This document shows positions 1 through 45,119 of a stretch of DNA of 45,119 nucleotides, piece by piece (positions within the stretch are counted from its first letter, which is position 1; each line of letters begins with the position of its first letter). The notes under the pieces are model-generated. The model was not told where the DNA came from. It made no database searches and worked only from the letters and a program-made list of their open reading frames with translations. The DNA is from Planctomycetota bacterium. GTDB lineage: Bacteria > Planctomycetota > Planctomycetia > Gemmatales > Gemmataceae. The stretch spans positions 1 through 45,119 of the forward strand of contig JAKBCS010000028.1 of the NCBI GenBank assembly GCA_021807595.1. The letters are read 5' to 3'. The position numbers were made by a program, and so were the translations under genes.

Positions 1-923
1 GGAACGCCCAGACCTTGCGGATTGTGGCCAAACTTCAAGTCCTCGCAGACTTCCAGGGCCTGAATCTGACCTTCGGTACTCTTTCCGCACTGTGCAAGTA
101 CACCGCGTCTTCGGTGGAGGCTGGCAAAGGGGACGACCACGCCAAGGCCAAGCCCGGCTACTTCACCTCCGAAACCGACCTGATCGAAGAGATCCGTAGG
201 AGGACCGGGACCGGGAACGCCCGCAACCCGATCACGTTCCTTGTCGAGGCGGCGGACGACATTGTCTACTCTGTCGCAGACATTGAGGACGGCGTCAAGA
301 AACGCATCCTCTCCTGGGTGCAACTTCAAACCCTGCTGGAGAGGGAATCCGGCGCGGCTCAGACCGTTCAAGAGGTGCTGGCAGGCAAGGAACGTATCCT
401 CAAAGCGGGCAGAGAAGCCGTTCCCGATGACTTACCGGACGACATCCACGCTGCCGCCTTCCGCACTGCCGCCGTGGGCGTCCTTGTTGCGGCGGCGTCC
501 GCGACTTTCCAGCAGAACTACGACGCCATCATGGTGGGACAGTTCAAAGGAGAGTTGGTGACCACCGACCAAACCGCGCCGTTCGTGGAGTTGCTCAAAT
601 CCATCGGGCGGACGCGCATCTACGGCACGCACTCGAACCTGAAGCTCGAACTGCTGGGCCGGAAGGTGATTCAGGATCTCCTCACTCTCTTTTGGGAAGG
701 AGCCAGCGAACTACAACCAGTTCTCGACATCAAGCCCAAGAAGTTCACCGACAAGTTGCAGGCACTGCTGTCGGAAGCCTACCGCAAGGTGTTCGCGCAC
801 TTCGCCAACGAGCCAGACGCTCTGCCCATTAACTACCACCGCTTCCAACTTGTCACCGACTACGTCTGCGGCATGACCGACTCGTTCGCCAAACGTCTTC
901 ATTCGGAGTTGACGAATGGCTGA
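1..923 (+). CDS. dGTP triphosphohydrolase-like protein, 5'-truncated by window edge
   Basis: C-terminal part of a dGTPase (Dgt family, HD superfamily), which cleaves dGTP to deoxyguanosine and triphosphate. The frame is open back to the window edge; it reads NAQT before the first possible start (TTG at 15), and NAQTLRI is a family signature, so that TTG is an internal Leu. Other family marks are GLNLTFGTLSALCKY, the GYF-x-SE segment, and ITFLVEAADDIVY followed by IEDG; the acidic EAADD helix belongs to the metal site. The HD motif itself would lie upstream and is not visible. The gene ends inside the next one: stop at 921-923, next ATG at 916. Family members keep dNTP pools in balance, and some act against phage. 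Family assignment is firm; a defence role here is inference from the neighbour. Confidence 0.82.
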   Translation, partial: NAQTLRIVAKLQVLADFQGLNLTFGTLSALCKYTASSVEAGKGDDHAKAKPGYFTSETDLIEEIRRRTGTGNARNPITFLVEAADDIVYSVADIEDGVKKRILSWVQLQTLLERESGAAQTVQEVLAGKERILKAGREAVPDDLPDDIHAAAFRTAAVGVLVAAASATFQQNYDAIMVGQFKGELVTTDQTAPFVELLKSIGRTRIYGTHSNLKLELLGRKVIQDLLTLFWEGASELQPVLDIKPKKFTDKLQALLSEAYRKVFAHFANEPDALPINYHRFQLVTDYVCGMTDSFAKRLHSELTNG

Positions 924-1803
924 CACCGAATTGGTTGAGTTGTTGAAAGCGCTACTAGGGCGTGAAGTCGAACTGTTTTGCCGCCGGCTCGACCCGCTCT
1001 GGCGCGACATCGCGCACGTCGTGAGCGCGATTGAACGTAATCATTGGAGGGCCATATTCTTCGGCGGCACGTTGCGTTCCTTGCTGATGTCGCGCCTAGT
1101 CCACGGGCGACCGGGCCGGCCCCGAGACGTTGACATAGTGATCCAAGGTCCGCGGCTGGAGATCTTGCGGGAATTGTTCGGCAGCCTCATAAGCCGGGAG
1201 ACACGCTTCGGTGGATTTCACCTCCACGATTCGGAGTGGGAATTCGATGTGTGGCCACTGGAGCGGACGTGGGGCATCATGCAGGACCGGATTGCCAACC
1301 CGGACTTCAGCAACCTCCCGAACACTACGTTCCTGAACATCGAGGCCGCAGCCATCGACATTTGGCCAGGGACGAACGGCGAGAGGCGGATTTACTCGGG
1401 CGATGACCAGTTCTTTAAGGCGATCATCGACCGAGTGGTGGAGGTGAACCGGATCGAGAACCCTTTTCCCGAACTATGCGTCGTTCGGTCGTTGATATTG
1501 GTCAACGAGCTGGACTTCCGAATGGGCCCTCAGCTGGCGAATTATGTCGCGGAACACGGTCCAGCCATCTCCGACTCGGAGTTGGAAACCGTTCAACTCC
1601 GACATTACGGAGAGGTGAGAGTGCAGGGTGCGATTCTCCGAGAGTGGATCAAGTCGGCGACAGCTTCGGTAAATGGCCTGCCCGAAAGGATTGTCCGACT
1701 CCCCATGACACTCAGTCATCGGGAGACTGCCCAAGATCAGTACCCGTATGCGTTTCTTCGCACAGTGCAGAGGTGGAAACAGCGGAAAATACACCCAACG
1801 TAG
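916..1803 (+). CDS. Nucleotidyltransferase-fold protein (Pol beta superfamily)
   Basis: A 295-residue protein with the nucleotidyltransferase core: FFGGTLRSLL (G50-G51, R54), then RPRDVDIVIQG with the D71-x-D73 metal pair, and a third acid in EFDVW (D111). The GG-x-x-R plus DxD layout resembles the head domain of poly(A) polymerase/CCA-adding enzymes, but the rest does not look like a full tRNA nucleotidyltransferase. The C-terminal half is probably helical and I do not recognise it. The start is the ATG at 916, overlapping the dGTPase stop by 8 nt, with a GGAG about 7 nt upstream; this implies one transcript and translational coupling. Substrate unknown: it could transfer a nucleotide to protein, RNA or a small molecule. 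A role in a two-gene nucleotide-based stress or defence module is inference. Confidence 0.68.
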   Translation: MADTELVELLKALLGREVELFCRRLDPLWRDIAHVVSAIERNHWRAIFFGGTLRSLLMSRLVHGRPGRPRDVDIVIQGPRLEILRELFGSLISRETRFGGFHLHDSEWEFDVWPLERTWGIMQDRIANPDFSNLPNTTFLNIEAAAIDIWPGTNGERRIYSGDDQFFKAIIDRVVEVNRIENPFPELCVVRSLILVNELDFRMGPQLANYVAEHGPAISDSELETVQLRHYGEVRVQGAILREWIKSATASVNGLPERIVRLPMTLSHRETAQDQYPYAFLRTVQRWKQRKIHPT

Positions 1804-2142
1804 GATCACGCCGTATCTGACACCAGTGCCGTTACTGGGTCCGTGGTTGGTGCAGGTCCGGTGGTTGGCGTTGTTGACGGGTGTGGTGAAATGTACGCCG
1901 AATGAAGGGCATTTCTACGGCCTGCGGCCACGCGCGTAGCGACTTCCGATCACCAATTAGCTGCGCATTCATCGGTTTCTAAATCGACTCGGATCCCTCG
2001 CCATCAACGCCCGCGAACGAAAATTCCTGCCTCCGACCCATTACCACGCACCCATTCGGCGACGAGAACGAACCCTTCCACTTCTCCCCACTGCCAGCCA
2101 GCGGACGGACGCGAACAATGGCACGAATCGGGCGACGGTTTC
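1804..2142. other. Intergenic stretch without a recognisable gene
   Basis: No gene is supported here. A short frame running through 1748-1939 could encode 63 residues but overlaps the nucleotidyltransferase gene, has no family resemblance and no clear ribosome binding site. No strong hairpin follows the nucleotidyltransferase stop. The boundary between the accessory-looking pair at the left edge and the chromosomal genes to the right falls in this stretch. Confidence 0.5.
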
Positions 2143-2170
2143 TTGTGAAACTTGCACTCCCAAGTAGAAT
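2143..2170 (+). promoter_or_regulatory. Sigma-70-like promoter candidate for the CHAD gene
   Basis: TTGTGA at 2143-2148 (4 of 6 to the -35 consensus), a 16-nt spacer and TAGAAT at 2165-2170 (5 of 6 to the -10 consensus). Transcription would start near 2177, leaving a leader of about 44 nt before the GTG at 2221. AGGTGAGG lies just ahead of that start codon. Confidence 0.45.
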
Positions 2171-2220
2171 AATTCGTTGGCCTGTCTCGGTACCCTTGGC
2201 GGTGAATAGGTGAGGCGATC

Positions 2221-3168
2221 GTGGCTGAAGGGAAATGGATTAGCGATTTAAAACCCGACACGCCGTTGACCGAGGCGGCGCGGCACGTTCTCTTCGTGCG
2301 CTTGCAAGTCGTGAAGGATTATCTTCCGCGCGCAGCCCTGGAGGCGGATGAGGATGTCGAAAACGTCCATCAATTGCGCGTCGGCACGCGCCGGGCCGAT
2401 GCCGCCTTGCGCATTTTCTCGAGTTGTTTGCCGAAGAAAGCGTATCGCCGAGGACGACGTTCGTTAAGGAAAATACGTCGCGCCGCCGGGGCGGCTCGCG
2501 ATTGGGATGTCTTCCTCGAGGAACTCAACCGGCGCGAACGAGACGCCGACGCCACGCATCGCGGTGGACTCGAATTCCTTATGGGCTATGCGCTTGGCCG
2601 CCGCGTTGCTGCCTCCCTCGAACTCGAAGCGGTCCATGGAGAGGAAAGCCCCACGTTCGAGATGTTCCTCGTTCGCACGCTCGAAGCGATTCGCGCCCCA
2701 GACGAGCCATCGGGAGCGTCGTTTCTCGTGGATCTGGCGCGGCCCATGCTGTTCGAGCGATTGAAGGCGCTGGAGCAAGCGGCCTTGGCCGACTTGACCG
2801 ATTACCCAGCCTTGCACCAAGTGCGGATCGCCGGCAAACATCTGCGCTATGCGATGGAAGTGTTCGCCGACTGTTTCGATCCGACCTTCCGTCAAACGCT
2901 TTACCCGCGCATCGAGCAGCTGCAAGAGATTCTCGGTCGTGCCAACGATAGTCATGTGGCCGTAGAACGGCTGACGGACCTGCGGGAGCGTCTGCGCTTT
3001 GCCTGTTCGGCGTCTTGGCCGCGTTTGCAACCGGGGTTCGAGCAGCTGCTGCGTTCGCACCAGCGCCGACTGCCCCAAGAGCGCCGACGTTTCGTCCAGT
3101 GGTGGAACCAATGGCACCCCACCGGCAGCGAAGCGGTGATGACTTCCCTGCTGACGCCGCTGAGATGA
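2221..3168 (+). CDS. CHAD domain-containing protein
   Basis: A 315-residue protein made almost entirely of a CHAD domain (conserved histidine alpha-helical domain). The two internal repeats are visible: ENVHQLRVGTRRADAALRIF around H50 and LHQVRIAGKHLRYAMEVF around H199, each rich in Arg/Lys on the same helix face. CHAD domains bind inorganic polyphosphate through these basic surfaces and are often found with polyphosphate granules or CYTH triphosphatases; no CYTH domain is fused here. Start GTG at 2221, preceded by an AGGTGAGG ribosome site; no signal peptide, so cytoplasmic. The gene stands alone, convergent with the epimerase gene (62-bp gap). Long open frames on the opposite strand inside it are GC-rich shadows. 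Family assignment is confident; the exact role is not known. Confidence 0.87.
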   Translation: MAEGKWISDLKPDTPLTEAARHVLFVRLQVVKDYLPRAALEADEDVENVHQLRVGTRRADAALRIFSSCLPKKAYRRGRRSLRKIRRAAGAARDWDVFLEELNRRERDADATHRGGLEFLMGYALGRRVAASLELEAVHGEESPTFEMFLVRTLEAIRAPDEPSGASFLVDLARPMLFERLKALEQAALADLTDYPALHQVRIAGKHLRYAMEVFADCFDPTFRQTLYPRIEQLQEILGRANDSHVAVERLTDLRERLRFACSASWPRLQPGFEQLLRSHQRRLPQERRRFVQWWNQWHPTGSEAVMTSLLTPLR

Positions 3169-3230
3169 GAAAAGTAGCCATAAAAGCGATCCCGAAATAC
3201 GCACACGAGCGGCAGAGGTCGAGCCTTGTC

Positions 3231-4232
3231 TCAAAGGCGTAGTTCGACGATGGCGCGCCAACGCTCGCCGGGCGGCAGCACGCGCCAACCGCACTCAAAG
3301 CCGCGCGCGGACAGATTGACGGCGTCGGTGGGACAAGTGTACGGTTCGACACAAAACGCCTGACGGTGCGGCGGGGTGAACGCAACCAACTCGCGGAACT
3401 CCGCTCCGCATAACAGTCGTAGTTCGGTGCCGGTCCCACAGTTCAGCGTGGCGCGCTCTTGCAGCGCCGCGGAGGAGGGGGGCAAATCGGTCAGCACCGT
3501 ATCGAGGTTCAAATCGACCAAGCGTCTGGGTTTGTTGAGATCGCAGGCAGCGTCTACCGGCAGACGTTCGCCCGTCGGCAACGCTTCTTCTAGCCTCCAG
3601 AAAGAGCGCGCGGGAACCGTTACCCGGCAGACTTCCGCAGTCGTCGCTGCTGCGAACGGCATGCGAAAGTAAGGGTGATAGCCCAGCCCGAATGGCAACT
3701 CCACGCGATCCGGATTGTGGACTTCTGCCTCGAAACGCAAGGAACCGGCACCGAGTCGAATCGTGAGTTGTATCTCGTGATCTGCCGGCCAGAGCGGGCG
3801 GCTTTCCGGTGCGTCGAGCGAGCAGCGAAAAACCCCCGTAATCCAGGCGCTGGAACTGTCGGTGCCGTGGGCGACGACGCGCCAGGGGTGACGGCAGGCG
3901 AAGCCGTGGATAGCGTTCTTCTTGGTGGGATCGTTTTGCGGCAGCGGATAGTCGCGTCCTTGCCACGAAAAAAGGCCGTCGCGGATGCGATTGGGAAAGG
4001 GAAACAGCACGGGAATGCCGCTGCGGGTGGGTCGGCCATCGTCGAACAGATCGGGAGCCTGATAGAGCAAGTCGAGAGTTTGGCCGTCGCGCTGGACTTG
4101 CCAAAGATAGCAGTTGAAACCTAGCGCCGGCCAGACCTGCGCCCTGCCGCCTGCGTCGTCTCCCAAGACGTAAATCGTCGGATCGAGGCCGCGAATGCCC
4201 GGTTGGACGCGCGTGGATACAGTGAATGACAT
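3231..4232 (-). CDS. Aldose 1-epimerase family protein
   Basis: A 333-residue galactose-mutarotase-fold enzyme expected to interconvert alpha and beta anomers of aldoses. Expected active-site elements are present: PFPNRIRDG (N81, R82), AIHGF (H109), GLGYHPYFRMPF with the proton-donor His at 186, and FCVEPYT with the likely general base Glu at 296. Length fits the family. No signal peptide. It is last of three minus-strand genes, 18 bp after the dehydratase stop, so probably co-transcribed with it and the permease. The sugar is unknown; the neighbours suggest amino-acid rather than sugar uptake, so the pairing may be chance or it may act on a modified sugar. Some family members are glucose-6-phosphate 1-epimerases. 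Confidence 0.86.
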   Translation of the reverse strand: MSFTVSTRVQPGIRGLDPTIYVLGDDAGGRAQVWPALGFNCYLWQVQRDGQTLDLLYQAPDLFDDGRPTRSGIPVLFPFPNRIRDGLFSWQGRDYPLPQNDPTKKNAIHGFACRHPWRVVAHGTDSSSAWITGVFRCSLDAPESRPLWPADHEIQLTIRLGAGSLRFEAEVHNPDRVELPFGLGYHPYFRMPFAAATTAEVCRVTVPARSFWRLEEALPTGERLPVDAACDLNKPRRLVDLNLDTVLTDLPPSSAALQERATLNCGTGTELRLLCGAEFRELVAFTPPHRQAFCVEPYTCPTDAVNLSARGFECGWRVLPPGERWRAIVELRL

Positions 4233-4250
4233 GATCGGAGATTCCCCTTT

Positions 4251-5207
4251 TCACCACGGTAGGGCGTCGAGATAGACATTGCCGCCGCTGAGGAGGATGC
4301 CGACTCGCTGCATCCCCCTCAAAGCCCGAAACTCCGGCGACAAAACGGCGGCGAGGGCGACGGCGGCACTCGGTTCGATTAGCAGCTTGGCGCGCTCCCA
4401 TGCCAAGCGCATCGCGGCGACGATTTCTTCGTCCTCGACCGCCACCACGCCTTCGACGCAATCGCGGAGGACAGGCCAAGTCAAATCGCCCAGTCCGGTG
4501 AGCAAACCGTCGGCGATGGTGTTCGGGCCGGTTTGCGGTATCAGCCTCCCCGCTGCCTTGGATCGGGCCGCGTCGTCCGCCCCCTTCGGCTCGGCGGCGA
4601 AGACGCGCGCGTTCGGAGCGAGCGCTTTCATCGCCAGCGTCGCGCCGGCCATCAATCCTCCCCCGCCGACCGGCATCACCAGGGCATCGAGACCCGGAGC
4701 CTGTTCCAGCAATTCCAGTACGGTGGTTCCCTGGCCGGCGATGACATCGACGTGGTTGTACGGTGGAATGAGCGTCGCGCTCGTCTCGCCAATGACTGCC
4801 GCTACCGTCGTCTCGCGCGCCGCCAGCGTCGGCTCGCATTCAACCACGCGCCCTCCGTATTCTTCGACGGCTCGACGTTTGACCGGGGAAGCGTTGCGCG
4901 GCATAACGACATGGGCGGGAATGCCGCGCAGCTTGGCGGCCAGAGCAAGCGCTCCGGCGTGATTTCCGGAGCTGTGCGTCGCCACGCCGCGCGCCGCCGT
5001 CTCTGGCGACAGCCGCAGCACGGCGTTGCACGCACCGCGAAACTTGAACGCGCCCGCTTTTTGCAGCTGTTCGCACTTCAGGAACAAAGCGCGACCGGCG
5101 AGGCGGTCGAGCGTCGCGCAGGTCGCCAGCGGCGTGCGATGGGCGAACGGCGCGATGCGCCGCGCTGCGGCCCGTATGTCCTCGATATCGACGGCAAACG
5201 CATTCAT
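4251..5207 (-). CDS. Threonine dehydratase / serine racemase-like PLP enzyme
   Basis: A 318-residue fold-type II PLP enzyme. The Schiff-base Lys is K55 in AGAFKFRGA; SSGNHAGALALAA binds the substrate carboxylate and VGGGGLMAG holds the PLP phosphate. Length and the absence of a C-terminal ACT regulatory domain fit the catabolic threonine dehydratase/serine racemase group rather than biosynthetic IlvA. The frame is open far upstream to 5870, but that part overlaps the permease gene and does not look like this family; the ATG at 5207 gives a normal N-terminus (MNAFAVDIEDI). It lies 29 bp after the permease stop, so imported serine or threonine deaminated to a 2-oxoacid and ammonia is a reasonable inference. 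Racemase and dehydratase activities cannot be separated by eye. Confidence 0.86.
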   Translation of the reverse strand: MNAFAVDIEDIRAAARRIAPFAHRTPLATCATLDRLAGRALFLKCEQLQKAGAFKFRGACNAVLRLSPETAARGVATHSSGNHAGALALAAKLRGIPAHVVMPRNASPVKRRAVEEYGGRVVECEPTLAARETTVAAVIGETSATLIPPYNHVDVIAGQGTTVLELLEQAPGLDALVMPVGGGGLMAGATLAMKALAPNARVFAAEPKGADDAARSKAAGRLIPQTGPNTIADGLLTGLGDLTWPVLRDCVEGVVAVEDEEIVAAMRLAWERAKLLIEPSAAVALAAVLSPEFRALRGMQRVGILLSGGNVYLDALPW

Positions 5208-5236
5208 CGCGTCATTGTAGCGAGTCGGCCGTGGGT

Positions 5237-7453
5237 TCAACCGATGACGACGCGAGGCTGTCGCGCCGGATCGGGTTCGGCCTTGCGGACGAGCGCGTGA
5301 ACCAGCCAGGGGATGTTGCCCTCCCCCCAGAGCAAGAAATTGAAGTTCGAAACCAACGGCGATTCCTCGGACCAGCCGAAGTGTATTTCCGGAGGGCGTC
5401 CGATCTCTCGAAACTCCAAGGCAATCGCCGCCAATACGTGCGCGATCGAAGCGCACTGCGTGACTCGAATGATCTCCCTCCCATCTTCCTTCACAATCTG
5501 CATGAGCGGATGTTGCTGAAAATCGCTGGGGTCGCCCAACTCGGCTTCGATGAAGAGGATGGGTACCTCCGTTCCGAGGCGATGGCGGGCGCGAAGCTCG
5601 TTTTCCACCTCGACCAACGTAAGGTGACTGGGCCGATGCGGGGCCAACACTTGGAATTCGAGCCGCCGAATCTCTTCCCAACGCACCGCCGACTCTTCGT
5701 CGGCAAAGGCGAAGCCGTAGTAGCGCAATTCGGTGCTGCGCATCCAGCGAGACAATCCGGCCGAGACGAGCAACGCGGCGACAATGAGGAGCGCGATCAC
5801 CGATCCGATGGGCGTCTCGACCCCAACCCAGATCGCCAGGAATAAGAAGACCAAGCCGATCGCGGCGCAAGGAACGAGGGCAAGCGATTGCAGGAAGGAC
5901 GGCTTCTTTTTGGCCCGAAGATCGACGAACACCGCCAGTGCCGCCCCCGTCATTAGCACCAGCACGCTGACGGCGTAGGCCCCTTGTTGGTGCGATACAC
6001 TGGCGTGAAACGCAATGACCACCACCAACACGATGGCGTTGAAGGCGTGAAGCAAGAGGCCGACGTTGCGCGCCCAGTGCATTTCCATGCCGTAGCGCGT
6101 GAGGTATTGCGGCAAGAGATCGCGCAGGCCAATCGTCACGCTGGCTCCGGCCAAGAACAGGATGAGGACGGCACTGAGATCGTAAACCGCGCCGAAGACT
6201 GGACCGAAAAGCGGATTCACGTCTGCGGCCGGTAGCCCGGCTTCGGCTTTGTTCCGCGTTTCAAGGGGTGGGTTGACGCGATCCTCGCCTGGAACGTCGG
6301 GGCCAAACTCGTTGACGGGATCGCCTTCGTCGTCCATCTCCGGCGCGGCGACGGACACGGCTTCGCCCGGCGTCTGGAGGACGCCGCCGTGCGCGATGTA
6401 CGCCAAGGCGCGATCGCGCGCCGCGCCGCCTTCGGCCAGCTCGCCGGGAGGCACGAGAAACTTCACGCTCGCCACCGATGTGGGAACGAGGACGGCCATG
6501 ACCACCGCCGTCGCGATCAACAGTTTGCGCGCGTTGCGGATGCGGCCGCGCGGTTGAGAGGGATCGTCGTTCGCCCATCCCCGCACCAGCGGCGCGCACG
6601 TCATGCTCAGCTCGAAACCGCTCAAACCCAATACCAACGCCGGCAGATAGCTTATCGAGAGCTTGAGAAGATCTCCAATCAACTCCGAGGGGGAGGCATC
6701 AATCGAAGTAAAAGACACCAAACGCATCCAGTTAGTCGTATAATCGGGATGGCGCGCCACATAGAGGAGACTGCTGGCGACGACCGCGACGTTCACCGCC
6801 AGAAACAGCGCAACGACCGCTCCGGCGAAGATCAGAAACCCTCGCGTGAAGCCGCGCAGCAGGAAGAAGTAGAGCGCGAATCCCAACACCATCAGCGCCG
6901 TCGCCCCAATCATCTGCTCGTTCCACCACGCCATCACGCGATCCGTCCAATCGCCTTTCAGGGCTTCGGGGAGGGCCTCGTGAACGACCTCCTTGCGTTG
7001 CATGAGCCAATCCATGCCGGAGTGCGTGTATTCGTTGGCGAGCAGATGCCGGGATGCGTCGGCGGTAGACAGTGCGCGCGTCATCACGAAATCCGTGGCG
7101 ACGAAACCCAACAGCAACAGCAGGAACAGCTTTCCTCCCCACCCGCAGAGATGGCTTTCGAGCAGCCCTGTGGCTCCGCGACCGTTCGGCGAACGACCGA
7201 CGACGTAGAGGTAGACGGGCAGGGCGGCAAAGAGAATGAGGAAGGAAACGGCAGCGGCGGCCAACGGAGCCATGACCCCCGCTCCATTCACGGCCAACGT
7301 CGGCAGATACCCCAGCGTGCTGATGCAATCCAGACCCACCAATCCCATCACCATCCACCAAGCATACGTTCGAGACGTACCGGCTCCGCTTATCTCCGGA
7401 ACCGCCGCGCCTCGACTGGTTGGGACTTGTAGTTCGCTTGCCGACTTATCCAT
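5237..7453 (-). CDS. APC-superfamily amino acid permease-like transporter
   Basis: About 738 residues with roughly twelve hydrophobic segments and a long soluble C-terminal tail. The first segment carries GLDCISTLGYLP, which resembles the unwound helix-1 region of APC-superfamily permeases; FELSMTCAP further on is also APC-like. The loop after the sixth or seventh helix is unusually long and polar, and the last 170 or so residues look soluble. The frame continues to a GTG at 7525, but the ATG at 7453 is preferred because GAAAGGG lies about 6 nt upstream and the extra 24 residues look non-conserved. It is first of three closely spaced genes with the PLP dehydratase and aldose epimerase. Substrate unknown; serine/threonine uptake is suggested only by the neighbour. 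Confidence 0.78.
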   Translation of the reverse strand: MDKSASELQVPTSRGAAVPEISGAGTSRTYAWWMVMGLVGLDCISTLGYLPTLAVNGAGVMAPLAAAAVSFLILFAALPVYLYVVGRSPNGRGATGLLESHLCGWGGKLFLLLLLGFVATDFVMTRALSTADASRHLLANEYTHSGMDWLMQRKEVVHEALPEALKGDWTDRVMAWWNEQMIGATALMVLGFALYFFLLRGFTRGFLIFAGAVVALFLAVNVAVVASSLLYVARHPDYTTNWMRLVSFTSIDASPSELIGDLLKLSISYLPALVLGLSGFELSMTCAPLVRGWANDDPSQPRGRIRNARKLLIATAVVMAVLVPTSVASVKFLVPPGELAEGGAARDRALAYIAHGGVLQTPGEAVSVAAPEMDDEGDPVNEFGPDVPGEDRVNPPLETRNKAEAGLPAADVNPLFGPVFGAVYDLSAVLILFLAGASVTIGLRDLLPQYLTRYGMEMHWARNVGLLLHAFNAIVLVVVIAFHASVSHQQGAYAVSVLVLMTGAALAVFVDLRAKKKPSFLQSLALVPCAAIGLVFLFLAIWVGVETPIGSVIALLIVAALLVSAGLSRWMRSTELRYYGFAFADEESAVRWEEIRRLEFQVLAPHRPSHLTLVEVENELRARHRLGTEVPILFIEAELGDPSDFQQHPLMQIVKEDGREIIRVTQCASIAHVLAAIALEFREIGRPPEIHFGWSEESPLVSNFNFLLWGEGNIPWLVHALVRKAEPDPARQPRVVIG

Positions 7454-7636
7454 CGCTGCCCTTTCGTCTTGGGTTTCACCAACGCCGTTGACGTTCGACG
7501 GCCGATTGTCAGGAATTAACCCCACAAACGCCCTATCGCCTCATTCCGACCATGAGATTAGCAGATCTGCGCCCGATTGCGTACAAAAAACCCCCGCGCG
7601 CCGTGGTGTTTGCTCGACTCCAGCGGTGGCAGCGAC

Positions 7637-7663
7637 GGAACCGAAAGCCGTTTGCCCGTCGTC
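7637..7663 (+). promoter_or_regulatory. ECF-type promoter candidate upstream of the sigma factor
   Basis: GGAACC at 7637-7642 followed after 17 nt by CGTC at 7660-7663, within a CGTCGTCGTC run. GGAAC plus a CGTC box at this distance is the usual form of many ECF sigma promoters, so the gene downstream could activate itself. The run of CGTC units makes a chance match more likely. A sigma-70-like -10 (TATAGT, 7756-7761) also lies nearby but has no convincing -35. Confidence 0.3.
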
Positions 7664-7779
7664 GTCTGCCAGCGCCATCTCACACGGTGGAAATCGCCGA
7701 GCGAGAATATGGAGGGGGACGAAAAATGGGGAAGCAGCGGAGCGTTTCGAGGCAGTATAGTAGGAGTGCGCGTCGTTCG

Positions 7780-9507
7780 ATGAGGAGGCTTATGGCGAAT
7801 CGTCCGTTGCATCCGCTGCTGCAATATCTCCGGCGTCTTCGAACCGTCGGAGCCGACGAAGGTGCGCGGAACGATGCGGAGTTGCTGCATGGCTTTGTAA
7901 ACCAGAACGACGAAGATGCGTTCGCGACTCTGGTGCAGCGCTACGGTGCGATGGTGTGGGGATTGTGCGTGCGCCGGCTGGGCGAGACACCGGAGGCCGA
8001 GGATGCGTTTCAGGCGACGTTTCTCGTGTTGGTGCGCAAGGCATCCTCCCTGCACGGCTCGCAGCTGCTCGGTCCTTGGCTGTACGAAGTCGCTTGTCGA
8101 ACGACTTTGAAGCTGAGCGGCCAGCGGGCGCGGCGGGCGGCGCGAGAGACACCGCTACCGGAACAACTCGCCGAAGAGGGGCCGGAAGCGATGGAGAGCG
8201 ATCTCCGGTCGATATTGGACGAGGAAATCCATCGCTTGCCAACGAAATATCGTTTGCCGGTGTTGCTGTGTTATCTGCAAGGGTTGAGCTGCGAAGAAGC
8301 GGCTCGGCGATTGGGCTGCCCCAAGGGCACGATCTTCTCCCGGCTGTCGCGGGCGCGCGATCTTCTCCGCCATCGTTTGCTGCGCCGCGGCGTGGGTGTG
8401 TCTGCCGGAGTGTTGGCAGTTGTATTCGCCGAGTCTGCGGCTTTGAGAGCGACCGTGCCTGCGACTCTGTTTGAACTATCCGTCCGTACAAGTCTTGTGT
8501 TCGCGGCGGGAACGGCGGGACAATCCCTGTCCGCTCCACTCGCTGCCTTGGTCGAAGGAGTGGTGCGAAGCATGTTCTTGAGTAAAGTAAAACTCGCGTT
8601 GATCGTGGTATTGGCTCTCGGCCTCGCGGGTACCGGCGCGGGGTTCCTCGTCCGTCCGGATGCTGCCGAGCAGCCTCAGAACAATTCGGCGACAAAAGCG
8701 AAGGCGGCACCTCCGAGGGTTGTCGATCGGACGAAGACGAAACCGAAGGCACCTCCCAAAAAAACCGGGCCAATCGCTCCCGACGCGGCCGTACAGAACC
8801 AGAGACTGCTCGAATGGCGCGAGATATTGCTTGAGACCATTCGTTTTGAGGGGATCGACGATCGGGAATCCAAACTGATCGAGGTCCTCGACCTGCTTTC
8901 CAAGCGCTACAGGGTCTCGTTTCTCATCAACGAGTTGGCTTTCTCCGAAGCGGGACTGCGTGAGATCGATCAATTTCGAGCAGCCTCGCGTCCCATCCCG
9001 GCCATGACAACGAGTTTGAGGACGCTCCTTCAGTTTATCTTACGACGTATTGCGGAAGAACAGGGAGTGGAGGCGGTGTTTCTCGTGCGCACGGACCATA
9101 TCGAGATCACGACAGCCGAATTTTGCCGGTTAGAATTGGGCTTGCGATCCAAGGAGCCACTCTACGCTTCCATGCTGCCGTTGGTGTGGGACGCTTACGA
9201 GGAAATGCCGTTGGCGCAGATCCTGGCCCGACTCGCCGAGACGAGCGGTTACAACGTGGTCGGCGATCCCAAAGCAAAGGAACGGCTGCAGACGAAGATT
9301 ACGGCGCAACTCAACAATGTCCCCATCGGCACGGCCGTGCGCTTGGTGGCGAACATGGCGGGTCTGACAATGGTGCGGCTCGACAACGTGTTCTACGTCA
9401 CCACGACCGAGAACGCCAAGAATCTGCGCAAGGAGCAGGCAAGAGTCGATGAAGAGAGGTCCGGCATGGCGGGAACACAACCGGCGACTGGGAAACACGC
9501 CAAGTAA
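7780..9507 (+). CDS. ECF sigma factor with transmembrane helix and STN-like C-terminal domains
   Basis: About 575 residues. Residues 45-105 are sigma region 2 (DEDAFATLVQRYG, AEDAFQATFLVLVRKA); residues 148-200 are region 4 (LPTKYRLPVLLCYLQGLS, then EEAARRLGCPKGTIFSRLSR). After a low-complexity stretch, residues 270-290 form one membrane helix (LALIVVLALGLAGTGAGFL), followed by a Lys/Pro-rich linker and two STN/secretin-N-like units, near 345-445 and 475-560, each ending in a beta-rich segment (HIEITT; FYVTTT). This layout, with the sensor fused to the sigma factor instead of a separate anti-sigma factor, is known from planctomycetes. Start: ATG 7780 has TAGGAG upstream; a second ATG at 7792 follows GAGGAGG but only 3 nt away. 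The frame is open to 7552 but the extra part looks non-coding. The tail probably controls release or activity of the sigma domain. Confidence 0.85.
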   Translation: MRRLMANRPLHPLLQYLRRLRTVGADEGARNDAELLHGFVNQNDEDAFATLVQRYGAMVWGLCVRRLGETPEAEDAFQATFLVLVRKASSLHGSQLLGPWLYEVACRTTLKLSGQRARRAARETPLPEQLAEEGPEAMESDLRSILDEEIHRLPTKYRLPVLLCYLQGLSCEEAARRLGCPKGTIFSRLSRARDLLRHRLLRRGVGVSAGVLAVVFAESAALRATVPATLFELSVRTSLVFAAGTAGQSLSAPLAALVEGVVRSMFLSKVKLALIVVLALGLAGTGAGFLVRPDAAEQPQNNSATKAKAAPPRVVDRTKTKPKAPPKKTGPIAPDAAVQNQRLLEWREILLETIRFEGIDDRESKLIEVLDLLSKRYRVSFLINELAFSEAGLREIDQFRAASRPIPAMTTSLRTLLQFILRRIAEEQGVEAVFLVRTDHIEITTAEFCRLELGLRSKEPLYASMLPLVWDAYEEMPLAQILARLAETSGYNVVGDPKAKERLQTKITAQLNNVPIGTAVRLVANMAGLTMVRLDNVFYVTTTENAKNLRKEQARVDEERSGMAGTQPATGKHAK

Positions 9508-9535
9508 TCGACACCCAGCGAGCCGACAGCGTGAA

Positions 9536-9563
9536 CTGCCGGGTGGGCGCTTTCACCCGGTAG
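9536..9563 (+). terminator. Hairpin after the sigma-factor gene
   Basis: Arms CTGCCGGGTG (9536-9545) and CACCCGGTAG (9554-9563) pair at 9 of 10 positions around an 8-nt loop, 28 nt after the sigma-factor stop. There is no T tract, so it is a terminator or RNA-stabilising stem candidate only. Confidence 0.4.
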
Positions 9564-9766
9564 CGGACCCTGCCGGTTCGTCGGAGTAGACTCACTCACC
9601 ATTACGGAGAACGGACCACGATCGAACGCGCCGAGTTAAATCCTAGTTTCGCTCGAAGCTGCCGATCCTTCGTAATCCTTCTCGACAAATCTCTAGAAAC
9701 AACTCCCTCCGCGCTTTAAGATAATTTCATACCCACCCGGACACCGCTCGCCGTCAGGATCGCAAC

Positions 9767-12751
9767 ATGATCGAAATCCGCCGCATCCTTCCTCTCGCCC
9801 TCCTCGGTCTTGCGCTCTCCACTCCGTCGCTGCCGGCTCAGGGGTTCACACCCGAAGAGGCCCTCAAACGCATGAAAGTGGCCGACGGCTTCGAGGTGAA
9901 ACTCGTCGCCTGCGAACCGTTGATCCGCCAGCCGGTGACGATGACTTTCGACGAGCGCGGCCGTTTGTGGGTTATTCAATATCTGCAATATCCCAATCCC
10001 GAGGGGTTGAAGCCGGTCAAAGTCGATCAGTACCTGCGCACCGTTTACGACCGTATGCCGGAGCCGCCGCCCAAGGGGCCGCGCGGCGCGGATCGCATCA
10101 CCATCCTCGAAGATCCCGACGCCAACGGCCGCTATCGCAAGGCCAAGGATTTTGTAACGGGGCTGAATCTCGCCACCGGCCTCTGTCTGGGCAACGGCGG
10201 CGTCTATGTTTTACAGACTCCGTATCTCCTTTTTTATCCCGACCGCGACGGCGACGATAAGCCCGATGGTCCGCCGGAAGTGCTGCTGAGCGGCTTCGGC
10301 ATGGAAGACGCCCACGCCGTCGGCAACTCGCTGCAATGGGGGCCGGACGGCTGGCTGTACGGGGCGCAGGGCAGCACGGTGACGGCCAAGATTCGCGGCA
10401 TCGAGTTTCAGCAAGGCATCTGGCGCTATCATCCCAAAACCAAGCAGTTCGAGCTATTCTCCGAGGGCGGCGGCAACACCTGGGGACTGGATTTCGACGC
10501 CCACGGCCAAGTCATCGCCGGCACCAACTGGGGCGGCTTCGCCATGCTGCATCAGGTGCAGGGCGGCTACTACGTCAAGGGGTTCAGCAAGCACGGGCCG
10601 CTGCACAACCCGCACACCTACGGCTACTTCGACCATGTACCCTATCAGCGTTTCAAGGGCGGGCACGTCACCTGCGGCGGCATCGTCTATCAAGGCGGCG
10701 CGTATCCCGAATCATTCAACAACGTCTACATCGCGGGGAACCTTCTTTCCAACGAGTTGCATTGGCACATTCTCGAACGCAAGGGATCGAGCTTTGTCAG
10801 CCGATTCGGCGGCGATTTCCTCGTCGCCAACGACAGCTGGTTCCGCCCTATCGACTGCCTGACCGGGCCGGACGGCGCGGTCTACGTTGCCGACTGGTAC
10901 GACAAACGCGCCAACCATGTCGATCCCGTCGATAATTGGGACCGCAGCAACGGCCGCATTTACAAAATCGTAGCCAAAAATGCCAAACCAAACGTTCGCT
11001 TGAACCTCAACCAAATGTCGAGCAAGGAGTTGGTTGCCCTGCTCGATCATCCCAACGATTGGCAGCGGCGCGAGGCGCGGCGCATTCTCGGCGAACGGCG
11101 CGACGCCTCCGTGGTGCCGACGTTGCGGAGAAGTATACTTGATAAAAAAGATCGTCTATCACTTGAATCACTGTGGGCGCTGTACGTCAGCGGTGGATTC
11201 GACGAGGCGTTCGCCGGCAAACTTCTGGAACATGCCAACGAAGACGTCCGCGCCTGGACCGTGCGGCTTCTCGGCGACGACAAGCATATATCCGCCAAGA
11301 TGCGCGGCGATCTCATCGCTTTGGCCCGGCGCGAGACAAGCCCCGTGGTGCGCAGTCAGCTCGCTTGCTCGGCCAAACGGCTGCCGGCGGCGGATGGGTT
11401 GCCCATTGTCCACGAATTGCTGCGACACAATGAGGATGTCGCCGATCCCCATATTCCGCTGCTTTTGTGGTGGGCTATCGAAGACAAGGCCGTCGCCCAC
11501 CGCGATGCGGTACTCGGCCTGCTCGACACGTCGGACGCTTGGCGGCTGCCGTTGGTGAAACAGTTCTTGCTGGAACGACTGGCCCGGCGCTATCTGAGCG
11601 AGGGCGGCAAGACCGATCTGGAAACGTGCGCCCAGCTATTGAAGAGCGCCCCCAGAGAGACGGAGCGCGACTTGCTGCTGCGCGGCATGGATAAGGCACT
11701 GGAGGGTCGCGTGCTGGCCGACGCGCCGCCGGTGTTGCTCGAAGAGATGAGGCGCTTGTGGGGGCAAAAGCCGGATGTGCCGGTCCTGCTGCGCCTGGCG
11801 GTGCGGCTGAGCGAAGCGAAAGCCTATGCCCATCTGCTCGAACGCCTGGCCGACGCCAAAGTCTCCGAGAACGAGCGGACATCGCTCGTCGAGCTGCTGG
11901 GTCAGGTCGGCAAAGCCGACTGCGTGCCGCTGCTGCTCGATCTGTTGGCCTCGGCCAAATCGGACGGGCTGCGCGGCGGCGTCCTGGCGGCGCTGCAATC
12001 GTTCCCCGATCCGCGCGTCACCGAGCGCGTGTTGGCTTTGTATCCGAAAATGTCGTCGCCGCTGCGTTCGCGAGCGCAGAGCTTGCTTGCCAGCCGCGAG
12101 GCGTCCGGCCTCGCCCTGCTGCAAGCGGTGGACGCCGGACGGATCGCCCCGCGCGACGTGCCCCTCGATCGCCTTCAACGTCTTTCCGGGTACAAGAACG
12201 AACGCATTGCCAAGTTGATCGCCAAGCATTGGGGAACCATCGCCCCGGCCACGGCGGGAGAGAAAATCTCGCGCATCCGCAGCGTCAACCTGATCCTGTC
12301 GCGCGGCGGCAAAGGCGATGCGGCCAACGGCCGGCTCTTGTTCCAAAAGAACTGTGCCGTCTGCCACACGCTGTTCGGCGAAGGCAACAAGATTGGTCCC
12401 GACCTGACCACCGCCGACCGCAAAAACCGCGAGTATCTCATCACCCAGATCGTCGATCCCAGCCTCATCATCCGCGCCGAGTTTCAGGCCTTCAACATCG
12501 AAACCAAAGATGGCCGTTCGCTGTTCGGCGTCGTGGTGGAAAACACGCCGGGATCGGTCGCGCTGGTGGACAGCAAGAACGAGCGCACCGTGGTCGCGCG
12601 GGCCAAGATCGAACAAATGACTCCGTCGCCGGTGTCGCTGATGCCGGAGAAGATCCTCGATCCGTTCAGCGATCGAGAGTTATGCGATCTGTTTCGTTAT
12701 CTACAAGGCGAGGGACCGAATCCACCTAAAGTTAATAAACGAACGCCTTGA
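9767..12751 (+). CDS. PVC-type c-haem-binding membrane-bound dehydrogenase domain protein
   Basis: A 994-residue exported protein. Residues 1-24 form a signal peptide (RRILPLALLGLALS ending at PAQG). Residues 25-420 are a beta-propeller of the PVC membrane-bound dehydrogenase type: MTFDERGRLWVIQ, WGPDGWLYGAQGS, TGPDGAVYVADWYDKR. A helical HEAT-like region follows (about 420-830). The C-terminal domain carries one c-type haem site, C863-A-V-C866-H867, followed by GEGNKIGPDLT and a later Met-rich stretch that may give the sixth ligand. The architecture fits the PVC haem-binding family, thought to oxidise sugars or similar substrates outside the cytoplasm. AGGA lies 8 nt before the ATG, and a weak -10-like GATAAT lies at 9720-9725. 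Substrate unknown. It is followed within 25 bp by a glycosyltransferase remnant. Confidence 0.9.
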   Translation: MIEIRRILPLALLGLALSTPSLPAQGFTPEEALKRMKVADGFEVKLVACEPLIRQPVTMTFDERGRLWVIQYLQYPNPEGLKPVKVDQYLRTVYDRMPEPPPKGPRGADRITILEDPDANGRYRKAKDFVTGLNLATGLCLGNGGVYVLQTPYLLFYPDRDGDDKPDGPPEVLLSGFGMEDAHAVGNSLQWGPDGWLYGAQGSTVTAKIRGIEFQQGIWRYHPKTKQFELFSEGGGNTWGLDFDAHGQVIAGTNWGGFAMLHQVQGGYYVKGFSKHGPLHNPHTYGYFDHVPYQRFKGGHVTCGGIVYQGGAYPESFNNVYIAGNLLSNELHWHILERKGSSFVSRFGGDFLVANDSWFRPIDCLTGPDGAVYVADWYDKRANHVDPVDNWDRSNGRIYKIVAKNAKPNVRLNLNQMSSKELVALLDHPNDWQRREARRILGERRDASVVPTLRRSILDKKDRLSLESLWALYVSGGFDEAFAGKLLEHANEDVRAWTVRLLGDDKHISAKMRGDLIALARRETSPVVRSQLACSAKRLPAADGLPIVHELLRHNEDVADPHIPLLLWWAIEDKAVAHRDAVLGLLDTSDAWRLPLVKQFLLERLARRYLSEGGKTDLETCAQLLKSAPRETERDLLLRGMDKALEGRVLADAPPVLLEEMRRLWGQKPDVPVLLRLAVRLSEAKAYAHLLERLADAKVSENERTSLVELLGQVGKADCVPLLLDLLASAKSDGLRGGVLAALQSFPDPRVTERVLALYPKMSSPLRSRAQSLLASREASGLALLQAVDAGRIAPRDVPLDRLQRLSGYKNERIAKLIAKHWGTIAPATAGEKISRIRSVNLILSRGGKGDAANGRLLFQKNCAVCHTLFGEGNKIGPDLTTADRKNREYLITQIVDPSLIIRAEFQAFNIETKDGRSLFGVVVENTPGSVALVDSKNERTVVARAKIEQMTPSPVSLMPEKILDPFSDRELCDLFRYLQGEGPNPPKVNKRTP

Positions 12752-12775
12752 GGGCTTGAAGGGAGGAGGGATCCA

Positions 12776-13261
12776 ATGGCGAATGACACCTTGCGGCGAT
12801 GGTTCAATCGTCATATCCTTCTCTGGCTGATCCTGACCGCTTCGGTGTATTGGTGGCGCGGCCCAGCCCTTCGCTTGGCGCTCGAACCGAATTGCTATCC
12901 GCCCGGCAGCGGACTTTTTCAACCGGATTTCTTCCAGGAGTGGGCGTCGGCGCGGAATCTTTCTAATCGTCTGCCGATCTATGCGCCGCACGAAATCACG
13001 CTGAAACGCCATGTCGGGATTCGACCCGATACGGCGGATCGTTACTTCATCGCCGTCAACGCGCATCCACCGACCTCGGTTCTGTTGGCGCTCCCCTTCA
13101 CTGGATCGGATTACACCGATGCCTTGCCCTTTGGAATGCTCTCTCGTTGCTGGCCTTGGCCGCTAGCGCCTGGCTTATCGTGTCGCAATTGGACTTGCCT
13201 TTTTCTTTTTGGGATTTGCTGCCCGTTGCCAAGCTCCTTCTACCAGGGGCGAGGGGAATAG
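12776..13261 (+). pseudogene. DUF2029 / glycosyltransferase family 87 remnant, frameshifted and truncated
   Basis: The first frame gives 161 residues: a membrane helix near residues 14-27, then QPDFFQEWASARN, LPIYAPHE and VNAHPPTSVLLALPF, which are marks of the N-terminal part of polyprenol-phosphate-sugar-dependent GT87 membrane glycosyltransferases. Near 13125 the similarity leaves this frame: the reading changes from DYTDA to non-sense, while the frame one base over reads ALWNALSLLALAASAWLIV and LPFSFWDLLPVAKLLL up to about 13242. A single missing base in GCCTT-GCCCTTTGG explains this. After 13242 nothing resembles the roughly 250 further residues a GT87 enzyme needs, so the gene is also cut short. 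The following 240 bp to 13504 hold no gene, only scattered GCGTTGC words. Confidence 0.75.
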
Positions 13262-13504
13262 CACTATACTTTAACGACTCGCGCCAAAATAAGTTGCCGA
13301 TTATCGATTGCCATTTCCCTGCCTACCATTACCGGAATTGTCGAGCTGCGTGCAACGCTCAAGTGGCTACAAAGCAACGACCTGCACATATGCTCCACAA
13401 GCGTTGCAACGGCGTCGTCAGCGTTGCAGAGAGTGTGACACCGAGGCAACGCAACACTGCGGACGCACGCCCGACAATGTAAACGGGAGCGGTCAAACGC
13501 CGGT

Positions 13505-14266
13505 TCAAGAGGACGCGATCGATCCCTTCCATTTGGCGGCGGCGGCTCGTTCGACGAACCAGAGGAGTTGTCCTTCGGGCCGAATCGATTGGGAGGGCAA
13601 TCGGCACGGATCGGCGGGACCGTTCAGCACTTCGGCCAACACTTCGGCTTTGTCGCCGCCGGCTACCAGAAACAGCACTTCCCGCGCGCGGTTGAGCATC
13701 GGCTTCGTCATCGTCAATCGATCGGCGTTGAGCTTCGGCACGCGGTTGACCACGACCCAGCGCACCGTCTCCTCAAGCGCTTTCGTGCCGGGAAACAGAG
13801 AGGCCGTGTGCCCATCCGGCCCCATGCCCAGAAGTATCAGATCGAGGGAAGGCGGCTCGCCCTCAACGGAGACACCGAAGACGCGCGCCAGGGCGGTTTC
13901 ATAGTCGCGCGCCGCCGCCTCGCGGTCGGCGCGCTCGGCCTCCATGCGATGAATTTGCTCGCTTGGGATCGGCAAAGATTTCAGCATCGCCTCGCGGGCC
14001 ATGCCGTAGTTGGAATCGATGTGGTCCGGGGGCACGCAGCGTTCATCGCCCCAGAAGATATGCACCCGGCTCCAATCGACCTCGGAACGAGATGGCTCGG
14101 CATTCAGACGCTGATAGAGCGGCTTCGGCGTCGATCCACCCGACAGTGCCACAGTAAACCGACCGCGCGCGGCGATGGCGTCACGCGCGCAGCGAACAAA
14201 CGAGTTCGCGGCAGCGGCGAGGAGTGCTTCGAGTCCGTCGAATATGTGGATGGCGCGAGCAGACAT
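13505..14266 (-). CDS. pgl: 6-phosphogluconolactonase
   Basis: A 253-residue protein of the SugarP isomerase-like/6PGL family, hydrolysing 6-phosphogluconolactone in the oxidative pentose phosphate pathway. Motifs in order: VALSGGSTPKPLY (40-51), HIFWGDERCVPP (69-80), DSNYGMA (84-90), and the family signature GMGPDGHTASLFPG (147-160), whose His is taken as the general base. The frame is open to 14515, but the ATG at 14266 gives the normal N-terminus (MSARAIHIFDG) and has CGGAG upstream. Length is usual for bacterial Pgl. It is transcribed away from the VWA gene (239-bp divergent gap). No zwf or gnd gene is in the window. Confidence 0.92.
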   Translation of the reverse strand: MSARAIHIFDGLEALLAAAANSFVRCARDAIAARGRFTVALSGGSTPKPLYQRLNAEPSRSEVDWSRVHIFWGDERCVPPDHIDSNYGMAREAMLKSLPIPSEQIHRMEAERADREAAARDYETALARVFGVSVEGEPPSLDLILLGMGPDGHTASLFPGTKALEETVRWVVVNRVPKLNADRLTMTKPMLNRAREVLFLVAGGDKAEVLAEVLNGPADPCRLPSQSIRPEGQLLWFVERAAAAKWKGSIASS

Positions 14267-14505
14267 GGCGTGTATCTCCGAGCGAATGAGGGCGATATCC
14301 CCAGCCTTCGAGCGAAAACGGCGAAGGCTTCGTCGCTCATTGTACCAATTCGCGTCGATGACCGCCGTTCGCCGCTCCGCCCGGCGATCGCGCTTCGGAA
14401 GTGCGTTGGCGAAACGAGAGGAATTGTCCTTGCGAGCGCGGCGCGCGGCAAGCACAATAGGGCGAGAGCGAATGAGGCAGCGAATGGGCCGAGGAACGAT
14501 AGTGG

Positions 14506-17500
14506 ATGAGCGCACTCTTTGATTTTCTGACCGCGCACTGGTGTCCGGCCCTGCTGATCGGCGTTGCCGCGTCGATGTGGATTGGACTGATCCTTGCGCG
14601 CGGTCGATTCCTTGGCTGGCACAAGCCGTTACTCGCGTCGAGCCTCGCGGGGACGATTGTGGGGCTAGGCGGTCTGGCTCTGTCGCCGCAATGGGGCGGA
14701 TGGATCTTCGTATCCTCCGTCGTCGCGTTGGTCGGGCTATTGCTGTTGCTCGCCGTCAGCGGCTTGTGGTGGCGATGGCTTGCCTACGGATTCGGGTTTC
14801 TCGCGCTATTGGGCCTCGGCGGACTGTGGCTGAACGCGCTCGGCGCGGGGGTTCTCGACCTTTACGGCGCGTTGCGCGGGTTGACGGTTCTGCGTCCGGC
14901 CTGGTTGTTGCTATGGCTTCTCTTGCCGTTGTTCTTTGTTTTCAGTGCTCCGCGGCTGAATCGCTCCGAGCCGAGGCCGTGGATTGCGGTCGGCCTGCGG
15001 AGTGTCGGAGTCGTTTGTTTATCGTTGGCGCTGGCCGAACCGCAGGCGCGTCAGTCGACCGACCGCGTTACCGTTTTATTCGTCGTCGATCGATCCAAGA
15101 GTATACCCGAAGAAATGGTAAAGGACACCTCCGGCAAGTTAATCGACCGGCGCGAGAAGCGCATCCGCGATTTCCTCAATGCGGCGGTGGCTGAGCGGGG
15201 AGTAGGACACGAGCGCGACCGCGCCGGACTCATCGTCTTTGGCCGACGACCGCGTCTGGAGTTGCCACCCAGCGATGCGCCGCGCTTTAATCTTACGAGT
15301 GAATTGCCGACGCCCACGGACGGCGACCGCACCGACATCGCCGCCGCGCTGAAACTCGCGATCGCGTCGTTCACCGACGACAGCGGCAAACGCATCGTGC
15401 TGATCGGCGACGGCAACGAGAACCTCGGCAATGCCGAAGAGCAAGCGCGTCTGGCAAAGACGTTGGGCATCGAGATCGACGTGCTGCCGTTGGCAGCGGG
15501 GCAGACGAATGAAGACGAAGTTCTCATCGAACGCGTCGAGGCTCCGCCGATCGTCGAACGGGGGGGGCGAGTGCCGGTACGGGTGTTGATTCGCAGCCAC
15601 AATCCGAAGCCCGTCGCGGGTCGTGTGATCCTCAAGCAAATCGTGGAGGGACGGAACACGACTTCGGAAGATACGCGCGTCGTCCTTCAGACTGGATTAA
15701 ACGTCGTGTCATTCGCCCGTAAGCTGGCCGACGAGCAGCGTTCGTACAGCTACGAGGCCGAGTTTTTACCGGATCTCGCGTTGCCCGGCGATCGCGTGAA
15801 GAACAATCGCGCGGCCACGCATGTGGTGGCGCGCGGATCGAGACGGATTCTCATTCTGGAAGGCAAAGAGGGCGATCATCGGTTTCTCGTCGAACGTCTT
15901 GCCGAGGCGGCGCGCGGCAAATTCACGATTGTCTCGCGGCCGATCTCGTTCCTCGACCGTTACAAAGACCGCGATCAATTGGCCGTGTTTCTCAGCAATT
16001 TCGACAGCGTCGTTCTCGCCAACGTCGCCGCCGACCAACTCGGCGAAGAGCAGCAAGAAGTCGTCCGCGCCAACACCCACGATCAGGGCTGCGGACTGGT
16101 AATGATCGGCGGGCCGGAGGGCTACGGGGCCGGAGGATGGCAGAAGACGCCGATTGAGAAGGCTCTGCCGGTCGATTCGGAGATCAAGTCGCTCCAAGTT
16201 CTCGGCAAGGGCGGCTTGGTACTCATCATGCACGCCTCGGAGATGGCCGACGGCAACATGTGGCAAAAAAAGATCGCCAAACTGGCCGTCGAACGGCTCG
16301 GCCCCGGCGACGAAGTGGGCGTCCTCTACTACGACTTCGCCGACAAATGGCACATCAAACTGCAACCCATCGGCGGCAACAAGGCGAGCATCTTGGCCCA
16401 GATCGACAAAATGACGCCGGGAGACATGCCGGACTTCGATCCTTCCTTGCGGATGGCTCACGGGGCGCTCATTGATCCGAAGAAGGATTTGGCCACCAAG
16501 CACGTCATCGTGATCAGCGACGGCGATCCACAATATACCGCACCGATCCTGGCGGCGATGAAGCGCGACAAGGTGACGGTAACGACGGTCGGCGTCGCCT
16601 GCCACGGTCAGAACGAAGATCAGAAGATGGCCGTCATCGCCAAATCGACGGGAGGCCGCGCGTACTCAGTGAAAGATCCGCGACAACTGCCGGCCATTTA
16701 CATCAAGGAATCGCGGCTGGTGAGTCAATCGTTTCTCCACGAAAAGCCGTTTGCTCCGGTCGTCCGTTTTCGCAGTGGACCGACCGATGGTCTGCCGCAG
16801 CGCGTGCCGGACTTGGGCGGTTTCGTGCGTACCACGCCGAAGGACTCGCCTCTGGTCGAGATAGCCATGCAGACGCCTCGCTTCGCCGACCAGGAGTTCC
16901 CGCTGTTGGCCTACTGGCATTATGGATTGGGCAAAGTTGCGGCATTCACCAGCGATGCCGGCGATCCGAAATTCTGGGCGCGGGCCTGGACGCAGGGAGG
17001 CGGCGGGCAGGGCGGCATGTACGGCAAATTCTGGGAGCAGATCCTCGATTGGTCGCTGCGTCCCACGGAGAGTCGGCGATTGAGCGTGGCGACCGAATTA
17101 AGAGATGGCAAAATACATATTCTCGTCGATGCTCGCACCGACGACGGCAAGCCGGACATTCATCTGAGATTGCGTGGGGCCGTCACTCCTCCCAAAAGCA
17201 AGGAAGACGGTCACGACCCTCGGCGAGTGCTGCGCTTCGTGCAAACCAACAGCGGCCGATACGAAGCGGACATCAAGGCCGAGGAAGAGGGATCGTATTT
17301 CCTCAACGTCCAGGCGGTGCGGGTCAACAAGGAAAAGGGCCGCGAGGTCGAGGAGGCCGTGGACGGCGTGCGGGCGGGCGCAACGGTCCCGTATTCGCCG
17401 GAGTACGCGGAAATGACGAGCAACACTCCGCTACTCGAGCGCTTGCGCGATCGAACCGGAGGACGCCGCTATGAAGAAGACGAGGCTCTCTTGGCGGCGG

Positions 17501-17985
17501 TAGCGAAAGCGGGTACGGTGTATCGAGCGGCACCGGAGCGCGTCAGGAGTTTGCTGCCGTTGTGGTATTGGCTGGTCTTTCTCTCGGCGGTTCTGCTGTT
17601 ATCTGACGTGGCCGTGCGCCGATTGGCGTTCGACCCACATCGCATGGCGGAGCGCGGCCGCTATCTGTGGGCGCGCCTGCGCGGCCTGCCGGTGCCGGAA
17701 CCGAGGCAAGCGACGACCGAACGCCTGCGGATGCGCGAGACGGCGCAGTCCCCAGCGCGAGCAAGTCAACGCTTCGAGAGCGAGTCGAGGTCGACCGAAC
17801 CGTTGTCCCTCAGCGAGGACGCCGGAAGCACTCCGTCGCCCACGATTCGTTCGGAACCGCATCCGCCGGGCGAGAAGCCTCCGAAGACGGAGGATGGCGA
17901 TTATGCCAGCCGATTGTTGAAGGCGAAGAAGCAGGCGTTGGAAGAACGGAAGAAGGATGGCGAACAATCGGGAGCAGCAGATTAA
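14506..17985 (+). CDS. VWA and glutamine-amidotransferase-like domain membrane protein
   Basis: A 1159-residue protein with four or five membrane helices in the first 180 residues, then a VWA domain (FVVDRSKSIPEE: MIDAS D195-x-S-x-S; later DRTD and LIGDGNEN), a class-I glutamine-amidotransferase-like region ending in GGPEGYGAGGWQKTPIEKALP, a second VWA-like region (VIVISDGDP), and a last membrane helix near 1015-1040 (LPLWYWLVFLSAVLLLSDVA). In the second VWA region the MIDAS start reads MHASEM, so the metal-binding Asp is lost. The polar tail is basic and rich in Ser/Glu/Lys. The next genes encode a MoxR ATPase and a DUF58 protein, the common partners of such proteins. MIDAS-dependent binding of a protein partner at the membrane is known for the family; amidotransferase activity is doubtful. 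Confidence 0.84.
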   Translation: MSALFDFLTAHWCPALLIGVAASMWIGLILARGRFLGWHKPLLASSLAGTIVGLGGLALSPQWGGWIFVSSVVALVGLLLLLAVSGLWWRWLAYGFGFLALLGLGGLWLNALGAGVLDLYGALRGLTVLRPAWLLLWLLLPLFFVFSAPRLNRSEPRPWIAVGLRSVGVVCLSLALAEPQARQSTDRVTVLFVVDRSKSIPEEMVKDTSGKLIDRREKRIRDFLNAAVAERGVGHERDRAGLIVFGRRPRLELPPSDAPRFNLTSELPTPTDGDRTDIAAALKLAIASFTDDSGKRIVLIGDGNENLGNAEEQARLAKTLGIEIDVLPLAAGQTNEDEVLIERVEAPPIVERGGRVPVRVLIRSHNPKPVAGRVILKQIVEGRNTTSEDTRVVLQTGLNVVSFARKLADEQRSYSYEAEFLPDLALPGDRVKNNRAATHVVARGSRRILILEGKEGDHRFLVERLAEAARGKFTIVSRPISFLDRYKDRDQLAVFLSNFDSVVLANVAADQLGEEQQEVVRANTHDQGCGLVMIGGPEGYGAGGWQKTPIEKALPVDSEIKSLQVLGKGGLVLIMHASEMADGNMWQKKIAKLAVERLGPGDEVGVLYYDFADKWHIKLQPIGGNKASILAQIDKMTPGDMPDFDPSLRMAHGALIDPKKDLATKHVIVISDGDPQYTAPILAAMKRDKVTVTTVGVACHGQNEDQKMAVIAKSTGGRAYSVKDPRQLPAIYIKESRLVSQSFLHEKPFAPVVRFRSGPTDGLPQRVPDLGGFVRTTPKDSPLVEIAMQTPRFADQEFPLLAYWHYGLGKVAAFTSDAGDPKFWARAWTQGGGGQGGMYGKFWEQILDWSLRPTESRRLSVATELRDGKIHILVDARTDDGKPDIHLRLRGAVTPPKSKEDGHDPRRVLRFVQTNSGRYEADIKAEEEGSYFLNVQAVRVNKEKGREVEEAVDGVRAGATVPYSPEYAEMTSNTPLLERLRDRTGGRRYEEDEALLAAVAKAGTVYRAAPERVRSLLPLWYWLVFLSAVLLLSDVAVRRLAFDPHRMAERGRYLWARLRGLPVPEPRQATTERLRMRETAQSPARASQRFESESRSTEPLSLSEDAGSTPSPTIRSEPHPPGEKPPKTEDGDYASRLLKAKKQALEERKKDGEQSGAAD

Positions 17986-17999
17986 AGGGATTTCACACG

Positions 18000-18048
18000 A
18001 GCGCTCCGCGCCGGCGGGCCGAATCACTCGCCGCCGGCGCGGAGCGCT
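18000..18048. repeat. Strong hairpin between the VWA and moxR genes
   Basis: Perfect 18-bp arms, AGCGCTCCGCGCCGGCGG (18000-18017) and its reverse complement (18031-18048), around a 13-nt loop. The flanks TCACA and TGTGA extend the stem across a 2-nt CG bulge. It fills most of the 78-bp gap and ends 15 nt before the MoxR ATG. It has no T tract, so it could be a REP-like element, an RNA stabiliser for the upstream mRNA, or a partial terminator. Confidence 0.65.
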
Positions 18049-18063
18049 TGTGAGGTTGAATAC

Positions 18064-19059
18064 ATGACACCCAGCGATTCCATGCAACAGCGTGCCGAGG
18101 AGTTTCGCAAAGCCTATGGGCGTGTCCAAGCGGAAATCGCCAAGGTCATCGTCGGCCATACGGACATCGTCCACGGCGTGCTTACCTGCCTGTTCGTCGG
18201 CGGGCATGCCTTGCTGGAGGGTGTGCCGGGGCTGGGCAAAACGCTGCTCGTCCGCACCCTCAGCGAGGTACTCGATCTTACCTTTAATCGCATCCAATTC
18301 ACGCCGGATTTGATGCCGTCCGACATTATCGGTACCAATATCATCGGCGAAGCCGACGACGGCAAACGGCATTTCAGTTACCAGCCGGGTCCAATTTTTG
18401 CGCAGATCGTCCTCGCCGACGAGATCAATCGTGGCACTCCGAAGACGCAGTCGGCTCTTCTGGAGGCGATGCAGGAGCATAGTGTCACCGTGAGCGGTAC
18501 GGTCCATCGGTTGCAGGAGCCTTTTTTTGTCATGGCCACGCAGAACCCCATCGAACAAGAGGGAACGTATCCGCTGCCGGAAGCGCAACTCGACCGCTTC
18601 TTTTTCAAACTGATCGTCAACTACTCCGGCCGCGCCGAGATGGCGACGATTCTCGACCGCACCACGCGGGGTGAATGGCCGACGGCATCCAAGGCCATGG
18701 ATGCCGCGGAAATTCGTCGGTGGCAGCAGTTGGTCCGCGAAGTGTTGATCGCGCCGCCGGTGCAAGATTACGCCATTCGTCTGGTATTGGCGACACATCC
18801 CAATGGCGAGTTTGCCGCTCCGGATACGAATAAATACATCCGTTGCGGTGCCAGTCCGCGCGGCGCACAGGCGATGGTGTTGGCCGCCAAGGTGCGCGCC
18901 CTGCTTGAGAGTCGTTACAACGTCGGCTTCGACGACATTCGCCGCATGTATCTACCGGCCCTGCGACATCGCATTCTACTCAATTTTGAAGCCCAAGCGG
19001 AGAATATCGCCTCGGACGCAGTGCTGATGCAGATAATGAATGCGGTCAAGGAAAAGTAA
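18064..19059 (+). CDS. MoxR family AAA+ ATPase
   Basis: A 331-residue cytoplasmic AAA+ ATPase of the MoxR group. Walker A is GVPGLGKT (53-60); Walker B is IVLADEINR (115-123) with D119 and E120; the MoxR signature RIQFTPDLMPSDIIG follows Walker A; sensor 1 is MATQNPIEQEGTYPLPEAQLDRF. Length is normal. MoxR ATPases act as chaperones that load cofactors or metals onto, or mature, VWA-domain partners; here the upstream VWA membrane protein and downstream DUF58 protein are the likely clients. It is separated from both by strong hairpins, so its mRNA level may be set apart from its neighbours. The start ATG at 18064 lies just after the hairpin at 18000-18048, with TGAGG about 8 nt ahead. Confidence 0.93.
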   Translation: MTPSDSMQQRAEEFRKAYGRVQAEIAKVIVGHTDIVHGVLTCLFVGGHALLEGVPGLGKTLLVRTLSEVLDLTFNRIQFTPDLMPSDIIGTNIIGEADDGKRHFSYQPGPIFAQIVLADEINRGTPKTQSALLEAMQEHSVTVSGTVHRLQEPFFVMATQNPIEQEGTYPLPEAQLDRFFFKLIVNYSGRAEMATILDRTTRGEWPTASKAMDAAEIRRWQQLVREVLIAPPVQDYAIRLVLATHPNGEFAAPDTNKYIRCGASPRGAQAMVLAAKVRALLESRYNVGFDDIRRMYLPALRHRILLNFEAQAENIASDAVLMQIMNAVKEK

Positions 19060-19181
19060 TCGGATGAGGCCGGGATCGTGTGCAACCGAAAGGGCTACGA
19101 AATGTGTCGGGAGCTGCCAACGTCTCCGAATTTTGCCGATTAGAGCGGTTTCCATTCGGATAGCACACGGAATGGGGTTTC

Positions 19182-19243
19182 GGTTAGCCGCGACGCGCAG
19201 CGGAGCGCGAGGTCTCGCGCTCCGCTGCGCGTCGCGGCTAACC
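19182..19243. repeat. 62-nt perfect palindrome between moxR and the DUF58 gene
   Basis: The left arm at 19182-19211 and the right arm at 19214-19243 are exact reverse complements over 30 bp, with only GT (19212-19213) between them. The arms start with GGTTAGCCGCGACGCG and include GCGGAGCGC, a word also present in the hairpin at 18031-18048. It sits 61 bp before the DUF58 start in a 244-bp gap and has no T tract. It could be a REP-like repeat, an attenuator or a processing site. Confidence 0.8.
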
Positions 19244-19303
19244 AACAACCTGTTCGTTGTATGCAACCCGAAAGGAAACCGCTCGAAAGATGAGCGTGCA
19301 ACG

Positions 19304-20197
19304 ATGGCTAACACCCAATCGCAGGCTTTAATCGAACCTCAGTTTCTTGCACGACTCGAACGGCTCGAGTTGGTGTCGCGCAAAATCTTCCTCGGCCGGA
19401 TGAAAGGAGAGCGGCGGAGCAAGCGCAAGGGACAGAGCGTCGAGTTCGCCGACTATCGCAATTACGTCGTCGGTGACGATCTGCGCTTTCTCGACTGGAA
19501 CCTCTACGCACGGTTGGATCGTCTCTTCCTGCGCCTCTTTATGGAAGAGGAAGACTTACACTTCTACATCCTGCTCGATAATAGTTTGTCGATGGATTTT
19601 GGCACTCCGACAAAATTACACTATGCCAAGCAGATCGCGGCGGCGCTAGGGTTTATTGGCCTCGTCAATCTCGATCGCGTTGTCGTCGAGGCGTTTAACG
19701 AACGGCTGACGCAGAGTCTTCCACCGTTGCGCGGCCGTCGCAGTCTGTCGCGCCTGTTCGACTTTCTGACGAACATCAAGGCGGCAGGACCGAGCGATTT
19801 GGCCCAAGCGCTGCGGAGTTTCAGCATCCGAAGCAGCGGCAAGGGCATCGTCGTCCTCCTCAGCGATTTCATGGACAAGGGGGGCTATGAGGAAGCGCTG
19901 CGCTATTTGGCGGCGCGGCAGATGGATGTCTTCGTAATTCAGATATTCTCGCCAGAAGAGATCGAACCGGGAATCGTTGGAGATTTGCAACTGGTGGATG
20001 TTGAAGACGGCGATTTGGCCGAGATTACCGTGAATGGTCCCTTGCTCCGACGCTACCGGCAGAACCTCGCCGCATTTCGCGCCGAACTGCACGACTTCTG
20101 CACCCGTCGAGGCATCAGCTGTCTCTTCGCCGACACCCAGATCCCATTCGACCGATTGGTGCTGACCTATTTTCGCCAGCGCGGTCTCGTTCGATGA
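19304..20197 (+). CDS. DUF58 domain-containing protein (VWA-like)
   Basis: A 297-residue soluble protein with the DUF58 signature near residues 47-82: EFADYRNYVVGDDLRFLDW, then ARLDRLFLRLFMEEED. A VWA-like half follows with LLDNSLSM (MIDAS D92-x-S-x-S) and VVLLSDFMDKGG. The frame is open to 19040, inside moxR, but those residues cross the 62-nt palindrome and look non-coding; the ATG at 19304 gives the normal N-terminus. No membrane helix, unlike longer DUF58 proteins. With the VWA membrane protein and MoxR ATPase it forms the usual MoxR-VWA-DUF58 cluster, in which the ATPase is thought to act on the VWA partners. Convergent with the TadE-like genes; the stops are 6 bp apart. Confidence 0.9.
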   Translation: MANTQSQALIEPQFLARLERLELVSRKIFLGRMKGERRSKRKGQSVEFADYRNYVVGDDLRFLDWNLYARLDRLFLRLFMEEEDLHFYILLDNSLSMDFGTPTKLHYAKQIAAALGFIGLVNLDRVVVEAFNERLTQSLPPLRGRRSLSRLFDFLTNIKAAGPSDLAQALRSFSIRSSGKGIVVLLSDFMDKGGYEEALRYLAARQMDVFVIQIFSPEEIEPGIVGDLQLVDVEDGDLAEITVNGPLLRRYRQNLAAFRAELHDFCTRRGISCLFADTQIPFDRLVLTYFRQRGLVR

Positions 20198-20203
20198 AGG
20201 CAA

Positions 20204-20656
20204 TCAGTAGGACATCGGCACAGTTGAGGTACTGCTCAAAACAATCGGCCCCACTAAGAATACTTCCGGCATCCAAGTGTAACTGACCGTCACGGTAACG
20301 GTGTTATTGGTCGGCGTCTCATAATCGGTTGCGACGCTATAAGGCATGTTGTTCGTGTTCCAGACGACGCTGTACGTCAGCTGCGTCAGATCGAGAGTCG
20401 CATAAGGAACGATGGCGTTGTTGTAAACGTCTTGCGGCGTGGCGGCGGCGTTGCCGGTGTCGGATTGATACATCCCGCCATGCACCGAGGCGTAGCGCGC
20501 GCCTTCTCGCGCTAACATGGCCAACTGCTGGTAGCGGAAAATGCCGTAGCCCCCCACAATCGTAGCGAGGATGATAAAGATCAGGATCGGCAGCACGACG
20601 GCGGACTCGGTGGCACTGACGCCGCGCCGGCGCTGGTCCAAGAATCGACGGATCAA
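20204..20656 (-). CDS. TadE-like pseudopilin
   Basis: A 150-residue protein with a short basic N-terminus (RRFLDQRRRG), then VSATESAVVLPILIFIILAT, a single helix with the Glu typical of TadE/TadF pseudopilins, and a Thr/Val-rich extracytoplasmic part. TadE-like proteins are minor pilins, cleaved by the Tad prepilin peptidase, needed for Flp pilus assembly or secretion. The start is TTG at 20656, with GAGGGGGGAA about 5 nt ahead. It follows the second TadE-like gene by 12 bp, so the two are probably co-transcribed. The pair is divergent from tadZ-tadA-tadB-tadC. Confidence 0.85.
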   Translation of the reverse strand: MIRRFLDQRRRGVSATESAVVLPILIFIILATIVGGYGIFRYQQLAMLAREGARYASVHGGMYQSDTGNAAATPQDVYNNAIVPYATLDLTQLTYSVVWNTNNMPYSVATDYETPTNNTVTVTVSYTWMPEVFLVGPIVLSSTSTVPMSY

Positions 20657-20668
20657 GGTCTTCCCCCC

Positions 20669-21112
20669 TCAGTTTGGCGCGGACGGAACGACGCGCATTT
20701 GCACGGTGCGGCTCAGCTGGATTGGATTCGACAGTCCCGGATAGGAGCTGATGGTGGCGAACGAGTAGACTACGGTGACATCGACATAGGGATTGCCGCT
20801 GGCATCGACGCCGTTGGAGAAACTAACTGACGGTTGCGGAGACAGATTGGCGGCGTCGGCCAACGCGGCGTTGGTGATTGCTAGAGAGGGATTGACATTG
20901 TAATAGGGCGATTCTGATGCGGCCGTGGGATCGCTGGCATACAATGCCCCGTTACGCGCACAGTTGGTAACGATGGAATAGTGATAGTATAAACGTGCAA
21001 AATCGACGGTGAAAAGGAAAAGCATCGCCAGGAAGGGTAACAATAACACCAACTCGACGGCGGCAGATCCGCGTCGTGGACGCCGACTACTCCGGTGGAT
21101 AGGCTCGACCAT
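20669..21112 (-). CDS. TadE-like pseudopilin
   Basis: A 147-residue protein with a basic start (HRSSRRPRRG), then SAAVELVLLLPFLAMLFLF, the TadE helix with its Glu, and FARLYYHYSIVTNCARNGA, which resembles the segment after the helix in the neighbouring TadE-like protein (RYQQLAMLAREGARYASV). The two proteins are therefore probably paralogues that assemble together. AGGAGGGG lies 6-8 nt before the ATG at 21112, a strong ribosome site. First gene of the minus-strand pair. No Flp-type major pilin gene is next to it. Confidence 0.85.
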   Translation of the reverse strand: MVEPIHRSSRRPRRGSAAVELVLLLPFLAMLFLFTVDFARLYYHYSIVTNCARNGALYASDPTAASESPYYNVNPSLAITNAALADAANLSPQPSVSFSNGVDASGNPYVDVTVVYSFATISSYPGLSNPIQLSRTVQMRVVPSAPN

Positions 21113-21271
21113 TGCTTACCCCTCCTGCATGGGAGAGAATCGTCCGATAAGCGTATCGAAACATAGATCGAAATCCTCCCGAAAGCAAGCTCGACGTCTC
21201 GTATCCCCGTTAATGCCTGGGATAAAAATTGGTTGCATGGAATCAATTATCGCTTCGTCGGAAAGGGAGAT

Positions 21272-21300
21272 TTGACTCGCCTCACGCCGTGACGTAGAAG
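21272..21300 (+). promoter_or_regulatory. Sigma-70-like promoter candidate for the tadZABC operon
   Basis: TTGACT (21272-21277, 5 of 6), a 17-nt spacer, then TAGAAG (21295-21300, 4 of 6). It lies in the 317-bp divergent gap between the TadE-like pair and tadZ and would give a leader of about 120 nt. No other gene or strong hairpin is seen in that gap, and I found no convincing promoter facing the TadE-like genes. Confidence 0.4.
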
Positions 21301-21429
21301 ACTTTATCGCTCTCACCAAAACTCTCCACGCCGAACCGCTTGCCCACTTGACCCGCAACAACGCCCGGCCGCAAGCATCGTAGCGCGGAGAGATGAAGCG
21401 GAGGTCGATGTTCGAATCGAGGATCTCGC

Positions 21430-22611
21430 ATGTATGTCGCGGTGCTAATTCATAACACCTCACATCCTCTGGGGCTTCGGCTTCGCGAGATGTTGCAGGT
21501 GCGACTGAATTGTCGGGAATCGGAATTGATCTCCTTCGATCGTGCCGAGGAAACCCTGGCGCGCGGCAAGACGAACGTGTTGGTCGTCGTACTCTCGCCC
21601 GTGCCCGAATTGGCTTTGAATTACCTGCGGAAACTGCGTTCGCGGGTCTCCGGCCCCGTCCTCGCCGTCGGCTTAGCTTCCGATTCGAAGCTCATTCTCC
21701 GCGCTCTGCACGAGGGTGCCGATCATTATCTCGATGAGAGCGATCTGGAATCCCAGTTGGATTCCGTGATTCAGCGCTTGCAAATCAATCTGGAAAGAAC
21801 GCAGCAATCGAGCGGTCGGCTCATTGGTCTGCTCGGTGCCTCCGGCGGTAGCGGCACGAGTACGCTGGCGGCGAACCTCGCCGGCGTCCTGGCGCGCGAC
21901 CGTGGCCGCTGCGCTTTGATCGACCTCAAGCCCGGCGTCGGCGATCTCGCGGCCTTGCTCGATCTGAAGCCGACGCACAATCTCGCCGATCTGTGCCTCA
22001 ATTCCGCGCGCATGGATCGCGCCATGTTTGAGAGCGCATTGGTAGTCCATGCCAGCGGCGTTCATTTGCTGGCACCGCCGCAAATGTACGAGGATATTCG
22101 CCTGGTGACCGCGGCGGGGGTGAACAAGACGTTGCATCTGGCCCGGGATTTATTCCGCCATACGGTCGTCGATCTGGAAGACTGCTATCACGAGGAGCAA
22201 GCGACCGTTTTGCGCCAAGCGGATTCCATTTTACTCGTCTTTCGCCTCGATTATACCTCGCTGCGTAGCACGAAGCGCATCTTGGATAACCTGGCGCAGG
22301 CCGGCATCGACGGCGAGCGCGTACGCTTGGCGATCAATCGGTTTGGTCAGGCGAAGGAATTGCCCCTCACGCAGGCGGAGGAAGCGCTGGGGCGCAAGAT
22401 TTCCTTCATCGTGCCGGACGACCCGAAAACGATCAACGCCGCCAACAACGCCGGCGAGCCTGCGGTTTTCCGTTCTCCCTCGTCCAAAGTGGCCTTAAGC
22501 ATCGTGCAGATGGCGAACGGATTGAGCGCCCGAGACGAAACGGAATCGACCCCGACGGCGCGCCATCCCGTCAAATCCGCGAACGGTTGGCTGGCTGTTT
22601 TCCACGGCTAA
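21430..22611 (+). CDS. tadZ: TadZ/CpaE-like pilus assembly ParA-family protein
   Basis: A 393-residue protein. Residues 1-120 resemble a receiver-like domain (VLVVVLSPVPELALNYL, VGLASDSKLILRALHEGADHYL), as in CpaE/TadZ. Residues 130-380 are a MinD/ParA-type domain. The P-loop reads GASGGSGTSTLAANLAGVLA (136-155): both Lys of the usual deviant Walker A are replaced, which is known for TadZ/CpaE proteins. LIDLKPGVGDLAALLDL and VVDLEDCYHEE are the switch regions. TadZ places the Tad machine at a particular cell site. GAGGA lies about 7 nt before the ATG. It is first of four same-strand tad genes, 54 bp ahead of tadA. ATP hydrolysis is probably weak or absent. Confidence 0.88.
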   Translation: MYVAVLIHNTSHPLGLRLREMLQVRLNCRESELISFDRAEETLARGKTNVLVVVLSPVPELALNYLRKLRSRVSGPVLAVGLASDSKLILRALHEGADHYLDESDLESQLDSVIQRLQINLERTQQSSGRLIGLLGASGGSGTSTLAANLAGVLARDRGRCALIDLKPGVGDLAALLDLKPTHNLADLCLNSARMDRAMFESALVVHASGVHLLAPPQMYEDIRLVTAAGVNKTLHLARDLFRHTVVDLEDCYHEEQATVLRQADSILLVFRLDYTSLRSTKRILDNLAQAGIDGERVRLAINRFGQAKELPLTQAEEALGRKISFIVPDDPKTINAANNAGEPAVFRSPSSKVALSIVQMANGLSARDETESTPTARHPVKSANGWLAVFHG

Positions 22612-22665
22612 GACAAATCCCCGGCTGCCAATAAAAAGCCGGTTCACCGAGGTAGGGAACTCTTT

Positions 22666-24048
22666 ATGCCGCGCATTCCTTCCGATGAAGTCACTGCCCT
22701 CGACGGCGATTCGTGGGCCGACTTGGAGTCCATTCGCCGTCCTTCGGCTTCCCTCTCTCAGGGATCGGAAGAACGTCGCCGTCTCAAGGCGCAGCTGCAC
22801 CAACAGCTTATCGCCAACATGGATTTGACGGCGATCGGTACCGTCAGCCGCGACGATTTGCGCGCCGAGGTGCGCCGCCGCGCCGAGGAGTTGAGCCAGC
22901 GCAGCTCCAACTTGCTCAACCGCGCCGAACGCGAACGCTTGGTCTCCGAGGTTCTCGACGAGACCTTTGGGCTCGGCCCGCTTGAACCGCTGATGGCCGA
23001 TCCAACCATCAGCGACATTCTCATCAACGGCCACAGCGTCGTTTACGTCGAGCGGAACGGCCGTTTGGAGCGCGCCGACGTTGCCTTCACCGACGCGCGC
23101 CATTTGCTGCACATCATTCAACGCATCGTCGGCCAAGTGGGCCGGCGCGTGGATGAAACCAGTCCGATGGTCGATGGCCGGCTCGCGGACGGCAGCCGTA
23201 TCAACGCCATCATTCCACCGCTGGCGCTCGACGGCGCACTGGTGTCGATCCGCCGATTCGGCGTGCGTCCGCTGCTGGCCAACGATTTAGTACAAAAGGG
23301 AGCCATGACAGAGGAAATGGCCGCCTTTCTGTCGGCTTGCGTACAAGCGCGGTTGAATCTGCTGATTTCCGGCGGCACCGGCAGCGGCAAGACGACGCTG
23401 TTGAACGCTCTTTCGGCTTTTATCCCCTCCGACGAGCGCGTCATCACCATTGAGGATGCGGCGGAATTGCGTTTGCAACAACCGCACATCGGTCGTCTGG
23501 AGACGCGCCCCAAAAACGTCGAAGGCGCGGGTGAAGTGACGACGCGCGATCTGGTTCGCAACGCCCTCCGTATGAGGCCGGATCGCATCGTGATCGGCGA
23601 ATGTCGCGGCCCCGAAGCGCTCGACATGCTCCAAGCGATGAATACCGGACACGAAGGATCGCTCACCACCGTCCACGCCAACGATACCCGCGATGCCCTG
23701 AGCCGTCTGGAGATGATGGTTGGCATGGCCGGTTTCGACATGCCCATGTGGGTGATTCGCAAGCAAATCGCTTCGGCGATTCACGTCATCGTGCAAACGA
23801 CCCGGCTGTCGGGTGGAGCGCGGAAAGTGGTGAAGATTTCTGAAGTCACCGGCGTCGAAGGCGATAATCTGGCGATGCACGATTTGTTCGCCTACAAGCA
23901 AACCGGCGTCGATGAGGACCGCCGCGCCCAAGGCTATTTCCATGCCACGGGCATCCGACCGCATTACCTCGAACGTCTGACGGCTTGCGGCGTAGAAGTG
24001 CCCTTACACCTGTTCGAGCGACGGATTCTGACCGGCGGTCGCGCCTAG
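22666..24048 (+). CDS. tadA: TadA/CpaF secretion ATPase
   Basis: A 460-residue member of the type II/IV secretion ATPase family that powers Flp pilus assembly. The N-terminal part has the CpaF features GLGPLEPLMADPTISDILIN and VDGRLADGSRINAIIPP; Walker A is GGTGSGKTTLLNAL (236-249); the Asp box is ITIEDAAELRL; Walker B is RPDRIVIGECRGPEALDMLQ; the His box is HEGSLTTVHAN. All catalytic motifs are intact and the length is normal. Cytoplasmic, probably hexameric, acting on the TadB/TadC platform encoded next. The ribosome site (GAGGTAGGG) is only moderate. Confidence 0.95.
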   Translation: MPRIPSDEVTALDGDSWADLESIRRPSASLSQGSEERRRLKAQLHQQLIANMDLTAIGTVSRDDLRAEVRRRAEELSQRSSNLLNRAERERLVSEVLDETFGLGPLEPLMADPTISDILINGHSVVYVERNGRLERADVAFTDARHLLHIIQRIVGQVGRRVDETSPMVDGRLADGSRINAIIPPLALDGALVSIRRFGVRPLLANDLVQKGAMTEEMAAFLSACVQARLNLLISGGTGSGKTTLLNALSAFIPSDERVITIEDAAELRLQQPHIGRLETRPKNVEGAGEVTTRDLVRNALRMRPDRIVIGECRGPEALDMLQAMNTGHEGSLTTVHANDTRDALSRLEMMVGMAGFDMPMWVIRKQIASAIHVIVQTTRLSGGARKVVKISEVTGVEGDNLAMHDLFAYKQTGVDEDRRAQGYFHATGIRPHYLERLTACGVEVPLHLFERRILTGGRA

Positions 24049-24103
24049 TCCGCTTAGTCCCGATGGCCAAGCGATCCCTTCGTTCGTCCCACGAGGTTGC
24101 TCC

Positions 24104-25099
24104 GTGAGTCTCCCCTTGTCCCTCACATTGATGTTTCTTGCCGCCAGTTTGGGCGTCGCGGCCGGCTACTCCATTTGGAGAGATCTGCGTCATCGCGACG
24201 CCTCGCGCGCGCGCCGTCGCATGGAGAGCGAATTCCAAAAGCCCGGATCGAAGCCGGCGATGCGAACCAGTTTGTTCAAGACCGATGGGCAACTCGATTT
24301 CGACGCGTTGCGGGCCGACCGAAGCCCTGCTCTCGATGCCCCCTTACCCCTGCCGCGACGAGCCGACTGGCGAGCTCACCTACAAATGATGGTCGAGCAA
24401 TCCGGACTAAAGCTGACTTTAAATCAGCTGGCCTATCTCTGTACGGGAACGACTTTCATCGGGGCGTCTCTGGGCTATTTCGTCGGCGGTCCCATTCCGG
24501 GGGGCATCGGTGCGATAGGTCTGGGGTTGACGCCGCTCTTGTATGTCCGCCACAAACAGAAATCGCGCCTGGATCGCTTTGTAATGCAACTGCCCGCGGC
24601 GTTCGATTTGATGGCTCGCGTGCTGCGTTCGGGCTATTCGGTGCCGCAGGCGTTTCAGGCAGTGGCCGACTCGCTCGAACCGCCCATCGCCGTCGAGTTC
24701 GCCCAATGCCAAGAACAACAGAATCTCGGCATGTTGCCGGAATTGACCTATCGTGACTTGGCGCAGCGCAATGGCATTCTGGAAGTAAAGATCTTCGTCA
24801 TGGCGATGATGATTCAACGGCAAAGCGGAGGCAATTTATCGGATGTGTTAGAACGCCTCGCCGCCTTGGTCCGCGAGCGCGTGCGGCTGCGCAATCACGT
24901 CCGCACGCTGACCGCCGAGGGACGTATGCAAGCCTTGGTTCTCCTGGTGTTGCCTCCCGTCATGTTCTTGGTGATGCGTTTCGTTAATCGCCCCTATGCC
25001 GATATTCTGTTGGAGCATACTGGGCTTCTCGCCGCCATGTTCGTGGCGATGGCCGCCGGAGCGCTGTGGATTCGCAAAATCATTCAGTTCGATTTTTAG
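24104..25099 (+). CDS. tadB: TadB-like inner-membrane platform protein
   Basis: A 331-residue type II secretion F-domain protein. An N-terminal helix (LPLSLTLMFLAASLGVAAGY) and two later hydrophobic pairs (near 110-150 and 270-325) flank the cytoplasmic T2SSF domain, seen as LPAAFDLMARVLRSGYSVPQ and QRQSGGNLSDVLERLAALVR. TadB and TadC form the inner-membrane base on which TadA works. Start is GTG at 24104 with ACGAGG 7-8 nt upstream; the gap from tadA is 55 bp. Length is normal. The assignment to TadB rather than TadC rests on gene order and on the longer N-terminal part. Confidence 0.9.
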   Translation: MSLPLSLTLMFLAASLGVAAGYSIWRDLRHRDASRARRRMESEFQKPGSKPAMRTSLFKTDGQLDFDALRADRSPALDAPLPLPRRADWRAHLQMMVEQSGLKLTLNQLAYLCTGTTFIGASLGYFVGGPIPGGIGAIGLGLTPLLYVRHKQKSRLDRFVMQLPAAFDLMARVLRSGYSVPQAFQAVADSLEPPIAVEFAQCQEQQNLGMLPELTYRDLAQRNGILEVKIFVMAMMIQRQSGGNLSDVLERLAALVRERVRLRNHVRTLTAEGRMQALVLLVLPPVMFLVMRFVNRPYADILLEHTGLLAAMFVAMAAGALWIRKIIQFDF

Positions 25100-25152
25100 A
25101 GTCGGTTAGTCTTCTCCTTCGATTTTCTGGACGCCGAGGGAGAAGGGTTGGG

Positions 25153-26091
25153 ATGAGGGTGACCGATATGATCGACAAGGGTTGGATCAGTATGCTCGTG
25201 TTTCTACTGACGAGCGGACTGATATTGGGCTTCTTCATGTGGCGCAACCGCGATCTCTTATTGACGAAGGCGCGCATGCGCGGTCTGGGCGCTGCCCCGC
25301 GCGACCGTCCGGCGAGTCATGGACTGGGGAAACGGCTGCTATCCAGACTGCCCGACATGGGTACTCCGTTGCTGCCGACCACCGAGGAGCAACGAACGCG
25401 GTTGCGACAACGCCTCATTGAAGCCGGCATCTACGATACGAACGCCTTGGCCTTGATCCTCAGCCTCAAAATGCTTTTGATGGCCGGGCCTTTGATTCTG
25501 TCGATCGTCTTGTCCGCAACCGGGACGCTGTCGCCGATTCGTGCGATGATAGCCGGCGCGCTCGGATTGGGGCTGGGTATGATCGCGCCGGGGATGTGGC
25601 TCGACTATCGAAAGAAGGCTCGACAAAGCAGTCTTCGCCGCGCACTGCCGGACGCCCTGGACATGCTCGTGTTGTGTCTGGAGGGCGGCGTCAGCCTGAA
25701 CGCGGCCATGCAGCGCGTCACGGCCGAATTGCACTCGGCTCATCCGCTGTTGGGCATAGAGATGGATCTCGTGCAGCGCGAAATGATGTTGGGTGTGTCC
25801 GCCGGAGAGGGATTGCAAAAACTCGCCGCGCGCAGCGATCTCGACGATCTGCGCCACCTCGCCTCCGTCGTGTTGCAAAGCGAACGCTATGGGGCCAGTG
25901 TCGTCAAGGCGCTGCGCATTCACGCCGACACCTTGCGCCAACAACGCCAGCAGCGCGCCGAAGAGATGGCGCAAAAGGCGTCCGTCAAGATCCTATTTCC
26001 GACGCTGCTGTGTATCTTCCCAGCCGTTTTTATCGTTATTATCGGCCCTGCAGCCTTTCAACTCGCGGCCATCTTTTCGCGCATGAAATGA
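25153..26091 (+). CDS. tadC: TadC-like inner-membrane platform protein
   Basis: A 312-residue T2SSF-domain protein with hydrophobic segments near 15-32, 110-160 and at the C-terminus (LLCIFPAVFIVIIGPAAFQ). The F-domain signature reads LPDALDMLVLCLEGGVSLN and LASVVLQSERYGASVVKAL. The frame is open back to 25066, but that part overlaps tadB; the ATG at 25153 has GAAGGG 6 nt upstream and is preferred. The stop at 26089-26091 overlaps the next start as ATGA, so the kinase gene is translationally coupled to tadC. Role: partner of TadB in the membrane platform of the Tad pilus. Confidence 0.9.
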   Translation: MRVTDMIDKGWISMLVFLLTSGLILGFFMWRNRDLLLTKARMRGLGAAPRDRPASHGLGKRLLSRLPDMGTPLLPTTEEQRTRLRQRLIEAGIYDTNALALILSLKMLLMAGPLILSIVLSATGTLSPIRAMIAGALGLGLGMIAPGMWLDYRKKARQSSLRRALPDALDMLVLCLEGGVSLNAAMQRVTAELHSAHPLLGIEMDLVQREMMLGVSAGEGLQKLAARSDLDDLRHLASVVLQSERYGASVVKALRIHADTLRQQRQQRAEEMAQKASVKILFPTLLCIFPAVFIVIIGPAAFQLAAIFSRMK

Positions 26092-28217
26092 CTCCACCTC
26101 GATCGGGGAGGGTTGCGTTCTATACTCGTATTGAAGCGGCGAGTGGAGGTGCGTTGACGAAGCGCGTACTTGCCCCAGTCTCCGAATGCGAGGAACTCGT
26201 CGTGGATCACGTCGACTTCATCGAGCGTTTGCGGCAAAGCCATCTGCTTTCCCAGTCTCAATGCGAGCAAGTGGTGCAGCGCTTCGCCGGTGCGACTCCT
26301 TCGGCAAGCTCGGCCGAGGCGCTTGTGGAAGAAGGCATCTTGACGCCCTTTCAGTTCCGCCACCTGATCTCCGACGACGCCCAGCCTCTGAACCTGGGAC
26401 AATATCGACTGCTCGACGAAGTGGGGCGAGGCGGCATGGGTCGCGTCTTCAAAGCGCTGCACACCATCATGGACCGCGTTGTCGCCGTCAAAGTCATTTC
26501 GTCGGACTTGGTACGCGATCCCGTCGCCGTGGCATGGTTTCGTCGAGAAGTTCGCGCCTGTACCCAATTGGCACATCCGAATATCGTCATGGCCTACGAC
26601 GCCAACGAGGCGGAGGGGCTGCACTTTCTCGTCATGGAGTACGTCCACGGCATAACTCTCGACGCTTTAGTGAAACAATTTGGACCGTTGCCGATCCCTT
26701 ATACCTGTGCTTTGATGTGTCAGGTCGCGCGAGGTTTGCAGCACGCCCACATAAAAGGCTTGGTGCATCGAGACATCAAGCCCGGCAATCTGCTGATTCC
26801 CTTTTCCGAAAGCGAGCGGCTGCCCGACGTCTTGGTAAAGATTCTCGACTTCGGCTTGGCGCGCCTGCAAGGCAAAACCAAGGGCGACACCATCGCGCTG
26901 CGAGGCGAAACCGGCGTCTTGGGCACACCGGATTACATCGCTCCGGAACAATCTCGCGACATCCACGCCGCCGACATTCGCTCCGATCTCTACAGTTTGG
27001 GATGCGCGTTCTACTTCGCCTTGACTGGCCGTGTGCCGTACCCCGGCGAAAACGCGCTGGAGAAACTCCTCAAACATCTGACGGAGGTGGCGGAGCCGGT
27101 GGAACGGGCGCGCCCCGATGTGCCGCCGAGGATCGCGGCTCTGGTGCGGCGTCTGATGGCCAAAGATCCCACCGTTCGACCGCAAACGCCCGCCGAAGTG
27201 GTCGAAGAGCTTGACGCCTGGAAGGCAGAGCCTTCGGCTCTCCCGTCCGGAGATTCAATCCCCAAGCGTCCGCCGTGGCTGTCGCCGCCTACATACCATG
27301 CCTCCGACCGGCCCGTGACTTCGCCTTCGCCTGAGCATACTTCGCATTTCGACAAGATCGAAGTATTCGCACCTTCGCGGCGTGAAAACGAGCCGACGGA
27401 CTTCGCGTGCCTCGCCGCCGAGTCTCCCAAAGATTGGGACGGCGAAGCCGTCAAGAATAACAAACGCCGCGAGACGCGCGATACGCTCTCGATCTCTCAG
27501 CCCGAAGACACCGAAGCTGCCACCGCCGAGGCGCTATCGGGACGGTTCGCTTGCGAGTCCAGAGGCCGCGACGATTCCGACGCCACACAATTAGAAATGC
27601 CGTCGACGCCCACCGACGAAATCGTATCCTGCGATCCGCCGCCACCGATCGATCCAGACGTCCGCCGCCTGTGGAGAGAATGGACTGCATTCGTGCAAAC
27701 GATTCTCTCAGGGCGCGAACCGTCGGGTACCGATACCCAAGCGTATCGATCCTTTCACACCTCGTTACTTCAAGCCTGTCGTCGAGCAACCGAAACCTGT
27801 TCCCATCCCGAACGGCGCGCCTTCTACGAAGAGTGCTTGTCGATCGCGCAACCGTGGTTCAAATTGCAATCGTTCGCCCTCGCCGATCCGATTCTCCTCG
27901 ACTCTTTATTGCGGAGATGTCAACAGATTGTACTCGAACTGAACCAAGGGAGTTCGCCCTGGACGCTCCGCGAAGTTCTCGCCTGGACCTCGTTTGTGCT
28001 GAATCTTCTCGCAGCGGGGGTGTGGTATTGGTTCGCGGGTAGGCCACGTCTGCCGGCACTACTGCGTCTCTTCGAATGGAATTTCTCGCCTTTGTCGCTG
28101 CGCTCTCTGTGGGCATACCTGCAAATCCATCCCTCGCTCTGGATGGGTCTGGTCTTTCCGCTCGTCTTTTTGTTCACTCTCGCCTTCGTGCGGCGCTCCA
28201 CGCGCATGGAGCCGTAG
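26088..28217 (+). CDS. Membrane-anchored Ser/Thr protein kinase coupled to the tad operon
   Basis: A 709-residue protein. Residues 40-100 contain the planctomycete pre-kinase segment (ALVEEGILTPFQFRHL); the kinase domain (about 104-385) is complete: GRGGMG (113-118), VAVK with K135, HRDIKPGN with D229, DFG 254-256, and APE 285-287. A Pro/Ser-rich linker and a helical region follow, then two membrane helices near 632-650 and 684-701 at the C-terminus. The start is the ATG at 26088, overlapping the tadC stop as ATGA; a TTG at 26154 behind GGAGG is an alternative that would shorten the N-terminus by 22 residues. The frame is open much further upstream inside tadC, but that is shadow. The coupling suggests it phosphorylates part of the Tad machine or its regulator; this is inference. 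Confidence 0.88.
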   Translation: MTPPRSGRVAFYTRIEAASGGALTKRVLAPVSECEELVVDHVDFIERLRQSHLLSQSQCEQVVQRFAGATPSASSAEALVEEGILTPFQFRHLISDDAQPLNLGQYRLLDEVGRGGMGRVFKALHTIMDRVVAVKVISSDLVRDPVAVAWFRREVRACTQLAHPNIVMAYDANEAEGLHFLVMEYVHGITLDALVKQFGPLPIPYTCALMCQVARGLQHAHIKGLVHRDIKPGNLLIPFSESERLPDVLVKILDFGLARLQGKTKGDTIALRGETGVLGTPDYIAPEQSRDIHAADIRSDLYSLGCAFYFALTGRVPYPGENALEKLLKHLTEVAEPVERARPDVPPRIAALVRRLMAKDPTVRPQTPAEVVEELDAWKAEPSALPSGDSIPKRPPWLSPPTYHASDRPVTSPSPEHTSHFDKIEVFAPSRRENEPTDFACLAAESPKDWDGEAVKNNKRRETRDTLSISQPEDTEAATAEALSGRFACESRGRDDSDATQLEMPSTPTDEIVSCDPPPPIDPDVRRLWREWTAFVQTILSGREPSGTDTQAYRSFHTSLLQACRRATETCSHPERRAFYEECLSIAQPWFKLQSFALADPILLDSLLRRCQQIVLELNQGSSPWTLREVLAWTSFVLNLLAAGVWYWFAGRPRLPALLRLFEWNFSPLSLRSLWAYLQIHPSLWMGLVFPLVFLFTLAFVRRSTRMEP

Positions 28218-28232
28218 CAGCGGTTCGGCGCT

Positions 28233-28270
28233 ATTCCCCTCCCTCCTGAGTCCGCGGAAGAGGGGAGAAT
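28233..28270 (+). terminator. Hairpin after the Ser/Thr kinase gene
   Basis: ATTCCCCTC (28233-28241) pairs with GAGGGGAGAAT (28260-28270) with a 2-nt bulge, starting 15 nt after the kinase stop. The loop side contains CTCCTGAGTCCG, similar to the core CTCCCCTGAGTAC of the repeat at 41142-41157. No T tract. Terminator or degraded repeat copy. Confidence 0.4.
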
Positions 28271-28408
28271 CCGACAGTTGCATCTATCCCGTTCCATGCA
28301 CCCAACGACAACCGGCAAGGCTTCGTCTCGTCGCGGTCGCGGGCTTCTGCCTGCCAAGAGTATCAACTCATAAGATAACGCAATTCATCCGCAGAAGGAG
28401 GAGACGTT

Positions 28409-31400
28409 ATGCCGTTCGAGAAAGTGGAGACGCAGCAAGTAGATTTCCCGGCCCTGGAGCGCGCCGTGCTGGCGCTTTGGCAGCGCATCGATGCGTTTGA
28501 GAAGCTGCGCGAGAAGAACCGGACTGGTCCGCGTTGGTCGTTTCTCGACGGCCCCATCACGGCCAACAATCCGATGGGAGTGCATCACGCCTGGGGACGG
28601 ACCTATAAAGATGCCTTTCAGCGCTACCACGCCATGAACGGCAAGCAGCTGCGCTATCAGAACGGCTTCGATTGTCAGGGTTTGTGGGTCGAAGTCGAGG
28701 TCGAAAAAGAGCTGAAGCTGAAATCGAAGCGCGACATCGAGAACCTCGTGCCCGGCGATGCCTTCGCCAGCATCGACCATTTCGTGCAACAGTGCAAACA
28801 GCGCGTCGATACGTTTGCCCGCGTGCAGACGGAACAGTCGATCCGTCTGGGCTATTGGATGGATTGGGACCGCGACGAAGATTGGGCCAAACCCGCGGGC
28901 GAGCGGCGCAGCTATTTCACCATGTCCGACGAAAACAACTACAGCATTTGGACGTTTCTCAAGAAATGCCACAATCGCGGTCTTGTATATCGCGGATACG
29001 ATGCCATGCCCTGGTGTCCGCGCTGCTCGGTCGGACTCAGTCAGATGGAAATGGCCGAAGGCTATCAACTCGTGGCCCATCGAGCCGTGTTCGTGCGTCT
29101 TCCATTGCGAGATCGGAGCAACGAAAACCTGCTCGTTTGGACGACGACGCCGTGGACGCTGAGCAGCAACGTCGCCGCTGCCGTTAATCCAGAGTTAACG
29201 TATCTCAAAGTGTCTTACAAAGATCAATTGTACTACATGGCCAAGGGAGCCTTCACGGCGCAGCGGCTCGAAGAACAGTGGAAGAAGAAAGAATGGGTCG
29301 AGGGCGTGCCGAAGCTGACCTCGCTGGAGCAGCATTTCAAATCGAAGGGTGGCTACGAGATCGTCGGGGAAGTCAAGGGAGCCGACATGATCGGTTGGTC
29401 TTACGATGGTCCGTTCGACGAACTGACGGCGGCGTGCGAAGCCGCCGCGCGCCATCGCGTCATCGCTTGGAAAGATGTCGGCGAGACGGAAGGCACGGGT
29501 ATCGTTCACATCGCGCCGGGCTGCGGTAAAGAAGACTTTCATCTGGGCAAAGCGCAAGGTCTGCCCTCTGTCGCGCCGCTCGACGAATACGGCGTGTTTC
29601 TACCTGGATTCGGCGATTTATCGGGTAAAGCCGCCGTCGATCCCAAGACGACCGATTGGATTCTCGAGAATCTACAACAAAAGGGAGTGCTATTTGCGGT
29701 TGAGAAGTATCCGCACAGCTACCCGCACTGTTGGCGCTGCAAGACGGAGTTACTGTTTCGTCTCGTCGAAGAATGGTTCATCGACATGAAATGGCGCGAA
29801 GAGATCAAGCGCGTCGTCGAACGAGTGACCTTCTTGCCGGAGTCGATCAACGGCAAAGCGCGCGAGTTGGATTGGCTGACGAACATGGGCGATTGGATGA
29901 TCTCCAAGAAGCGCTTTTGGGGTCTGGCGCTGCCGATCTGGGTCGATGAGCAGACCGGCGATTTTGAAGTTATCGGATCGCTGGAGGAGTTAAAAGAGCG
30001 CGCCGTCGAAGGTTGGGAGAAGTTCGAGGGACATACGCCGCATCGACCGTGGATCGACTTGGTGAAGATCCGCAATCCGAAGACGGGAAATACGATGTCG
30101 CGCATCCCCGATGTCGGCAATCCCTGGCTCGATGCCGGCATCGTGCCGTTCTCGACGATGGGCTACAACAGGGACCGTGCCGAGTGGGAGAACTGGTTTC
30201 CCGCCGACTTCATCACCGAGAGCTTCCCCGGCCAGTTCCGCAACTGGTTCTACGCCATCCTGGCCATGAGTACGATGATGGAGGATCGTCCGCCGATGAA
30301 TACGCTGCTCGGCCACGCCTTGGTGCGCGACCAATGGGACCGACCCATGCACAAATCGGCTGGCAACTCGATCCCCTTCGAGGGAGCAGCCGACGAAGGC
30401 TACGATTTGAAAGATCCCAAAGGTAAGGTGGGGCATTATCCCCCCTTGGGTGCCGACCTGTGCCGCTGGATGTACAGCCGACACAATCCGGCGAACAATC
30501 TCGACTTCGGCCCCGAACCGGCGGACGAGTTGCGCGGCAAGTTTATCCTCAAACTGTGGAACGTCTACGGCTTCTTCTGCAACTACGCTCGGCTCGATGG
30601 CTTCGATCCGTCTTCGTCGCCTGTACCGTTGAACGAACGAACGGATCTCGACCGCTGGATTCTCTCGGATTTACAGGGGCTGATCCGCACCGCCCGCACG
30701 GCGTTCGAGAACTACAACTTGATGGCGTTCTGCTTGGAGGCGGAGCGATTCGTCGATGACAAGTTGAGCAACTGGTATGTGCGCCGCAACCGCCGTCGCT
30801 TTTGGAAGAGCGAACACGGCACCGACAAGCAGGCCGCCTATCAAACGCTGTACACGGTGCTGTTGTCGCTGGCGAAACTGTTCGCGCCCATCGTGCCGTT
30901 TTTGACGGAGAAGATGTATCAGAATCTGCGCACGACCGAGCAGCCGGAGAGCGTTCATTTATGCGATTATCCCAGGGTGGACGAAACGCTCGTCGATGCG
31001 GAATTATCGGACGAGATGAACTTTCTTCTGTCGCTGGTATCGTTGGGTCTGTCGGCGCGCAACAGCGTCAAAATCAAAGTGCGGCAGCCGTTGGCCGAGA
31101 TCAAGGTACTGGCCGGGGCGGATAGCGAGGAACGCGCCGCCGTCGAACGGTTCGGCGACCAACTGCGCGAGGAGTTGAATCTAAAAAATGTGACTTTACA
31201 CGATCCCGAATGGGGGCCACTGCTGACGCCGGAAGTAAAGCCGAACGTGAAGACGTTAGGCCCGAAATTCGGATCGCGTCTGAAGCAAGTCGTCTCGGCC
31301 ATCGCGGGGGCGGATGCCGCGTATCTGGCGGCGAAGGTACGGGCGGGCGATACGACGGAATTAACCCTCGACGGCGATTCGATCCAGCTGGAACCCGCCG

Positions 31401-31780
31401 ATCTCGTCGTCTCGATGAAGGCGGAGGAGGGATGGTTCGGCATCGTCTCCGGCGACGCGCAAGTTGCCCTCGATACCCGCATCACCGAAGAATTGTCCCT
31501 TGAAGGCACCGCCCGCGATGTAGTGCGCCACATTCAGGATCAACGCAAGGAAGCGAATCTGCAAATGGAAGATCGGATCGTGATGTATTTGGGCACGGAG
31601 GCGGAGAAGCTGCGGCGAGCCATTGAGGCGCACCGCGACTACATCGCCGCCGAGACGCTGACGGTCGAATGGTCGTCCCAACCATTACCCGGAGATGGCG
31701 TGCATCGCGCCAACGTCCGGGTAGACGGCCAGGTCTTGACCCTCGAACTGTGCCCAGTACGGGGGGCGGTGCATCATTGA
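28409..31780 (+). CDS. ileS: Isoleucyl-tRNA synthetase, divergent type
   Basis: A 1123-residue class I aminoacyl-tRNA synthetase charging tRNA-Ile. The HIGH element is changed to NPMGVHHAWGR (54-64) and the KMSKS loop to MHKSAGN (M647, K649, S650). The rest matches IleRS: YQNGFDCQGLWVEVEVEKE, YDAMPWCPRCSVGLSQMEM, the editing-domain entry WTTTPWTLSS, and YPHCWRCKTELLFRLVEEWF. The C-terminal anticodon-binding region is long and has a ValRS/IleRS-like end. The start ATG at 28409 has a strong AAGGAGGAG about 6 nt upstream. No T-box leader is seen. This variant is found in some bacteria in place of the usual IleRS; whether a second, canonical ileS exists elsewhere cannot be seen here. Confidence 0.92.
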   Translation: MPFEKVETQQVDFPALERAVLALWQRIDAFEKLREKNRTGPRWSFLDGPITANNPMGVHHAWGRTYKDAFQRYHAMNGKQLRYQNGFDCQGLWVEVEVEKELKLKSKRDIENLVPGDAFASIDHFVQQCKQRVDTFARVQTEQSIRLGYWMDWDRDEDWAKPAGERRSYFTMSDENNYSIWTFLKKCHNRGLVYRGYDAMPWCPRCSVGLSQMEMAEGYQLVAHRAVFVRLPLRDRSNENLLVWTTTPWTLSSNVAAAVNPELTYLKVSYKDQLYYMAKGAFTAQRLEEQWKKKEWVEGVPKLTSLEQHFKSKGGYEIVGEVKGADMIGWSYDGPFDELTAACEAAARHRVIAWKDVGETEGTGIVHIAPGCGKEDFHLGKAQGLPSVAPLDEYGVFLPGFGDLSGKAAVDPKTTDWILENLQQKGVLFAVEKYPHSYPHCWRCKTELLFRLVEEWFIDMKWREEIKRVVERVTFLPESINGKARELDWLTNMGDWMISKKRFWGLALPIWVDEQTGDFEVIGSLEELKERAVEGWEKFEGHTPHRPWIDLVKIRNPKTGNTMSRIPDVGNPWLDAGIVPFSTMGYNRDRAEWENWFPADFITESFPGQFRNWFYAILAMSTMMEDRPPMNTLLGHALVRDQWDRPMHKSAGNSIPFEGAADEGYDLKDPKGKVGHYPPLGADLCRWMYSRHNPANNLDFGPEPADELRGKFILKLWNVYGFFCNYARLDGFDPSSSPVPLNERTDLDRWILSDLQGLIRTARTAFENYNLMAFCLEAERFVDDKLSNWYVRRNRRRFWKSEHGTDKQAAYQTLYTVLLSLAKLFAPIVPFLTEKMYQNLRTTEQPESVHLCDYPRVDETLVDAELSDEMNFLLSLVSLGLSARNSVKIKVRQPLAEIKVLAGADSEERAAVERFGDQLREELNLKNVTLHDPEWGPLLTPEVKPNVKTLGPKFGSRLKQVVSAIAGADAAYLAAKVRAGDTTELTLDGDSIQLEPADLVVSMKAEEGWFGIVSGDAQVALDTRITEELSLEGTARDVVRHIQDQRKEANLQMEDRIVMYLGTEAEKLRRAIEAHRDYIAAETLTVEWSSQPLPGDGVHRANVRVDGQVLTLELCPVRGAVHH

Positions 31781-31798
31781 CCTTTTCAGTTTCGCGCG

Positions 31799-33238
31799 TC
31801 AGGCGAGGATGTCTTTGAGGACGATGCCATGCACGTTGGTCAAGCGGCGTTGAATGCCGTTGTGGTAGAACGTCAGGCGTTCGTGATCGAGGCCGAGGAG
31901 GTGTAGGACGGTGGCGTGGAAGTCGTTCCAGTGAACGCGATGCTCGACGGCCTTCCAGCCGACTTCATCGGTGGCCCCGTAAGCGATGCCGTGCTTGAGT
32001 CCGGCCCCGGCCAGCCAGACCGAGAAGCCGTATTGGTTGTGATCGCGTCCCGCGCCGACCATGTTGGCAGCGGACTGAGTGAATGGAGTGCGGCCGAACT
32101 CGGTGGTACACAAGACCAAAGTCTCGTCGAGCATCCCACGACGGCGCAGGTCGCGCAGCAGCGCCGCCACGGGTTGGTCGATGCGGCGCGCTTCCTGCCC
32201 GTGGTTTGCCGCCATGTTCTCGTGGCCATCCCAGTTGCGGCGCGGACTGCCGAACGTGCCGCCCGAAAACAGTTGTACAAATCGCACCCCGCGTTCGAGG
32301 AGCCTTCGAGCCAGCAAACAGCCCCGGCCGAAGTCCGACGTTTCGGGGCGGTCCAGACCGTACATCGACTGCGTGGCCACGGTCTCGCGTTCGAGGGTTG
32401 CGGCTTCGGGCACGGCCAACTGCATCTTGGCTGCCAACTCATAACTGTGAATGCGGGCCGCGAGGGGATCGCTGGGGCCGCGTTCCTCCAAATGGTGCCG
32501 ATTCATGGATTCGAGCAATTCGCGCGTCGCGCGCTCCGCCCCGGCTTGCAGCGGACGAGCCGGGGCCAGATCGTCGAGGGGGGTACCCTTGGCGCGCAAG
32601 ACAACACCTTGATGGCGCGCGGGTAGAAAGCCGTTGCTCCAGTTTATCGCGCCGCCGGCCGGATACTCGCGCGCATCCGGCACGACGACGAAAGCAGGAA
32701 GGTTGTCCGTCTCGCAGCCCAAACCGTGGGAGAGCCACGCTCCCAAAACCGGAAAGCCGTTCAGGCGAAATCCACTGTTCTCTTGAAACGTCGCCGGAGT
32801 ATGATTCGACGTTTCCGCGTACATCGAACGAATGACGGTTAATTCGTCGGCCACTTCGGCCAGATGCGGAAACAGGTCGGACATCCAGAGACCGCTTTTG
32901 CCGCGCCGCTGGAACTCCCAATCGGGCTTACGCAATAAGCCCACCTGGCCGAAAAAGACATCGGGACGTTCTTTGGAATTGAGCGACTTGCCATGCGCTT
33001 CGATCAACTCCGGTTTATAGTCGAAGGAGTCGACGTGGCTGAGCGCGCCCACCAAGCAGATATGAATGGCGCGGCGCGCGCGCGGCGCGAAGTGAGGACC
33101 GACTCCAGCGGATCGACTTGGCGAAGCCGTGGAGAAAGCACCATCGCGGAGCAGCAGACTCGCGAGCGCGGCACTACCCAAACCGTGGCGAGTCCACGAG
33201 AAAAAATCGCGGCGGTCGAGCAAACCAACGGGGAGCAT
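31799..33238 (-). CDS. DUF1501 domain-containing exported protein
   Basis: A 479-residue protein of the DUF1501 family, distantly related to sulfatases/alkaline phosphatases. The N-terminus has a Tat-like signal, LDRRDFFSWTRHGLGSAALA (residues 8-27). Family marks include ICLVGALSHVDSFDYKP, SDLFPHLAEVADELTVIRSM, NWDGHENMAANHGQEARRID and TTEFGRTPF, with DHNQYGFSVWLAGAGLKHG near the end. It follows the PSD1 gene by 10 bp and is surely co-transcribed with it. Such DUF1501-PSD1 pairs are very common in planctomycetes, and their substrates are unknown; roles in breaking down sulfated or complex polysaccharides have been suggested. Its stop is 18 bp from the ileS stop (convergent), leaving no room for a normal terminator. 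Confidence 0.9.
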   Translation of the reverse strand: MLPVGLLDRRDFFSWTRHGLGSAALASLLLRDGAFSTASPSRSAGVGPHFAPRARRAIHICLVGALSHVDSFDYKPELIEAHGKSLNSKERPDVFFGQVGLLRKPDWEFQRRGKSGLWMSDLFPHLAEVADELTVIRSMYAETSNHTPATFQENSGFRLNGFPVLGAWLSHGLGCETDNLPAFVVVPDAREYPAGGAINWSNGFLPARHQGVVLRAKGTPLDDLAPARPLQAGAERATRELLESMNRHHLEERGPSDPLAARIHSYELAAKMQLAVPEAATLERETVATQSMYGLDRPETSDFGRGCLLARRLLERGVRFVQLFSGGTFGSPRRNWDGHENMAANHGQEARRIDQPVAALLRDLRRRGMLDETLVLCTTEFGRTPFTQSAANMVGAGRDHNQYGFSVWLAGAGLKHGIAYGATDEVGWKAVEHRVHWNDFHATVLHLLGLDHERLTFYHNGIQRRLTNVHGIVLKDILA

Positions 33239-33248
33239 GGTGCATTCC

Positions 33249-36227
33249 TCAATCGACGTAAAGAAATTCGTTGCTGTTGAAGATGGCTCGCGTCAGAACC
33301 ACGAAGCCATGCTCACGCACGATCCGCCGGGCTGCTCTTAGCTCGACTTCGCTCGCGGGCCGACCGAAAGCCAGAAGATAGGCACGACGGATGCCTTGGT
33401 CGACATCGCGGCCCGTATCGCGCTCGATTCGTTGGGCGAACTCTTCGGCGAGTTTCAGCACGAACGAGTTATTGAGCAGAGCCAATGCCTGAAGCGGGGT
33501 CGTCGTTACCGTGCGATTGGGAGTGGTGGTAGAGGGATCGGGACAATCGAACGCATCCAGCAGTCGATTGCGTCCTCCTCGCAGCCCGACTCGGTAGAGC
33601 GTGCGGCGGCGGAAGGCGTCGCCGCCCGCCTCGACCGGCTCATAAATCATCGCTGCCGTCCCTGGAGCGCGAACCAAGCGAAGATCTTGAAATCCCGGAC
33701 CTCCCATGCGGAACTCAAGCTGTCCGGCAATCCGCAAGGCCGCATCGCGGATGGTCTCGGCTTCGAGGCGGCGCGGACTTTTGCGCCACAGCAGTCGATT
33801 GTCCGCATCGACGCGGTTTGCCGCTGGGTTCCATGCCGACGCCTGTCGATAAGTTGCCGAAGTGACAATGCGTCGGTGCAGAGGTTTGATCCGCCAACCG
33901 TGTTGAGCCAGGTCGTCCGCCAACCAATCGAGCAGTTGAGGATGCGAGGGGCGACCGCCGTTAAATCCGAAATCATTGGGTGTATCGACGAGGCCGATGC
34001 CGAAATGATGGTGCCACAGGCGATTGACAACAACGCGAGCAAATAGTGGATTTTTTGGATGCGTAATCCATTCGGCGAGCCGTTTGCGGCGCTCCTCCTC
34101 CGGCGCACTGTCGGACAAGCCGAAATCCGCGTTGAGTCCGGGTATGGATTGGATGCCTCCGGCGGAAACGATTTCGGCCCGTTGCGCGGGGTTGCCCCGC
34201 GGCAAGCGATACGTCGCCTCTGGAGGGCGAGGAACGACGGCGTGAATCCGCGCGGGCGGCTGGATTAACGAGCCGCGCAGCAAAGCGATCTCTTGGTTCA
34301 GCCGATTGTATTCCCTGCGTTCGTCGAGAGGCAGCCGATCCCGAATCACTTCGGTGGAGATGTACTCGACGCCTGCGGAAGCGGCAATTTCTTCGGGGGC
34401 CAGCGCTCGGTCGTATAGATTCGCTCTGCGAATGACGCCGGCCAATAAGCGATTGCCACCTGCCGGAGCGTGGCGCAGTCCGAAGACGATTTCCGACTGT
34501 CCCGCCTTGAAACTTCGCAAACCTCTACTCCGGTAAGGAGTGCCGTATGGTTTACCGTCTCGATAAGCTGCAATCGTGCCGTCCTCGCTCCATGCGAATG
34601 CGAGATGAACCTCGCGGCGGTCGGCCTCAGTTTCGATTGGACCACGAAAACTTTGCGTGCGAACAAAGTTTTCGCTGCCTGCCATCCATCGGCCGACTTC
34701 AATCTCCCCATAGACGATCGCATCGAACGCGCCGCCGCCAATCGACTGAACGCTCATCGCGCCGCCGCCGCGCTGCTTGAGATTCTCCAGTGATACCCAT
34801 GCCTCCAGCGTCTTCGCTTTGAGATCCGTCTTCAAGGGTAGGGAGACGACGTAGCTCGATTTTCCGTCCAGTTTCAAGCCGCCGGCACCGATTCGAGCTT
34901 CCCCTCGCAGGGTTCCATCCAGGTTTCTCAGCGCGTCGCGCGAGCCTTCTGTGAAGTCCCATTGAGCCAACGGCTTCGGGACGACAGACGGTCTCGAGGG
35001 GCGCTCGGCGAGTATTCGTTCGCGGACGGGCCTCTCCAGAATGGTTCGTCTTCTCTCTAACTCGGTGAGTCGATGACGCGCCCGTGCCAAGTTATCCTCG
35101 GCGACGGGCAAGGATCGTTCGCCCTGCCGAACGCCGCCGAGAGCCGCCGTCAGACGATAGTATTCGACCTGACGAATCGGATCGAACTTGTGGTCGTGGC
35201 AGCGGGCACAGTTGATCGTTAGGCCGAGAAAAGTCTGCCCCACGACGCCGACGAGATCCTCCAGTTCGTCCTGGCGCACGACTTTTTTCATGGTCTCGCT
35301 CTGTTGCGTCTGTCCGACGGTGTCGTAGGCACCGGCGACGAGAAAACCCGTGGCCGCGATGGCTTCGGGATCGTTGGGCCGCAGCACATCGCCGGCCAAT
35401 TGCAGACGTGCAAACTCATCGTAGGGTACATCTCGATTGAGCGCTTCGACTACCCAATCTCGATAGGGCCAGGCATTGGGCCGAAACTCGTCGAATTCGA
35501 AGCCGTTGCTCTCGCCGAATCGTACCACATCGAGCCAATGTCGCGCCCAACGCTCGCCGTATTGCGGAGATTGCAGATAGCGATCGACCAGATTCTCATA
35601 AGCGGTCGGCGATTCGTCATTCTCGAAGGCAGTCACTTCCTCCGGCGTCGGCGGCAGACCGCGCAAATCGAAGCTCAAACGACGAATCAGCGTGCGGCGC
35701 TCCACCTCTCCAGAAGGATGCAACTTTTGCGATTCGAGCCGATGGAGAACGAACGCATCGATTGGATTGCGTACCCAGCGGGCATTCACGACCGCGGGCG
35801 GTCGTGCTACTTTAATCGGCTTCAGTGCCCACCAATCGTAGCCCGCTCGCTTCGCCGTCGTGGTGCGGAACGGGTCGATGGGATCGCTCCCCCACTTCGC
35901 CCCAGCCCGGATCCAGGCTTTTAGGAGCGCCTTCTCCTCTCGGCTCAACGGTTTCTTGGGAGGCATTTTGTTATCGTTGACGTATTCCCACAGAAGGCTC
36001 TTTTCCGGGTTCCCCGGCGCGATGGCTTCGCCCGTATCGCCGCCGGCCAGCGCGGTTTGTCGCCGACTGAGATCGAGTCCGCCCTTCGGTTTTCCGCCGC
36101 CATGACAATCGAGACAGCGCTCGCTCAGAAGGGGAGCGATGGTTGCATCGAAATCCAAGTCGGCTCCGCCCGCCGGTTCGCGCCAGGCCAGAAGCAGGCA
36201 AAGTGCCATCGTCGCTCGTCGGATCAA
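33249..36227 (-). CDS. PSD1 / DUF1549-DUF1553 c-haem protein with LamG-like domain
   Basis: A 992-residue exported protein. After a short signal peptide (ALCLLLAWREPAGGA, residues 8-22) comes a planctomycete cytochrome C domain with haem site C38-L-D-C41-H42, then DUF1549 (IDAFVLHRLESQKLHPSG, LSFDLRGLPPTPEE) with a second CxxCH site, C340-A-R-C343-H344, in NCARCHDHKFDP. Residues about 430-590 are a LamG/concanavalin-like sugar-binding domain (LDGKSSYVVSLPL, LAFAWSEDGTIAAYRDG). The C-terminal part is DUF1553 (NPLFARVVVNRLWHHHFG, LLDAFDCPDPS, LQALALLNN). Start is TTG at 36227 with AGGAG 7 nt upstream. It is first in a two-gene operon with the DUF1501 gene. The LamG insert suggests binding of a polysaccharide; electron transfer or oxidation of a sugar product is inference. 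Confidence 0.9.
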   Translation of the reverse strand: MIRRATMALCLLLAWREPAGGADLDFDATIAPLLSERCLDCHGGGKPKGGLDLSRRQTALAGGDTGEAIAPGNPEKSLLWEYVNDNKMPPKKPLSREEKALLKAWIRAGAKWGSDPIDPFRTTTAKRAGYDWWALKPIKVARPPAVVNARWVRNPIDAFVLHRLESQKLHPSGEVERRTLIRRLSFDLRGLPPTPEEVTAFENDESPTAYENLVDRYLQSPQYGERWARHWLDVVRFGESNGFEFDEFRPNAWPYRDWVVEALNRDVPYDEFARLQLAGDVLRPNDPEAIAATGFLVAGAYDTVGQTQQSETMKKVVRQDELEDLVGVVGQTFLGLTINCARCHDHKFDPIRQVEYYRLTAALGGVRQGERSLPVAEDNLARARHRLTELERRRTILERPVRERILAERPSRPSVVPKPLAQWDFTEGSRDALRNLDGTLRGEARIGAGGLKLDGKSSYVVSLPLKTDLKAKTLEAWVSLENLKQRGGGAMSVQSIGGGAFDAIVYGEIEVGRWMAGSENFVRTQSFRGPIETEADRREVHLAFAWSEDGTIAAYRDGKPYGTPYRSRGLRSFKAGQSEIVFGLRHAPAGGNRLLAGVIRRANLYDRALAPEEIAASAGVEYISTEVIRDRLPLDERREYNRLNQEIALLRGSLIQPPARIHAVVPRPPEATYRLPRGNPAQRAEIVSAGGIQSIPGLNADFGLSDSAPEEERRKRLAEWITHPKNPLFARVVVNRLWHHHFGIGLVDTPNDFGFNGGRPSHPQLLDWLADDLAQHGWRIKPLHRRIVTSATYRQASAWNPAANRVDADNRLLWRKSPRRLEAETIRDAALRIAGQLEFRMGGPGFQDLRLVRAPGTAAMIYEPVEAGGDAFRRRTLYRVGLRGGRNRLLDAFDCPDPSTTTPNRTVTTTPLQALALLNNSFVLKLAEEFAQRIERDTGRDVDQGIRRAYLLAFGRPASEVELRAARRIVREHGFVVLTRAIFNSNEFLYVD

Positions 36228-36476
36228 ACCTTCACTCCTATGAGAGAGTCTCCAACCGAAGTCGCATCGTCGGCAGGCAGGACGGCGTTCTTGCTATTCC
36301 CATCTTGCGGAGTCTACTCAACCGATGCAAGCAGAAAGCGCGAGAGGTGACAAGGGCAGGTGGTCGTGGAATCGTTCATAACCGCGCATACAAAACACAG
36401 TTGCACGAACGAGATGCCATACGCTAATCTCAAGGTGGCCTCGGCATTTCCACACGAAGGAGACGGTAAGCCGCTT

Positions 36477-39400
36477 ATGTTAGACTTGCAAGCGGAACAG
36501 CACGATCGAGGGCAATCTTGCGCCGATTTGTACGAGGCGGTGTTGCAATTGAAACGCCGCCACGATTTACACCCCTGCGCGGTGCAGCCGCGCGACGGCT
36601 TGTCGCTGCGCCGCGACAGCGAGCGCGAAACCGTGCAAGATCTCGTCAAACGCTTCCGCGATCTGCCCGTGGAACAACAGCGGCGATTGCCGGCTCTGCT
36701 CAATAGCTTGGCCCAACTCGAAGTCGTCGTCGGCGATCTCGATGCCAGCCAGCGCGATTTTCAAGAAGCAGCCCGGCTAGTCGTCGATCCGCTGTCCCAA
36801 GCCGAAGCGCAGCACAATGTCTATCGCGCCGCTCTGGAACGCCGCGATTGGAACGCAGCTCTGGCCGCTCTGCGCCGCGCCGTTGCGCTGGACAGCGCCC
36901 ACTTCGAACCGTTCCCGTTTTCGCGCTACGAACCCGAAAGCATTCTTGGCGCGGGCGGCTTCGGTGTCTCGTTTCTGTGCCGTCAGCGCGACAACCAGCG
37001 GGCGGTCGTCGTCAAGGCGCTGCGAACCGACAGCCTGGAGCGCGAAACCGCGGTACTGTTCCTTGAAATGGCATCTTTACAGGATCTCGATAATCCGATT
37101 TTTGTGTGCCTCCACGAGTGCGCTTACGCCGGCGGCGAGACATCCCGGCCTTATTTGGTGGTGGATTACGTTCCGGGGCAGACGTTGACCGAGACCGTTG
37201 CGAAGAACGGGCCGCTATCTCCAGAAGACTGGTTTACCATCGCTTGGCCGTTAGCGCGAGCGCTGCAAGCGCTCCATGGTCGCGGTATTTTACATCGCAG
37301 CCTGCGCCCGTCGGCGCTGATGATCGATCCCCCGGAAAAGATACGGAGCGCGGATACCGATTCGCCCCAAGTAGCTGCGCCGAAGCCAGGCTGGCGCGTC
37401 GCGTTGCTCGATGCGGGTCTGTCGTTGAAGCGCGCCTTGATCCACGCCTGCGCCAGTAATCCGGAGACGGCAACGCGGACGGCGTTGGGGCGTGCCGTGG
37501 CGCGCACCATCGCGTTCGCTCCGGTCGAAGTCGTGGGCAGACCGAAAGGGCAAGTGTGGGTAGGCCCGCACTCCGACATCTACAGTTTTGGTAAACTCTG
37601 TTCCTTCGCGTTGACCGGCCGAACCAACCCCGATGGAGGCGATCTCCTTTTGGTGCCGGAAGGTTGGCGACGGCTGATCGCCCACTGCACGGCATGGAAC
37701 ATGGGAGATCGTCCGGCCCATTTTGGCGCAGTTCTCGAAAGCCTAGCGCTGCTGTCGGGAGCCGACGATCGGATCGGCCGCATCGAACGCGATTTGTACG
37801 AACGTGACGTTGCCGAGCGGAGTGCCGCGCTCCAGAGCGATCCCCGCGATGTCTCGCTGCTCGTCCGACGCGGTAACGCCCACGCGCGACAGGGCGAATT
37901 CGAGAAAGCGATTGCCGACTACAGCCAGGTTCTCGAACTTCAGCCCGGCGATGCCGCACTGTATCGCCGCCGTGCTATGGCCCACACGCGCAACCGCTCT
38001 TTGGACGCCGCCATTGCCGACTATACGGAGTCGTTACGTCTGGAACCGCGCAACGCCGAATCGCTTGCTAATCGCGCTCTGGCATATGCGCAAAAGGACG
38101 ACCACGAACGCGCGCTCGCGGATTTCCAGGAGGCGCTGCGCTTGCAGCCGCGCGATCCGATGCTGTTATTCAATCGCGGGAATGCCTATCTCGGCAAAGG
38201 CGACTATGCCCTGGCACTCGCCGATTACTCCGAGGTTCTACGTCTCGACCCGCGCAACTTCTGGGCGCAAGCCAATCGCGGCAAACTCCATAGTTTACTC
38301 GGCGAACATGCCCGCGCCATCGCCGACTATACGCGCATCCTTCAACTCGATCCCAACAACGTCCGCGCCTTGTGCGATCGTGCCGCCGCCCACCAGGCTC
38401 TCCATCAATTCTCCCAAGCTCTGGCCGACTACAGCGCCGCGCTGAAACTGGAACCGAGCGCCGAGTTATACAACGAGCGCGGGCTAGCGCATGTGGCCGC
38501 CAACGATCTAGATGCTGCCGCCGCCGATTTTGGCGAAGCGATCGCCTTGAGGCCGGAGGTCGGTGGTTCGTATCTATTACGAGGCAACGCCCATGCCGAC
38601 AAGGGAGACTTCGAGAAAGCGCTTCCCGACTTCGACGAGGCCATTCGTCTCGATCCCGAATACGCTCCCGGATGGTTCCAGCGCGGCAATCTCCACGCAC
38701 GACGGGGCCAGAGGGAGGCCGCACTCGCCGATTATTCCCGCGCATTGGAACTCGATCCTGAGTTCGCCCCCGCCTATTTCCAGCGCGGCAATCTTCACGC
38801 CGAGAGCGGCGAGTGGGATGCTGCCCTCGCGAACTACGACCGCGCGCTCCAACGATCTCCAAAGGATGCCGCTTCACTCACCAACCGAGGCAACGTCTAC
38901 CATCAGATGGGCGATCACGAGCGCGCTCTGGCCGACTACACTGCGGCCTTGCAACTCGATCCCGCGGACGTGTTGACGTTGTGCAATCGCGCCAACACTT
39001 ACGCGCGACTGAGCGATTACGAACGCGCACTCGCCGACTACACGGAAGCGATCCGATACGACCCCGCCAACGCCCGTGCCCTCAACAGTCGCGGCAATGT
39101 CCACGCCGAACGGGGCGACACCACCGCCGCGCTGGCCGATTACACACAAGCCATCAAGGTCGATCCTAAGTTCTCGCGAGCGTACCACAATCGAGGCAAT
39201 CTGTTCGTCGGGCGCGGCCAGATTGCCGAGGCCCTCGCCGACTTTGACGAAGCGATTCGTCTGGAGCCAGATTACGCGCCGGCCTACTACAATCGAGGTA
39301 ACGCCCATGCCGAGAGCGGCCAGTGGGATGCTGCAATCGCCGACTTCAGCGAAGCGCTGCGACTTCATCCCCAGCACCCCGGCTCGCTCAACAATCGAGG

Positions 39401-39965
39401 CAACGCCTATCGGCGCAAAGGCGATCTCGACGCGGCGCTAGCCGATTTCACCGCCGCTCATGCCGCCGCACCCCACACCGTGCTACCACTCTACAATCGT
39501 GCTGGCCTACTCGTTGAGCGCGGCGACCACGCCGCCGCGCTCAACGATTACACCGAAGCACTACGGCTGGAACCCAACGATGTCGTTCTCTACCACAATC
39601 GCGGACGCATCCACGCGGCGATGGGGCAGTACCAGCAGTCTATCGCGGACAATCTGGAGGCCCACCGTCTCCGTCCCGACGACGCGCGCACCTGCAACAA
39701 TCTGGCATGGCTGTGGGCGACGGCCACCCCCCCGGAGCTGCGCGATCCGCTTCGTGCCATCGAATTCGCGCGCCGTGCATGTGAGTTGACTCAGGGACAG
39801 GACGCCGGATGTCTCGATACGTTGGCCGCCGCTTTCGCCGCCGCCGGCCAATTCGCCGAGGCCGTCGAACAACAACGCCTCGCTCTCGAACGCGCGGACG
39901 ACAGCGAGAAAGAGGAGTATCGTTCGCGCTTAGAGGCGTATGAGAAGGGACACCCTTCGTCGTAA
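36477..39965 (+). CDS. Pseudokinase fused to about 18 TPR repeats
   Basis: About 1162 residues. After a short helical part, a kinase fold runs from about 150 to 430: glycine loop GAGGFG (158-163), VVVKALR with K180, and FLEMASLQDLDNP for helix C. The catalytic loop reads HRSLRPSALMI: the Asp of HRD is Ser275, and the Lys and Asn of HRDxKPxN are Arg and Ala. DFG reads DAG (312-314), keeping the metal Asp. Phosphotransfer is therefore unlikely. From about 455 follow 18 units of 34 residues with the TPR pattern (LVRRGNAHARQGEFEKAIAD), then two weaker units. No membrane helix. The frame is open to 36360, but the extra codons are unlike the rest; the ATG at 36477 has GAAGGAG about 14 nt upstream, so the start is uncertain. 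Probably an allosteric scaffold. Confidence 0.82.
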   Translation: MLDLQAEQHDRGQSCADLYEAVLQLKRRHDLHPCAVQPRDGLSLRRDSERETVQDLVKRFRDLPVEQQRRLPALLNSLAQLEVVVGDLDASQRDFQEAARLVVDPLSQAEAQHNVYRAALERRDWNAALAALRRAVALDSAHFEPFPFSRYEPESILGAGGFGVSFLCRQRDNQRAVVVKALRTDSLERETAVLFLEMASLQDLDNPIFVCLHECAYAGGETSRPYLVVDYVPGQTLTETVAKNGPLSPEDWFTIAWPLARALQALHGRGILHRSLRPSALMIDPPEKIRSADTDSPQVAAPKPGWRVALLDAGLSLKRALIHACASNPETATRTALGRAVARTIAFAPVEVVGRPKGQVWVGPHSDIYSFGKLCSFALTGRTNPDGGDLLLVPEGWRRLIAHCTAWNMGDRPAHFGAVLESLALLSGADDRIGRIERDLYERDVAERSAALQSDPRDVSLLVRRGNAHARQGEFEKAIADYSQVLELQPGDAALYRRRAMAHTRNRSLDAAIADYTESLRLEPRNAESLANRALAYAQKDDHERALADFQEALRLQPRDPMLLFNRGNAYLGKGDYALALADYSEVLRLDPRNFWAQANRGKLHSLLGEHARAIADYTRILQLDPNNVRALCDRAAAHQALHQFSQALADYSAALKLEPSAELYNERGLAHVAANDLDAAAADFGEAIALRPEVGGSYLLRGNAHADKGDFEKALPDFDEAIRLDPEYAPGWFQRGNLHARRGQREAALADYSRALELDPEFAPAYFQRGNLHAESGEWDAALANYDRALQRSPKDAASLTNRGNVYHQMGDHERALADYTAALQLDPADVLTLCNRANTYARLSDYERALADYTEAIRYDPANARALNSRGNVHAERGDTTAALADYTQAIKVDPKFSRAYHNRGNLFVGRGQIAEALADFDEAIRLEPDYAPAYYNRGNAHAESGQWDAAIADFSEALRLHPQHPGSLNNRGNAYRRKGDLDAALADFTAAHAAAPHTVLPLYNRAGLLVERGDHAAALNDYTEALRLEPNDVVLYHNRGRIHAAMGQYQQSIADNLEAHRLRPDDARTCNNLAWLWATATPPELRDPLRAIEFARRACELTQGQDAGCLDTLAAAFAAAGQFAEAVEQQRLALERADDSEKEEYRSRLEAYEKGHPSS
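37839..39674 (+). repeat. Tandem 102-bp TPR-coding units
   Basis: About 18 consecutive 102-bp units, each coding one 34-residue TPR with the pattern N-R-G-N-x-H/Y at helix A and A-L-A-D-Y/F at helix B, ending in L-x-P. Unit 7 is one residue short. Units at 38700-38800 and 39250-39350 are the most alike. The repeats are coding and not a CRISPR-like array. Confidence 0.8.
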
Positions 39966-40032
39966 TTCGAATTGGTCCGCTCGCATCGCGCACGGATTCG
40001 ACCGAAGGGCTGCCGAAGTCCGATCGGGATTC

Positions 40033-40917
40033 TCACGGTCTTTCAATCACCGGACGCTGCCCCCAAGGGAGAGGCATGGTCGGCGGGTTGCGATGGCGGT
40101 CGCAACGCGCGTCCTTGGGCCGATCCTTCCACCAGGTCACAAACCGAACCAACTGCTTGACGGCCTCTTCGTAAGCCCGTTGTCCCTTCTCCGCCGAGGC
40201 CAACTCGGCTTCACCTAGTACGCCCGTTTCGGAGTAGCTACTGGTCCACGAAACGACCGTCGCCGGTCCCGCGGCGAACAGATCGACCCAATAAAACGGA
40301 CTATTCTCTTCATTGAATCGTATAACACCGTTTTTAACGAGATCGCGGCGAACGTTGTCGCCGTCGAGATAAAGGTACAGAGAGGTTTCCAGTTCGCAGG
40401 CGTGCGCACAGCCTCCGGGGAACTTGCTCTCGCGCCAGCTCGGCAGAAAGGTTTTGTCGACCGTCAAGAGATTCCACCAGGCGGTCAAAATGCACTCGGC
40501 GTCCGTTTCCAGATTGGCGCGGCGAGCGACCAGGTCGAGGTTGGGCATGTTGGAACCGTGGCCGTTGAGAAGCAGAATTTTTTTGAAGCCGTGATAAGCC
40601 AACGATTTCACAATGTCGAGAACGTGGTGCATGAAGTGTTCAAAATCGTTGTTGATGGTTCCGGGAAAGTCCATGACGTGGCCGGTGTAGCCATAGCACA
40701 CCGTCGGTAGGACCAGCATGTTCCCCGGCACGGCCCGCCCCGCTCCGCGCGCGATCTCGGTGGGGCAGATGATGTCCACATCCAGCGGCAGGTGCGGTCC
40801 ATGCTGTTCGACCGCCCCGCAAGGCAAGACGCACACTTTACCGAGATCGACAGCGTCGTCGATCTCAGGCCAGGTCAGTTTTTCGTAACGATATTCGACG
40901 GCGGCTCGGCTGCTCAT
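40033..40917 (-). CDS. Creatininase family protein
   Basis: A 294-residue metal-dependent amidohydrolase of the creatininase/MftE-like family. Metal-binding marks are present: VEQHGPHLPLDVDI (E37, H39, D46), LLLNGHGSN (H120), and HACELETSLYLYLDGD. The frame is open to 41133, but the part before the ATG at 40917 runs into the repeat element at 41032; AAGGA lies about 8 nt before this ATG. It has no signal peptide. Family members cleave cyclic or linear amides (creatinine, formamides) or trim peptides such as mycofactocin; no mycofactocin genes are in the window, so the substrate is unknown. It stands alone, facing away from ppa and convergent with the pseudokinase gene (67-bp gap). Confidence 0.87.
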   Translation of the reverse strand: MSSRAAVEYRYEKLTWPEIDDAVDLGKVCVLPCGAVEQHGPHLPLDVDIICPTEIARGAGRAVPGNMLVLPTVCYGYTGHVMDFPGTINNDFEHFMHHVLDIVKSLAYHGFKKILLLNGHGSNMPNLDLVARRANLETDAECILTAWWNLLTVDKTFLPSWRESKFPGGCAHACELETSLYLYLDGDNVRRDLVKNGVIRFNEENSPFYWVDLFAAGPATVVSWTSSYSETGVLGEAELASAEKGQRAYEEAVKQLVRFVTWWKDRPKDARCDRHRNPPTMPLPWGQRPVIERP

Positions 40918-41031
40918 GGAGGAGTCCTTTCTTGCATATCGAAGTCTGTGGATCGATGGCTTGGGGTGATCCATGTCGCTCAACAGTCCGGTTCTACTCT
41001 CCCATTTTTCCCTCTTCTCTAGTGCGAACCG

Positions 41032-41181
41032 TACAGCGCTACCCTCGGATTCTCCCCTCTCCGCCGTACTCAGGGGAGAGGAAAAGGCACGGATGAAGAC
41101 GGCGAAACCGCTCGTTTTCACCGAAACCCTCACTCCCGGCCCCTCTCCCCTGAGTACAGGGGCGAGGGAAGTAGCGCTGTA
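41032..41181. mobile_element. MITE-like element with 11-bp terminal inverted repeats and TA ends
   Basis: The ends TACAGCGCTAC (41032-41042) and GTAGCGCTGTA (41171-41181) are exact reverse complements. Inside, CCTCG (41043-41047) matches CGAGG in the right half, and GTACTCAGGGGAGAGG (41066-41081) is the exact reverse complement of 41142-41157. The right half is thus an inverted copy of the left with small indels. No protein is coded in its 150 bp. TA at both outer ends would fit the TA target duplication of IS630/Tc1-mariner-type elements. It fills part of the 484-bp gap between the creatininase gene and ppa. Confidence 0.6.
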
Positions 41182-41188
41182 TTACTAA

Positions 41189-41221
41189 GGGCGAGGGAAG
41201 AAGTGGCAACCCCTCGCGCCC
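41189..41221. repeat. Secondary hairpin beside the MITE-like element
   Basis: GGGCGAGGG (41189-41197) pairs with CCCTCGCGCCC (41211-41221) with a 2-nt bulge. GGGCGAGGGAAG at 41189-41200 also repeats directly the element's own right part (41160-41171), so this may be a flanking fragment of a second copy. The rest of the gap to ppa holds only a -10-like GATAAT at 41370-41375, without a clear -35. Confidence 0.4.
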
Positions 41222-41401
41222 GAGAAGGGATTCGTTCTTTGTATTTTCTCCGCTCTCAACGGGAAGCGATTTAGACCGGCGCTTCACCCTGCCAGCATCC
41301 TCCCGCTTCTGTAGGATATTCGGTGGATTCGACTCATTCACGTTATCTGTCCTCGACGGCCCGTCGCTGGATAATAGTGGATTTACGAGGAGAGACTGCG
41401 G

Positions 41402-41974
41402 ATGACTCACGCATGGCACGATGTAACACCCGGCGAACACTTGCCCAGCGAGTTCACCGCCGTCATTGAGATTCCCATGGGTTCCAGCGTTAAGTACGAA
41501 CTGGACAAAGAAACGGGCATGTTAAAATTGGATCGCATCCTCTACTCGGCCGTTTATTATCCGGCCAATTACGGCTTCATCCCGCAGACGTTGGCCGAGG
41601 ACGACGACCCGCTCGATGTGCTGGTTCTCTGTCAAGAGGCCGTCGCCCCGCTGACCCTCGTGAACGCACGGGCCATCGGTCTGATGACCATGATCGACAG
41701 CGGCAAGAAGGACCATAAGATCTTGGCCGTCGCCGTCCATGATCCAGAGTACAACGGCTTCCGCGACGCCAACGAATTGCCGGTCCATCGCCTTACGATG
41801 TTGCGCCGCTTCTTCCAAGACTACAAGCAGTTGGAAGGCAAAGCCGTCGAAGTCGATGAGATGCAACCGGCGTCGGCGACATTGCCCATCATCGAGGAAG
41901 CCCTGGCGCGCTACAGTTCCCAGCGTCGCCGCGGCTTCCAGGGCTTCGGCCAATTGGGCGGAAAAAAACACTAA
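41402..41974 (+). CDS. ppa: Inorganic pyrophosphatase, family I
   Basis: A 190-residue soluble family I pyrophosphatase, splitting pyrophosphate to two phosphates and so driving biosynthetic reactions such as tRNA charging. Active-site parts visible: VIEIPMGSSVKYELDKETG (with E33), YYPANYGFIPQT (52-63), EDDDPLDVLVL with its metal-binding Asp cluster (66-76), and DSGKKDHKILAV. Length and composition fit the bacterial hexameric type, with a somewhat basic C-terminal end (RRRGFQ). GAGGAGA lies about 8 nt before the ATG. It stands 98 bp ahead of gltX on the same strand, so a shared transcript is possible. Confidence 0.95.
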   Translation: MTHAWHDVTPGEHLPSEFTAVIEIPMGSSVKYELDKETGMLKLDRILYSAVYYPANYGFIPQTLAEDDDPLDVLVLCQEAVAPLTLVNARAIGLMTMIDSGKKDHKILAVAVHDPEYNGFRDANELPVHRLTMLRRFFQDYKQLEGKAVEVDEMQPASATLPIIEEALARYSSQRRRGFQGFGQLGGKKH

Positions 41975-42072
41975 CTACCACCCCGGGGCGCAAGCACGAG
42001 ATCTCCTAACTGCCAGCCCGCAGCAAGGGATCTCCTGGTAGGCAAACACTTCCATACGAGAGATACACCCTT

Positions 42073-43620
42073 ATGGTTCGCACGCGCTTCGCTCCCAGTC
42101 CGACGGGGTATCTACACATCGGTGGCGTTCGCACGGCGCTGTTCAATTGGCTGTTCGCCCGGCATCACGGCGGACAGTTCGTTCTCCGTATCGACGACAC
42201 GGATCAAGGCCGCAATCAGCCCGAAGCGTTGCAACCGATCCTCGACGGTTTCCGTTGGCTCGGTATCGACTGGGACGAAGGCGCGGAGATCGGCGGACCT
42301 TATGGACCCTACTATCAATCCGAACGTCTGGATCGCTATCAGTCGGCGGTGAAGACCCTGCTCGCCAAGGGCCTCGCCTATCACGATTACGCCACGCCCG
42401 ACGAACTGAAAGCGGAGCGCGAGGCGGTGGAGAAGGAGAAACGTCCCTACCTTCCCAGCCGCCGTTGGATGGCCGAGACGGACGCCGAGCGCACCCGCTT
42501 CGAGTCTGAGTGCCGAAAAAGCGTGGTCCGCCTCAAGATGCCGCGCGAGGGAACGTGTCGCTTTCACGACCGCATTCGCGGCGACATGGCCGTCGCCTGG
42601 AATCAGGAGACCGACCATGTCATTCAGCGCGCCGACGGTTCGTGCCTTTACAACCTCGCTAATGTCGTCGATGATTTCGACATGCGCATCACTCACGTCA
42701 TCCGCGCCGAAGAGCATCTCTCGAACACGCCGCGACAAATTTTCATCGCCCAGGGACTCGGCTACCCTCTGCCGGAGTACGCGCACGTCCCGTTCGTCGC
42801 CGAGCCGGGCAGCAAGAACAAATTGAGCAAACGCAAGCTGGCTCAGTATCTCAAGAATCCTGACTTCCGCAGCGCCTACGAACACGGCCAAGCCATCGCC
42901 GCCGCCGTCCGCTTAACAACTCATGCCGATACGTTTAATCCGGTTATTGTCGATTTCTACCGCGAAGTCGGCTATCTCCCCGATGCCATCGTCAACTATC
43001 TGCTGCTGCTCGGTTGGTCTCTCGATGACAAAACCGAATTTTTCACCCGTGCCGAGATGATCGCCCACTTCTCGTTGGAGCGCGTCAACAAAGGAGCAGC
43101 CAGCTTCGACGTGAAGAAGCTCCGCGCCTTCCAGGAACGCTACATGGCTCTGGAATCGGTCGAGCGAAAGACGGAACTGGTCTTGCCGTTTCTGCGCAAT
43201 GCCAAGCTGATCGCCGATCCGCCCTCCGCCGAAGAGACGGCGCGCGTGGCGGCGATCGTCCGCGCCGCCGGCGAGCGCATCAAAGTGGCCGGCGACATCC
43301 TCGACTACGCCGCCTTCTTCCAATCCGACGACGAAGTAATTTACGACGAGAAAGCTCTCAATCAACACATCCGCAAGCCTGAGGCAGCCGCTCTCCTGCG
43401 CAAACTGCGCGAGCAACTGGCGACGGCCACCTTCGAGGTGAAGGCGTTAGAGGATCTCGCCCTGCGCTTCGCCGCTGCTGAGGGCGTCAAACTGGGCGCG
43501 ATCAATCAACCGCTGCGCGTCGCCGTCACCGGCAAGGCGATCGGCTTCGGCACTTACGAGACGCTGTCGCTGCTGGGACGCGAGAGATGCTTGGCGAGGA
43601 TTCAGCGCGTGGTTGAGTGA
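42073..43620 (+). CDS. gltX: Glutamyl-tRNA synthetase
   Basis: A 515-residue class I synthetase. The HIGH motif is SPTGYLHIGGVRTALFNWLF near residues 8-27; the KMSKS motif is KLSKR (250-254); LRIDDTDQGRNQPE and YQSERLDRYQ are further GltX marks, and FVAEPGSKNKLSK leads into the KMSKS loop. The insert after the KMSKS loop and the helical anticodon-binding C-terminal part are present and the length is normal. The LRIDDTD segment has ID where LRIEDTD is more common. It may charge tRNA-Gln as well if the cell uses the GatCAB route; this cannot be told by eye. Start ATG at 42073 has no strong ribosome site (ATACGAGAG about 11 nt upstream). Confidence 0.93.
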   Translation: MVRTRFAPSPTGYLHIGGVRTALFNWLFARHHGGQFVLRIDDTDQGRNQPEALQPILDGFRWLGIDWDEGAEIGGPYGPYYQSERLDRYQSAVKTLLAKGLAYHDYATPDELKAEREAVEKEKRPYLPSRRWMAETDAERTRFESECRKSVVRLKMPREGTCRFHDRIRGDMAVAWNQETDHVIQRADGSCLYNLANVVDDFDMRITHVIRAEEHLSNTPRQIFIAQGLGYPLPEYAHVPFVAEPGSKNKLSKRKLAQYLKNPDFRSAYEHGQAIAAAVRLTTHADTFNPVIVDFYREVGYLPDAIVNYLLLLGWSLDDKTEFFTRAEMIAHFSLERVNKGAASFDVKKLRAFQERYMALESVERKTELVLPFLRNAKLIADPPSAEETARVAAIVRAAGERIKVAGDILDYAAFFQSDDEVIYDEKALNQHIRKPEAAALLRKLREQLATATFEVKALEDLALRFAAAEGVKLGAINQPLRVAVTGKAIGFGTYETLSLLGRERCLARIQRVVE

Positions 43621-44081
43621 CCCATTCTTGCTCGTCTCGTTTGAATCGTCGTCGACCGTTCGTCCGTTCAAGGAACGCCGATTCAACTCTGAAAGGAAAG
43701 TCGAGTTAGAAGAATCGAGGCTGCGCCTCAAACCAGCGGAGCGTCGTCTCACTCGTCTAAAGCGACCCGCCGCAAAAGCCACGAATTGGAACAGAATGCG
43801 GACGGTCTTTTCAGGGAACTACGCAGCCTTCGGCGCGATATGGAGCCGGACCAACCAGGCGCTCCCGGTTAAAGCTCCGTGACGCCGACTGACGATCTGT
43901 TGGAGTTATTTTTACCTGCGCGTTTGACGAATAAATCTGTCGGAGCGGGAAGCGTAAGCGAGGGGAAACAAAACCGTCGCTCGCGCCCCCGGCTCCGATT
44001 ATCAAATATCGTCGCTCCGCGATCCACGGCTAGGGCCGCTGCGACTTTTACCGTATTAGACTCTTTAAGTGTAGATATACT
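43621..44081. other. Intergenic gap between convergent gltX and gyrB-like genes
   Basis: A 461-bp stretch with no supported gene. A frame through 43613-43882 (89 codons) has no family resemblance and overlaps the gltX end. The hairpin candidate at 43940-43998 is the only structure noted. The stretch is less GC-rich near its right end. Confidence 0.45.
43940..43998. repeat. Imperfect hairpin between convergent genes
   Basis: TCGGAGC (43940-43946) and GCTCCGA (43992-43998) pair exactly; inner parts such as GGGAAGCG and CGCGCCCCC pair only in part. The left arm contains GCGTAAGCGAGGGG, a word I associate with intergenic repeats in planctomycete genomes. It could act as a two-way terminator for gltX and the gyrB-like gene. 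Confidence 0.35.
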
Positions 44082-45119
44082 CTATACATCCAACTCTTCC
44101 GCCACCGCGCGAGCCGCTTTGTCCATGATGAAGCGATAGCGCTGCGAGGGATCTTTGCCGAGCAGATCGACGAAGGTCTTGTCCGTCTCCAGGTTCGAGT
44201 CGATCTGCACCTGCAACAGAGTGCGGAAACGCGGATCGAGGGTTGTGTCGGCGAGAACCTTCGGGTCCATTTCGCCGAGTCCTTTGAAGCGTGACACTTC
44301 CGGCTTGGCGTTGGCTCGCAGACCGGCTAGGATCTCTTCCTTGTGGGCGTCGTCGCGCGCCCAGTGCGTCTCCTTGCCCACGTCGATGCGATACAACGGC
44401 GGCTGCGCCAAGAAGACGCGGCCCTTGCGGATCAACTCGGTCATGTGTCGGAAGAAGAAGGCCAGCATCAATGTCGTGATGTGATGGCCGTCGGCGTCGG
44501 CGTCCATGAGCAGGATGATTTTGCCATAACGAAGACCGTTGATGTCGAACTTCTCGCCCGCGCCCGTGCCGACGGCCGTTACCAGATCGTTTAACTCGGT
44601 ATTCGTCAACACGCGATTCAGGGCCAAGCCCTCGGAGTTGAGGATCTTGCCGCGTAGAGGGAGAACGGCCTGAGTCTTGTTGTTGCGTCCCTGCTTGGCC
44701 GAGCCGCCGGCGGAGTCGCCTTCGACGAGGAACAATTCGGTTTCTTCGAGACTGGTCGATTTGCAGTCGGCGAGTTTGCCCGGCAGGTTGAGACGCCGTT
44801 GCGTCACCGATTTGCGTTTGACCTCGCTGGCCGCTTCGCGCGAAGCCAGCCGCGCTTTGGCGGCGAGGACGATGCGGCCCACGATCTGATCCGCCGCCGT
44901 CATGTTGCCGTTCAGCCACGATTCCAGAGCCGGACGAATCCAACCATCGACGGCGGCTAGCATCTCCGGATTGTTCAATTTCTCCTTCGTTTGTCCCTGA
45001 AACATCGGTTCGCGCACGAACACCGACAGAATGGCAACGATACCTTCGCGGATGTCCTCGGCGGTGATGGTCAAGCCCTTGACCTTGACCTCGTGCGTCT
45101 CCATGTAATTGCGGATGGC
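44082..45119 (-). CDS. gyrB: DNA gyrase subunit B (or ParE), C-terminal part, cut by window edge
   Basis: 345 residues of a type IIA topoisomerase B subunit; the frame is open to the window edge ([11 protein letters not shown]), so the ATP-binding domain lies outside. Visible parts: end of the transducer domain ([26 protein letters not shown]), the Toprim domain with its catalytic Glu in [19 protein letters not shown] and the DxD metal pair in [12 protein letters not shown], then [20 protein letters not shown] and the C-terminal end [13 protein letters not shown]. There is no long insert in Toprim as in proteobacterial GyrB. GyrB is preferred, but ParE cannot be excluded from this part. It supplies ATPase and DNA-cleavage functions in supercoiling. 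Convergent with gltX. Confidence 0.9.

Follow-up and report, generated by a model that had tools for sequence, protein, structure and literature searches.

The window, a stretch of 45,119 nucleotides of DNA from a Planctomycetota bacterium of the Gemmataceae, contains on its forward strand (36477-39965) a gene for a pseudokinase-TPR protein of 1162 amino acids, recognised from its open reading frame, its Pfam matches and its orthologues. The open frame runs on upstream of 36477, and the start Met/Val is the point at which the orthologues, except the closest one, begin aligning. Residues 1-147 (36477-36917, forward strand, as are all features below) form a helical, TPR-like N-terminal domain that belongs to the conserved unit, as judged from an AlphaFold model (helices within 47-138, pLDDT about 70-88) and an alignment of eight orthologues. 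The pseudokinase domain (residues 148-424, 36918-37748) is delimited by alignments and by a Pkinase match (PF00069, residues 151-376) whose 71.1 bits exceed the curated cut-off of 31.7, which places the protein within the protein kinase-like fold. The AlphaFold run, made with four sequences, gave pLDDT below 50 across nearly all of residues 140-437, and the kinase part is not modelled reliably. The TPR array follows at residues 459-1139 (37851-39893), with 18 TPR_1 stretches (454 bits) in the Pfam scan and 20 helix pairs in the full-protein model, and ends in a final capping helix at residues 1142-1156 (39900-39944). The original prediction of about 18 repeats was therefore correct or slightly low. 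Such a long array is unique to this gene among about 65 kinase-like open reading frames of the same genome (18 repeats, with 4 in the runner-up).

The 25 Pfam families examined of the 27 listed for the protein are TPR, kinase and further helical-repeat families plus one tudor family with a weak match, and none of these 25 is an ATPase domain. The NCBIfam scan yielded no descriptive family: hits above or near the curated cut-offs were TPR models. A comparison with plasmids gave no match. Averaged over 19 residues, hydrophobicity on the Kyte-Doolittle scale peaks at only 1.2, and a membrane helix is therefore not expected.

Residue alignments confirm, position by position, the mixture of kept and lost motifs that was first read from the sequence. 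The glycine loop GAGGFG (residues 158-163, 36948-36965) is kept, as are the beta3 lysine K180 (37014-37016; a lysine in 11 of the 16 members) and the alpha-C glutamate E197 (37065-37067; E in 10 of 16). The catalytic loop has degenerated to HRSLRPSA (residues 273-280, 37293-37316), in which Asp is replaced by Ser275, Lys by Arg277 and Asn by Ala280, and DFG has become DAG (D312-A313-G314, 37410-37418). HRS and DAG are identical in the closest orthologue, which shares 94% identity over the N-terminal 438 residues.

Extent and history of the family

The window protein falls in a clade of 16 pseudokinases that comprises eight orthologues (eight genomes, five genera) and a sister lineage of eight members (three genera). 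All 16 are without the catalytic Asp and without the catalytic-loop Asn, which are present in 39 and 40, respectively, of 42 relatives. A pseudokinase is defined by the loss, shared among orthologues, of at least one of the beta3 Lys, the HRD Asp and the DFG Asp, and here the HRD Asp is missing throughout. The 16 dead-kinase members form a single clade with support of 100/100 in a tree computed without the active-site columns. This tree contained 59 loci (30 + 30 + 3, minus the four duplicates L031, L032, L033 and L036), the window protein and three ordinary kinases of its own genome. Further weak matches and one fragment (G075:C114, a 241-residue frame with 43% identity) were left out, and two of the 59 loci (L092 and L093) are ordinary kinases that are excluded from the 42 relatives. 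A recent loss or a sequencing error, which orthologues with a normal HRD would have betrayed, is ruled out, since the loss is common to 16 genomes and the closest orthologue has the same HRS and DAG.

Because all members lack both residues and form one clade, the sequences indicate one old loss, retained under purifying selection with one copy per genome. Across the eight orthologue genomes the N-terminal 438 residues are 47-94% identical, far more than chance would give, and dN/dS against the closest orthologue (genome G039) is 0.013 for the N-terminal domain, the slowest-evolving part of the protein, 0.13 for the kinase part and 0.165 for the TPRs. Mean identity between the two halves of the clade is 28% (20-37%). 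A profile built from the 16 members scores these same members at 530-682 bits, a match by construction, and the next protein at 408; searching with it detects exactly one family member in each of 16 genomes. A member is present in 16 of the 18 genomes of its eight genera, and the two genomes without one are 56% and 59% complete. None was found outside the Gemmataceae in a sample of the class and phylum in which four candidates per genome were scored.

The family can be defined by an HR[S/N/A/G] or HKA loop, a P-x-G-x-x-W-x-G-P signature and a C-terminal TPR array, all of which the window protein has. TPRs are found in 14 of the 16 members, of the other two L091 being outside the Pfam scan and G078 cut off by a contig end. 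Total length is 1128-1230 residues in 12 of 13 complete frames; the array is much shorter in G037 (5 repeats found, 725 residues).

Relatives and genomic neighbourhood

Gemmataceae relatives with intact motifs carry the N-terminal domain found here and share the kinase layout, and the closest of them, L039, is 47% identical, with HRD...N and DFG intact. In 10 intact-motif relatives examined by Pfam scan no C-terminal TPR array was detected; their C-terminal parts are WD40, FGE-sulfatase, NPCBM, HEAT, GYF, uracil-DNA-glycosylase or none. One relative with intact motifs, L068, carries 11 TPRs, and TPR arrays are hence not confined to dead kinases. That planctomycetes often fuse active kinases to TPRs, as first stated, is in line with PMC11032199, but most of the close intact relatives have other C-terminal domains.

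For the idea that the scaffold gathers real kinases of the cell no evidence was found. Of the intact kinase genes in the window the nearest is at 25596-28214, and a counterpart of it lies close to the pseudokinase gene in two genomes only, G075 and the closest relative, G039. A kinase partner next door was rejected as a general link, synteny being partial across the 16 genomic contexts. Shared genes are TadZABC in G075, PSD1/DUF1501 in G043 and everything in G039, and neither a binding partner nor a conserved operon emerged from these contexts. A divergent metallo-hydrolase gene (Pfam Lactamase_B_3), which we take to be UlaG-like, lies directly beside the pseudokinase gene in 9 of the 15 genomes open to this check (G079 has too short a contig), indicating that this arrangement is ancestral; what stood constantly next to the pseudokinase gene was thus a metallo-hydrolase rather than a kinase. 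This enzyme occurs in 74 of 95 Gemmataceae genomes, mostly without the pseudokinase, and in the window's genome its gene lies elsewhere; for these reasons we do not rely on it as a functional partner. A defence role was likewise rejected, since the PADLOC matches are generic kinase models (mad6 scores highest, at 91.8 bits with the full-length protein) and there is no conserved defence context.

Conserved positions and competing explanations

Within the family, conservation has shifted away from the ATP cleft. Exactly 21 positions are invariant in 16/16 members, and they include H323, P356, W361, W397 and W407 and exclude K180, E197, S275, A280 and D312. H323 (37443-37445) lies in the activation segment. 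The family signature RPKGxxWxGPxxD (residues 355-367, 37539-37577) contains six invariant residues (P356, G358, W361, G363, P364 and D367), of which W361 and P356 are found in none of the 42 relatives. W257 (37245-37247) is family-specific, being present in 15 of 16 members and 0 of 42 relatives, and W407 (37695-37697) occurs in 1 of the 10 nearest and 0 of 31 other relatives. W397 (37665-37667) is also present in 8 of the 10 nearest relatives and hence is not unique. The alignments thus point to a C-lobe set, W361, P356, H323, W407 and W257, that is mostly or wholly absent from relatives. These residues may make up one surface patch, or they could be buried core. Tyr19 belongs to the N-terminal domain and is also seen in 4 of 32 relatives, and T380 is present in 5/5 ordinary kinases; both were left out of the argument on these grounds.

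The clade-wide catalytic loss, the purifying selection, the architecture that is fixed in all checkable members and the conservation off the ATP cleft are the observations from which our interpretation starts. We propose, with a probability of about 0.65, that this is an old single-copy Gemmataceae pseudokinase family in which the kinase fold serves as a protein-docking module on a TPR superhelix, the whole acting as an adaptor or scaffold. The kinase fold would no longer transfer phosphate, its activation-segment and C-lobe face (W361, P356, H323, W407 and W257) would bind one partner, and the superhelix of about 20 repeats, together with the short TPR-like N-terminal domain, would hold further partners. 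A scaffold had been anticipated, and the scaffold-like character of the protein is supported. A more specific version, in which a dedicated docking module with about 20 TPRs is a single-copy hub that assembles a signalling or envelope-related complex, constraint having moved to the Trp/Pro/His face of the C-lobe, has somewhat less than an even chance.

Alternatively, the protein may be a nucleotide-sensing scaffold, in which ATP still fits the pocket and, by changing the conformation of the pseudokinase, reshapes the scaffold, as proposed for plant BSK3. The window protein and those of its three genus mates keep the glycine loop, K180, E197 and D312, and the sister genus g30 (three genomes) also retains the K, the E and the D. 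In these two genera, and so in the window protein, the pocket may still bind ATP or support an unusual activity. Moreover, a K86R change in BSK3 rescues only partly, in which the authors see a possible need for ATP binding, as described in PMC6336344. However, among the orthologues only the window's own genus (four genomes) retains all three residues. At the lysine position G075 has R, G050 has E and genus g25 has H or Q; in place of the DFG Asp, G004 carries E and genera g35 and g25 carry G; and the catalytic-loop Asn is gone from all 16. Nucleotide sensing, as originally suggested, would therefore not be the common function of the family and is at most lineage-specific, and we regard it as improbable.

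It is slightly less probable still that the kinase part is a folded spacer or leftover, with the new Trp, Pro and His restoring stability and the N-terminal and TPR parts alone functional. Such a role would fit the tenfold higher dN/dS of the kinase part relative to the N-terminal domain and the three sister members (L087, L090 and L082) whose kinase lies below Pfam recognition, but residues outside the ATP site are strictly invariant despite 20-37% identity, and the domain has been lost in none of the 16 members. Finally, adoption of other ATP-dependent chemistry, as in SelO (AMPylation) or SidJ (glutamylation), bacterial precedents discussed in PMC12599244, seems very unlikely, since the residues needed differ between orthologues and the conserved positions lie elsewhere, even though K180 and D312 are retained in the window's genus.

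Comparison with known systems and implications

The docking scaffold that we favour has analogues in plants, where BSK3 and BSK8 likewise carry a kinase-like domain followed by TPRs and are proposed scaffolds (PMC6336344); the beta3 lysine is kept there too. The same source describes N-myristoylation of BSKs at Gly2, whereas residue 2 of the window protein is Leu. The BSK family is restricted to plants, and a close sequence kinship is not expected; the TPR_BSK1_C match (45.6 bits, cut-off 42.2) is probably a generic TPR match. BSK proteins have few TPRs. PknG, for its part, combines an active kinase with a rubredoxin-like region. PknG of Mycobacterium and Corynebacterium, as treated in PMC11032199, resembles the window protein in having a kinase domain followed by TPRs. 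Unlike PknG, the window protein has lost the catalytic Asp, and no rubredoxin was found among 25 of its 27 listed Pfam families.

Conserved bacterial kinase folds without catalytic residues, in which catalytic constraints are replaced by family-specific ones as here, are described in PMC12599244 (ActPs1, ActPs2, ActPs3, GLW, CP1, DYD and DLHK), and the motif patterns given there set these families apart from the window protein. ActPs2 has a beta3 Arg, HRN, a DFG deletion and a long activation-loop insertion, in contrast to K180, HRS and DAG; the Asn at the HRD Asp is shared by G075, the only one of the 16 to combine Arg and Asn, but with DSG kept. DLHK is the opposite case, retaining the HRD Asp and the catalytic-loop Asn with Lys and DFG degraded. 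GLW proteins have GLW where the window protein has HRS, and CP1 is linked to a COG3899 ATPase domain. MviN/FhaA, a pseudokinase scaffold of M. tuberculosis, and EssB/YukC are likewise bacterial pseudokinases, with demonstrated non-catalytic roles in recruitment (PMC12599244), but they are membrane proteins with fully degraded motifs and no described TPR array, whereas the window protein looks soluble and keeps its glycine loop. The main text of that paper mentions neither TPRs nor planctomycetes for its pseudokinase families.

Bacterial pseudokinases are mostly unstudied, according to PMC12599244. The planctomycete kinome analysis of PMC11032199 counted a kinase as functional only if it had the K, D and D sites, and the tree and domain survey described there were built on such kinases; by this filter the pseudokinase-TPR family would be left out. 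The series that leads from intact relatives through half-decayed neighbours to the dead clade offers a test bed for the change from kinase to scaffold, and the family points to mutable residues other than the usual catalytic ones. If the docking hub is real, bacteria would have their own equivalent of the pseudokinase-TPR scaffolds of plants.

A kinase domain without its catalytic residues

The gene at 36477-39965 (+ strand) of the window is a single open frame of 1162 residues, in which Pfam assigns residues 151-376 to Pkinase (71.1 bits against a cut-off of 31.7) and finds, C-terminal to this domain, 18 TPR_1 stretches (454 bits). The motifs are as read in the original prediction: GAGGFG158, K180 and E197 are retained, the HRDxKPxN catalytic loop has become H273-R-S275-L-R277-P-S-A280, and DFG has become D312-A-G. 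A full-length AlphaFold model, reliable for the repeats alone (mostly >85) and unusable for the kinase part (<50), predicts 20 pairs of helices between residues 459 and 1139 plus a final helix at 1142-1156. The N-terminal 438 residues were also modelled separately, and in both models residues 47-138 form helices resembling additional TPRs.

With these 438 residues as the query, a search of 95 Gemmataceae genomes yielded a close orthologue in eight genomes of five genera (four in the window's genus, plus G075, G004, G050 and G043), with pairwise identities of 47-94% over the query region. None of the eight has the catalytic Asp, which is replaced by Ser in six of them, by Asn in G075 and by Ala in G004, and none has the Asn at 280 or the DFG Phe. 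A normal HRD among orthologues, named in the original prediction as the sign of a recent loss, was therefore not encountered in this set.

A maximum-likelihood tree was built from the window protein, 59 loci and three ordinary kinases from the window's genome, after dropping the glycine-loop, beta3, alpha-C, catalytic-loop, DFG and APE columns. The eight orthologues form one clade (support 95/85), whose sister is a set of eight proteins from genera g30, g35 and g25 (joint support 100/100) with HRA, HKA, HRS or HRG in the catalytic loop and DSG, GSD, GAD or similar in place of DFG. The catalytic Asp is present in none of these 16 proteins, hereafter the family, versus 39 of the 42 other proteins of this kinase type (the relatives). 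Elsewhere on the tree it has also been lost in L070, L045 and L080, bringing the changes to four, and branches directly outside the clade are partly decayed: L070 (HRS, SFG), L071 (HRDLGPTS, NFG), L076 (HRDLKPGS, NFG) and L045 (HGM). Decay of this kinase type has therefore been repeated, but the 16-member dead clade itself derives from a single loss.

Distribution of the family

A profile of the 16 members, whose rows match it by construction, scores them at 530-682 bits, and across 102 genomes from the order no other protein exceeds 408; each carrier genome has exactly one member, and no second copies or new members turned up in that set. Within the eight genera concerned the family is present in 16 of 18 genomes, the two absences being 56% and 59% complete. 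Among 397 genomes sampled from the class and 392 from the phylum, no protein in its score range was found outside Gemmataceae. Relative to the closest orthologue (dS 0.23-0.31, with near saturation against the others), dN/dS is lowest in the N-terminal domain (0.013), rising to 0.13 in the kinase part and 0.165 in the repeats. A 241-residue frame (G075:C114:13247-13840) matches the N-terminal domain and N-lobe only, at 43% identity, and is possibly a broken or truncated copy.

Seven bacterial families rich in pseudokinases have been reviewed, namely ActPs1, ActPs2, ActPs3, GLW, CP1, DYD and DLHK (PMC12599244), and the terms TPR, tetratricopeptide, planctomyc- and Gemmata do not appear in the main text of that review. 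Bacterial pseudokinase families are thus already known, but the motif patterns of those reviewed, compared by published description, differ from those of the Gemmataceae TPR-bearing family. A planctomycete kinome study covered domains having KDD sites and describes kinase-TPR fusions with up to 15 repeats in Uabimicrobium (PMC11032199). No Gemmataceae pseudokinase-TPR family was found in the accessible literature on planctomycete or bacterial kinases and pseudokinases, most subscription journals being outside its coverage.

The TPR array and the gene neighbourhood

TPRs were found in 14 of the 16 members (the window protein, seven orthologues and six of the sister set); L091 gave no TPR match with the window-derived profile, the sole scan applied to it, and in G078 the contig stops after the kinase part. 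Of 13 complete frames, 12 are 1128-1230 residues long. The G037 orthologue (L098, 16138-18312, +) has 725 residues, five repeats found and an intact C-terminal end, its short array reflecting either a real deletion or collapsed assembly of repeats. In three sister-set members the kinase is no longer recognised by Pfam. None of ten intact-motif relatives scanned with Pfam has a C-terminal TPR array; they carry WD40, FGE-sulfatase, NPCBM, HEAT, GYF, uracil-DNA-glycosylase or no other domain, the glycosylase fusion (L065, 3172-5148, -) being an unusual pairing. Another intact relative, L068, has 11 repeats, and the half-decayed L070 and L071 have five followed by WD40. Kinase death and the TPR array are closely, not exclusively, associated. 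Outside the main clade, L045 (full-length as L105, 8734-12603, +; loop HGMIRPDN) has 22 TPRs, a second pairing of Asp loss with such an array in a separate pseudokinase. Among 70 kinase-like frames of the window's genome (a few being fragments or non-kinases), no other long array was found; three others have 1-4 repeats each, and other Asp-less domains are L199 (HGL, C45), L201 (HRN, C254) and the second domain of L212 (HLG, C210).

No operon conserved with the window was found in the compared genomic contexts. In nine of 15 checkable genomes, a set spanning five genera and the two halves of the clade, the pseudokinase gene adjoins a divergent metallo-hydrolase gene on the opposite strand (Pfam Lactamase_B_3; L101 4660-5520, L102 8088-9149, L107 4167-5036, L145 8611-9669, L146 12315-12743, L147 10552-11346, L148 9712-10608, L149 15752-16621, L150 1393-2247), whose product has an apparent signal peptide and is presumably UlaG-like. 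The pairing is ancestral and was lost in the window's genus, the window's genome having the hydrolase elsewhere (G000:C247). This gene is present in 74 of 95 Gemmataceae genomes, and a functional tie to the pseudokinase is therefore not implied. In G051-G053, ordinary intact kinases (L178, L179, L165) adjoin the same gene. The window also contains a Tad-type pilus cluster (20669-26088) that comprises a TadE-like gene on the - strand, a CbiA/MinD-type ATPase occupying the TadZ position, a T2SSE ATPase and two T2SSF proteins. An intact kinase gene (25596-28214) comes after it. In G075, counterparts of these Tad genes adjoin the pseudokinase (L099, 14173-18926). The 651-residue frame at 7552-9504 (+) includes sigma-70 regions 2 and 4, together with a long additional segment that has no Pfam match.

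Conserved positions and a probable adaptor role

Identity between the two halves of the clade is 20-37%, and 21 positions are invariant in all 16 members. The catalytic-loop Asn and DFG Phe are absent throughout; K180 is kept in 11 members, and E197 and D312 in ten each. Instead of the catalytic residues, all members share H323 (activation segment), three residues between APE and helix F (P356, G358, W361) and two close to the C-lobe end (W397, W407), and 15 of 16 have W257. W361, P356 and W257 occur in none of the 42 relatives, W407 in one of 41 and H323 in four of 41; W397 is non-specific, being also in eight of the ten nearest relatives, and G358 is common among relatives. By analogy with kinase structures, we take most of these positions to lie around the activation segment and lower C-lobe, a region that binds substrates and regulators in many kinases, and they may make up a single surface.

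We consider it most likely, with a probability of roughly 0.65, that the window protein is a non-catalytic adaptor. It may act as a nucleotide switch in the window's own genus. This genus, like g30, retains the full set of K, E and D, which counts against the adaptor and makes nucleotide use specific to some lineages possible, but such a switch is not the family's common function. It is also possible that the kinase part is a mere structural leftover, although the strictly invariant residues away from the ATP site sit poorly with this reading. A different chemistry on the kinase fold, such as that of SelO or SidJ, is improbable on the same ground as a common switch, since K, E and D are not kept family-wide. 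As an adaptor, the protein would hold partners through its TPR superhelix and N-terminal domain, and the kinase fold would dock one partner via its altered C-lobe face.
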